NCBI GenBank assembly: GCA_003559765.1
Contig: PWKH01000061.1
Span: 1 to 44,482, forward strand
DNA length: 44,482 nt
Source of the DNA: Spirochaetaceae bacterium
GTDB lineage: Bacteria; Spirochaetota; Spirochaetia; PWKH01
Reading direction: 5' to 3'
Made by a program: the position numbers and the translations under genes. The notes below the pieces were generated by a model, which was given only the letters and a program-made list of their open reading frames with translations, made no database searches and was not told the origin of the DNA. This document shows, piece after piece, positions 1 through 44,482 of this stretch. Position 1 is the first letter of the stretch. The number at the start of each line of letters is the position of its first letter.

Positions 1-62
1 CCGCAGGAAGCTGATAAAAAAACTAGGAGGGTCAGCACAACGGGAATAACCGATTGTTTCAC
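1..62 (-). CDS. Partial lipoprotein gene (signal peptide only, runs off the window)
   Basis: Too short for the ORF track, but convincing. On the minus strand an AGGAGGG ribosome-binding site lies 6 nt before a GTG start at 62. It opens a frame reading M-K-Q-S-V-I-P, a hydrophobic stretch, then LSASCG at the window edge. This is a bacterial lipoprotein signal peptide: one positive residue, a hydrophobic core and a lipobox with Cys at residue 20. The protein would be exported by Sec, lipidated at that Cys and anchored in the inner or outer membrane. It starts 24 nt after the stop of the TPR gene and is probably in the same operon. The mature part is outside the window, so function is unknown. 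Confidence 0.75.
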   Translation of the reverse strand, partial: MKQSVIPVVLTLLVFLSASC

Positions 63-86
63 TGATGCCCTCCTGTATTCGGATAG

Positions 87-773
87 TTACATGTCAATTT
101 GGATCTGCAGAAGCCGGGTCTGTGCAAGGTTTGCCCATTCAGTATTCTCAAAATCTGAAGTGAGCTGCTGATATGCGCGAACTGCTCCGTCTGTATCATT
201 CTGTGCTTCATGCAGTCGGCCGATGTTCAGCAGTGCCCGGGAAACTCCCTGGAACTCATCTGCATAGGAATCGACTATCCGCTGATAATACTCAATCGCC
301 TGCTCCAGCTGCTCAAGTTCTTCGCTGATCACTGCTGCATTCATATAGGCTACAGGAGCCAAATAGGAACTGCTGAACTGTTCTGCTGCGGTTAGGAAAT
401 AATCCTTTGCATCTTCAAGGCGATCCTGCTGGTATGCCAGTTCTCCTGAGATCATCAGTGCCCGAAGCGCCGGATAGTCATTGATGCCGTCAATGATCTC
501 ATCCAGCTCACTCTGCAGCTCTTCAGCCAGCGCCGGCCTCTGATCTTCATCAGCCTCCTGGTATTCCTGAAACAGCTGCTGGGCCTGCTCGGTTCGGATT
601 GTATATTCCTCAAGTCTTCTCGACTGAACAGCAGTGACGATGCCGAAAATTATCAGTGCAGCGACAATCACCCCTGCTCCGGCAAGCAGCTGTTTTTTAA
701 ATTTTAGGATGAAATTCTCAACTTTCTGTGAGAATGTCACCTCTTCCTTTCGTTTATCTTCCGGTTGTTGCAT
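87..773 (-). CDS. Membrane-anchored tetratricopeptide repeat protein
   Basis: A 228-residue protein with a charged cytoplasmic N-terminus (about 1-27), one transmembrane helix (about 29-49, rich in Ala/Ile/Val) and a helical domain. The C-terminal half contains recognisable TPR units around residues 110-220 (A-x-x-Y-Y-F/I patterns such as QAIEYYQRIVDSY and GAVRAYQQL). The topology resembles YfgM-type SecYEG/chaperone accessory proteins, where the TPR domain faces the periplasm; that comparison is an inference from architecture, not recognised family identity. It follows cmk-rpsA by 26 nt and precedes a lipoprotein gene, so an envelope scaffold or protein-interaction role is plausible. The ATG start is preceded by GAGGGG, which lies inside a small hairpin. 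Confidence 0.8.
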   Translation of the reverse strand: MQQPEDKRKEEVTFSQKVENFILKFKKQLLAGAGVIVAALIIFGIVTAVQSRRLEEYTIRTEQAQQLFQEYQEADEDQRPALAEELQSELDEIIDGINDYPALRALMISGELAYQQDRLEDAKDYFLTAAEQFSSSYLAPVAYMNAAVISEELEQLEQAIEYYQRIVDSYADEFQGVSRALLNIGRLHEAQNDTDGAVRAYQQLTSDFENTEWANLAQTRLLQIQIDM

Positions 774-777
774 GGAA

Positions 778-790
778 ACGAGCCCCTCGT
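778..790 (-). promoter_or_regulatory. Short hairpin covering the ribosome-binding site of the TPR gene
   Basis: In the minus-strand mRNA the sequence ACGAG-GGG-CTCGT forms a perfect 5-bp stem with a 3-nt loop. The GAGGGG Shine-Dalgarno of the downstream TPR gene lies inside it. This could reduce initiation unless ribosomes leaving cmk-rpsA unfold it. The stem is short, so this is a suggestion only. Confidence 0.35.
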
Positions 791-799
791 GCTGATTTA

Positions 800-3208
800 T
801 TATTCGTCAGTATCCTGCTTTTTTTCCTTGATAAGGTCAGCGAAGGTGAAGGTATCATCATCATCGCCATCGTCATCATGAATGTACTTGGAAATTTCTT
901 TCTTCTGGGTCTGCCTGATATAGTCCCTGATGGACAGGGAAAGCTTTTTCGCTGAAGGATTCACATCCATGACCATTGCCTTCACCCGATCCCCCATGGA
1001 AAACCGTTTCAGCACCTCATCTGTGTATTCCTCATCAGGGCTCGCCAGATTGTACTTTGAAATCAGTCCTTCAATATCGTCATAAACTCTGACGAATACG
1101 CCGAAATCGGTAACTCCGGTCACTTCCCCTTCAATGAGGCTGCCCTTCGGATAGGTGTCCTTCAGCTGCTTCCAGGGATTATCGGAAAGCTGTTTCACAC
1201 CGAGGCGGATGCGGTGGTTCTCATGATCCACCTTGGTGACCACCACCTCAATGGTGTCGCCTTCCTTGCAGAAGGCAGTCATATTCTTCGGCTTTTTTGT
1301 CCAGGAAAAATCATCAATATGCAGAAATCCGTCGATCCCCTCTTCAAGCTGCACAAAGGCTCCCGCATTGGTAACTTTTATCACTTCACGGGTCATGCGC
1401 TTGCCAACAGGATACTGTTCTTCAATAGTATCCCAGGGATTCGGTGCAACCTGTTTCATACCGAGGGATACCTTTCTTGCATCCACATCGTATCCGAGAA
1501 TCATCGCTTCAACTTCATTTCCGATGGAAACAACTTCCTTGGGATGATTGATCCGTTTTATCCAGGAGAGTTCAGAAATATGAGCAAGGCCTTCAATCCC
1601 CTCTTCCAGCTCAATAAAAACCCCGAAATCGGTGAGTTTCGTGACCTTTCCCTTCACAATCTGTTCAAGATCATAGCGGTCGATAAATGATTCCCACGGA
1701 TCGGGAGTAAAATGCTTCAGGCTGAGATTAATCTTCTGGCTTTCGGTATCAAGGTGAATCAGCTTCAGCTTGATCTTCTGCCCCTTCTTTACATAATCCT
1801 TCGGCCGGGTTACATGGCCCCAGCTCATATCGTTGATATGCAGCAGCCCGTCGAATCCCCCGAGGTCAATGAATGCTCCAAAGGAAGTAAAGCTTTTTAC
1901 AATACCTTCAACTTCATCGTCGACCTGCCGGTTCTCAAAGAATTCCTTTTTTCTGCGGTCAATCTCTTTCTCCAGGAAAGCCCTGCGGGATATAACCGGT
2001 TTCACCCGGGAATCAGCATGGAGTTTATCAATAAGAAAGTAATCGGTAATTCCGATCATCTCTTCAGGATCTTCAATTCTCCGCATTGCCGCCTTAGACA
2101 AGGGACAGAATGCGGTAATTGATCCCTGAACGGAGACTTCGTAACCGCCCTTGATCACCCGTGCAAAGGTTCCCTTCACGGGTTCCTCATTTTTATGGGC
2201 TTCCTTCATATTGTTGTCAGTTACTCGAATATCTGCCTTCTTTTTGGAAACCACGGTCTGTCCGTGCTTACCCTCTTTACTGATAAGCACTACCTGGACC
2301 TCATCGCCGATAGAGGGCAGTTCTTCGAATTCCTCGACAGGGATCCTGCCTTCGGATTTGAAGCCAACATCGACGAACACATTCTCTCCGGTGATCTCGA
2401 CGACATGCCCTGTTATCAGCTGACCCTCTTCGATACCATCAAGTTTATTCAGGTATTCCTCCTGAAGCGAGTTCTGCATCTCGCTCATTTTACTGGTATC
2501 TTGATCCTGTACTTCATTGCTGTTATTGTCAGTTCCTTTTTCTGATAACACGTTCCGACTCTCCTGATTTAAATTTCTTCCGTTTATTATGTTCAACACT
2601 TTCTCACAAACTTCATCTATGGTCAAGTGTGAGGTATCCAGGTAAAATGCATCCTCAGCAACCGTAAGTGATCCGTATCCCTTGTTGGTATCAACGGCAT
2701 CCCGCCGGTTCAGCTCATTCTGCAGATCAGATAATTCCAGTTCGGTATCCTGCTGTTTATACCGTCTATCCGCTCTAATTTCAAGACTTGCGTCAAAATA
2801 GAACTTGTAGTCAGCATTGGGAAACACCACCGTGGCCATGTCCCTGCCTTCGGCGATCAAGTCCAGATCCTCGGCGACTTCCCGCAGCTGCTGATTCACT
2901 ATGTCTCTGACCTGCCGGACTGCTGAGTGCTGGGCGACGTACTGATCAATACGGTCGGTATGCAGCTCATCCTCAACGTCAGTACCGTTGCAGTGCACCC
3001 TGCCCTGCTGTATGGTCAGTCTGCACGCTGAAGCTGATGCAATGAGATCCGACTCGCTTTCGGGATCCCTTCCCGAATCAAGGAGATGTTTGGTAATTGC
3101 CCGATAGAAATTTCCGGAATTGATATAAAACAGCGAAAGTTTTTCAGCAAGCAGTTTTGCTATCGTACTCTTGCCGACCCCTGCAGGCCCGTCAATTACT
3201 ACAACCAT
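800..3208 (-). CDS. cmk-rpsA: Cytidylate kinase fused to ribosomal protein S1
   Basis: An 802-residue fusion. Residues 1-212 are CMP/dCMP kinase, with P-loop GPAGVGKST (7-15) and the conserved EGRDMATVVFP block (about 120-130). After a polar linker (about 213-258), residues 259-785 hold six S1 RNA-binding domains with repeated GxFV/GAFI, GLxHI and LSLK-type motifs, and an acidic tail follows. The ORF track starts 32 codons further upstream. I chose MVVVIDGPAG because it begins directly at the kinase strand and has AAGGAT upstream. The kinase phosphorylates CMP; S1 binds mRNA on the 30S subunit. From memory, the same fusion is annotated in Treponema, while Borrelia has two adjacent genes. The start overlaps the end of rluB by 17 nt, so the two are probably translationally coupled. 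Confidence 0.95.
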   Translation of the reverse strand: MVVVIDGPAGVGKSTIAKLLAEKLSLFYINSGNFYRAITKHLLDSGRDPESESDLIASASACRLTIQQGRVHCNGTDVEDELHTDRIDQYVAQHSAVRQVRDIVNQQLREVAEDLDLIAEGRDMATVVFPNADYKFYFDASLEIRADRRYKQQDTELELSDLQNELNRRDAVDTNKGYGSLTVAEDAFYLDTSHLTIDEVCEKVLNIINGRNLNQESRNVLSEKGTDNNSNEVQDQDTSKMSEMQNSLQEEYLNKLDGIEEGQLITGHVVEITGENVFVDVGFKSEGRIPVEEFEELPSIGDEVQVVLISKEGKHGQTVVSKKKADIRVTDNNMKEAHKNEEPVKGTFARVIKGGYEVSVQGSITAFCPLSKAAMRRIEDPEEMIGITDYFLIDKLHADSRVKPVISRRAFLEKEIDRRKKEFFENRQVDDEVEGIVKSFTSFGAFIDLGGFDGLLHINDMSWGHVTRPKDYVKKGQKIKLKLIHLDTESQKINLSLKHFTPDPWESFIDRYDLEQIVKGKVTKLTDFGVFIELEEGIEGLAHISELSWIKRINHPKEVVSIGNEVEAMILGYDVDARKVSLGMKQVAPNPWDTIEEQYPVGKRMTREVIKVTNAGAFVQLEEGIDGFLHIDDFSWTKKPKNMTAFCKEGDTIEVVVTKVDHENHRIRLGVKQLSDNPWKQLKDTYPKGSLIEGEVTGVTDFGVFVRVYDDIEGLISKYNLASPDEEYTDEVLKRFSMGDRVKAMVMDVNPSAKKLSLSIRDYIRQTQKKEISKYIHDDDGDDDDTFTFADLIKEKKQDTDE

Positions 3209-3971
3209 GCTCTGTACTATCCTTTTTCGACATGGACAGACACATACTGACCACATCCCAATTAATTTCTCTGAATGTTCCGGGTGGAAGATCCCCCAGT
3301 TCAATCGGGCCGATCCGTATCCGGTGAAGCATATCTACGGTATACCGTAAATGCTCCAGCAGCCTTCGAATCTCCCGATTTTTCCCCTCAGTGAGTACCA
3401 GGGTGAAGGCATAATCGGAAATCAGAGAGTACCGTTTTATTTTATATACTATACCGTCATTTAGTTGAACCCCCCTGAGGCATGATTTCAGATCTTTCTC
3501 AGAGATTTTATCAGATACGGTGATGTAATACTCTTTTTCAACCTGAAATGAGGGATGCTGGATCCTCTGGGCAAAATCCCCGTCATTGGTATAGATCATC
3601 AGTCCGGTAGAACTGATGTCAAGGCGGCCGACATGAAACAGCACATGCTTGTCGGAAACGGTGATCAGATCCCGGGCGTAACGGTGATGATGGGGGTCGT
3701 AATTTGAACTGATATACCCCCGGGGCTTGTTCAGGACATAATAGCGGTAGTGCTTCGGTCTCAGTTCCCTTCCGTCAAGGGTCACCCGGTCCATGTCCGT
3801 GACGGTGACACCCATCCGGGCAACCGTGACGCCGTTCACCCCTACCCGTCCTTCGGCAATCAGCTGCTCGCAGTATCTTCTAGATCCTGCCCCGCAGGAA
3901 GCCAGGTACTTCTGCAGCCGCTGGGGCGCATCACTGGTCATCTGATTCATCTTCTTCCTCGAATCGGTCAT
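3192..3971 (-). CDS. rluB: 23S rRNA pseudouridine synthase, RsuA/RluB family
   Basis: A 259-residue protein with an N-terminal S4 RNA-binding domain (RLQKYLASCGAGSRR... about 17-65) and the RsuA/RluB catalytic domain carrying GRLDISSTGLM, where the Asp is the catalytic nucleophile, and EGKNREIRRL near the C-terminus. It isomerises a uridine in rRNA; RluB-type enzymes act on the 23S peptidyl-transferase region, but RsuA-like specificity cannot be excluded. The ORF overlaps the scpB end by 41 nt. An alternative start at Met8 (3950) has GAGG six bases upstream and may be the true one. It sits between scpB and cmk-rpsA, a familiar neighbourhood (scpA-scpB-rluB) in many bacteria. Confidence 0.9.
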   Translation of the reverse strand: MTDSRKKMNQMTSDAPQRLQKYLASCGAGSRRYCEQLIAEGRVGVNGVTVARMGVTVTDMDRVTLDGRELRPKHYRYYVLNKPRGYISSNYDPHHHRYARDLITVSDKHVLFHVGRLDISSTGLMIYTNDGDFAQRIQHPSFQVEKEYYITVSDKISEKDLKSCLRGVQLNDGIVYKIKRYSLISDYAFTLVLTEGKNREIRRLLEHLRYTVDMLHRIRIGPIELGDLPPGTFREINWDVVSMCLSMSKKDSTEHGCSN

Positions 3972-4536
3972 AATCTACATCAGAGAGCTTCGGAAGCGAA
4001 GAAATGCTGCGGAGATTGAACTCCTGGAGAAACTTCTTCGTGGTTCCGTAGAGGTTCGGGTGACCGATGACATCCTTTTTCCCCACCGTCCGGACATATT
4101 CCCGGTCGAGCAGCAGCCTCAGACTGTTATCGGAGCTCACCCCCCTGATATTCTCAATTTCCTTTCTGGTGACAGGCTGGGAATAGGCAATAATAGATAA
4201 TGTCTCCAGAGCCGCCCTGGAAAGACGCCGATCAATTTTTTTTCCGTACTGATCCTTGAGATCGTCCCACAGTTCATCCTTCGGAACAAAATGGTAGCCC
4301 CCGGCAAACTCCAGCAGGCGGATACCGTGGACGGGCTCCTGTTCGTAGTGCTGCTGCAGCAGATCAAGGCATTCCCTCACCGTCTTTCGAGGAAGACTGC
4401 TGAGTCTTGCCAGCCGGTCGATCTCCACCGGTTCATTTTCCAGATACAGCACAGCCTCAACTATCTGCATATGACGGGTAAGAAGCTGATCCATCTTCAG
4501 ATTCTGATCCTGATTCTGTTCGTTCTCCCTGTCCAT
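3931..4536 (-). CDS. scpB: Segregation and condensation protein B
   Basis: A winged-helix protein of the SMC-ScpAB condensin complex, about 201 residues from the start chosen here. The core matches Scp[17 protein letters not shown] at the start of the first winged helix, and LETLSIIAYSQPVTRKEIENIRG, the hallmark block. ScpB dimers bind the kleisin ScpA and regulate SMC ATPase in chromosome compaction. The track's ORF uses a GTG at 4572. I prefer the ATG at 4536 because AAGAGGAAC lies just before it. Even so it overlaps scpA by 80 nt, an unusually deep overlap. A still later ATG (4494) is possible. The C-terminus is acidic (EEEDESDDQ). Confidence 0.9.
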   Translation of the reverse strand: MDRENEQNQDQNLKMDQLLTRHMQIVEAVLYLENEPVEIDRLARLSSLPRKTVRECLDLLQQHYEQEPVHGIRLLEFAGGYHFVPKDELWDDLKDQYGKKIDRRLSRAALETLSIIAYSQPVTRKEIENIRGVSSDNSLRLLLDREYVRTVGKKDVIGHPNLYGTTKKFLQEFNLRSISSLPKLSDVDYDRFEEEDESDDQ

Positions 4537-5284
4537 GTTCCTCTTCTTCCCGTCTGCGGATATGGATATCACCGAAAAGTGAATGCTGAAAGATTCGAAT
4601 CATCCGAACCTTTACGGCCTCCAAGATTGCCAGAAAAGAGCAGATGATATCAAGGGGGGAATGCTCATTAATGATCAGCTCAAGGAAAGGAAATTCCTCC
4701 TTCTCCTCAAGCAGTTCAATCAGATAGGCAGTCTTCTCCTTGATCGTGACCTCTTCGTATACATTGAACACGTTTTCCTTGGACATGCCCGACAAAAGCC
4801 GGTTGAATGTCTGGAGCAGATCCCAGATCTCGATTTCTTCCCAGATGTCCGCATCATCGAAGGGAAGCACCCGCTGATTCTTCTTCCGGGAAATCACCCA
4901 TTCAGTAGCATCGCCCTGCTCAGATATGAGTTCGGCATATTTCTTGTACTTCTGGTACTCAATCAGCCGCTCCACCAGATCCTTTCTCGGATCGTCAAAC
5001 TCCTCATCGAATTCTACTTCAACGGGAAGCAGCATCCTTGATTTAATGTATATCAGGGTTGAGGCCATCACATAAAAATCAGTCAGGTTGTCCAGCTCAA
5101 TTGATTCTGCATATTTGATGAATTCCATGTACTGTTCGGTGATCTCAGCGATCGGAATATCATAAATATTCACTTCATTCTTCTGAATGAGAAACAGCAG
5201 CAGGTCCAAAGGCCCTTCGAATGAGGAGAGCTGGACGCTGTAGGGAGAAGCTTTCAGGATCTCCGGACTGTGCTCTTCGCTCAT
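4457..5284 (-). CDS. scpA: Segregation and condensation protein A (kleisin)
   Basis: A 275-residue kleisin bridging SMC heads and binding ScpB. The diagnostic [13 protein letters not shown] motif is at about residues 23-35, followed by the helical N-terminal SMC-neck-binding domain ([23 protein letters not shown]...). The C-terminal winged helix ([23 protein letters not shown], then [14 protein letters not shown]) is about residues 170-240. A hydrophilic tail rich in Glu, Ser and Gly (about 245-275) exceeds the usual domain boundary and corresponds to the stretch that overlaps scpB. The ATG overlaps the recA stop as ATGA, so it is probably coupled to recA translation. Confidence 0.95.
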
Positions 5285-6360
5285 GGCTCTTTGTGTTCCT
5301 CTTCAGCCGGAGGTGGAGGCGAAGTCTGCTGCGGGAACATCAGGACGCGCAGCTGCTTTTCGAGATCCCGGGAGATCTCAGGACGCTCCTCCAGATAGGT
5401 CTTCACATTTTCCCTGCCCTGGCCGATTTTCTCGTCTTTGTAGGAGTACCAGCTGCCGCTTTTTCCGATAAGATCGTACTTCAGAGCACCGTCAAGAAGA
5501 CTGGCGTAATAGCTGATGCCCTTACCGAACATAATTTCCAGCTCAGCCTTTCGGAACGGCGGGGCCACCTTGTTTTTCACCACCTTCACCCGCACCCGGT
5601 TCCCGATGGCTTCATCGGCGGTTTTGGTGATAGTTTCAATCCGGCGGACCTCCAGCCGAAGAGAGGAATAGAACTTCAGGGCGTTGCCTCCGGTGGTGGT
5701 TTCCGGATTACCGAAGAGTACGCCGATTTTCATCCGAATCTGGTTGATAAAAATCAGAGAAGTCCCGGACTTGGAGATGATGCCGCTGAGTTTACGCAGC
5801 GCCTGGCTCATAAGCCGAGCCTGCAGACCCATATGGGCATCCCCCATCTCCCCCTCTATTTCGGCCTGGGGCGTCAGCGCTGCGACCGAATCAACCACAA
5901 TAATGTCGAGGGCGCCGGAACGGACCAGAGATTCGGTTATCTCCAGCGCCTGCTCTCCCGTGTCGGGCTGGGAGATCCACAGCTCATCGGTCTTGACGCC
6001 GAGGTTTCCCGCATAGGTGGGGTCAAGGGCATGCTCGGCGTCGATGAATGCGGCAATACCTCCGTTCTTCTGGCTTTCGGCAATGGCATGGAGCGCAAGG
6101 GTGGTCTTCCCGGATGATTCAGGTCCGTAGATCTCAATCACCCGGCCTTTGGGGTATCCCCCCACTCCCAGTGCTTCATCCAGCAGGATTGATCCTGACG
6201 GAATTGCCGGCACCCGTTTAATCACTCCTTCATCACCGAGGCGCATCAGCGAGCCCTTGCCGAACTGCTTGTCAATCTGAGTCCTTGCCGACTCAATCGC
6301 CTGTGTCTTTTCAGTCAGATTTCCGTAATCGCTGGCTGAATGCAGCGTCTTTTTAGCCAT
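5281..6360 (-). CDS. recA: Recombinase RecA
   Basis: A 359-residue RecA of normal length. It has Walker [10 protein letters not shown] (79-87), Walker B-type [10 protein letters not shown], the L1/L2 DNA-binding loops ([22 protein letters not shown] and [20 protein letters not shown]), and a short acidic/proline C-terminal tail ([12 protein letters not shown]). It forms filaments on ssDNA for recombination and SOS co-protease activity. GGAG lies about 8 nt before the ATG. A 61-nt leader separates it from dtd and holds a perfect 12-bp palindrome and a possible -10 (CATAAT), so recA may have its own promoter within the rpe-dtd-recA-scpAB cluster. Confidence 0.98.
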
Positions 6361-6388
6361 ATTTTTTCTCCAAACGTATTATGCTCTC

Positions 6389-6400
6389 GATGATATCATC
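6389..6400. promoter_or_regulatory. 12-bp perfect palindrome upstream of recA
   Basis: GATGATATCATC is its own reverse complement. It lies 29 nt before the recA ATG, immediately upstream of CATAAT, a possible -10 box on the minus strand, so a bound protein could occlude a recA promoter. It does not match the LexA boxes I know (E. coli, Bacillus, or the Leptospira TTTG-N5-CAAA type). The operator role is an inference. Confidence 0.3.
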
Positions 6401-6421
6401 AGACTGCAGGTCAGTTCTGAT

Positions 6422-6877
6422 TCAGCTCTGCAGCTGTTTTGTGTCAAACCAGATGGTCACAGGACCGTCATTCGTGTAGGTAACATCCATGTGGGCGCCG
6501 AACTTTCCGGTCTCAACAGGAACATCATAGCATGAACTGACCAGCTGTGAAAATCTTTCTACACATTCTGCTGCCCGTTCAGGGGTTTCAGCTGAATTGA
6601 AGGAGGGCCGGTTCCCCTTTTTAGTATCTGCGCAGAGGGTGAACTGGCTGATCAGAAGGACTTTCCCTCCTGTCTGGATGACAGAACGGTTCAGTTTGCC
6701 CTGATCATCCTCAAATATGCGGAGATTGGCAATCTTTCTGGCAAGGTACTCCAGATCCTTCTGCCCGTCGCCCTGCTCCACCCCCAGATACACCAGCAGT
6801 CCGTGGTCTACAGCTCCCGTAAGCTGGTGCTCCGCTGTCACCGATCCGTTTCTGATCCGCTGCACCACCGCTTTCAT
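6422..6877 (-). CDS. dtd: D-aminoacyl-tRNA deacylase
   Basis: A 151-residue DTD-family enzyme that hydrolyses D-aminoacyl (and glycyl-tRNA-Ala) esters, recycling mischarged tRNA. It starts MKAVVQRI and carries both active-site signatures: SQFTLCAD (the SQFTL motif) and NDGPVTIW (the N-x-GPVT motif that gives chiral proofreading through the cis-Gly-Pro). Length is typical. Its ATG overlaps the rpe stop as ATGA, so the pair is co-translated. Confidence 0.95.
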   Translation of the reverse strand: MKAVVQRIRNGSVTAEHQLTGAVDHGLLVYLGVEQGDGQKDLEYLARKIANLRIFEDDQGKLNRSVIQTGGKVLLISQFTLCADTKKGNRPSFNSAETPERAAECVERFSQLVSSCYDVPVETGKFGAHMDVTYTNDGPVTIWFDTKQLQS

Positions 6878-7548
6878 GATTCAGCCCTTCCATATTTGAA
6901 CCGGGAAACCAGAGCTTGAGGGTCAGCAGCCTGAAAAAAGGCGCTTCCGGCAACTGCGATGTCTACTCCGGCATTTCTCACGACATCAACGGTGTCGTTA
7001 TTTACTCCGCCGTCGACACTGATGAGGTAGCGGTGTCCCTGCTCCCTGCGGATCTCGTCAAGCCAGCGGATCTTGTCCACACAGAAATCCAGCATAGCCT
7101 GACCGCCGTAACCGGGGTTCACGGTCATGATCAGGATCAGATCAAGCTCCCCGAGCATCGGCAGGAGGGCATGCACCGGGGTCGAGGGAACGATGGATAT
7201 GCCGGCCTTTTTCCCGTATGAGCGTATCTGCTGGATCACTCGGTGGGCATGGACTGCCGCCTCGAGATGGAAGGAAATCCAGTCGCTGCCGGCCTGGGCG
7301 AATCCTTCGATCATCCGTTCCGGATGATCAATCATCAGGTGGGTGTCAAAGGGAAGCGCACTGCAGCCTCTGATGTCTGCAACAAACTTGCTGCCGAAGG
7401 TGATTTCCGGTACGAAGGAACCGTCCATGACGTCAAGATGAACCCAGTCAGACTGGGAATCGTTAATTTTCTCCATCTCCTTCCGCATGTGAGAAAAATC
7501 AGCGGAAAGAACTGAAGGAGCAACCTGTAATACTTTATTCCGTGCCAT
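6874..7548 (-). CDS. rpe: Ribulose-phosphate 3-epimerase
   Basis: A TIM-barrel epimerase interconverting ribulose-5-P and xylulose-5-P in the pentose phosphate pathway. The family blocks are VAPSVLSADFSHM, HLDVMDGSFVPEITFG (metal and catalytic Asp), HLMIDHPE, TVNPGYGGQ and SVDGGVNNDT. The ORF track starts 15 codons earlier. I use the internal ATG at 7548 (MARNKVLQVAPS, 224 residues) because family members begin just before the IAPS strand. In addition, a TTGCCT-N17-TACAAA promoter ends 7 nt before this ATG, leaving the longer start outside any transcript from it. There is no Shine-Dalgarno, suggesting leaderless initiation. Confidence 0.92.
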   Translation of the reverse strand: MARNKVLQVAPSVLSADFSHMRKEMEKINDSQSDWVHLDVMDGSFVPEITFGSKFVADIRGCSALPFDTHLMIDHPERMIEGFAQAGSDWISFHLEAAVHAHRVIQQIRSYGKKAGISIVPSTPVHALLPMLGELDLILIMTVNPGYGGQAMLDFCVDKIRWLDEIRREQGHRYLISVDGGVNNDTVDVVRNAGVDIAVAGSAFFQAADPQALVSRFKYGRAES

Positions 7549-7555
7549 ACGCCAA

Positions 7556-7584
7556 TTTGTATCAAATAAGCGTGAGAAAGGCAA
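7556..7584 (-). promoter_or_regulatory. Probable rpe promoter (leaderless arrangement)
   Basis: Minus strand TTGCCT, 17-nt spacer, TACAAA, then exactly 7 nt to the rpe ATG at 7548. Transcription starting 7 nt after the -10 would begin at or next to the start codon. Both boxes match 4 of 6 consensus bases. It faces the promoter of the divergent TPR gene. Confidence 0.5.
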
Positions 7585-7610
7585 TCGAAGCATAACCCCT
7601 ATGATAATCC

Positions 7611-7631
7611 CTCAGTTTCAATTATACTGAG
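7611..7631 (+). promoter_or_regulatory. -10 box and inverted repeat before the TPR gene
   Basis: CTCAGT and ACTGAG form 6-bp inverted arms around a 9-nt centre. TATACT (7623-7628, 5/6 match to TATAAT) overlaps the right arm and ends 7 nt before the ATG at 7636. I see no good -35. Placement suggests a leaderless transcript, and the repeat could be an operator over the -10. The reading is tentative. Confidence 0.4.
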
Positions 7632-7635
7632 TATT

Positions 7636-8532
7636 ATGGCTGATTTGCGGGCAGTTCAATATATAAAGCATGGTTCATTCCAGGAGGCTCTGCGGTTTAT
7701 CCCTGGATATCAGGAGCAGGTGCGGCATATCTTTGACTTCTGGAAGCTCAGAAAGTCGGCGTTTGAACGGGAAAGTCATCCTGAGGAATGCATGCGGCTC
7801 ATCGCCGGCGAGTGGAAGGTCTTCTACCGGCTCTATCTGCAGATCGGACTGGAGCTTGAGTACTACCGGGGAATCCGTGAATGGGTCTTCAAACTTCTGT
7901 GTGATACCGCAGCGAAATTCGGTGAGGAGCCCGACAGCACTGAAGTGCTCTACTACCGGGGTATTTCCCACCTGATGAACAATGAAACCCATGAGGCTGT
8001 CTCTTGGATTCAGAAAGCGGTAGCGAAGGAACCGGAGAACCAGCGGTGTCTGGCGGCCCTTGCGGCCTGCTGGGAACATCTCGGTCATGATTTTCAGGCA
8101 CGGCTGCTTTTCAGGGAGACCTTTTATCAGGCTCCTGATGAAGTGGAATACGAATGTCTTCGGTCTCAAATCATTGACGCAGTTATTGAAAAAATCACAA
8201 AATTCCAATATCCTGTAAACAGCATTCGATACTGGATACCCGTGTTCGGAAGAATTTTCGGATTTTTCAATGTGAAACGAGCGTTAACAACACTTGAGTA
8301 CAGCAATTTGGTGAAACAGATGCGTGCGCTTGAACACAAGCTTGAAGGAGAAGGACGGCAGCAGGACCCGAGTCTGCTTCCGATGCTGATAAACTGTTAT
8401 CTCTGGATGATAGATTATCACGTCTCTCTGCAGAAATATCCGGATAAAATAACTGAAATAGAGACTCAGCTGCGGGAAGCTGACTATTCGGTGTATCAGC
8501 TGTATATCGAACATGCACACATGTCGAAGTAG
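7636..8532 (+). CDS. TPR-containing protein, spirochaete-type, upstream of greA
   Basis: A 298-residue soluble protein with no signal peptide or membrane segment. I do not recognise an enzyme. The middle (about 95-180) has TPR-like helical pairs (VLYYRGISHLMNNETHEAVSWIQKAVAKEPENQRCLAALAACWEHLG). The rest is helical and rich in aromatic residues. It heads a plus-strand group with greA (31-nt gap) and a LysE exporter, and shares a divergent promoter region with rpe. Position next to a TPR-bearing GreA suggests a partner or regulator in transcription, but this is context only. The start codon has no clear Shine-Dalgarno. Confidence 0.75.
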   Translation: MADLRAVQYIKHGSFQEALRFIPGYQEQVRHIFDFWKLRKSAFERESHPEECMRLIAGEWKVFYRLYLQIGLELEYYRGIREWVFKLLCDTAAKFGEEPDSTEVLYYRGISHLMNNETHEAVSWIQKAVAKEPENQRCLAALAACWEHLGHDFQARLLFRETFYQAPDEVEYECLRSQIIDAVIEKITKFQYPVNSIRYWIPVFGRIFGFFNVKRALTTLEYSNLVKQMRALEHKLEGEGRQQDPSLLPMLINCYLWMIDYHVSLQKYPDKITEIETQLREADYSVYQLYIEHAHMSK

Positions 8533-8562
8533 TTCGAACAATTATCATAAGGTGGTACTGGT

Positions 8563-11256
8563 ATGGGAAACACAATAGAAAAAATTTCAGAGATGCTCAA
8601 TGAAGAAAAATGGACACGGGCTGCAATCAACAGCTATACCATACATAATTTTGAGGTGCTTGACGATCTGTTAAACAATTCCTCGAAGGAGGATCTAGGT
8701 GAAATCAAGCTGCTCTGCGATGAGCATCTCACCCATACAAAGCACAGTATCATTGCTCTGTATATTTCCGGAGTCATCGCCCTGAAGAAACGGCTGATCG
8801 ATGATTCCCATCTGGTGCAGCTGATCACCCTCTTTTCTGATAACCGGAAATGGAAGATCGTTGAGTATCTTGCCGATAAAGTGCTGGAATACGGTGAGAA
8901 CATGATTGTGCTTCGTCTGCTGGCGAACGCCTATGAGAGCACCGGAGAGGATGAGAAGAAATACCAGATCTGGGAACGGCTGGTGAAGGTTGACTATGAG
9001 GAAATCGATATCGTCAAGCTGCTGGCGGAACGTTCAGCTGCCGCAGGCGACATGGAACAGGCGGTCATCTACTACAAAAAGGCGCTCTACCGGTATATCA
9101 CCTTCAGGAATTTTTCCCAGATCAAGGATATCTGGGATGTGCTGATACATAGAATCCCTGAGGAATATGAGTTTTTTCTCCAGATCTGCACAAAGGTGTC
9201 CACGGCAATTTCCCAGGAACGGGGGAATCAGCTGCTGTTTGAACTTTTTCATGTGTATCGTGACCAGGAGAACTGGAACCGTGCCCTGGAAATCATCAAA
9301 CTGTATCTCCATGGAGATCTGAAATCCGTTGACGCCCGGAATGAGCTGATCGCCTGCTACCGGGAAATCTACAAGGACCACAGCAAGCTGGAGGACTACA
9401 TCAGTGAGTCCAATCTGCTGCAGTCCTACCGGAATGTGGAAGATGCTATTTCCTATTTCGAGAAACATATCGCCCTGGATTCAGGAAATTTTGTCTACCA
9501 TAAGAGCTGGGGAATCGGAAGAATCAAATCGATCCGCGGAGAGAAGGTGGTCATCGACTTCGTCAGCAAGCGGGCACATGAGATGTCCATGAAGATGGCG
9601 GTAAACGCCCTCACTGTACTGGATAGGTCCCATATCTGGGTGCTCAAAAGCGTGCTTACCAAGGAAAAGCTCCGGGAAAAGGTGAAGGAGGATGCCGCAT
9701 GGGCATTGCGGACGGTCATAAAGAGCTACGGCAACTCCGCCAGTATCCGCACGATTAAAAGTGAGCTTGTTCCTGCGGTGCTCACAAAAAACGAATGGAC
9801 CTCCTGGAACCTTGCCGCAAGAAAAATCCTGAAGACCAATTCGATGTTCGGGACCAATCCGGAAAAAACCGATGAATATCTCGTCCGTGAAACTCCTATC
9901 TCCTTCGAAGAGAAGACGCTGAACACCTTCAAAAGCGAGAAAGGATTTTATCAGCGTGTGCGGATCATGCGGGAGTTCATTTCCAACAGTGAACCGGATT
10001 CAACCTTTTTTGAAGAGATTTACAACTACTTTCTCACCATTGCCAACAACTTTACGGTGATCAATGACCAGGTAGTCTCCAGCTATCTGGTCACCAAGCG
10101 TCTTTCAAGACAGTTCAGTTTTCTTCCGAAACCCTCGGAATTTAAATTTTCTGAAGTCTTGACCGACGAGGCGACCCTCCTTCAGGTGTTCCAGCATATC
10201 GATGACAGCGACATCAAACGTGATTTCCTCACGGAGGTAAAACTCTCCTTCGACAACTGGAAGGAGCTGTACGTCAGATTGTTCCCCTACTACCTGACCA
10301 TGTACATCATTGATGAGCTGGAAGTCTCTCAGGAGAAAGATGCCTACCTCAACGAAGTCTTCGCAAACTCCTACGAATCGTATCGGGAAAAGCCGGAGAC
10401 CTTCTGCTGGCTGGCCAAGAGCTTTTCCTTCGAACAGTGGGAGAAACGGGGCATACCGACTGAGAAGGTGCTCATTGCCCTGCTCCATCTGCTGGAGATC
10501 ACCTTCCGGAATATTTCCAACAAGAAGGATGTGGTGGTCAACCGCAGGCTCAACCGTATCATTCAGGCCGTCCTTTTTGAAGAAGGGGCGCTTAATATCT
10601 ATATCGCGGCTCACAACCAGGATCAGGTCAACAGGATCTACAGTCTCCTGAAGGACATACCCGATCTTGATCCTTCCAAAAAGATTGAACTGAAACATTT
10701 GATCAAAGAGCAGTTTCCGGATTACCGGTTCACCGATGAAGATGAAAAGGCCGAAACCATCTCCGGCGGCCTGATCGTAACGGAAAACAGCTATGTGAGA
10801 AAACAGGATGAACTGCGTCACATCCTCGAAGTCGAGATACCTGAGAATTCTAAGGAAATCGGTGCAGCCCGGGAGCTCGGGGATTTACGGGAAAATGCTG
10901 AGTACAAAGCCGGAAAGGAACGTCAGGAAATGCTCAATTTCTCCGTCGGAAAGCTGAAGACTGAAATTGACCGGGCGGTAATTTTTGAAGAGGACACCGT
11001 GGATACATCAAAAGTATCCTTCGGCACCACCGTTGAACTGGTGAACCGGCACAACGATACAGTTGAGGTGTATCACATTTTCGGACCCTGGGAATCTGAG
11101 CCGAATAAAGGGATCCTTTCCTATCTCTCCCCCTTCGGATCAAAACTGCTCAACCGTACGGTCGCAGAGGAGTTCTCCTTTACCATTAATGAGCATGCAT
11201 ATTCCTACCGGGTGAAATCAATCACCAAGGCGCCCTTTCAGCAGCTGGTTGACTAG
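8563..11256 (+). CDS. greA: Giant GreA transcription cleavage factor with TPR-like N-terminal region
   Basis: An 897-residue protein. The last ~145 residues are GreA: the coiled-coil tip ARELGDLRENAEY (from about 769), with the acidic pair that activates RNA hydrolysis in the RNAP secondary channel, followed by the FKBP-like C-domain (ILSYLSPFGSKLLN). Typical GreA is ~158 residues. The ~740-residue extension is helical-repeat (TPR-like) in its first 300 residues. It then has a Tudor/CarD-like patch around 309-345 (YHKSWGIGRIKSI...VVIDF), then more helices. Similar N-extended GreA proteins are annotated in Borrelia, Treponema and Chlamydia. AAGGTGG precedes the ATG. The extension may couple backtrack rescue to another machine. 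Confidence 0.92.
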   Translation: MGNTIEKISEMLNEEKWTRAAINSYTIHNFEVLDDLLNNSSKEDLGEIKLLCDEHLTHTKHSIIALYISGVIALKKRLIDDSHLVQLITLFSDNRKWKIVEYLADKVLEYGENMIVLRLLANAYESTGEDEKKYQIWERLVKVDYEEIDIVKLLAERSAAAGDMEQAVIYYKKALYRYITFRNFSQIKDIWDVLIHRIPEEYEFFLQICTKVSTAISQERGNQLLFELFHVYRDQENWNRALEIIKLYLHGDLKSVDARNELIACYREIYKDHSKLEDYISESNLLQSYRNVEDAISYFEKHIALDSGNFVYHKSWGIGRIKSIRGEKVVIDFVSKRAHEMSMKMAVNALTVLDRSHIWVLKSVLTKEKLREKVKEDAAWALRTVIKSYGNSASIRTIKSELVPAVLTKNEWTSWNLAARKILKTNSMFGTNPEKTDEYLVRETPISFEEKTLNTFKSEKGFYQRVRIMREFISNSEPDSTFFEEIYNYFLTIANNFTVINDQVVSSYLVTKRLSRQFSFLPKPSEFKFSEVLTDEATLLQVFQHIDDSDIKRDFLTEVKLSFDNWKELYVRLFPYYLTMYIIDELEVSQEKDAYLNEVFANSYESYREKPETFCWLAKSFSFEQWEKRGIPTEKVLIALLHLLEITFRNISNKKDVVVNRRLNRIIQAVLFEEGALNIYIAAHNQDQVNRIYSLLKDIPDLDPSKKIELKHLIKEQFPDYRFTDEDEKAETISGGLIVTENSYVRKQDELRHILEVEIPENSKEIGAARELGDLRENAEYKAGKERQEMLNFSVGKLKTEIDRAVIFEEDTVDTSKVSFGTTVELVNRHNDTVEVYHIFGPWESEPNKGILSYLSPFGSKLLNRTVAEEFSFTINEHAYSYRVKSITKAPFQQLVD

Positions 11257-11258
11257 CT

Positions 11259-11897
11259 GTGTTCGCATATCTTGCAAGCGGTCTGCTCCTTGGAGGAGCG
11301 GCTGCAGCCCAGCCGGGACCGTTTCAGGCGTTTCTCATGGGAAAGACCATGAGAAACGGCTGGAGGAGCACCTTGAAGGCCGCCGCAGCTCCCCTGATCA
11401 GCGATGTGCCGATAGTGATTCTGGTTTTGTTTCTGCTGAGCCAGGCATCATTCTGGTTTCTGCATGTGCTGAGAATCGGCGGAGGCATCTATCTGCTCTA
11501 TCTCGGATCGGAGGCATGGAAGAGCGGAAGGAAAGCCCGCAGAGCGGAAGATTCCCTGCAGGTTTCCGGTGAGCCGCTGCATAAAAGCCTGTTCCAGGGA
11601 GTGATGGTCAACGCCTTGAGTCCCCATGCATATCTCTTCTGGGCTACCATAGCCGGACCGATCTTCCTTGAGGGATGGCACACTGCACCTGCATACGGGG
11701 TGAGCTTCATCATCGGGTTCTACGGAACGCTGATCGGAGGATTCATGCTCTTTGTGCTTCTGATTGCTTCGGTGGGAAAACTGGGGCAGAAGGTTCAGTA
11801 CTGGATGGGTATGGCCTCTGCCGCTGCACTGTTCGGGTTTGCCCTCTTTCTGATTACCCAGGGAATCATCGAATTAGGATTGTCTGCTTCGCAGTAA
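11259..11897 (+). CDS. LysE/RhtB-family amino-acid exporter
   Basis: A 212-residue polytopic membrane protein with about six hydrophobic helices. LysE-family features are the N-terminal PGPFQAFLMGKTMRNGWRS region (the PGP turn), the APLISDVPIVILVLF segment, and LSPHAYLFWATIAGP (the N-P-x-x-x-F/W-equivalent block). It would export an amino acid or small metabolite by proton exchange; the substrate cannot be told. It starts with GTG only 2 nt after the greA stop with no good ribosome-binding site, so it is probably translationally coupled. Its last 24 nt overlap the convergent murJ gene and no terminator is visible between them. Confidence 0.88.
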   Translation: MFAYLASGLLLGGAAAAQPGPFQAFLMGKTMRNGWRSTLKAAAAPLISDVPIVILVLFLLSQASFWFLHVLRIGGGIYLLYLGSEAWKSGRKARRAEDSLQVSGEPLHKSLFQGVMVNALSPHAYLFWATIAGPIFLEGWHTAPAYGVSFIIGFYGTLIGGFMLFVLLIASVGKLGQKVQYWMGMASAAALFGFALFLITQGIIELGLSASQ

Positions 11898-13427
11898 TCT
11901 GAAAAAGGAGATGCCGATTTTTCGGTACAGCAGTCCCAGCAGCAGCGCAGCAGGTGCCCCCAGGAAGATAATCCGCAGAATCGCTTCCATCAATCCCCGG
12001 GACTGCAGCGGAACCAGCCTGACCAGCACTGCAAGCACAGCCAGCATGAGTATGTTGGAAAAAATTATCTTGAGGCATGTCTGCGCAGTCTTACGGTGTA
12101 TCAGAGAAAAATCTACGGCACACAGTGCGGTAATTCCGTAGGCGGCAGTAAATGCTGCGGCAAGCCCGGTTATCCCAAGAGGAGTTCTGATCAGCAGAAT
12201 CGAGAACAGGATGTCCAGGGATGCTGCGAGCAAGGTGATGACTGCGGCTTTCTTCCAGAACTGCTGCAGATAGTACTTCCGGAGAAACAGCTGGGTCAAT
12301 CCGAGAAGCACCATTCCCGGAGCAAAAAACCGCAGAATGGCTGCAGTCTGATCCGCAGCTTCCTGGGTATAGTTTCCCGCCAGGAGCACCACCGTACATA
12401 CCTCCCGGGAAAAAACCGTCAGCAGCACCGCTGACGGGAGCAGAAAGGTCAGTACATGCTCAATTCCGGTGTTCATGGTTCCGGCAAGTTCTGCATGCTC
12501 CCCCTGATGGTGAAACTGCGATATCATCGGATAGAGCACGGTCATGATGGATGCGAAAAACACCCCGAAGGGCATCTGCCAGAGGATTATGGCGTTGGAG
12601 TACTGGATGACGTTTCCTTCCTGAAGTGTTGATGCAAGATAAAACGAGACCTGCTGACTGACCAGGAAGGCGCTCTGCAGCGCGATCAGCCTGCCCCATC
12701 TGCGGAAGAAGGTCCTGCTGTCTCTCAGGGAGATTCGGACAGCTGTCTCAGGAATCCGGCGGAGCATCACCAGCATCAGCCATACCGCCGGTATCAGGGC
12801 GCCGACGGCAAACCCTGCGGCTACTGCATAGACGCCCCAGAGATCAAACAGCAGCAGCGAGCAGACAATGACTGATGCCGAAAGGATCAGGGGAGCCAGG
12901 GAGGGAGCAAAAAACCGTCGGCGGACATGGAGCGCACCGGAGGCGGCATTTGTGAGAAAAATTCCCAGGGTATAGATCGTAAAAATTCCCAGCAGCACGA
13001 TGCCGGCTGGATGAATGACCTCATCACCGAAGTCCGATACTGCATGAAGCAGCTGTGAGCCGAAAAGCAGAAATCCTGCTCCCATTACCGCAGAGATAAT
13101 GCACAGCACTGCAGCGGTCCTGAAAAAGAACTGTCCTGCCTCCTGCTTATCCCGGTGATACCGGCAGCTGTATTCAGGGACAAAGGCTGAGGAAAAGGCT
13201 CCCTCTGCAAAGATTTTACGGACATTGTTGGGAATATTCAGAGTAAAAAACAGCAGATCCCCCATCAGGGTTGCTCCGACAAGGGAGCTGATGATCCGGA
13301 TCCGGACCAGTCCGAGCAGTCTGCTTGCAGCGGTCATGACCATCAGCAGCAGAGCTGACTGCTCAAGTGACCGGCTGTCCTCCCGAGATTCGGTAGCGCT
13401 GGAGATATGCCCGTTTGAAGGAATCAA
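11874..13427 (-). CDS. murJ: Lipid II flippase MurJ
   Basis: A 517-residue MOP-superfamily protein with about 14 hydrophobic helices. It flips lipid II across the inner membrane for peptidoglycan synthesis. Family blocks are TAASRLLGLVRIRII (essential Arg of TM1), LNIPNNVRKIFAEGAFSSAFVPEY and MPFGVFFASIMTVLYPMISQ. The start is a TTG at 13427 inside the tgt coding region (65-nt overlap), with AGGGGGG five bases upstream. The next ATG lies in TM1 and has no ribosome-binding site. It is the last gene of the long rimP-to-murJ series. Confidence 0.93.
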   Translation of the reverse strand: MIPSNGHISSATESREDSRSLEQSALLLMVMTAASRLLGLVRIRIISSLVGATLMGDLLFFTLNIPNNVRKIFAEGAFSSAFVPEYSCRYHRDKQEAGQFFFRTAAVLCIISAVMGAGFLLFGSQLLHAVSDFGDEVIHPAGIVLLGIFTIYTLGIFLTNAASGALHVRRRFFAPSLAPLILSASVIVCSLLLFDLWGVYAVAAGFAVGALIPAVWLMLVMLRRIPETAVRISLRDSRTFFRRWGRLIALQSAFLVSQQVSFYLASTLQEGNVIQYSNAIILWQMPFGVFFASIMTVLYPMISQFHHQGEHAELAGTMNTGIEHVLTFLLPSAVLLTVFSREVCTVVLLAGNYTQEAADQTAAILRFFAPGMVLLGLTQLFLRKYYLQQFWKKAAVITLLAASLDILFSILLIRTPLGITGLAAAFTAAYGITALCAVDFSLIHRKTAQTCLKIIFSNILMLAVLAVLVRLVPLQSRGLMEAILRIIFLGAPAALLLGLLYRKIGISFFRLLRSRQS

Positions 13428-14502
13428 AGCTGCCCCCCTTGATATGAGCTTTTACCTGCTCCATAAGCCGATAGAGATAGGTCAGATTATGTTCGCTCGC
13501 CAGCATCAGTCCGAGAATTTCATGAGTTTTGAACAGATGACGCAGATACCCCCGGGAATAGGAAGTGCAGGCGCAGCAGGGGCACCCTTCCATAATCGGA
13601 TCCTGGTCATAGGCATGGCGGGCCTTTTTCAGCTGAATCATACCGTCATCGGTGAAAACTGAGCCGTTACGGGCCGTCCTGGTTGCCAGAACGCAGTCGA
13701 AGATATCGATACCCTGGGAGACCGCTTCCAGGATATAATCGGGGGTTCCGATTCCCATGACATACCGGGGCTTGCTGCGGTCGATCAGCTCCGCAGTATG
13801 CCCGAGGTATTCGATAAACACATTGCGCTGCTCTCCTACTGATAACCCTCCGATTGCAACCCCGGGAAAATCAAGCTCCCCGATTTCCAGGGCGCTGATT
13901 CGCCTCAGATCCTTGTAGAAGTTGCCCTGGATGATGCCGAAGAGCGCTCCGTCAGTTTTTCTGGTGCCGGAGAGCCACTGCATTTTTGACCGCTTTGCCC
14001 ATCGGGTGGTGATTTCCAGGGCGTCCCTGGCCTGAGCATGGGTGATCTCCGGAGGAGTGCAGACATCGAGGCACATCATGATGTCGCTGCCGATGATCTG
14101 CTGTATATCAACAACACCCTCCGGGGTCAGATGGTGGAGAGACCCGTCAATATGGGAACGGAAGGTGACCCCCTCCTCCTTGATGGTGCGCAGTCCGGCA
14201 AGAGAGAAGATCTGAAATCCGCCGCTGTCGGTGAGGATGTTATGCTTCCAGGAGCTGAACCGGTGCAGTCCGCCGTAGGACTCCAGCACATCAGTTCCCG
14301 GACGCAGATACAGATGATAGGTGTTGGCGAGTATCAGCCGGTAACCGATATCCTCAACACTGCGGTGATGCATGGCCTTGACGGTGCCGTTGGTTCCCAC
14401 GGGCATGAACATCGGCGTCTCCACCGTGCCGTGGGGAAGCTCAAGCCTGCCGATGCGTCCATGGGTGCGCTCATCCTTGGTAAGTACGGTAAATATATTC
14501 AA
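13363..14502 (-). CDS. tgt: tRNA-guanine transglycosylase
   Basis: A 379-residue TIM-barrel enzyme exchanging the wobble guanine of GUN-anticodon tRNAs for preQ1 in queuosine synthesis. Visible are TDSGGFQIFSL (catalytic Asp and substrate loop), GSDIMMCLDVCTPP (second catalytic Asp), GGLSVGE, MGIGTPDYILEAVSQGIDIFDCV, and the zinc site CPCCAC...H near 310-340. It uses a TTG start preceded by AAAGGAA. It follows lptG by 14 nt. queA, the next queuosine step, lies elsewhere in this window, so the pathway is present but split between two clusters. Confidence 0.97.
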   Translation of the reverse strand: MNIFTVLTKDERTHGRIGRLELPHGTVETPMFMPVGTNGTVKAMHHRSVEDIGYRLILANTYHLYLRPGTDVLESYGGLHRFSSWKHNILTDSGGFQIFSLAGLRTIKEEGVTFRSHIDGSLHHLTPEGVVDIQQIIGSDIMMCLDVCTPPEITHAQARDALEITTRWAKRSKMQWLSGTRKTDGALFGIIQGNFYKDLRRISALEIGELDFPGVAIGGLSVGEQRNVFIEYLGHTAELIDRSKPRYVMGIGTPDYILEAVSQGIDIFDCVLATRTARNGSVFTDDGMIQLKKARHAYDQDPIMEGCPCCACTSYSRGYLRHLFKTHEILGLMLASEHNLTYLYRLMEQVKAHIKGGSFDSFKRAYLQRYRISGGQPVT

Positions 14503-14516
14503 AACTTGGTTCCTTT

Positions 14517-15587
14517 CTACGTTTTTGCCTGCCGAAACAGTATCATTGACAGTATAAAGAAAGTTCCGAAGGGCAGCAAGCTTCCCAGAAGCGGATGCAG
14601 ATATCCCTGCCGAGCAAGAATGAGAAAGATGAATTCATAGATATAGTACAGCACTGATATGGAAAGGGAGAAAAAGAGACTCAGCAGCAGAATATTCTTC
14701 CTGAACCGGGAGCCTGCTGAGACAGAAAGCAGCACCACCAGCAGCGGGGTAAAGGAGAAAATGATCCGTTCATAGAGATCGGTCTGCGCCTCCCGCTGGA
14801 TCTGAGTATCGATGTAGCCCATCCGCCGAATGTATGAAAAACCCTCCTCCAGGGTCATATGTTCAATCTGATTGGTCCTGCGCCGGAAATGGTCCGGAGG
14901 TTCATTCAGCGCCGGATTCCGGTATTCGCTTTGGGTTTCAATCGTATCTCCCTCATAAATACGGACCTGCTCAAGCACCCACTGCTGAGATTCCCGGTGA
15001 TAGACTGCCCGGGGAGCATCCACCCGCAGCTGAATACCGCCGTGCTCCCTGAAAAACAGGACGGTCAGATTGCGCAGCTCATGCCGATCCTCCCTGAACC
15101 GCTGGGCAAAATACAGTATGCTGCCGGTCTGGTTCCATAGGACAATGTTGCTGTCCTGCTGGATTGTCGGCCGTCCCACCAGGTGGTCGATCCGCTGACT
15201 CCGCTCAAAGGAGGCGGGAATCTGCACCAGATCCTGAAACAGCAGGGATGCCGCGCTTATCCCGAATGCGAGGATAATAATATTCCGAGTAAGTCGCATG
15301 AACGATACCCCGGAGTTCAGTATTGCGATCAGTTCGTTGTTGGCAAAGAGGGATGCCATGATGAAGCACACGGAAAAGAGCATTGATACCGGAATTGCAT
15401 GCACCAGTGCCTGAGGGACATACAGCAGAAACAGCATCAGGGTGTCTGCCAGCGGAATATGTCTGTCTACGATCAGGTGCATGTAGGTGAACAGTTCGGC
15501 CACTGAGAGGATCACTGAAAGCCCTGCCAAGGTGACCAGAAAAACGGGAATAATCTGTTTGAGAACGTATCGGTCCAGGGTATTCAT
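14517..15587 (-). CDS. lptG: LptF/LptG-family permease (second copy, LptG position)
   Basis: A 356-residue YjgP/YjgQ-family protein. It has two N-terminal helices (MNTLDRYVLKQIIPVFLVTLAG start), a third around 55-100, a periplasmic beta domain (about 130-270) and three C-terminal helices (SFTPLLVVLLSVSAGSRFR... to the end). With LptF and the LptB ATPase it forms the ABC transporter that extracts a lipid from the inner membrane; the substrate is LPS in Gram-negatives. Many spirochaetes lack classical LPS, so the substrate here is uncertain. It begins 10 nt after lptF. Which paralogue is F and which is G was assigned by gene order and size only. Confidence 0.85.
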   Translation of the reverse strand: MNTLDRYVLKQIIPVFLVTLAGLSVILSVAELFTYMHLIVDRHIPLADTLMLFLLYVPQALVHAIPVSMLFSVCFIMASLFANNELIAILNSGVSFMRLTRNIIILAFGISAASLLFQDLVQIPASFERSQRIDHLVGRPTIQQDSNIVLWNQTGSILYFAQRFREDRHELRNLTVLFFREHGGIQLRVDAPRAVYHRESQQWVLEQVRIYEGDTIETQSEYRNPALNEPPDHFRRRTNQIEHMTLEEGFSYIRRMGYIDTQIQREAQTDLYERIIFSFTPLLVVLLSVSAGSRFRKNILLLSLFFSLSISVLYYIYEFIFLILARQGYLHPLLGSLLPFGTFFILSMILFRQAKT

Positions 15588-15597
15588 TTCTGTTCCC

Positions 15598-16827
15598 CTA
15601 CCGCCGTTTCAGAACCGCAAATGCCGCAGCGCCGATGAGCGCAAAGAGCACGTTCGGGCCGAGCATCAGCAGTGCCGGGGGCAGCTCCGTCCTGACCCCG
15701 TAGGACTGTCCTGAGAACATCATGATCCAGTAGAGGGTGGACATAAGCACGCCGATACCGAACCCGATGATCTTTCCGTGCTGAATAGGAATCACCGCAA
15801 TCGGCAGAGCTATAAAGATGAGAAAAAGACAGCCGAGGGGCAGGGCAATTTTTCTGAAAAGCTCGATCTCATAGAACCGGAGCGTGCGGCTGACATAGCT
15901 TTTTTCTGCCAGGGAATCGTATTCCCGCAGCAGGACCCTCCGCTCCTCCGGAGGCAGGTCCCGGGCGATGAGCGCCTCCAGTTCCTCCATCCGCTGACGG
16001 TCCCGCTGCTTCGTCTGTGCAATATCCTCCCTTCTCTCAGCAATTTCATGGTAGACATCAAGAAAGCTCATCTCCGCAGGTGAGAGGGAGAGCATGGAAA
16101 AGGTGGCCTGGTCCATGGAGAAGAAGAGATCCATCATCTCTGCTTCAAAGCGTTCGAAGGACTCCCCGTCCCTTCCCTGGGTACCAGCTGCTTCCAGAAA
16201 CCTGAAGACAGTCGTTCCCTCCAGGTCCTGGGTGAACCGTCCCGACTCTGCAAAAATTACCGAACGCTTCTCAATCGGCGAGGAGGTGTCGATGATGATG
16301 ACATCCTCAATCTGTTCTTCCCCGGAGGATCTGCTGATGATCATGGTGTCCTGAATGATGGAGGGTGAATACGGGCGGATCTCCAGTTCCGGTGTTTTAT
16401 ACAGCAGTTCCCGGTAGAGTCTCCGGTATTCAATCGTTCCAAGCGGCAGGAACATGTCATTGGTGATGAATGATACCACCGACAGTACAATCGCAGCGAG
16501 AATGAACGGACGCAGCATGAGCCGGAAGGATATGCCGCTTGAGCGAAGCGCCATGATCTCCCTGCCTGCCGAAAGCGTTCCCAGGGCCATAGCTGTACCT
16601 GAAAGGGCTGCAAAGGGAAAGGTAAATGAGAGGATAATCGGCACCGAATACAGGATAATCAGGGCCACATCGGTCAGCGAAACGGTACTGATGAGAATGT
16701 TGCGGGCCAGCAGCAGCAGCTGGTTTACAAAAAAGATGAAGAAAAAGAACAGAAAGGCTATGGAAAAGCTGATGAAAAATTCCCGGAGTAGATACCCTTC
16801 TATGGTTCTGAAGCTGCTCCGAGACAT
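15598..16827 (-). CDS. lptF: LptF/LptG-family permease (first copy, LptF position)
   Basis: A 409-residue YjgP/YjgQ-family permease. Hydrophobic helices lie near 15-40, 50-75 and 100-120, with the conserved AGREIMALRSSGIS cytoplasmic loop between. A large periplasmic domain (about 125-310) includes a charged helical stretch (HEIAERREDIAQTKQRDRQ) longer than in proteobacterial homologues. Three C-terminal helices follow. It pairs with the next gene to form the LptFG-like heterodimer. Location between dut and lptG matches my recollection of the Borrelia order (pnp ... two hypothetical membrane proteins ... tgt ... murJ). Confidence 0.87.
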   Translation of the reverse strand: MSRSSFRTIEGYLLREFFISFSIAFLFFFFIFFVNQLLLLARNILISTVSLTDVALIILYSVPIILSFTFPFAALSGTAMALGTLSAGREIMALRSSGISFRLMLRPFILAAIVLSVVSFITNDMFLPLGTIEYRRLYRELLYKTPELEIRPYSPSIIQDTMIISRSSGEEQIEDVIIIDTSSPIEKRSVIFAESGRFTQDLEGTTVFRFLEAAGTQGRDGESFERFEAEMMDLFFSMDQATFSMLSLSPAEMSFLDVYHEIAERREDIAQTKQRDRQRMEELEALIARDLPPEERRVLLREYDSLAEKSYVSRTLRFYEIELFRKIALPLGCLFLIFIALPIAVIPIQHGKIIGFGIGVLMSTLYWIMMFSGQSYGVRTELPPALLMLGPNVLFALIGAAAFAVLKRR

Positions 16828-16832
16828 GAGCG

Positions 16833-17273
16833 CTAACTCCCTGTCGAACCGAATCCTCCGGCTCCCCTGGCTGTTTGTGATATCTCCTCAGCGATTTCAA
16901 ATTCAGCCCGGACTACCGGCTGAATCACCATCTGGGCTATCCGTTCCCTAGGATGCACCGTCCAGGATTCTGTTCCGTGGTTTATGATGATAACACGTAC
17001 TTCTCCCCGGTAGTCGGCGTCAATCGTGCCCGGAGTGTTCAGCACGGTGATGCCGTTTCTGACAGCCAGGCCTGATCTCGGCCTGATCTGGGCTTCATAC
17101 CCCTCCGGGAGTTCAAGGAATACTCCAGTGGGGATCAGCTTTCTCTCCCCAGGCTGGAGTTCCATAGGTTCATGAATGCCCGCACAGATATCAGCTCCTG
17201 CCGCATGGGCGGAAGCATAGAAGGGAGGGGCAGCCCCTCCCTCAAGCCGTATGCGCACGGGAACACGCTTCAT
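16833..17273 (-). CDS. dut: dUTP pyrophosphatase
   Basis: A 146-residue trimeric dUTPase converting dUTP to dUMP and PPi. This keeps uracil out of DNA and feeds dTMP synthesis. All five motifs are present: AGADICA (1), [11 protein letters not shown] (2 and 3 region), [11 protein letters not shown] with the catalytic-water Asp (3), [10 protein letters not shown] (4) and [11 protein letters not shown] (5). It starts 2 nt after the pnp stop, with AAGGAA inside the pnp end serving as ribosome-binding site. Functionally it pairs with tmk further along the window. Confidence 0.97.
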
Positions 17274-17275
17274 GG

Positions 17276-19363
17276 TTATTCCTTCGTTTTCAGGGCATCA
17301 ACATAACTGAGATTCAGTCTGCCCATCCGGTCAATTTCCAGGAGCTTCACCGGAATCTGCTGATTCATGGACAGCACATCTTCTACAGACTTCACCCGCT
17401 CCTTGGAAAGCTTGGAAATATGCACCAGCCCTTCCTTTCCCGGGAGAATTTCCACGAATGCACCGAAATCGGTAATCCGCTTCACCGTACCCTGATAAAT
17501 CCGGCCGACCTCAGGCTCTTCGATTATTGAGAGCACCAGCTTGCGAGCCAGTTCGGCTTTTTCATGGTCTTTTCCGTAGATAGTTACGGTTCCGTCATTG
17601 TCGATGTTGATCTCAGAACCGGACTGTTCAGCAATGCTTTTTATGTTCTTTCCTCCGGGTCCGATCACCGCACCGATTTTCTCTTCATCAATCTTAAGCT
17701 TCAGGATCCTCGGCGCGTATTTGGAAATATCCTCGCTCGGCCCTTCGATCGCCTTGCCCATCTCCTGAAGAATGTGCATGCGTCCGCGTTTTGCCTGAGC
17801 AAGGGCCTCGGACATCAGCGAGCTGCTCACACCGTCGATCTTAATGTCCATCTGGAATGCGGTAATGCCGTCCTCTGTTCCTGCAACCTTGAAGTCCATG
17901 TCGCCGAGGTGATCCTCCTCACCGAGGATATCACTGATCACAACCATGGATTCACCGTCTGAAACCAGTCCCATAGCAATTCCTGCCACAGGTTTTTTGA
18001 TCTTTACTCCCGCTGATAGCAGGGAAAGAGATCCGCTGCAGACAGTCGCCATGGATGATGACCCGTTGGATTCAAGGATTTCAGAAACTACCCTGATGGT
18101 ATAGGGGAAGGCTTCCTTCGTGGGAAGCACCGGATCCAGTGACCTGAAAGCCAGATGACCGTGTCCGATCTCCCGTCTTCCGGTGAAGGTCCTGCCGGTC
18201 TCACCTACGGAAAATGGCGGGAAATTGTAGTGCAGCATGAAATGCTCAAAGGATTTCTCTCCGTCGATGTTGTCGACCATCTGCTCGTCATACACAGTGC
18301 CCAGGGTGGTTACCCCGAGACTCTGGGTCTCTCCTCGGGTGAACAGCGCACTTCCGTGGGCCCGGGGCAGCACATCGATTTCACAGGTAATCGGTCGGAT
18401 ATCTTCAGGTCCGCGGTGATCGGTCCGCTTCTTTTCCGTCAGAATGGATTTACGGACGATCTCCTGTTCCATATCAGACAGCAGTTTGCCGACCAGCTTT
18501 TCATCACCTTCTTCAATCCGGTCCTGGAAGTGCTCCAGCACCCGGTCCTTCACTGCACTGATGGCGGCGGTCCGCTCCATTTTTCCGATTACAAAGCAGG
18601 CATGCTGCATTTCGTCGAATGCGAAGGACCGAATCTCCTGTTCAATTTCGATTGATGGAGCTTCCGGCTGCAGGGGCAGTTTTTCCTTGCCGACCTTCTT
18701 CGCCAGTCTGATCTGGGCTTCGCAGATTTCTTTTATTACCGGTTCTGCGACAGCAATAGCTTCGATGAGAATTTCCTCTGGAACTTCCGCACCGCCGCCT
18801 TCCACCATGGTGATTCCTGACAAGGTGCCGGCTACAATGATGTCAAGATCCCCTTCTTCGATTTCCAAAAAGGTCGGGTTGATAATGAATTCTCCGTTCA
18901 GATGACACACTCGCACCGCACCGATGGGACCGTTGAAAGGGATGTCCGACACTGTTACCGCTGCGGAGGAAGCGACCATGGCCACCATATCCGGAGGGTT
19001 AATCTGGTCAGTTGAGAGGGTGGTCGGTATGATCTGAATCTCCCGCTGAAAGGCTTTGCTGAACAGCGGGCGCAACGGTCGGTCAATCAGCCGGCAGACG
19101 AGAATTTCCTTATCCTTTGGTCTTCCCTCCCGCTTGAGAAAGCCTCCGGGAATTTTCCCTGCAGCATAGTATTTCTCATTGTACTCCACCATGAGGGGTA
19201 CAAAGTCAGCGCCCTCTATGATAGATCTGCCGCAGCAGGCGGTGGCAAGCACGGCACTGCCGGAATAGCTGGCGTATACAGATCCGTTAGCCTGTTTTGC
19301 CATCTTTCCGGTCTCAAGAACCATCTCTTCTTTTCCGATGGTGATTACTTCTCTATGAATCAT
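17276..19363 (-). CDS. pnp: Polyribonucleotide nucleotidyltransferase (PNPase)
   Basis: A 695-residue 3'-5' phosphorolytic exoribonuclease. Two RNase PH-like domains are visible. The first contains [29 protein letters not shown]; the second contains [16 protein letters not shown], the catalytic part with [21 protein letters not shown]. These are followed by a KH domain ([16 protein letters not shown]) and an S1 domain ([26 protein letters not shown]). The track begins two codons earlier; the second ATG (19363) has better spacing (7 nt) from AAAGGAA. It lies directly behind rpsO, the classic rpsO-pnp pair. Confidence 0.97.
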
Positions 19364-19378
19364 GCACATTTCCTTTTA

Positions 19379-19648
19379 TTATTTCCGTAGGTTAAGTTCT
19401 TTCAAAAGCGACCGGTACCGTTCAAGATCGGTCTGGCTCAGATAGCGAAGAAGCCTTCGGCGCTGCCCTACCAGCTTCAGCAGACCTCTCCTGCTGGCAT
19501 GGTCTTTTTTATGGGTTTTAAAATGTTCAGTAAGATCTCTAATCCGGTCGGTGATCAGGGCAATCTGCACTTCAGTTGCGCCGGTATTGCTGTCACTGCC
19601 TCCGAACTGTTTGATGATCTCCTGTTTCCGTTCTTTGGTCAAACTCAT
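19379..19648 (-). CDS. rpsO: Ribosomal protein S15
   Basis: An 89-residue 30S protein, full length, with the usual sequence blocks ([46 protein letters not shown]). It binds the central-domain three-way junction of 16S rRNA. AAGGAGAAC precedes the ATG. Its placement before pnp is almost universal; ribF lies 19 nt upstream. Confidence 0.98.
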
Positions 19649-19667
19649 ATGAATCGTTCTCCTTCAT

Positions 19668-20447
19668 TTAAGCAAATACAAGTCCGTCTATTTTTCCCTC
19701 AACTGGTATGAGGATGTAATCCCGGTCAATGGTGATATCCACGATACCATCAGTCAACCGGCCTTGAAGGATGCAGTGAACTCCGTATACCCCCGGTGGC
19801 GGCAGAGGCTGCGGAACATGCTCCTTCGGTATATAGATGGCTTCATCTCTTCGATATTGAGGTATATTGGCCATATCGAGAGAATAGGCTCTGTTCATGA
19901 GTTTTTCTACAACGTCCAACTCACCTTGCAGTACAGCCCTTCGTATATGTGAAGAACTGACTACGTATTTCCCATCATACAATAAAGAAGGAATAATTTC
20001 TACGTCGACAGAGCGGGAACTGAGAAATTCTCTCACCGAAGCAGAGGAGAAACTGCCTCCTTTCCCGCAGTGAAAGTTTTCACCGACGACTACATGGCGC
20101 AGATCGCAGCTTTCTTTCAGCATCAACAGAAATTCCTCACCGGTATACTGGCTGAATTCGGCACTGAAATCGATGACAATCACATAATCAATGCAGTATT
20201 CAGAAAGAATTTTCAGCTTCTGCCCTGTGGTGGTGATGTCCCCGGGAAACCGGTCGCCGTAGAGTATGGATTTCGGGTTTTTTCTGAAGGTGACGATAGC
20301 CGATGCGGTGTCAGGAAAGCTGCAGATCTTAGTGATCAGCAGCTGATGTCCGGTATGAACACCATCGAACACCCCGATGGAACAGGATACGGGGATGTCC
20401 CGGAGGATGCCGCTGTCATGGAACTGTTCGAAGGGTATGATCTTCAT
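19668..20447 (-). CDS. ribF: RibF-type FMN adenylyltransferase with reduced riboflavin-kinase half
   Basis: A 259-residue protein. The N-terminal FAD-synthetase domain is complete: SIGVFDGVHTGHQ (nucleotide-binding GxFDGxHxGH, 25-34), VVGENFHCGKGG and VVSSSHIRRAV (the ISSSxIR equivalent, about 162-171). The C-terminal flavokinase half is only ~85 residues instead of ~125. It keeps a PPGVYGVH strand but lacks the GxxLGxPTAN and NxGxRPT motifs needed for riboflavin phosphorylation. It therefore probably adenylates FMN to FAD but may not make FMN. ATGA overlap joins it to truB. No frameshift is evident in the last 250 nt before rpsO. Confidence 0.88.
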   Translation of the reverse strand: MKIIPFEQFHDSGILRDIPVSCSIGVFDGVHTGHQLLITKICSFPDTASAIVTFRKNPKSILYGDRFPGDITTTGQKLKILSEYCIDYVIVIDFSAEFSQYTGEEFLLMLKESCDLRHVVVGENFHCGKGGSFSSASVREFLSSRSVDVEIIPSLLYDGKYVVSSSHIRRAVLQGELDVVEKLMNRAYSLDMANIPQYRRDEAIYIPKEHVPQPLPPPGVYGVHCILQGRLTDGIVDITIDRDYILIPVEGKIDGLVFA

Positions 20448-21337
20448 AGGCCGGACTCCGTCGGGATATACACAGTATCAAGCCGGCTGCCATCGCGATG
20501 ATACCATCCGGCCGGCTGATCAGTTCCGTCAGTAACCAGGAGAAACCCGGAATCACTGCCGCTTTTTCTGCAGTACGTCAGCCACTGCTCGGAGGGCTTC
20601 ACTCCGTTTTTCACCTTGTGCTCATACTCCGGATACACCTGGGCAATATCCAGGGGAAAGGCCCTGCTGACCGCTTCGGCAGGGGAAATCAGATGGACCG
20701 GCAGGTCGATCTCAGGAGCACGCACTCCGTGATCAATATGAAAGGGTCCGACTGAATTTCTGGTAAGCCGGCTGACATAGCCCCGGGTTCCCGAAGCCAT
20801 GGCAATATCCCGGGCCAGAGAGCGGATATAGGTGCCCTTTGAGCAGGTAATTCGGAATTCCGCCTCAGGGGGCTGCCAGTCAAGCAGCTCCAGCGAGCGG
20901 ATCTGCACCCTCCGCTGAGGCATATCTACCTGCTTCCCCGATCGCGCCAGCCGGTAAGCCCGCTTTCCGTTGATGTGCACTGCCGAATACTCCGGCGGAG
21001 TCTGGGTTATTTCCCCGAGGAACTGATCCAGTACGCAAGTTACCTGCTGACGAAGGGGCATCTCCCCGCGATGGATCACCTCACCTTCCGGATCAAGGGT
21101 GTCAGTCTCTTCCCCGAAGAAGAAACGGGCATAATATTCCTTTTCCAGGGAGACGAAATACTGGGTGAATTTCGTCATATAGCCGACAAGCACGATCAGC
21201 ATACCCTCGGCAAATTTATCCAGGGTACCGGCATGTCCGATTTTTTTGAGTCTGGTATGTCTCTTCAGATAGCGAAGCTCGTCAAAGGAGGTGAATCCGG
21301 ATCGCTTGTTCAGCAGTAATATCCCATGGCTGCTCAT
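20444..21337 (-). CDS. truB: tRNA pseudouridine-55 synthase
   Basis: A 297-residue TruB. It shows the catalytic motif KIGHAGTLDKFAEGML (Asp in GTLD), SAVHINGKRAYRLAR, and GTYIRSLARDIA. It makes the invariant pseudouridine of the T-loop. There is no complete PUA domain motif; the C-terminal ~80 residues are divergent. It overlaps rbfA by 4 nt (ATGA) upstream and ribF by 4 nt downstream, so the infB-rbfA-truB-ribF run is tightly coupled, as in many bacteria. Confidence 0.96.
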   Translation of the reverse strand: MSSHGILLLNKRSGFTSFDELRYLKRHTRLKKIGHAGTLDKFAEGMLIVLVGYMTKFTQYFVSLEKEYYARFFFGEETDTLDPEGEVIHRGEMPLRQQVTCVLDQFLGEITQTPPEYSAVHINGKRAYRLARSGKQVDMPQRRVQIRSLELLDWQPPEAEFRITCSKGTYIRSLARDIAMASGTRGYVSRLTRNSVGPFHIDHGVRAPEIDLPVHLISPAEAVSRAFPLDIAQVYPEYEHKVKNGVKPSEQWLTYCRKSGSDSGFLLVTDGTDQPAGWYHRDGSRLDTVYIPTESGL

Positions 21338-21687
21338 GAGTCCTTACGCAGTCCCTCAATCAGTGCATTTACTTCCATACCCTTATGGATGGAGGTGTCA
21401 ACCACAAACAGCAGCTTCGGAGTATTCCTGGTCTTCAGGGCTTTGCCGATTCTTCCCTGGATAAACCCGGATGCATGGTTCAGTCCGTCAACCGACTCCT
21501 GAAGCACGGACACATCTTCAAAGGTGGATACAAACACCTTGGCAAAAGTATTGTCGCTGGCTACCTCAACGCGGTTGAGCTGCACAAACTTGCTTACCCG
21601 GGGATCCTTTATCTCCTCTTTGAGAATCATTGAAGAAATCAGCTCCTGTATGGATGCTGCTATACGGTCATGTCTGAAACCGCTCAT
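21334..21687 (-). CDS. rbfA: Ribosome-binding factor A
   Basis: A 117-residue KH-fold 30S maturation factor. Family features are RHDRIAASIQELISSMI at the N-terminus, KDPRVSKFVQLNRVEVASDNTFAKVFVS, and the final beta strand with TPKLLFVVDTSIHKGMEVN. It acts late in 16S 5'-end processing and cold adaptation. It is flanked by ATGA overlaps with infB and truB. Confidence 0.95.
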   Translation of the reverse strand: MSGFRHDRIAASIQELISSMILKEEIKDPRVSKFVQLNRVEVASDNTFAKVFVSTFEDVSVLQESVDGLNHASGFIQGRIGKALKTRNTPKLLFVVDTSIHKGMEVNALIEGLRKDS

Positions 21688-24140
21688 AATTTCTTTTTCA
21701 CCTCAACTGTTTCATAAACTTCCAGAATATCGCCTTTCTCAAAGTTCTGAAACTTATCTACGCTGAGACCGCATTCATATCCGGCATCAACGCTCCGGGC
21801 GTCATCCTTGAACCGCTTCAGGGAGGTAATCTTGCCGGTATGAATCACCGTACTGTCCCGGAGCACATGGACCATGCTGTTGCGCTTCACCTTGCCTTCA
21901 AGGACATAGCATCCGGCGATAACACCAATCTTGGGAACCTTGAACATGTCCCGTACTTCGACCTTGCCGATGACCTCTTCCTTCATGTCCGGTGAAAGCA
22001 TGCCTTCCATGGCGGTTCTGATATCATCCACTGCATCGTAGATAATGTTGTACTTGCGTACATCAATTTTTTCTTTATCTGCTAAGAGCTGCGCCTTCGG
22101 TGTCGGACGCACGTTGAATCCGATAACAATCGCTTCGGAAGCGACCGCCAGGTTGATGTCGTTTTCTACAATTGCACCCGCAGAAGCATGGATGACAACG
22201 AGGCGGATATCTCCAGTGGAAAGCTTCTCAAGGGCTGTCTGAAGCGCTTCTACCGAGCCGTGGACGTCTCCCTTGATGATGACTTTTAATTCCTGAATTT
22301 CTCCGTCCTGGATGGAATCAAAGAGATTGTCCAACGTCACCTTCTTCATGCTGGTAGATTCACCCTGCCGTTCAAGCTCCTGCCGCTTGGATGCAACAGT
22401 TCTCGACTGCTTCTCATTTGCCGTAACCTGGAAAGGAGATCCGGAACTGGGGATGCCGCCGAACCCAAGTATCTCAACCGGGGTTGAGGGGGTCGCAACG
22501 TCGATCTTAGCCCCGTGGCTGTCAAAAAGCGCTCGGACCTTTCCGCTGTAAATACCAGCTACAAAAGGATCTCCGACCCGCAGGGTTCCGCGCTGTATGA
22601 TTACCGTGGATACTATTCCCCTTCCATGCTCAACCTTCGATTCAATTACCCGGCCTTCAGCCCGGCAGTCGTATTCAGCATCAAGTTCAAGCATTTCCGA
22701 CTGCAGCAGGATCGTCTCAAAGAGCTCATCAATTCCCTGCAGCTTCAGTGCTGATATTTCGCAGTACAGGGTACTGCCGCCCCAAGCCTCGGGAATCAGA
22801 TCATATTCTGAGAGCTGCTGTTTGACCCGGTCGGGGTTGGATTCAGGAAGATCAATCTTGTTGATGGCGACAATAATGGGCACCTTCGCCGCTTTCGCAT
22901 GATTAATCGCCTCAATTGTCTGGGGCATAACCCCGTCATTTGCAGCGACTACCAGTATGACAATATCAGTCACCTGGGCACCACGGGAGCGCATCATCGT
23001 AAAAGCGGAGTGACCCGGCGTATCGAGGAAACACACCGTCCCTTCGGGACGATTCACCGTATATGCACCGATATGCTGGGTGATTCCTCCGAATTCATCC
23101 CCTGCCACATCTGCGGAGCGGATTGCATCGAGAAGCTTTGTCTTTCCGTGGTCGACATGCCCCATCACCGTAACAATAGGGGGCCGGTTCTTCGTATCGC
23201 GGGACTCATCATAGTCCTTTTCAATTACCGTCTCATCATAAAGAGAAACAATATTAACCGTGCAGTTATACTCAGAGGCAATCAGCTGAGCAGTATCGGA
23301 ATCAAGCTGCTGATTAATGGTCACCATCATCCCCATGCCCATCAGTTTCGAGATCAGCTCGTTGGCCTTCAGATTCATCTTGCGGGCAAGTTCACTGACG
23401 GTGATTACCTCCATGATGTCTATCTTTTTCGGCACCGGATTTACTTTCTGGCTCTGCTTTTTCTTCAGATGGAAATTTCGCTCAGGAGCCTGCTCCTTCT
23501 TCCGGTAGTCAATCTTCTTCTTCTGTTTGAAGGTCTTCTTACTGTGTTTCTTTGCTCCCTCTTTCTGTTCATCAGCGGCGGGAGCCGGTGCAGCACCAGG
23601 TTTTGGGGCGGGACCTTTCTGAAAGGGTCCCTTCCGTCTGTCATCGGCAGGAGGTATGGGTCCTCTCCTGCGGGGAGGCTGCTGGGGCCGGTCGTCACGA
23701 TGGGCCCTCCGCGGCTGCTGGGGCCGGTCCCGTTTTTCCGCCTCCCCTCCGGCTGGTCTCCTGGGAGCGCGGGAAATATAAGCCTGGCGGGGCTTCTGCT
23801 TCTTCACCTCCGCAGCAGGCGCCGTCTTCTGCTGTTCCGGCTGCTGTGGTTGCTTGGCCTGTTCCGGCTGTTTCTGCTGTTCAGGCTGTACGGCCTGTTC
23901 AGGTTTCTTCTGAGGTTCCTGAGGCTGAGCCGATTCAGGCTGTCCGGCGGCAGGCTGCTGATCAGCAGTCTCATCCGGCGTTTCCTTCGGCGGTGTTTTT
24001 TTTACTAACCGCTTTTTCTTGACTACTACCACCTTCTTCTTCTCAGGAGGACGATCGGACTGAGGCTGAGGACTCTTACTGGTATCAGTTCGTTTGTGTT
24101 TGATTAGTGTAGCCTTCGGTTTGTTGTTTTCTTCTGCCAT
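21684..24140 (-). CDS. infB: Translation initiation factor IF-2
   Basis: An 818-residue IF-2. The first ~235 residues are low-complexity, rich in Lys, Pro, Gln and Arg, with [15 protein letters not shown]-type repeats and RPQQPRRA-type repeats. An IF2N segment follows ([27 protein letters not shown]). The GTPase domain contains [17 protein letters not shown] (G1), [10 protein letters not shown] (G2), DTPGHSAF (G3) and NKIDLP (G4). Domains II-IV complete the fMet-tRNA binding part. It positions initiator tRNA and joins the subunits. It lies 19 nt behind nusA and overlaps rbfA by 4 nt. Confidence 0.98.
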
Positions 24141-24159
24141 AGAATTCTATTATCCTTTC

Positions 24160-25686
24160 TTATTCCTCTTCCTCTTCTTCCTCATATTCGAAGCTGAGTC
24201 CGACGCCGCAGCTGGGACAGGATTCCATATCCAGGGTTATTTCACTTCCGCATTCCGGACATTCGTAGGTTTCAGACTCTTCCCCCTCATCTTCCTGCTC
24301 GAACTCTGCTTCCGTACCTTCCTGTTCTGCATCCTCTTCCTCGGTACGTACTTCATCCTGCTCATCAGTATTGTCGTTTTCTTCAACAATATCAACATAC
24401 TCGTTCACGATATTGTTTAATTCCTCAAGCACCTGCCCGTCGATCCCTTCAATAGCAAGCAGCTGCTCGTCATCGGCATTGATATAACTTTCGATGCTCT
24501 CTATGCCGTGTTCACGCAGCAGGTTCACATATTTTTCAGAAATTTCAGGTATATCGCTGATGTTTTCAATTTCCTCGTACTCTTCCTGACCGCCGTCTGA
24601 GGAGAACAGTGATTCAAAGTCCCGCTTGAACTCCTGGGTGATGTCCAGTTCAGCAAACTGCTGATCGGTCTTCACATCGATGTTCCAGTCGGCAAGACGG
24701 TTGGCGAGACGGACATTCAGCCCCTGTTTGCCGATCGCAAGGGAGAGCTGGTTCTCACTGACCACAGCAAGGGCGGAGCGCTTCGTCTCGTCAAGTATGT
24801 AGACCTGCTTGACTTCCGCCGGGGAGAGGGCGTTTTTTATGAATTCCCTCGGATCGATCTCATATTTGAGGATATCGATCTTCTCCCCTTCCATCTCCTT
24901 TACAATAGCTTGAATACGAGTTCCTTTCAACCCGACGCAGGACCCTACCGGATCAACGTCCTCCCGGTTGGAGTACACTGCCATTTTTGTACGATATCCC
25001 GGCTCACGAACAATCTTGTACATTTCGATGGTGCGGTCATACACCTCAGGCACTTCAATTTCAAAGAGCTTTTTGACGAAATCGGTGTGGGTTCTCGACA
25101 GCACAATGTTGACGCCCTTCGGCCCTTTCTCCACGCTGTAGATAAGGGTCTTCAGCCGATCTCCCTGATGGTAGAATTCCCGGGGAGACTGAAACCGCCT
25201 GGGGAGAATTCCTTCGGTCTTTCCGATGTCAATGAAGATATCACCGTTTTTCTCACGCTGGTAGTACCCGATGATCATCTCCCCTTCCTTGCTTTTAAAC
25301 TCGGAATAGAGGGTGTCCTTCTGGATATCCCGCAGGCTCTGGCGTGCCTTCTGCTTCGCACTCTGCACAGCGATCCGGTCAAACTCCTTGGGATCAATTT
25401 CGATGAGAAGCTCATCACCGACTTCGCATTCTTCGTTAAGTTCCAGAGCTTCATCCAGGGGAATCTCAGTCACCGGATCCTCAGGGTCTTCTACGATCAT
25501 TTTCTTCGCAAACAAAGAAACCTCGTCCCCGTCTTCGCTGAACTGGACTACCGCATTTTCTGTAGTTCCGAACTTCCGCTTATACGCAGCGAAGAGAAAC
25601 TCTTCGATGGTCTTTTTTATAAGATCTTCAGATATTCCCCTATCAGCGACTAATGATCTGATCGCTTCATGTAAACCAGCAGCCAT
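24160..25686 (-). CDS. nusA: Transcription factor NusA with an added C-terminal zinc ribbon
   Basis: A 508-residue protein. It has the N-terminal RNAP-binding domain (1-~125), an S1 domain (about 130-200, GYYQREKNGDIFIDIGKTEGILPRR) and two KH domains (CVGLKGTRIQAIVKEMEGEKIDI and SLAIGKQGLNVRLANRL). A helical DUF4332/AR2-like segment follows (about 385-430, YVNLLREHGIESIESYINAD). The tail is strongly acidic and encloses a CPEC-x10-CPSC zinc ribbon (Cys 476, 479, 490, 493), ending in poly-Glu. The ribbon is not part of standard NusA. NusA controls pausing, termination and antitermination. It is 3 nt behind rimP in the classic rimP-nusA-infB order. Confidence 0.97.
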   Translation of the reverse strand: MAAGLHEAIRSLVADRGISEDLIKKTIEEFLFAAYKRKFGTTENAVVQFSEDGDEVSLFAKKMIVEDPEDPVTEIPLDEALELNEECEVGDELLIEIDPKEFDRIAVQSAKQKARQSLRDIQKDTLYSEFKSKEGEMIIGYYQREKNGDIFIDIGKTEGILPRRFQSPREFYHQGDRLKTLIYSVEKGPKGVNIVLSRTHTDFVKKLFEIEVPEVYDRTIEMYKIVREPGYRTKMAVYSNREDVDPVGSCVGLKGTRIQAIVKEMEGEKIDILKYEIDPREFIKNALSPAEVKQVYILDETKRSALAVVSENQLSLAIGKQGLNVRLANRLADWNIDVKTDQQFAELDITQEFKRDFESLFSSDGGQEEYEEIENISDIPEISEKYVNLLREHGIESIESYINADDEQLLAIEGIDGQVLEELNNIVNEYVDIVEENDNTDEQDEVRTEEEDAEQEGTEAEFEQEDEGEESETYECPECGSEITLDMESCPSCGVGLSFEYEEEEEEE

Positions 25687-25689
25687 GTA

Positions 25690-26160
25690 CTATTTCTCCT
25701 TCAAACTACCCGCTAACTTTGCTTTTCTAATTGATTCCACGGCATATGACACCGTTTTGTTCTCCGTATCGAGGGTGACCTGGGCCCCGTCAAAGTCTCG
25801 GAGCACCCCTTCTGTCCACTGCTCATCTATCAGGATACGAATCTGCTCTTCCTGAAAGACAGTAAATTCATGAACATCCTTGAAACTACGGCTCAGTCCC
25901 GGGGAGGATACCTCCAGGTGGATATCCCGGGTGTCGAATAACACGGTCAGCCTCGGCTGAACCAGTCGGGACACTGCAGCGCAGTCATCAAGGGAGGTGT
26001 TACCTCGGGGATTGCGGATGACCACCTGCACATGCCGATCCCGTTTAACCACTGCATCCTGCACGTCAACTACAGTATACCCCAATGACTGCACCAGCGG
26101 AAAGAGTTCCTGATATAATTCCTTCGTCTGAATCTTATTCTGCAGCATATTTTCTTTCAT
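25690..26160 (-). CDS. rimP: Ribosome maturation factor RimP
   Basis: About 156 residues from the start used here. RimP blocks visible: LFPLVQSLGYTVVDVQ, VQVVIRNPRGNTSLDDCAAVSRLVQPRL, and DIHLEVSSPGLSRSFKDVHEF. The C-terminal SH3-like domain carries the GVLRDFDGAQVTL strand pattern. It is needed for 30S assembly. The track's ORF begins at 26268, upstream of the promoter I identify, so that start cannot be used from this promoter. The ATG at 26160 (MKENMLQ, next to GGAAGGG) or at 26148 is likelier. It heads the long operon and follows a terminator-like hairpin in the leader. Confidence 0.9.
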   Translation of the reverse strand: MKENMLQNKIQTKELYQELFPLVQSLGYTVVDVQDAVVKRDRHVQVVIRNPRGNTSLDDCAAVSRLVQPRLTVLFDTRDIHLEVSSPGLSRSFKDVHEFTVFQEEQIRILIDEQWTEGVLRDFDGAQVTLDTENKTVSYAVESIRKAKLAGSLKEK

Positions 26161-26186
26161 CCCTTCCAGCAGAGCCGATGCGGCAC

Positions 26187-26218
26187 AAAAAAAGGATCGA
26201 ACCAATTCGACCCCTTTT
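26187..26218 (-). terminator. Intrinsic-terminator-like hairpin in the rimP-nusA leader (candidate attenuator)
   Basis: In the minus-strand transcript AAAAGGGGTCGAA, loop TTGG, then TTCGATCC followed by seven T form a stem of up to 13 pairs (two G-U) running into a U-tract. It lies about 23-54 nt after the predicted transcription start and 26 nt before the rimP ATG. Read in this direction it can only terminate the leader RNA of the operon itself. On the other strand the hairpin would be followed by only four T. Confidence 0.7.
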
Positions 26219-26247
26219 CTCTCGCAGGAAAAAAAAGTTGTACTCAC

Positions 26248-26276
26248 TGTATAGCAAGTTATTGACATTGCGTCAA
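26248..26276 (-). promoter_or_regulatory. Sigma70-type promoter of the rimP-nusA-infB...murJ operon
   Basis: Minus strand TTGACG (5/6), exactly 17 nt, TATACA (5/6). The expected start is an A at about 26241, giving an ~81-nt leader to rimP. It is the best promoter in the window and the only strong one before thirteen closely spaced co-directional genes. Confidence 0.75.
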
Positions 26277-26277
26277 T
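26261..26277. promoter_or_regulatory. Inverted repeat over the -35 box of the rimP promoter
   Basis: ATTGAC-N5-GTCAAT, perfect 6-bp arms. The right arm on the plus strand is the complement of the -35 hexamer. It could be an operator, or the symmetry may follow from the TTGAC sequence by chance. No regulator is identified. Confidence 0.35.
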
Positions 26278-26400
26278 CCTTAAACACGACGGACATTACG
26301 GTATTGAGAAGCAATATCCCCGGAGGAGCTGTTCCCGCTCAATAATGACCCGGCAGCCCCGCGGCCGGCATAAACGCAGAACAACGGTTTATTCGGGTTA
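26278..26400. other. Intergenic region between mutS and the rimP promoter
   Basis: 123 nt without a credible gene. It contains three inverted repeats that could fold in the mutS 3' RNA: ATAAAC/GTTTAT (26370-26392), CCGGC/GCCGG (26350-26368) and TATTGAG/CTCAATA (26302-26344, 29-nt centre). None is followed by a T-run, so none qualifies as an intrinsic terminator. They may be Rho-independent of a non-canonical kind, RNA-stability elements, or chance. Confidence 0.5.
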
Positions 26401-28992
26401 TCACGGCTTCTGCCTGTTTTTCAGCAGTCTGTGCTGTATGTTTGAAAGAAACACCAGAGCCTCCATGGGAGTTGCATGATTGACCTCGAAGGCTGCAATT
26501 TCCTCCAGCACTTCCCGGGTTTCCGTATCAAGATCGGACTGCTGAGGCTGAACCTCCTCGCTGATATCGAACAGCTCCAGCTGGGAGGAGCCCTCCCGGG
26601 TGCGGGAGAGCTCAAGCTTCTCAAGCTGTTTCTCCGCCCTTCGAATCACCGACTGGGGAAGCCCGGCAAGTTTTGCCACATGAATACCGTATGAAGACTG
26701 CATGCTCCCCGGCTTTACCCGGTTGAGAAACTTTATCTCATCTCCCTGCTCATGGACGTCAAGAAACAGCTTCTGAATCATCGGGGAATCAAGGGATGTC
26801 AATTCATGGAAATGGGTGGCAAAGAGGGTTTTGCTGCCGATATGCACCACGTAATGGAGCACTGCACTGGCTATGGAGATGCCGTCGGCAGTGCTGGTGC
26901 CCCGGCCGACTTCGTCCATGATAATCAGGCTTTCTGAGGTAGCATTCCTGAGAATGTAGGCGGTCTCATTCATCTCGACGAGAAAGGTGCTCTCACCCCT
27001 GGCCAGGTTGTCCGAAGCTCCGACCCGGCAGAAGATTTTATCAACTTCCCCGATCAGCGCAGCCTCTGTCGGCACAAAACTTCCCATATAGGCCATCACG
27101 ATAATCAGGGCGTTCTGCCTGAGAAATGTTGACTTCCCCGCCATATTCGGACCGGTAATCAGGGCAAACCGGTGGTAATCCCGGGGAACAGTCAAGTCAT
27201 TCGGGACGAAGTCCCCCGGAGGGAGACTCTTTTCAACGACAGGATGACGTCCTCTGACAATCTCCAGTTTGTTCTCCCCGCAGAACTTCGGGCGGACATA
27301 CCCGAGGGAGACTGCGGCATGGGCAAGGGACTGGTAGCAGTCAGCAGTGGCGCAGACCTGACCCGCCTCCAGGATCTCGCCTGAGGCTTCCTGAATCCGA
27401 CTGATAATCTCCTGATACACCCGTTTTTCCAGATCCACATACCCTTCCCTGGCCTCCCTGAGGCGGGATTCCAGGTCCAGCAGGTACTCGCTGGTAAAGC
27501 GCTCCGAGTTTACCAATGTCTGCTTTCTGATGAATTTCCCGTCGATCTGCGGGCTTGCGGTCTTGGAAACCTCGATGAAATATCCCAGGATTTTGTTGTA
27601 CTTAATCCGCAGCTTCTGGATACCCGTCTCATCCCGCAGCTGCTGCTGATACCTGCTGATATACTCCACACTGTGGTCAAGATAATCCCGCATGGAATCC
27701 AGCTCTTCATGATACCCCGGCTTGATCAGATACTGCTGGTGGGATGCCGGCTCAAAATGAATGCTCGCTTCGATCAGCTCAGCAGCTGACCGTACTGCAG
27801 TGCATATTCTCTCCTCCATGTTCACCTTCAGCCTGCCTGCCGCCGCCTCATTGACCGCAAGAGACCGCTCCAGGGACTGACGCAGGGAATACAGATCCTT
27901 CGGCTGAGCACGGCCGATCATGATGCGGGTGGTGATCCGCGGGATGTCGAGCATCCCCTTGAGCAGTCCCCGAAGTTTCTGCAGCAGGTCCGGTGAATGG
28001 TACAGAACATCCACCGCATCAAGCCGCTCAGTGCGCTGATCCGCATCCATCAGCGGGCGGATGATCCAGTCCCGGAGCATTCTGGAACCGCTGGCGGTGA
28101 CGGTATGCTTCAGGACTGCATACAGAGTGTCCTTTTCGCTTCCGTCCTGGAGATTCTTCAGCAGCTCAAGGTTCCGCTGGGTGGACTCGTCCATCAGCAG
28201 ATAGTCCCGCCGCTGATGGGGTCTGATTGACCGGATATGCTGCAGATTGAGCTTTGCATTGTCCCGCAGATAGGTGATCAGGGTACCCACCGCATACATT
28301 CCGGGTTCGTCCTCTCCGATACCGAATGCCTGGAGGGAACTGACTCCGAAGAGCTCCCTGCAGGCCTGGTAGGAGGCTTCAATATCGAAACTCCAGTCGG
28401 GAAAGGTGGTAACCATTGCAGAAGAGGAGGCAAGCACCCGCTTTACCTCCGGCCGATCATGATAGAGCGACTCCTGAAACAAAGCCTCCGACGGATCCAG
28501 TTCGAATAACAGCTTCCGGATCTGATGCAGGGGATCATCAAAGGGCTGGGAGGCGACGGAGAACTCACCGGTGGACACATCAATCCATGCTGCAGTCAGC
28601 AGTCCGCCGAACACGCCGCAGGAGATAATGTAGTTGTTTTTCCCCGAAGCCAGCAGATCGTCATCAATCACTGTTCCCGGAGAAATCACCTGCACCACTT
28701 CCCGTTTTGCAATCCCCTTCTCGGGCATTTCAGTCTGTTCGCAGATGGCAATCCGCTTCCCTGCATCAAGGAGCTTCTTCACATAGCTCTTGGTCGCATG
28801 ATAGGGAATACCGCACATCGGAATGCCGTTTCTCGCCGTCAGAGTTACATTGAGGATATTGGAGGCGGTCTGGGCGTCCTGATCAAACATCTCGTAGAAG
28901 TCGCCGAGACGGAAAAAGAGTATCTCCTCCGGATACTCCCGTTTGATCGAGTAGTACTGACGCATCATCGGGGTCGCATTGTCTTCAGCCAT
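26401..28992 (-). CDS. mutS: DNA mismatch repair protein MutS
   Basis: An 863-residue MutS1. Mismatch-binding domain: RLGDFYEMFDQDA, where the Phe and Glu of FYE contact the mismatch. Connector, lever and clamp domains follow. The ATPase has GPNMAGKSTFLRQ (Walker A), SLIIMDEVGRGTSTADG (Walker B/signature) and THFHEL. Near the C-terminus SSQLELFD is a beta-clamp-binding QLxLF motif. It recognises mispairs and recruits MutL. GAGGAT precedes the ATG. It is the last gene of tamB-bamA-mutS, separated from bamA by a strong hairpin. Confidence 0.98.
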   Translation of the reverse strand: MAEDNATPMMRQYYSIKREYPEEILFFRLGDFYEMFDQDAQTASNILNVTLTARNGIPMCGIPYHATKSYVKKLLDAGKRIAICEQTEMPEKGIAKREVVQVISPGTVIDDDLLASGKNNYIISCGVFGGLLTAAWIDVSTGEFSVASQPFDDPLHQIRKLLFELDPSEALFQESLYHDRPEVKRVLASSSAMVTTFPDWSFDIEASYQACRELFGVSSLQAFGIGEDEPGMYAVGTLITYLRDNAKLNLQHIRSIRPHQRRDYLLMDESTQRNLELLKNLQDGSEKDTLYAVLKHTVTASGSRMLRDWIIRPLMDADQRTERLDAVDVLYHSPDLLQKLRGLLKGMLDIPRITTRIMIGRAQPKDLYSLRQSLERSLAVNEAAAGRLKVNMEERICTAVRSAAELIEASIHFEPASHQQYLIKPGYHEELDSMRDYLDHSVEYISRYQQQLRDETGIQKLRIKYNKILGYFIEVSKTASPQIDGKFIRKQTLVNSERFTSEYLLDLESRLREAREGYVDLEKRVYQEIISRIQEASGEILEAGQVCATADCYQSLAHAAVSLGYVRPKFCGENKLEIVRGRHPVVEKSLPPGDFVPNDLTVPRDYHRFALITGPNMAGKSTFLRQNALIIVMAYMGSFVPTEAALIGEVDKIFCRVGASDNLARGESTFLVEMNETAYILRNATSESLIIMDEVGRGTSTADGISIASAVLHYVVHIGSKTLFATHFHELTSLDSPMIQKLFLDVHEQGDEIKFLNRVKPGSMQSSYGIHVAKLAGLPQSVIRRAEKQLEKLELSRTREGSSQLELFDISEEVQPQQSDLDTETREVLEEIAAFEVNHATPMEALVFLSNIQHRLLKNRQKP

Positions 28993-29006
28993 AGATCATT
29001 ATCCTC

Positions 29007-29033
29007 AGGGAGGGGAGATCATCTCCCCTCCCT
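29007..29033. repeat. Perfect inverted repeat between bamA and mutS
   Basis: AGGGAGGGGAGAT and ATCTCCCCTCCCT, 13-bp perfect arms around one base; as RNA an 11-bp GC-rich stem with a 5-nt loop. Neither side has a T-run. In the mutS mRNA its 3' arm touches the GAGG ribosome-binding site (29003-29006). It may act in RNA processing, mRNA stability, or to lower mutS expression relative to bamA. Confidence 0.7.
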
Positions 29034-29050
29034 TCAGGTCAGCATACACC

Positions 29051-31564
29051 TTAAAAGAGGCTGTAATCAATGGCAAATACTAACTGGAACTCATTAAAGA
29101 TATTCTGGGAAACCTCATCAGGATTCCAGTTGATGCTGCCGTCATCATCAAAATTGTAGGCCTTGGTGAAAAACAGTCCCAGGGGCAGCCCCTGGATGCC
29201 CAGCTTCAGTCCGGCCCCGGATGAGAAGCGGAAGTTCTCAAGGGCAAGAGCATCTCCCATGGTTGAAAACCCTTCTCCTCTATTCTCTTCATCCGGTTTA
29301 TGTCCCCAGGTGGCCGACGTATAGACCTCTGCGTTGAGGACATTTCGCACCAGGGGAACGGTCAGCTTCAGCTGATTGTCCCAGAGCACCTCAAGATCCC
29401 TGGTGAAGGGCCATCCTCTGGCGGTGTTCATCCCGTCCATGAACAGCAGATGCTGCCGGAGGGCAAAATCCTCCTTGTCCCGTTGGGGAAACATGAAGGA
29501 GAAGGATGATTCAGCGGACAGCACTCCCAGGAGATTGTCCCGGTCGGTCCGGGGGATATCAAAAAGGGTCAGGTGCCCTTCAGCCTTCGACTGATTCTTG
29601 ATGAAGTTTGTCGCCCGGGGATCTCCCATGAAGGAGAAGGGATCATTCATCACTCCGCCTGAGACGGTGAATCGGTTATGCAGTCTGAATCCGCTGGTGG
29701 GATTATGGACAAAGTCCCGGTTGTCCCAGGTGGTCGTCAGGTAGACGGAATTGTTGTAGAGCCACTGCTCGTGGTTGTTTCTGATGTCCTCTTCATAGGG
29801 CCGGTACTTGTCGGCATCATAGAAGACGTTGGACCAGGTAAAGTTATAGCCTCCGCCGACGTTGAACCTGCCGATGTCGGTATGGAAGGTGTAGCCGGAA
29901 GAGAGCCCCAGCCCGATCTCATATTCCAGGTAGTCCATCAGATACTGATCGTCAATAGCCGATTCTCCCCCGGCGGAACGGTAGTCTTCATAGGATCCAA
30001 AAGGAATAGGCACTCCGTCCTCATCAGCCTGAAGCTGATCCCTCCGGTGAATCCGGTCCAGGCTGAGGTTGATTCCCCCGCTCCATCTGCGGTCAAAAAG
30101 CCAGTGCTCAAGGTAGGAAAAATCGATGCTCTGACGCTCGGGAGATCCCTCAAGAGAAATGGAGAAATCCGATCCGGTGCCGAAGAAGTTCCGGTCGTTC
30201 CAGGAGAGAAATCCCGATACGGGAAACTCCCTGCCTCCGCCGAAGGTGGCGCCGAAGCGCAGATCAATGCGGTTAGCCTCTTCAACCATGACGTCAAGAC
30301 CGATGAGCCCCTCTTCACTGCCGTAGCGCGGCTCCACATCGACCATATCGAACAGACCGGTATTGTAGAGGTTCCGCATGCTGGTAATCATCTCAGCTCT
30401 GCTGAAGACCTCCCCGGGCTGGAGGGTGATTTCCCGTTCAATAACATGGTCCCGGGTCCGTTCGTTGCCGATGACCTGGATGTCCTCGACGAAGGCCTGC
30501 CCGCGCTCGGTAACCTGCACCTCAAAGGAGATGGTGTTGTCCGCCGCATCCCGTATTTCCCGGGGCTCCACATCATTATAGATATAGCCCTGATCGTAGT
30601 AGACCTCTGCAATGCTGGAAATATCCTGCTGAAGCCGTGGAATATTCAGCGTGTCCCCTTCCCGAAGCCGGACATTCTGCTTAAGCTGCTCCTCGGTGAA
30701 AAGCGTATTTCCGGTAATGGATATCCCGCCGAAACTCCACAGCGGCCCCTCCACTATTTCAAACGTAAGGGTGAGATCAATCCGGTCACGATCGGTTTCG
30801 GTCCGTTCGATATGCACGTCAGTAACCTCGATGTCGACGTAGCCGCGCTCCTGGTAGAACTCCTTGATTGCCTCCTTGTCCTCCTCCAGCCGGGAATGCA
30901 CGAAGATGCCCCGCTGAAACAGCGACTGCTCCTTTGAGACGATCTGTCGCCGCAGGGTGGAATCGGAATAGTTTGTGTTGCCGGAAAAGGTGATCGAGTC
31001 GATCCGAGACTGCTGTCCTTCACTAACATCATAGCGGATCGCCACGGTATTGGCCTCCTCATCCAGTTCATATTCCTGGGAGATCTCTGCATCGGCATAT
31101 CCCCGTTCAAGATACTTCTGCTCGATCATCTGGGGATCGTTGCGGAACCGTGATCGTACAAAAAAGCTCCCCTGGGTGACAGATACCGTATCACGGATTT
31201 CCTGGCTGCTGAGTTCATTATTGCCGGTAATCGTCAATGAGGTAACCAGAGGCTCCTCAACCATGTCGAAGACCAGAATGACATGGTCGTCACTGATCTG
31301 GGAACGTCTGGCGGCAGCGGTGAAATGGCTGAAAAAATCAAGATCGTAGAGATCGTTCTGGATGTTCCGGAAGGACTGCTCGGTCAGTGCTTCTCCCTGA
31401 TATTTCTCAATGATATGTTCGAGCTGCTGCGGTTCAACTTGCCTGAGTCCTTCAAATTCAATGGTTTCAATTTCATTGCCCATCCACCAGGGTTCCTGGG
31501 CGGCAAGAGAGGCGGTAACAGTAAGCATCATCACCAGTAGTAGCAGAATTTTTCTCATATGCAT
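29051..31564 (-). CDS. bamA: Outer membrane protein assembly factor BamA
   Basis: An 837-residue Omp85 protein. It has a signal peptide (MHMRKILLLLVMMLTVTASLAA, probable cleavage before QEPWW), five POTRA domains (about 30-440, with repeated ITGN/FSGN/VIGN strand starts) and a C-terminal 16-strand barrel ending in Phe (DYSLF). The conserved loop-6 motif VRGF/Y appears as ARGWPF. It inserts beta-barrel proteins into the outer membrane, so the organism is diderm. It follows tamB by 11 nt. From memory, Borrelia has the same tamB-bamA adjacency and the two products interact. Confidence 0.96.
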   Translation of the reverse strand: MHMRKILLLLVMMLTVTASLAAQEPWWMGNEIETIEFEGLRQVEPQQLEHIIEKYQGEALTEQSFRNIQNDLYDLDFFSHFTAAARRSQISDDHVILVFDMVEEPLVTSLTITGNNELSSQEIRDTVSVTQGSFFVRSRFRNDPQMIEQKYLERGYADAEISQEYELDEEANTVAIRYDVSEGQQSRIDSITFSGNTNYSDSTLRRQIVSKEQSLFQRGIFVHSRLEEDKEAIKEFYQERGYVDIEVTDVHIERTETDRDRIDLTLTFEIVEGPLWSFGGISITGNTLFTEEQLKQNVRLREGDTLNIPRLQQDISSIAEVYYDQGYIYNDVEPREIRDAADNTISFEVQVTERGQAFVEDIQVIGNERTRDHVIEREITLQPGEVFSRAEMITSMRNLYNTGLFDMVDVEPRYGSEEGLIGLDVMVEEANRIDLRFGATFGGGREFPVSGFLSWNDRNFFGTGSDFSISLEGSPERQSIDFSYLEHWLFDRRWSGGINLSLDRIHRRDQLQADEDGVPIPFGSYEDYRSAGGESAIDDQYLMDYLEYEIGLGLSSGYTFHTDIGRFNVGGGYNFTWSNVFYDADKYRPYEEDIRNNHEQWLYNNSVYLTTTWDNRDFVHNPTSGFRLHNRFTVSGGVMNDPFSFMGDPRATNFIKNQSKAEGHLTLFDIPRTDRDNLLGVLSAESSFSFMFPQRDKEDFALRQHLLFMDGMNTARGWPFTRDLEVLWDNQLKLTVPLVRNVLNAEVYTSATWGHKPDEENRGEGFSTMGDALALENFRFSSGAGLKLGIQGLPLGLFFTKAYNFDDDGSINWNPDEVSQNIFNEFQLVFAIDYSLF

Positions 31565-31575
31565 TCACATTCCTT

Positions 31576-34500
31576 TTAAAAAGAGTATCTCCAAGATAAT
31601 CCTACGGAAAAATCAGAAAAAATTTCAGGAAAACTCAGCTGCGGCTGGGTAGAAATGGTCAGGTCATACAGCGGAGTTTCCCATTCAAAACTGAATTCCA
31701 TATCCATCTGTAAATCATCAGTAAAAAACAGCCCGGCATCGCCGGCGGTATTTTCCGACAATACTAACATTGTTTGAAAAAACATGGAATCACCAAGATA
31801 CTTTCCGAGAAACATCGTGGTATTATCCAGATACGATGCAATCGGATGAGCGGCAGTCCGGTGATCCGTCAGGTTAGCCAGCATGATGTTGTGCACCAGC
31901 TGGGTTCGTAGAGAAAACACATCCAGACCCAAAGCGTTACGGATTCCCCGCTCAATATCAGCGTTAAATGTCAGCTGTTCAATCAGCCCGAACTGATAGA
32001 TAATATCCGTAGCCAGCGAGGCAATGGCAAACGCCGGCGAAAGAGCTCCCCTTCCCCCGGGCTGCTCCGAGATGAACAGGCTTTCTCCGAGGATCTCGGC
32101 AATCTCGTTAATCGGAAGCGGCGGGTTGGATTCAAACCGCGGATTAAGATCACTGAGCCGCTGATTGTCGGCCACCAGATAGATGTCAACCCGGTTTGCC
32201 TGACGGTCGTATTCCCGGATCCGAGCTCGGACGCTGATCAACGGATCCACCTGGTCCTCCGTTTCTGCGAGTCTGATGCTTCCTTCGGTGATGTAGAAAT
32301 TCCGACGAACATAGTAGATCTCTCCGCTGCGCAGGTCGATATTGCCCGCAATCAGGAAAGTGTTGTTCACCGTATGAAATTCGATGTGCACGCTCTGCTG
32401 GGGTTCTGCATTGGCGGTAAGGATGGGGAATTCCATAGTGGGCAGCCGGAACTGCACCGATCTTCCCGTAGTAATCTGCAGATCTCCGGTAACCAGCAGG
32501 ATTTCGTCGGGAGGCACATATTCATCGGTAATCATGCTCACCACTGCATCGTCAACAAAAAGATCCCCTTCAATGTGCGTTCCGGTGGTGTCGATTTCCA
32601 GGGTCATCCAGCCGCTGACCTGGGCGTCGTAGGTCAGCATCGGCTGAGGAAAGGTATAGGACGAGGGGATCGACCGTCCCTGGGGCACTTCAAAGCGCAT
32701 ATCGAAATACTGGGGGATCCAGCGCTCAACATAGAAGTCCATTTTGGTCCTCACCGGAACGCCGTCCACCATGGTGTTGAACTTGGTAAAGTTCATCTCC
32801 TTACCGTGAACAGTCATGGAGACATTATTCGCCCTCAGGGTATCGGGTATGTAGTTCAGATCAACCTTCAGCTCATCGGTGTTCAGCTCTCCGTAGAAAT
32901 CGGGATCCTGGACATTTCCGGTGACCATCATGTATCCGGCGGCGATTCCGGAGACAAATTCAAGCTCGGGAATGCCGATGAGATTGAGAAAGGTAACATC
33001 AAACAGCAGGTTCCGGGCATTGAAGGTGAACATCCCGTCCCCTTCCCAGGATCCGTCAGAGTCGAACTGAAGCGGAAGGTCTTCCCCGAGGGTCATTTCG
33101 AATTCTCTACGCTGGTTGTCGATGTACATGGTGAACCGCTCCTCCCGGTCGCTTTCGGTGATAAATACTTCCCGGTCGATGACCTCGATGTGCAGATCCA
33201 TCTGTTCGGACAACAGCACATTGGAGAATCCGAAATCCAGCAGCTCCACATCAAATTCACTATGGTTCAGCAGCCCCGAGACATCAGCAAGCTGCCGCAG
33301 CTGTTCTATCCTGGGAAGCTCCGAGCGGGCGTTCACCCGGGTTGAGAAGTCGGTATATCCGGCGTCGAATACTAAATCAAGTGACAGATCCAAGGAGCCG
33401 TCGAGAAAGTCGTACTCCGCGGAAATTTCATCGAAGGTAATGTTCTCCATAGTAAAGGAGCTGTCCGTGACAGTGAGTCCGCTGTTGTCGAGGATGGCGG
33501 AAAGATTCCCGGTGTAGTAGTTGTCCCGGTAGACCAGATTAGGAAAAAACAGATCGATATCAAAGTTGAAATTACCGGGCACACCGTAGAAAACCAGGCT
33601 TCCCTCCATTTCCCCCCGGGATGAGAGGAAGGGGTACCGTTCCAGATCTCCCGATGAAATCTGCACCGAACCGTGATAGAATCCGTCATAATTGGTGAAG
33701 CTGACCGCATAGGACTCATCATCTTCAACGAACTCCAGGGAGCCGCTTCTGATCACCTGCTGAGCGATATCGAAAAAGACTGAACCGGATGCAGTGAGTT
33801 CTCCAAACTCGTCCTCATAGGTCAGTCCGACAATATTTGCAAAATCGGGGGTGATGTTCGCCTTGAGGGTCAGGTCGAAGGAATGGCCTTCAAGGGTAAT
33901 TCCGTGAGCCTGAAGCCGGTTGATGGAAATCCGGTAATCATCAAGTGAGGTGCCGGTTCCCACGATATGACCGCTGAAGGGCACCCGGGAGAGCTGCTCC
34001 TGCTCGACCGGCAGGGGAAGCATATCCCATCTGAGAAAGAAATTCATCTGTTCCTGGGAAAAATCCAGGGAGCCGATGATATCAGCACCCTCAGCAGTGC
34101 GCAGGTACTGACTGAAGGGCTCGAACACCAGCGGGATATCATAGGATATCCCGTATGCCTGAACGGACGTTTCTATCCCGACGAACTCAAGATTTGCATA
34201 AAAGACTTCCGCCTGCAGATCAAACTGCTGATGCTCAAAGGAAGCAAGCAGGGACCTGTCTCCGGTTCCTTCCAGGGTTATTGAGATATCCTCATCATAT
34301 AAGGATTCAGGGGGACGTATATCCAAGGAGCCCGTCGGTGCAAGATGCTCCATACTGAACCGGCCTGAAAACCGAAGGGGGATATCATGGATGCGGCCCT
34401 GCAGGGTATCGAAAGCAATCTCCTGCAGGTCCCCGGAAAAGGTGCTCTGCAGGTAGCTGACGGTAAGCTCGTCATAGGTGTATTCAGGCAGTCTGACGCT

Positions 34501-35463
34501 GCCGCTGTAGGCAATCTGCTCAAGGGTCTGATCCTCCGAGAGCCTGCCGTCCACGGTAACAGAAAAATTGAGCTCCTCGATGTCTTTCACCCGGTCGATG
34601 ATTTCATGTTCATAGTATACCGGCCAGTCTTCCCCGGGAGTAAACTCATCCGATGATGCGGTAAGCTGAAACGTCCCCGGACCGAGGGCGTAATTCAGCA
34701 GCAGAGACACCTGGGGCGTATGCAGGGATGTATAGAGCTGATCATCCTCAAGAATCATCAGCAGCGGGATGTTTTCAACAGAACCATAATCAGGCAGATC
34801 AGCAGCTAGATCATTGATCTGCACCGATGCGCTGTCACGGCTCCAGGAGAACCGGGATTCGTCTGCAGCACTGATGCTTCCGTCTACCGGACCGGAAACT
34901 GAAGCACTGAACCCTGAGAATGCTCCTGACAGGAATGCAGGATCCGCTCCGTAGTGAAGATGAAACGAATCAAAAGAGCTGACCGCAGAATAGTCCTGGT
35001 ATTTCAGCCGGGTCTGAGCATCCTCTAGTCGAAAATGCACGCTGGTGAGGGGAAACTTGCTCTCTGCAGATTGATCTGTCAGAGCCTGAAGCTGAGGAAG
35101 CAGGCGGTCAAGATCAGCGGATGAACTGACGCCGGAAATATGTACATCCAGGGATGAAACGCTTCTTGTCTCCAGCAGCTCCCGGAACGGATAGGTGATC
35201 ACAGCCCGTTCTGCACGAAGGCTCGCCCCATGCCCCTGATAGCTCACATTCCGGATATCGATCCGATTTACGAGTCTCGGTGAGAGTGATTCATAGCTGA
35301 TATATCCTTCCAGAAGAGCCTCAACAGGTTTCAGCAGATCTCCGAGCATCGGTTCCAGCCGGGAGGCTGCGAAGCTTCTAACCGGATAGACGAATGCCAG
35401 TGACGAGACGGCAATGCAGAGAGCTATTAGTGATTGAATAAACACCCTTCTTCCGGTTATCAT
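31576..35463 (-). CDS. tamB: TamB-family inner membrane/periplasmic bridge protein
   Basis: About 1295 residues. It begins MITGRRVFIQSLIALC, with a single N-terminal signal-anchor helix (about 7-30), then a very long beta-rich periplasmic region of alternating strands as in AsmA-like bridge proteins. The C-terminal DUF490 block is clear: IDLRSGEIYYVRRNFYI, EGSIRLAE, PLISVRARIREYDR and NPPLPINEIAEILG. TamB works with Omp85 proteins and is implicated in phospholipid transport to the outer membrane. The track's start 35 codons earlier reaches into the divergent tmk gene and is rejected. No tamA is nearby, so BamA may be its outer-membrane partner. Confidence 0.92.
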   Translation of the reverse strand: MITGRRVFIQSLIALCIAVSSLAFVYPVRSFAASRLEPMLGDLLKPVEALLEGYISYESLSPRLVNRIDIRNVSYQGHGASLRAERAVITYPFRELLETRSVSSLDVHISGVSSSADLDRLLPQLQALTDQSAESKFPLTSVHFRLEDAQTRLKYQDYSAVSSFDSFHLHYGADPAFLSGAFSGFSASVSGPVDGSISAADESRFSWSRDSASVQINDLAADLPDYGSVENIPLLMILEDDQLYTSLHTPQVSLLLNYALGPGTFQLTASSDEFTPGEDWPVYYEHEIIDRVKDIEELNFSVTVDGRLSEDQTLEQIAYSGSVRLPEYTYDELTVSYLQSTFSGDLQEIAFDTLQGRIHDIPLRFSGRFSMEHLAPTGSLDIRPPESLYDEDISITLEGTGDRSLLASFEHQQFDLQAEVFYANLEFVGIETSVQAYGISYDIPLVFEPFSQYLRTAEGADIIGSLDFSQEQMNFFLRWDMLPLPVEQEQLSRVPFSGHIVGTGTSLDDYRISINRLQAHGITLEGHSFDLTLKANITPDFANIVGLTYEDEFGELTASGSVFFDIAQQVIRSGSLEFVEDDESYAVSFTNYDGFYHGSVQISSGDLERYPFLSSRGEMEGSLVFYGVPGNFNFDIDLFFPNLVYRDNYYTGNLSAILDNSGLTVTDSSFTMENITFDEISAEYDFLDGSLDLSLDLVFDAGYTDFSTRVNARSELPRIEQLRQLADVSGLLNHSEFDVELLDFGFSNVLLSEQMDLHIEVIDREVFITESDREERFTMYIDNQRREFEMTLGEDLPLQFDSDGSWEGDGMFTFNARNLLFDVTFLNLIGIPELEFVSGIAAGYMMVTGNVQDPDFYGELNTDELKVDLNYIPDTLRANNVSMTVHGKEMNFTKFNTMVDGVPVRTKMDFYVERWIPQYFDMRFEVPQGRSIPSSYTFPQPMLTYDAQVSGWMTLEIDTTGTHIEGDLFVDDAVVSMITDEYVPPDEILLVTGDLQITTGRSVQFRLPTMEFPILTANAEPQQSVHIEFHTVNNTFLIAGNIDLRSGEIYYVRRNFYITEGSIRLAETEDQVDPLISVRARIREYDRQANRVDIYLVADNQRLSDLNPRFESNPPLPINEIAEILGESLFISEQPGGRGALSPAFAIASLATDIIYQFGLIEQLTFNADIERGIRNALGLDVFSLRTQLVHNIMLANLTDHRTAAHPIASYLDNTTMFLGKYLGDSMFFQTMLVLSENTAGDAGLFFTDDLQMDMEFSFEWETPLYDLTISTQPQLSFPEIFSDFSVGLSWRYSF

Positions 35464-35472
35464 AGTGTCTAG

Positions 35473-35501
35473 AATGTACTGAATAACACCGCAATACACA
35501 A
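35473..35501 (-). promoter_or_regulatory. Possible tamB promoter
   Basis: Minus strand TTGTGT, 17 nt, TACATT, ending 9 nt before the tamB ATG. No Shine-Dalgarno is visible in those 9 nt. The -35 match is weak (3/6). It lies in the 50-nt gap between the divergent tamB and tmk genes, where some promoter is required. Confidence 0.3.
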
Positions 35502-35513
35502 TGCGAGGGAAAG

Positions 35514-36140
35514 GTGAATACAAAAAACTATTTCGTGCTGGAAGGTCTTGACGGCTCCGGCACCACAACTCAATGCGCGATGCTGGCCGAACGGCTTAAT
35601 GCCTGCGGCATCGATGCTGCACAGACCTTTGAGCCTACCGATTCTCCCATTGGTGCGGTGATCCGTTCCATTCTCTGCGGCTCCTATCCTGCTCATCCCG
35701 CTACCCTGGCATACCTGTTTGCTGCAGACAGGCATAATCATCTCTTCCATCCTGAGTCAGGCATTCACACCATGCTTGAAGCAGGTACATGCGTAGTTCA
35801 GGACCGATATGTTTTCTCCTCCCTAGCCTATCAGTCAGTCCAGTGCGGGTATGATCTTGTCTCTACATTAAATAACAACTTTCCCCTGCCTGAGATTACG
35901 TTTTTTCTCGATATTCCTGTGGAAGTTTGCCTCAATCGGCTTGAACAGCGGAAGGGAACCAGGGAAATATTTGAAAAACAGGCATTCCTCCAGCAGGTAC
36001 GCTCCTCCTATCAGGCAGTGTTCAGCTCATTTGCTGATACAGCAGAAATTATTACTGTTGATGCCGCTTTGTCAAGGGAAGCTGTCCATGAGCAGATCTG
36101 GGCCGTCATCGTTCAGAGAATGAGCATTCCGTCTCCGTAG
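35514..36140 (+). CDS. tmk: Thymidylate kinase with an atypical P-loop
   Basis: A 208-residue dTMP kinase (dTMP to dTDP). Family features are VLEGLDGSG at the N-terminus, FEPTDSPIG (the RExG-like region), DRYVFSSLAYQ (substrate and Mg site), PEITFFLDIPVEVCLNRL and a short lid (EQRKGTREIFE). The P-loop reads GLDGSGTTTQ, so the usual Lys (position 17) is Thr; the codons are unambiguous. GTG start with GAGG six bases upstream. It is divergent from tamB, and its last 28 nt overlap the convergent queA. Despite the substitution the rest of the enzyme is intact, so it may still be active. Confidence 0.9.
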   Translation: MNTKNYFVLEGLDGSGTTTQCAMLAERLNACGIDAAQTFEPTDSPIGAVIRSILCGSYPAHPATLAYLFAADRHNHLFHPESGIHTMLEAGTCVVQDRYVFSSLAYQSVQCGYDLVSTLNNNFPLPEITFFLDIPVEVCLNRLEQRKGTREIFEKQAFLQQVRSSYQAVFSSFADTAEIITVDAALSREAVHEQIWAVIVQRMSIPSP

Positions 36141-37141
36141 GAGAAAAACCGGTACCCTTGAGCCTGCGCCTCCCGGTATGCACGGAGAATGAACTCCCTG
36201 CCGGCAAAGGCTGCTGTGAGCACCAGCAGGGTGGATTCGGGGGTATGAAAATTGGTAAACAGATGATCCACCGCCCTGAACTGGTATCCCGGGGTGATAT
36301 AAAGACCGGTTGAATCTGTTCCCGCTTTGAAAAAACCCTCGGCGCAGGCTGATTCCAGCGTCCGCATCGAAGTCGTCCCTACTGCAAGAATCGGAATGTT
36401 CTGATCCTTCGCCCGGTTGAGCTTTCCAGCTGTGCCCTCCGGGACGGTATAGATCTCCCGGTGCATGGTGTGGGATTCGATCTCATCAGTTCGAATCGGG
36501 ATGAACGTGCCCACTCCTACATGCAGGGTAATCTCTTCGATCCCTATCCCCCGCTCCAGCAGCTCCTGCTCAATCTCAGCAGTCATATGCAGTCCTGCGG
36601 TGGGAGCGGCAACAGATCCGGTTTCCTTGGCGTAGATGGTCTGGTAGCGCTGCTCATCCATCTGCTCGTCATCCCGCTTCATATAGGGAGGAAGGGGGAC
36701 ATGCCCGTGTTCCAGGAAATACTCCTCCCCGACGGGAATATCGGTGCGAATCGTTTTCAGCACCGAACCGTCACAGATCCGCTGGGAGACAATCTCTGCC
36801 CCTATTCCGCCGGGAAGCTCATACCGGTCCCCCGGCCGCTGGCTTTTTGCCCTGCCTGCCATCACCTCCCAGGTGTCATCACCTGTCGGTGAGATAAACA
36901 GGAACTCAATCACCCGTCCGTCCCTCTTTCTGCCGTACACCCGGGCTTTTCTGACCCGTGAATTGTTGCGGACCATGATCATCGGGGCATTCAGGTAGTT
37001 CGACAGGTTCCGGGTAGAGTCATGGATGATCTCACCGGTCTCCCTGCACAGCACCATCATTCTGCTGCCGCTTCGCTTCTGTGACGGATACTGGGCTATC
37101 TGCTCCGGCGGCAGGTCAAAAGAGAAGTCCCTGGTCTTCAT
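36113..37141 (-). CDS. queA: S-adenosylmethionine:tRNA ribosyltransferase-isomerase
   Basis: A 342-residue QueA that transfers and rearranges the ribosyl of SAM onto preQ1-tRNA to give epoxyqueuosine. Family blocks: [70 protein letters not shown] and [26 protein letters not shown] precedes its ATG inside the ruvB end (26-nt overlap). It is the last gene of the lepB-to-queA series. Together with tgt in this window it shows that the organism makes queuosine. Confidence 0.97.
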
Positions 37142-38153
37142 GGTCCTCCCGTGGGTCGATGTTGAATAACTGATAGGCCTTCCGGGTAACCGTTCTCCCC
37201 CGGGGAGTTCGCTTGAGAAATCCCTGCTGGATCATGTAGGGTTCATAAAAGTCCTCGAGAGATTCGATCGCCTCTCCTACGGATATCGCCAGGGTCTCAG
37301 CACCGACCGGCCCCCCGTCAAAGGTGTGGATAATCGCCGAGAGAATTCTCCGGTCCTGCTCCTCAAGTCCGTTCTGATCAATTTTCAGTTTCTTCAGCCC
37401 GTCGAGGACTACCGATTCGGTAATCACACCGTCTGCGAGAATCTGCGCATAATCCCTGAGTCTGCGGAGCAGCCGGTTTGCCACCCGCGGAGTCCCCCGG
37501 GAGCACCGCGAAAGCATGGTAACGGCTTCGGGGGTAATCTGAGTATCAAGAATGATTGAAGATCGCCTGAGCACATGGGTCAGCTCCTCCGGCGAATAGA
37601 ATCCGATGCGGAAATTGATCCCGAACCGGGTATGCAGCGGTGCGGCAACCTGTCCGGTCTTTGTGGTCGCTCCGATGAGGGTGAAATTAGGAAGAGGGAT
37701 GCGCACCGTCCGTGCCGTCGGTCCCTGGCCGATGATCCAGTCAAGCTCAAAATCCTCCATGGCGATATAGAGAATCTCCTCAAGGGCAGGTTTGAGCCGG
37801 TGGACCTCGTCAATAAAGAGGATACTCCCCTCCTGCAGCGTGGTGAGAATACCTGCCAGATCTTTTGTCTTCTCAAGCGCTGGGGCGGAAGTAGCCTTCA
37901 GCTCCCCTCCCATTTCATGGGCGATGATCGAGGCAATGGTGGTCTTTCCCAGCCCCGGCGGACCTGCAATGAAGACATGGTCCAGGGGCTCCTCCCGCTG
38001 CAGGGCGGCGTCCATGAATATCTGCAGGTTTTCCTTCAGATCCTTCTGTCCCTGAAAATCCTTTAAAAGCTTCGGTCTGAGCAAATGTTCGTTCGCCGCT
38101 TCACCGGTCAGCTGCGTCTCGGTTATCACTGATTCATCATCCATGGACTGCAT
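37116..38153 (-). CDS. ruvB: Holliday junction branch-migration ATPase RuvB
   Basis: A 345-residue AAA+ motor. Walker [10 protein letters not shown], Walker [12 protein letters not shown]-terminal winged helix ([21 protein letters not shown]...RTPRGR). The sensor-1 region, normally GATTRAG...PLRDRFG, reads GATTKTG...PLHTRFG; the Arg corresponding to the arginine finger in RFG is kept. RuvB hexamers drive branch migration with RuvA. GAGGAG precedes the ATG, 9 nt after the ruvA stop. Confidence 0.97.
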
Positions 38154-38162
38154 CCGCTCCTC

Positions 38163-38750
38163 TTAACTCATCAGCCTGATGGCTTCTTTCATCAGATACG
38201 CTTCCCGTTCGGCCTCCTCTATTCCGGAGAGTGCGTCCCGGGAGGAGATTTCCTGGAGCGCCCTTTTGATCTGCTGGCGCTCATATCCCATTTGAATCAA
38301 AGCTTCGGTGATATCTGCATGCTGGTCAGATCCCTCCCGCTCTTCGAGTTCCACCAAATTTCCCTTGAGCGCCAGAATAACCTTCTGGGCGGTTTTTTTA
38401 CCCATCCCCGGCACTTTGGAGAGGGTGGCCACGTCATCCTGCTTAATGGCATTGACCAGCAGCTGCGGAGGCAGCCCGGAAAGAATACGCAGCCCCTGCT
38501 TGGGGCCGATGCCCGAGACGGATATCAGATCGAGAAAAAGCTGCCGCTCCAGCTGATCTGAAAAACCGGTGAGAAACATCTGATCCTCACGGTGATGCAG
38601 ATGGGTGTATACGGTGCAGGTGCTGCCTGAACCGGGCAGAGCCGACAGGGTGGCGTTGGAGCAGAGGATAGACCATTCAACGCTGCCGCAGGAAAGCAGC
38701 AGCATCCCCTCCTGCTTCCCGGTAATTCGTCCTGTCAGTGCATGTATCAT
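38163..38750 (-). CDS. ruvA: Holliday junction DNA-binding protein RuvA
   Basis: 195 residues from the ATG at 38750 (MIHALTGRITG). The track's start 63 codons earlier is an artefact inside ruvC. An N-terminal OB fold is followed by two helix-hairpin-helix motifs (LISVSGIGPKQGLRIL and LSKVPGMGKKTAQKVILAL) that grip the junction. The C-terminal domain III (DITEALIQMGYERQQIKRAL) contacts RuvB. The start overlaps the ruvC stop as ATGA, so the order ruvC-ruvA-ruvB is translationally linked. Confidence 0.97.
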   Translation of the reverse strand: MIHALTGRITGKQEGMLLLSCGSVEWSILCSNATLSALPGSGSTCTVYTHLHHREDQMFLTGFSDQLERQLFLDLISVSGIGPKQGLRILSGLPPQLLVNAIKQDDVATLSKVPGMGKKTAQKVILALKGNLVELEEREGSDQHADITEALIQMGYERQQIKRALQEISSRDALSGIEEAEREAYLMKEAIRLMS

Positions 38751-39238
38751 TTCGTCATCCCCCTGGTTCCCTGGACGGTGTGAATATGGCAGACCGCAGC
38801 GGCGAGGGCGTCGGACACATGATCGCTGATCTCTCCGCTTTTCAGACCCAGGATCATTGCCGTCATCCGGGCAACCTGATGCTTCTGGGCCTTCCCCATG
38901 CCGGTCAGGGCAAGCTTTATCTGCAGGGGAGTATAGCATGAAAAGGATATTTGCTGAAGACTGGTCAGATACAGCACTGAACCGATGACTTTCGCCACCG
39001 GAATCGCGCTGGATACATTTCGGAGAAAAAAAATGTCTTCGATACTTACCGATTTCGGCTGATACTGATCGATAATCCCCTTCAAAGCCTGGGTGATCAG
39101 CAGAATCCGCGCTTCAGTATTCTGATCGGTATTCGTGGTAACCGTACCATAGGACACCGGGTGCAGCCGTCCATGGGCGTGGTCGATGATACCCCATCCG
39201 GTGGAGGCGATCCCCGGGTCTATTCCCAGCACTCTCAT
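38747..39238 (-). CDS. ruvC: Holliday junction resolvase RuvC
   Basis: A 163-residue endonuclease of the RNase H fold. Acidic catalytic residues are visible in LGIDPGIASTGW (first Asp), SIEDIFF (Glu) and DHVSDALAAAVCH (the final His/Asp pair). The block YTPLQIKLALTGMGKAQKHQV is the conserved DNA-binding part. It cuts Holliday junctions symmetrically. It lies 12 nt behind yebC, a very common pairing. Confidence 0.97.
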   Translation of the reverse strand: MRVLGIDPGIASTGWGIIDHAHGRLHPVSYGTVTTNTDQNTEARILLITQALKGIIDQYQPKSVSIEDIFFLRNVSSAIPVAKVIGSVLYLTSLQQISFSCYTPLQIKLALTGMGKAQKHQVARMTAMILGLKSGEISDHVSDALAAAVCHIHTVQGTRGMTK

Positions 39239-39250
39239 GTATTCAGTATA

Positions 39251-40003
39251 TCATGAGAGATCATCTTCAGGATTGAAATCATCGGGTATGTCAAGGTTCG
39301 TGGAAACCGACTGCACGTCGTCAAGATCGTCGATCCGCTCAATCAGCCGCAGGGCCTTGGCGGTCTTCTCGTTGTCCAGAGATATGGTTGCATCAGGGAT
39401 CCTGGACAGCTCTGCTGAACTTTCCTCATATCCCTCCTGCTGCAGTGTCTCAAGCACGTCATTGAATTCATCCGGTGCAGTAAGTACTTCAATCTGATCA
39501 CCTTCAGCAGACACGTCCTCCGCTCCGGCCTCAAGGGCAGCTTCAAGGATCTCATCCTCCGAGTAGCGCTCTGCCGGATAGGTAATCAGCCCTTTTCGCT
39601 GAAAAAGGTAGGAGACACAGCCGGTCTCACCCAGGTTTCCGCCGTTTTTCGTCAGGGTGCTTCTCACATCAGCGGCAGTACGGTTTTTGTTGTCCGTCAG
39701 CGTATCAATCAGGATGGCAACTCCCCCAGGTCCGTAGGCTTCATAGGTCAGCTCAACATATTCGACGCCGTCGAGGTCCCCGGTACCTTTCTTAATGGCC
39801 CGCTCTATATTGTCCTTGGGCATGTTTTCGGTTTTCGCCTTCAGCACTGCAGTGCGCAGGCGGGGATTCGCTTCAAGTTCTCCGCCGCCGAGCTTTGCGG
39901 CAACCGTGATTTCTTTGATAAGCTTCGTGAATATTTTCCCGCGTTTTGCATCCTGAGCGCCCTTTTTATGGCGGATAGTAGCCCATTTACTGTGTCCTGA
40001 CAT
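39251..40003 (-). CDS. yebC: YebC/TACO1-family protein
   Basis: 250 residues from the ATG at 40003 ([25 protein letters not shown] is the universal start of the family), with AGGAGAACCT upstream. The track's start 15 codons earlier is rejected. Also visible: [30 protein letters not shown] and [23 protein letters not shown]. Members have been described as transcriptional regulators (PmpR type) and as ribosome-associated factors easing polyproline stalls (TACO1 type). Sequence alone does not decide. It is encoded directly before ruvCAB. Confidence 0.95.
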
Positions 40004-40051
40004 AGGTTCTCCTATTTTACGTTCTGATATGCAGATGAAAACTACCACAGT

Positions 40052-41206
40052 CTAAAAAACGGTGTCAAGTGGCTGAAAAATTCTCAGATCACCAAGTGAG
40101 TCAACCAGATCAAAGAAATCAAGGATAATCGTGTTCATAATGAGCAGCCCAGGCCGCTTCATCCTTCCTGACTCCATATACCCCCGGTCGCTCCACCTCC
40201 GGATGCCCTGTTCAATTATCCCGGCAGTTTCGCCTCCCCATCCCCGGGAAATACGATCCACCGGAATGCCTGTTTCGGTCCGGAGGGACACCATGATCAG
40301 CTCCTTGAGCACCTCCTGCAGGCTTACCGTCTCATAGGCCCCTGCTTCTGTCCCTTCCCTGCAGTATAATGCAATATTCAGGGGTCCTGTACGCCGAAAA
40401 AGCTGATCAGCCTGCATCACTGAAGATACGGCGCTGCATCCGAGGCCGATGCAGTCCTTCAGCTCCCAGTACCTGCTGTTGTGCAGACCCTGCTTTCCCT
40501 CCCGGCAGAAATTGGACAGTTCATACTGTCTGAACCCCTTCGCATCCAGATGCTTCCAGGCAGGAGTGAGATGGTCCTGCTCATCCGGCACGGTGAAACT
40601 CCGGGCCAGAGCGGTCTGCTCCTCAATATCCAGTTCATAGAGGGAGATATGGCCGCAGCCGCTGAGATCCAGCAGTCTGTCAATATCCCTGCAGGTATCG
40701 CCGGGATGAGTGCCGGGGACGGCGGTGATGAGATCAGCGCTTATCCGCAGCCCGGGATAGGAATCCAGAAGCCTGAGGGCAGACTCTGCAGCCTCAATGG
40801 AGCCCCTCCTGCCGAGCACCCGCCTCGCCTCCGGTGAAAAGCTCTGAATCCCGATGCTGATCCTGCTTCCTCCGTGGGAGGCGAACACATCCAGCTGCTC
40901 CCTGCTCACTCCCTCAGGGTTGGATTCCATGGTCAGCTCCCGGCAGCGTCCTGCAAGGGGACTGAGCGCCTCCATCAGCCGATTCAGCTGCTTCGGGCTC
41001 AGCATTCCCGGGTCTCCGCCGCCGATATAGATAGTCTCAGGGAAGAACTCAAGTGAGTGCAGTTCCGCAGTCATCCGGTTGAGGTAGGAATCTAGGGCAT
41101 CCGCTGCATCATCAGCAGAGAAAAAGGCACAGTAGCCGCATCTGCTGCTGCAGAACGGGATATGGAGGTACAGGGAGGCTTCAGTGCCTGCAGCCTGATC
41201 CGTCAT
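40052..41206 (-). CDS. hemW: Radical SAM protein HemW (heme chaperone-like)
   Basis: 384 residues. The radical-SAM cluster motif is CSSRCGYC (C-x3-C-x2-C), near residue 18. HemW features are YLHIPFC, GIQSFSPEARRVLGR, ISLYELDIEEQT, and YELSNFC followed by HNSRYW, the heme/substrate block that separates HemW from HemN. The glycine-rich SAM-binding motif reads GGGDPGML, where most relatives have GGGTPS. HemW is thought to deliver heme rather than oxidise coproporphyrinogen. It starts 2 nt after lepB. The C-terminal winged-helix-like part is compressed. Confidence 0.9.
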   Translation of the reverse strand: MTDQAAGTEASLYLHIPFCSSRCGYCAFFSADDAADALDSYLNRMTAELHSLEFFPETIYIGGGDPGMLSPKQLNRLMEALSPLAGRCRELTMESNPEGVSREQLDVFASHGGSRISIGIQSFSPEARRVLGRRGSIEAAESALRLLDSYPGLRISADLITAVPGTHPGDTCRDIDRLLDLSGCGHISLYELDIEEQTALARSFTVPDEQDHLTPAWKHLDAKGFRQYELSNFCREGKQGLHNSRYWELKDCIGLGCSAVSSVMQADQLFRRTGPLNIALYCREGTEAGAYETVSLQEVLKELIMVSLRTETGIPVDRISRGWGGETAGIIEQGIRRWSDRGYMESGRMKRPGLLIMNTIILDFFDLVDSLGDLRIFQPLDTVF

Positions 41207-41208
41207 AT

Positions 41209-42198
41209 TTACCGAATCACTCCTGCTCTGGAAAAGGGCCAGAATATCACATTGGCCTTTCCCAGCACCCGGTCATGGGTGACTGGACCGAAATATCTTC
41301 CGTCGATAGAATTGTCCCGGTTGTCGCCGATCGGAAAAATATATCCTTCAGGGATGTAGTACCCCTGCTCCATCCGGTAGAATTCATTCCTTGCTGACTG
41401 CTGATCGGGATGCAGGGTCAGGAGCTCATAATGCTGCAGCCTGGTCATCTCATAATAATCAACCAGGGGCGGTCTGCCGGAAAGTCCGCCTGCAGTCTGC
41501 TGGTCTTCGGAGGACAGGGTGAGCCCTGCATACTCATAGGCATTGCTCCTGGCAGAAAGAGAGAACCGCAGATAGTCATTATCGTCAAGGAGCCGCTTCG
41601 AGGAGAAGCTCCCTCCCGACAGCTGCCGCAGTTCGGTTTCTGCTATCGGTTCACTGAATCCACGGGGATGAACATAGAGCTCTCCCTGCCGGAAGGCCGC
41701 CCGCTCGCCCTCCACGGCAGCGGCCCGTTTCACATACAGCTGCGCCCGGGGAGTGCCGTCCTCATGACGGTCAAGATTGACCAGCGACAGGGTGAGCATA
41801 TAGACCACCCGGTTGAGGATATCGAAGGCGGGCCCTCGGGAGACGTAGGCGGGATTTTCGAAAATAAAGACCTCATACCGTTCGGGATTGGTATCATCAA
41901 GAAATTTCGGACCTCCTGGATAGAGCTCGGGTCCGTAGACCATTTTATTCACAAACAGCCGGTCGCCGATCTTCAAAGTGTCCTCCATGGAGGAGGAAGG
42001 AATCTGATAGAGCTGAAATATGAACTGATTGATCAGCAGCACCCAGAATACCGCCCACAGGATCGCCTCGGCCCATTCCCGGATCTGCCCCTTCTGCTTT
42101 TCCCGGAGCTTGCGCCGTTCTATCCGCCGAGCCCGTTTTTCGAGCAGTCCCTCGGCCTTCCCTTCGATCCAGTCCAGGTATGATGATATGCTGTCCAT
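41209..42198 (-). CDS. lepB: Signal peptidase I
   Basis: A 329-residue membrane serine protease. It has a cytoplasmic basic N-terminus (1-40), one transmembrane helix (about 44-62), box B QIPSSSMEDTL with catalytic Ser70, box D YVKRAAAVEGE with catalytic Lys157 (family consensus is nearer KRVVGxPGD), and box E GDNRDNSIDGRYFGPV. A ~90-residue insert between boxes D and E is longer than in small SPases. It removes signal peptides from secreted and outer-membrane proteins, excluding lipoproteins. AGGAAG precedes the ATG. It heads the lepB-hemW-yebC-ruvCAB-queA series. Confidence 0.95.
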   Translation of the reverse strand: MDSISSYLDWIEGKAEGLLEKRARRIERRKLREKQKGQIREWAEAILWAVFWVLLINQFIFQLYQIPSSSMEDTLKIGDRLFVNKMVYGPELYPGGPKFLDDTNPERYEVFIFENPAYVSRGPAFDILNRVVYMLTLSLVNLDRHEDGTPRAQLYVKRAAAVEGERAAFRQGELYVHPRGFSEPIAETELRQLSGGSFSSKRLLDDNDYLRFSLSARSNAYEYAGLTLSSEDQQTAGGLSGRPPLVDYYEMTRLQHYELLTLHPDQQSARNEFYRMEQGYYIPEGYIFPIGDNRDNSIDGRYFGPVTHDRVLGKANVIFWPFSRAGVIR

Positions 42199-42213
42199 GA
42201 TCTTCTTCCTATC

Positions 42214-42242
42214 ATATTATCGGTCCATTGACAAGTTGTCAG
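42214..42242 (-). promoter_or_regulatory. Possible lepB promoter
   Basis: Minus strand CTGACA (5/6), 17 nt, TAATAT (4/6), upstream of the lepB ribosome-binding site. An overlapping GATAAT is an alternative -10. It shares the TGACAAGTTGTCA palindrome with the divergent promoter. Confidence 0.4.
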
Positions 42243-42256
42243 CGCATCTGTACTCT
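42228..42256 (+). promoter_or_regulatory. Promoter of the PEGA gene (leaderless arrangement)
   Basis: TTGACA (6/6), 17 nt, TACTCT (4/6), then exactly 7 nt to the ATG at 42264. The TTG that the ORF track uses as start codon is the first base triplet of this -35 box. No Shine-Dalgarno exists between -10 and ATG. Confidence 0.55.
42229..42241. promoter_or_regulatory. TGACAA-N-TTGTCA palindrome in the lepB/PEGA divergent promoter
   Basis: A perfect 6+6 palindrome around one base. It overlaps the -35 boxes of both divergent promoters, so a dimeric regulator bound here could control both directions. The regulator is unknown. Confidence 0.4.
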
Positions 42257-42263
42257 CTTGTCT

Positions 42264-43460
42264 ATGAAATCGCAACGGCTGAAACCTCTGCTCGGCATCA
42301 GGCCGGGAATATATATTACCGCACTGCTGGTGCTGCTGCTGCTTGCACTCCTGTTCTGGCTGTTTATGCTCCCGGGCATACGCAGCCGAGGCAGTGAAGT
42401 CTCGATTACCACCAGCGCACCGGGAGCCGCCGTATTTATTGACGGTGAATTCGCAGGCAGTTCTCCCCTTGAGCTATTTATTCCTGCAGGAGAGCGGGAG
42501 ATCCGCATAGCCAAGCCCTGCTTCCGGGAGCTGACTGCCCGCGAGGAGATCGGCTCACGAGTGCTGTTCACCCGATTTGCACCCAAGCGGGAGAAGCTTT
42601 CATACGATCTTGAAATGGAGGATCTCACCGGATATCTGAGCTGGAGAATCCAGGATCTCTACCAATGGTCCCTGATAACCAACTATACTTCAACGTATCA
42701 GTATCCGGAAGTGATCACCGAGACCGCTGAAGATATTGTCGCAGTTTCGGGGGCTGAGGCATCATCTGAATTCGCAGAATTCATCGCCCTGCTCCCCTAT
42801 CTGGCCAGTTCAGACAAAATCACCGAAGACATGGAACAGGCATTACAGCTGCTCGAGTTCACGCTTCCCGATGATCCTGAGCCTTCTGACGTTTCAGCAG
42901 ATGTCCGCTCCCGGGCCACCCTGCAGCTTGAAGAACTGGGAATAGAATTCATCGAGATTTCCGGTGAAGGAATTGAGCCCTTTTTCATTTCTGCATCCCT
43001 GGTCGGCAGTGATCTCTTCGATCAGTTTACCGAGGAAGAGCCCCTCTGGCATCAGGACAACCGGGATGAGCTGCTGCAGCAAAGACTGGTTGATGAGACC
43101 TACCGCCATACCCATGATCAGTTCGCCGACACCGCCGTCAATATATCCTTTCATGCCGCAGCGGCCTTTGTCCAATGGGCTGACGGGCTCTACGACGAGT
43201 TCATCCTCGCTTTGCCGAACGCTCTTGACTGGGAACATGCCGCCGCAGCCCTCGGAGCAGACAGACTTGAAGGACTGTGGCAGTGGACGAGCTCTCCCTT
43301 CTACCCGGGAGCTCCCCGGCAGTACGAGCGGCAGCATGAACTGCTTGAGTTTGAGACTCATTATCATCTGAAAGGAGGCGGCAGCAGCCGGGCAGCAGCC
43401 CTCCCTCCTTCAGCATGCTCTCCGGTCACCGGATTCAGGCTGCTGCTTATCAAGGAATAA
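42264..43460 (+). CDS. PEGA-domain envelope protein with a degenerate SUMF1/FGE-sulfatase-like domain
   Basis: 398 residues from the ATG at 42264. Residues 1-15 are basic and 16-37 form a signal anchor. Residues 44-85 form a PEGA domain (VSITTSAPGAAVFIDGEFAG, SPLELFIPAGEREI). From about 225 the order of motifs follows formylglycine-generating-enzyme/SUMF1 domains: an FDQF strand, VNISFHAAAAFVQWADG, LPNALDWEHAAA, LWQWTSSPFY, GGGSSRA and TGFRLL at the end. The catalytic cysteines of FGE are absent, so a binding rather than enzymatic role is likely. It would face the periplasm. It lies 3 nt before smpB and so is co-transcribed with it, although the functions look unrelated. Confidence 0.82.
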   Translation: MKSQRLKPLLGIRPGIYITALLVLLLLALLFWLFMLPGIRSRGSEVSITTSAPGAAVFIDGEFAGSSPLELFIPAGEREIRIAKPCFRELTAREEIGSRVLFTRFAPKREKLSYDLEMEDLTGYLSWRIQDLYQWSLITNYTSTYQYPEVITETAEDIVAVSGAEASSEFAEFIALLPYLASSDKITEDMEQALQLLEFTLPDDPEPSDVSADVRSRATLQLEELGIEFIEISGEGIEPFFISASLVGSDLFDQFTEEEPLWHQDNRDELLQQRLVDETYRHTHDQFADTAVNISFHAAAAFVQWADGLYDEFILALPNALDWEHAAAALGADRLEGLWQWTSSPFYPGAPRQYERQHELLEFETHYHLKGGGSSRAAALPPSACSPVTGFRLLLIKE

Positions 43461-43463
43461 GGT

Positions 43464-43925
43464 ATGGAAGAGCAAGGAATCAAAATACTGCAGAAGAACA
43501 AGAAGGCCTTTTTCAACTACGAGATCGTCGACACCCTGGAATGCGGAATTGAGCTGAAGGGGAGTGAAGTGAAGTCCCTTAGGAAAAACGCTTTCTCCTT
43601 CAGCGACTCCTATATCAAGATCGACAAACAGGACAACCTCATCCTTGAGGGCTTTCATATATCTCCCTACACCCACGGGACCATTGAAAACCATGAACCG
43701 ACCCGTTCCCGCAGACTCCTGGCCCACGCCCAGGAGATCAAGCGGCTGAAGCGCAAGGTTGCAGAACGGGGATTCACCCTGGTTCCGGTGCGGGTCTATC
43801 TGAAAAGAAGCATGGTAAAAGTGGAAATCGCCCTTGCCCGGGGAAAGAAGATTCATGACAAGCGAGAGTCGATAAAAGAGCGGGATCTGAAGCGGGATTC
43901 CGACCGGGCGATGAAACGCTATTGA
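43464..43925 (+). CDS. smpB: SsrA-binding protein SmpB
   Basis: A 153-residue OB-fold protein that binds the tRNA-like part of tmRNA and occupies the empty A site of stalled ribosomes. Family blocks: KNKKAFFNYEIVDTLECGIELKGSEVKSLR, NHEPTRSRRLLAH, ALARGKKIHDKRESIKERD. The basic C-terminal tail (LKRDSDRAMKRY) is the part that enters the mRNA channel. AAGGAATAAGGT precedes the ATG. It lies immediately upstream of ssrA, its RNA partner; the ssrA promoter overlaps its stop codon. Confidence 0.98.
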   Translation: MEEQGIKILQKNKKAFFNYEIVDTLECGIELKGSEVKSLRKNAFSFSDSYIKIDKQDNLILEGFHISPYTHGTIENHEPTRSRRLLAHAQEIKRLKRKVAERGFTLVPVRVYLKRSMVKVEIALARGKKIHDKRESIKERDLKRDSDRAMKRY

Positions 43926-43950
43926 TTTTCATGCTTATTCTAGGTATATT
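43922..43950 (+). promoter_or_regulatory. ssrA promoter
   Basis: TTGATT (4/6), 17 nt, TATATT (5/6). The expected start near 43957 gives a short 5' precursor before the mature tmRNA end at 43965, to be trimmed by RNase P. The -35 overlaps the smpB stop codon. Confidence 0.65.
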
Positions 43951-43964
43951 GTAAGTGAACCTAT

Positions 43965-44323
43965 GGGGGTGCCAAGGTCTCGACTGGTGGTTTTGTACAG
44001 TTTGTGGCTGCAGGCGGAGCTGCTAACTCCTTAATCTGGCAACAAAAATTATTTGCTGACAACAATCAAGCAGATTTTGCTTTAGCTGCATAAATTAGCA
44101 GCTGCGGACCCCGGCAGTGCCGTTCTGAGCTGCCGACGGTCTGAAACAAACCCCAGGACTTACTCTTCCGTCAGCCCTTGGCGGACAGAGGAAAATCAAA
44201 GGGCTGGAAAGCCGTCATGCCGGTCTGAGCGCTACGCGGCTTTTGAGAACATAAGATCAGACTAAGCTTGTAGAGGTCACAAGCTTGCCCATCAGGACGC
44301 GGGTTCGATTCCCGCCACCTCCA
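43965..44323 (+). ncRNA. ssrA: Transfer-messenger RNA (tmRNA)
   Basis: About 359 nt. The 5' end GGGGGTG pairs with CACCTCC at the 3' end (7 bp, one G-U) to form the acceptor stem, followed by discriminator A. The T arm GCGGG-TTCGATT-CCCGC and the TCTCGACTGG 5' block are typical of tmRNA. CCA is not encoded (TCC follows), so it must be added. The tag frame starts at GCT (44055) and reads ADNNQADFALAA then TAA, ending in the ALAA degron recognised by ClpXP-type proteases. GC-rich complementary segments after the tag are consistent with the pseudoknots. It rescues stalled ribosomes with SmpB. An apparent ORF on the other strand is spurious. Confidence 0.96.
44055..44093 (+). other. ssrA: tmRNA tag-peptide reading frame
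   Basis: Twelve codons plus TAA within ssrA: A-D-N-N-Q-A-D-F-A-L-A-A. The resume codon is GCT (Ala), the commonest choice. The C-terminal ALAA matches the usual proteolysis signal. The exact resume codon is inferred from the ALAA frame and its Ala start. Confidence 0.88.
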
Positions 44324-44482
44324 TCCTTCACTGCTGCAGCGGAATTGACTGTTTTCCCTGCAGCCTTCCCGAATGAACACAACCGCGCAGCTCTATCTGC
44401 TTCTTTTCTGCATCAGCTTGCAGGAAAACGTACAAAAACCAATATATACTCATATGAACAGCAGACTCAGCATGCTGAGGCA
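44324..44482. other. Region downstream of ssrA
   Basis: 159 nt with no gene I can support. GCTGCAG and CTGCAGC (44333-44364) form 7-bp inverted arms around 18 nt just after ssrA, but no T-run follows, so it is at best a processing or weak terminator structure. An ATG near 44455 opens MNSRLSMLR to the window end after an AT-rich TATATACT, but without a ribosome-binding site. It might be the start of another gene. Confidence 0.4.
44466..44479. repeat. 14-bp perfect palindrome at the window end
   Basis: CTCAGCATGCTGAG equals its reverse complement. It lies downstream of a TATATACT box and could be an operator or part of a coding start. The context is cut off by the window edge. Confidence 0.3.

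Follow-up and report, generated by a model that had tools for sequence, protein, structure and literature searches.

Does NusA limit its own synthesis in spirochaetes by stopping transcription in the leader of its operon? The question is raised by a short hairpin upstream of rimP in a spirochaete MAG. The window analysed here covers positions 1 to 44,482 of contig PWKH01000061.1. Among the genomes compared, the closest relatives of the window genome are one from the same genus and one from the same family. The hairpin had been picked out by a first-pass annotation, made from the sequence alone, as a candidate attenuator. Comparison with other spirochaetes supports that reading well, and a part for NusA is probable.

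The operon and its genes

The rimP, nusA and infB genes follow one another in that order, with mutS upstream and ending at 26401 (Table 1). The first-pass annotation had named the first two operon genes as rimP and nusA, and profile matches (RimP_N and TIGR01953) bear this out. RimP matches Pfam RimP_N at 53.6 bits (cut-off 22.7), while its matches to the NCBIfam RimP models all fall below their cut-offs. MutS (TIGR01070), NusA (TIGR01953) and IF-2 (TIGR00487) score above theirs. A longer rimP reading frame could begin at 26268, a start that falls inside the promoter spacer.

The NusA protein ends in a zinc-ribbon-like segment of the form CPxCG...CPxCG (residues about 472-496), which comes after an acidic linker and a helix-hairpin-helix region. 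At 25.7 bits for Pfam Zn_ribbon_3 and 25.5 bits for HHH_5, the two matches narrowly miss the 27-bit cut-off, and matches to relatives run through this C-terminus. Elsewhere, the window carries a tmRNA gene (RF00023, 153.9 bits, 43965-44326, plus strand), the one Rfam match at gathering score in the whole window.

Table 1. Features of the rimP-nusA-infB region, in window coordinates.
Feature	Position	Strand	Basis or remark
-35 box TTGACG	26271..26276	-	read from sequence; TTGAC-type -35 conserved across the class set
Extended -10	26248..26256	-	TATACA 26253-26248; TG at 26256-26255, one base between
TACAACTTTT, weak form of the 5' motif RACAKYTTAA	26233..26242	-	window score 5.1
Terminator hairpin AAAAGGGGTCGAA-TTGG-TTCGATCCTTTTT	26189..26218	-	folding, terminator scan, model R1 match
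U-tract T7, predicted release site	26187..26193	-	read from sequence
Probable Shine-Dalgarno GGAAGGG of rimP	26161..26167	-	by eye; downstream of the U-tract
rimP, 152 aa	25690..26148	-	start at 26148 is an inferred choice; Pfam RimP_N
nusA, 508 aa	24160..25686	-	TIGR01953, 412.9 bits; NusA_N, KH_5
infB (IF-2)	21684..24140	-	TIGR00487, 845 bits

A promoter followed by a terminator hairpin

The annotation had described a promoter, TTGACG-N17-TATACA, followed by a stem of up to 13 pairs that runs into seven U and is oriented to stop transcription of the operon's own leader. Both elements are present on the minus strand. The promoter has the 17-nt spacer and, in addition, the TG of an extended -10; a TG at -15/-14 is also seen in 54 of 105 rimP promoters of the class. 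The hairpin core begins 34 nt after TATACA.

The full stem of 13 pairs (26218-26206 with 26201-26189) is reached by counting flanking A-U and G-U pairs. Within it lies an 8-pair core, GGGTCGAA-TTGG-TTCGATCC (26213-26206 with 26201-26194, loop TTGG, minus strand), with an energy of -8.8 kcal/mol. RNA folding of the leader, a check that the annotation had proposed, returns the hairpin with a minimum free energy of -17.5 kcal/mol (z = -3.0). In our own terminator scan it scores 18 and ranks first over both strands of the 44 kb, a score reached in none of 20 dinucleotide-shuffled sequences of that size. The features expected of an intrinsic terminator are found: a GC-containing hairpin, a U-tract directly after it, and conservation with compensatory changes.

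A generic consensus scanner missed both elements in the window. The hairpin apparently escaped because a stem-then-T rule bars outer A-U pairs that use the T-tract, and the promoter because TATACA lacks the T that the scanner demands at the last -10 position.

Conservation across spirochaetes

A terminator was found by a crude scan in 145 of 161 rimP leaders of the phylum, a few of these hairpins being in odd positions. Two leaders negative in the scan have, by eye, a hairpin that is bulged or too poor in G-C pairs. In a set of named records that overlaps the larger one, 69 of 76 leaders have the hairpin at the expected position. Some distant members of the phylum show no rimP leader hairpin in our scan. 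Five leaders from distant members have the hairpin core GAGUGG, not GAGUCG, and the hairpins of putative Borrelia-type genomes have diverged.

The promoter and the hairpin keep a near-fixed distance. A usable hairpin is present in 112 class leaders, and in 105 of these it follows a TTGACA-type promoter that scores at least 11.8. From the -10 to the stem the median distance is 31 nt (5th-95th percentile 23-37), and the predicted terminated RNA is 51 nt. The share of leaders with a promoter of this score at 28-37 nt ahead of the stem is 78%, against 1.8% among shuffled leaders; these figures are descriptive only, as they come from our own scoring of promoter likeness in related genomes.

The annotation had also suggested aligning the leader across related spirochaetes, and the comparison shows both compensatory changes in the stem and retention of the U-tract. 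In 49 aligned sequences, 94.2% of the cells in the stem are paired, and seven of the ten pairs have changed on both sides. Double changes fill 49 cells, against 18.9 (sd 3.8) in shuffles, and the signal is lost when the pairing partner is slid. The U-tract holds a mean of 7.1 T within its first 8 nt (112 leaders).

The sequence of the stem may be constrained beyond pairing, since one C-G pair is invariant in the 49 sequences and 69 of 112 rimP leaders retain the core GAGUC, which occurs in none of 38 ordinary terminators.

Specificity of the leader hairpin

A covariance model of 49 rimP leaders (R1) was run over 148 genomes of the class. In the window it matches 26219-26185 with 33.3 bits. For 45 genomes outside the training set in which NusA was located, many of them relatives of training genomes, the rimP leader is among the matches listed in at least 33, and the best among the matches listed in 30. 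The model is not exclusive to rimP: 20 other matches look mostly like terminators at gene ends, many with a GAGCCG core. Four genomes of one family carry a hairpin with this core between convergent genes, scoring near or above the rimP leader.

Control sequences were taken from 1.2 Mb of genomes of the same class. Terminator-like hairpins were found before 2 of 194 divergent genes, and by our own scan after 38 of 633 gene ends. The latter count suggests that these spirochaetes make little use of strong intrinsic terminators.

These counts bear on a rival explanation, in which the hairpin has no regulatory part and ends transcripts that read through from the upstream gene, here mutS. The layout speaks for this idea. 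Of 73 named loci, 66 have a co-directional upstream gene; its end often falls within the promoter region, about 45-55 nt ahead of the stem, and the rimP hairpin is the first terminator after it. However, a promoter intervenes, and its distance from the hairpin is nearly constant; hairpins also follow very few gene ends when about 90% of rimP leaders have one. The hairpin is also kept in six of seven loci scored with a divergent upstream gene, although some of these gene calls may be spurious. Read-through blocking as the whole explanation is thus improbable; an additional role as a block on mutS read-through is possible.

The reading of the hairpin as an attenuator of the rimP-nusA operon, as the annotation had it, is well supported at the sequence level: the hairpin is conserved across the phylum, its stem covaries, the U-tract is retained, the distance to the promoter is nearly fixed, and other leaders rarely have such a hairpin.

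How the attenuator may work

The hairpins at rimP are weak. Their cores have a median energy of -8.8 kcal/mol, compared with -13.3 kcal/mol in the 38 ordinary terminators (P = 6e-8), and their U-tracts are slightly better. A weak hairpin is a trait of the NusA-autoregulated attenuator of the B. subtilis type, and the rimP cores have it.

An antiterminator was sought and not detected: pairing between the upstream leader and the 5' arm has a mean of -3.85 kcal/mol against -3.57 in shuffled leaders, and reaches p<0.05 in just 5% of leaders. This leaves ribosome-mediated or RNA-switch attenuation, which would need such a structure, a remote prospect. In the window the A-rich base of the stem has a possible pairing partner in an upstream stretch of U8, but this pairing leaves the core hairpin and the U-tract intact, and the leader has no room for a leader peptide gene.

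The preferred reading, with a probability of about 0.68, is a constitutive leader attenuator without antiterminator, in which NusA sets the fraction of polymerases that stop. RNA polymerase would start near 26241 and make about 25-30 nt before the short, weak hairpin and U7. Some polymerases would then release an RNA of about 55 nt ahead of the ribosome site of rimP, and the remainder would read through into rimP-nusA-infB. By aiding hairpin formation in the RNA exit channel, NusA would enlarge the stopping fraction and so set its own level.

The elements of this scheme observed by comparing sequences are the promoter with its hairpin and U-tract, their conservation and spacing, the covariation of the stem, its weak core and the lack of a detectable antiterminator. 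From them we infer that transcription terminates at the spirochaete rimP leader in vivo. Dependence on NusA, and with it feedback, would follow by analogy: it is suggested by the weak hairpin, the lack of a detectable antiterminator and the precedents in B. subtilis and E. coli (PMC12288461; PMC2965389). The uninterrupted U-tract of the window counts against a NusA dependence like that of B. subtilis, whose sites may also have interrupted U-tracts.

The released RNA of about 55 nt might itself be the product, a small RNA acting in trans. The best sub-threshold Rfam match is sX14, an Hfq-dependent small RNA of Xanthomonas, but its 20 bits are far below the cut-off of 80 and stem from a generic terminator hairpin; the idea is very unlikely.

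A motif at the 5' end of the leader

Part of the class shares a 10-nt motif, RACAKYTTAA. It usually lies 5-9 nt downstream of the -10, with 13-17 nt between it and the stem. Its log-likelihood is 69.5, against 31.6 in shuffles (sd 3.8, max 39). Scores of at least 5 are reached in 27% of 51 further leaders and in 4% of 76 control promoters (P = 3e-5). Since no more than 27% of the further leaders reach this score, the motif is, by this comparison, a lineage-limited feature.

The motif bears on whether the attenuator answers to another signal. RimP, a ribosomal protein, IF-2, another RNA-binding protein or growth state could act on it, possibly via the 5' motif. The conserved stem sequence and the partly conserved motif hint at sequence recognition, and RimP is also mentioned by Naville and Gautheret (PMC2965389). 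However, there is no larger conserved structure, only about 25 nt of RNA precede the stem, and the motif is strong in just part of the class. Control by such a signal is unlikely. A related and speculative idea is that a protein reads both RACAKYTTAA and the GAGUCG stem at their near-fixed distance from the promoter. The leader would then be a compact sequence-specific attenuator that senses NusA on its own within about 55 nt.

Direct contact between NusA and the leader RNA is not indicated by these sequences, as a boxA-like element near TTCTTTGGCAATATAGGGAAGGG, seen upstream of 16S rRNA in several spirochaete rRNA leaders, was not seen in rimP leaders. A NusA site of the boxA/boxC type in the rimP leader was accordingly set aside. 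The 5' motif as a NusA contact likewise gained no support from the rRNA leaders, in which RACAKYTTAA is not clearly enriched, as judged without a shuffled control. A possible resemblance of the motif to GAACUCAAUAG, a target of the KH domains of M. tuberculosis NusA, is given no weight here.

Relation to known systems

Feedback by NusA through the rimP-nusA leader is an idea already known. What appears to be new is the spirochaete form, with its distinct stem signature, lack of an Rfam match, near-fixed distance between promoter and hairpin, and partly conserved RACAKYTTAA. It extends across the spirochaetes an attenuator described for Firmicutes and Gammaproteobacteria. As detectable intrinsic terminators are otherwise uncommon in these genomes, the presence of one at rimP in nearly all of them suggests that control of NusA levels is under strong selection.

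The closest description is the rimP-leader of Naville and Gautheret (2010; PMC2965389), whose main text does not mention spirochaetes. Both have a short hairpin and U-tract just upstream of rimP-nusA-infB, between the promoter and rimP; both have a conserved stem sequence, and no antiterminator is detected here, just as the general form of those authors has none. They likewise proposed NusA feedback. The stems differ. The motif GGGc...gCCC of Naville and Gautheret is found neither in the window (GGGUC...GAUCC) nor in the class consensus, most of the class having GAGUCG...CGACUC.

The gammaproteobacterial leader, Rfam RF01770, belongs to the same gene and occupies the same position. It has no match at gathering score in the window or in 20 spirochaete loci, with E. 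coli as a positive control at 102 bits; conversely, R1 does not match the E. coli leader. Unlike the spirochaete form, that leader has a tandem hairpin and an upstream tRNA. E. coli NusA represses its own operon, according to references given in PMC2965389. Because neither the GGGc...gCCC signature nor an RF01770 match was found, the spirochaete leader, which would work like both, is best called a variant and not a member of either.

NusA aids folding of the hairpin in the exit channel, and its effect is greatest at weak terminators, as described in PMC12288461. The same article cites Mondal 2016 for autoregulation of B. subtilis NusA by leader attenuation. The spirochaete form shares a weak hairpin with the B. 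subtilis nusA leader and would share intrinsic termination in the 5' leader that limits entry into the operon. As cited there, stimulation by NusA is experimental in B. subtilis, whereas in spirochaetes it would be expected by analogy. The lengths also differ, with about 180 nt in B. subtilis (PMC2965389) against about 55 nt to the end of the U-tract here, and so short a leader offers a direct test bed for NusA-dependent termination.
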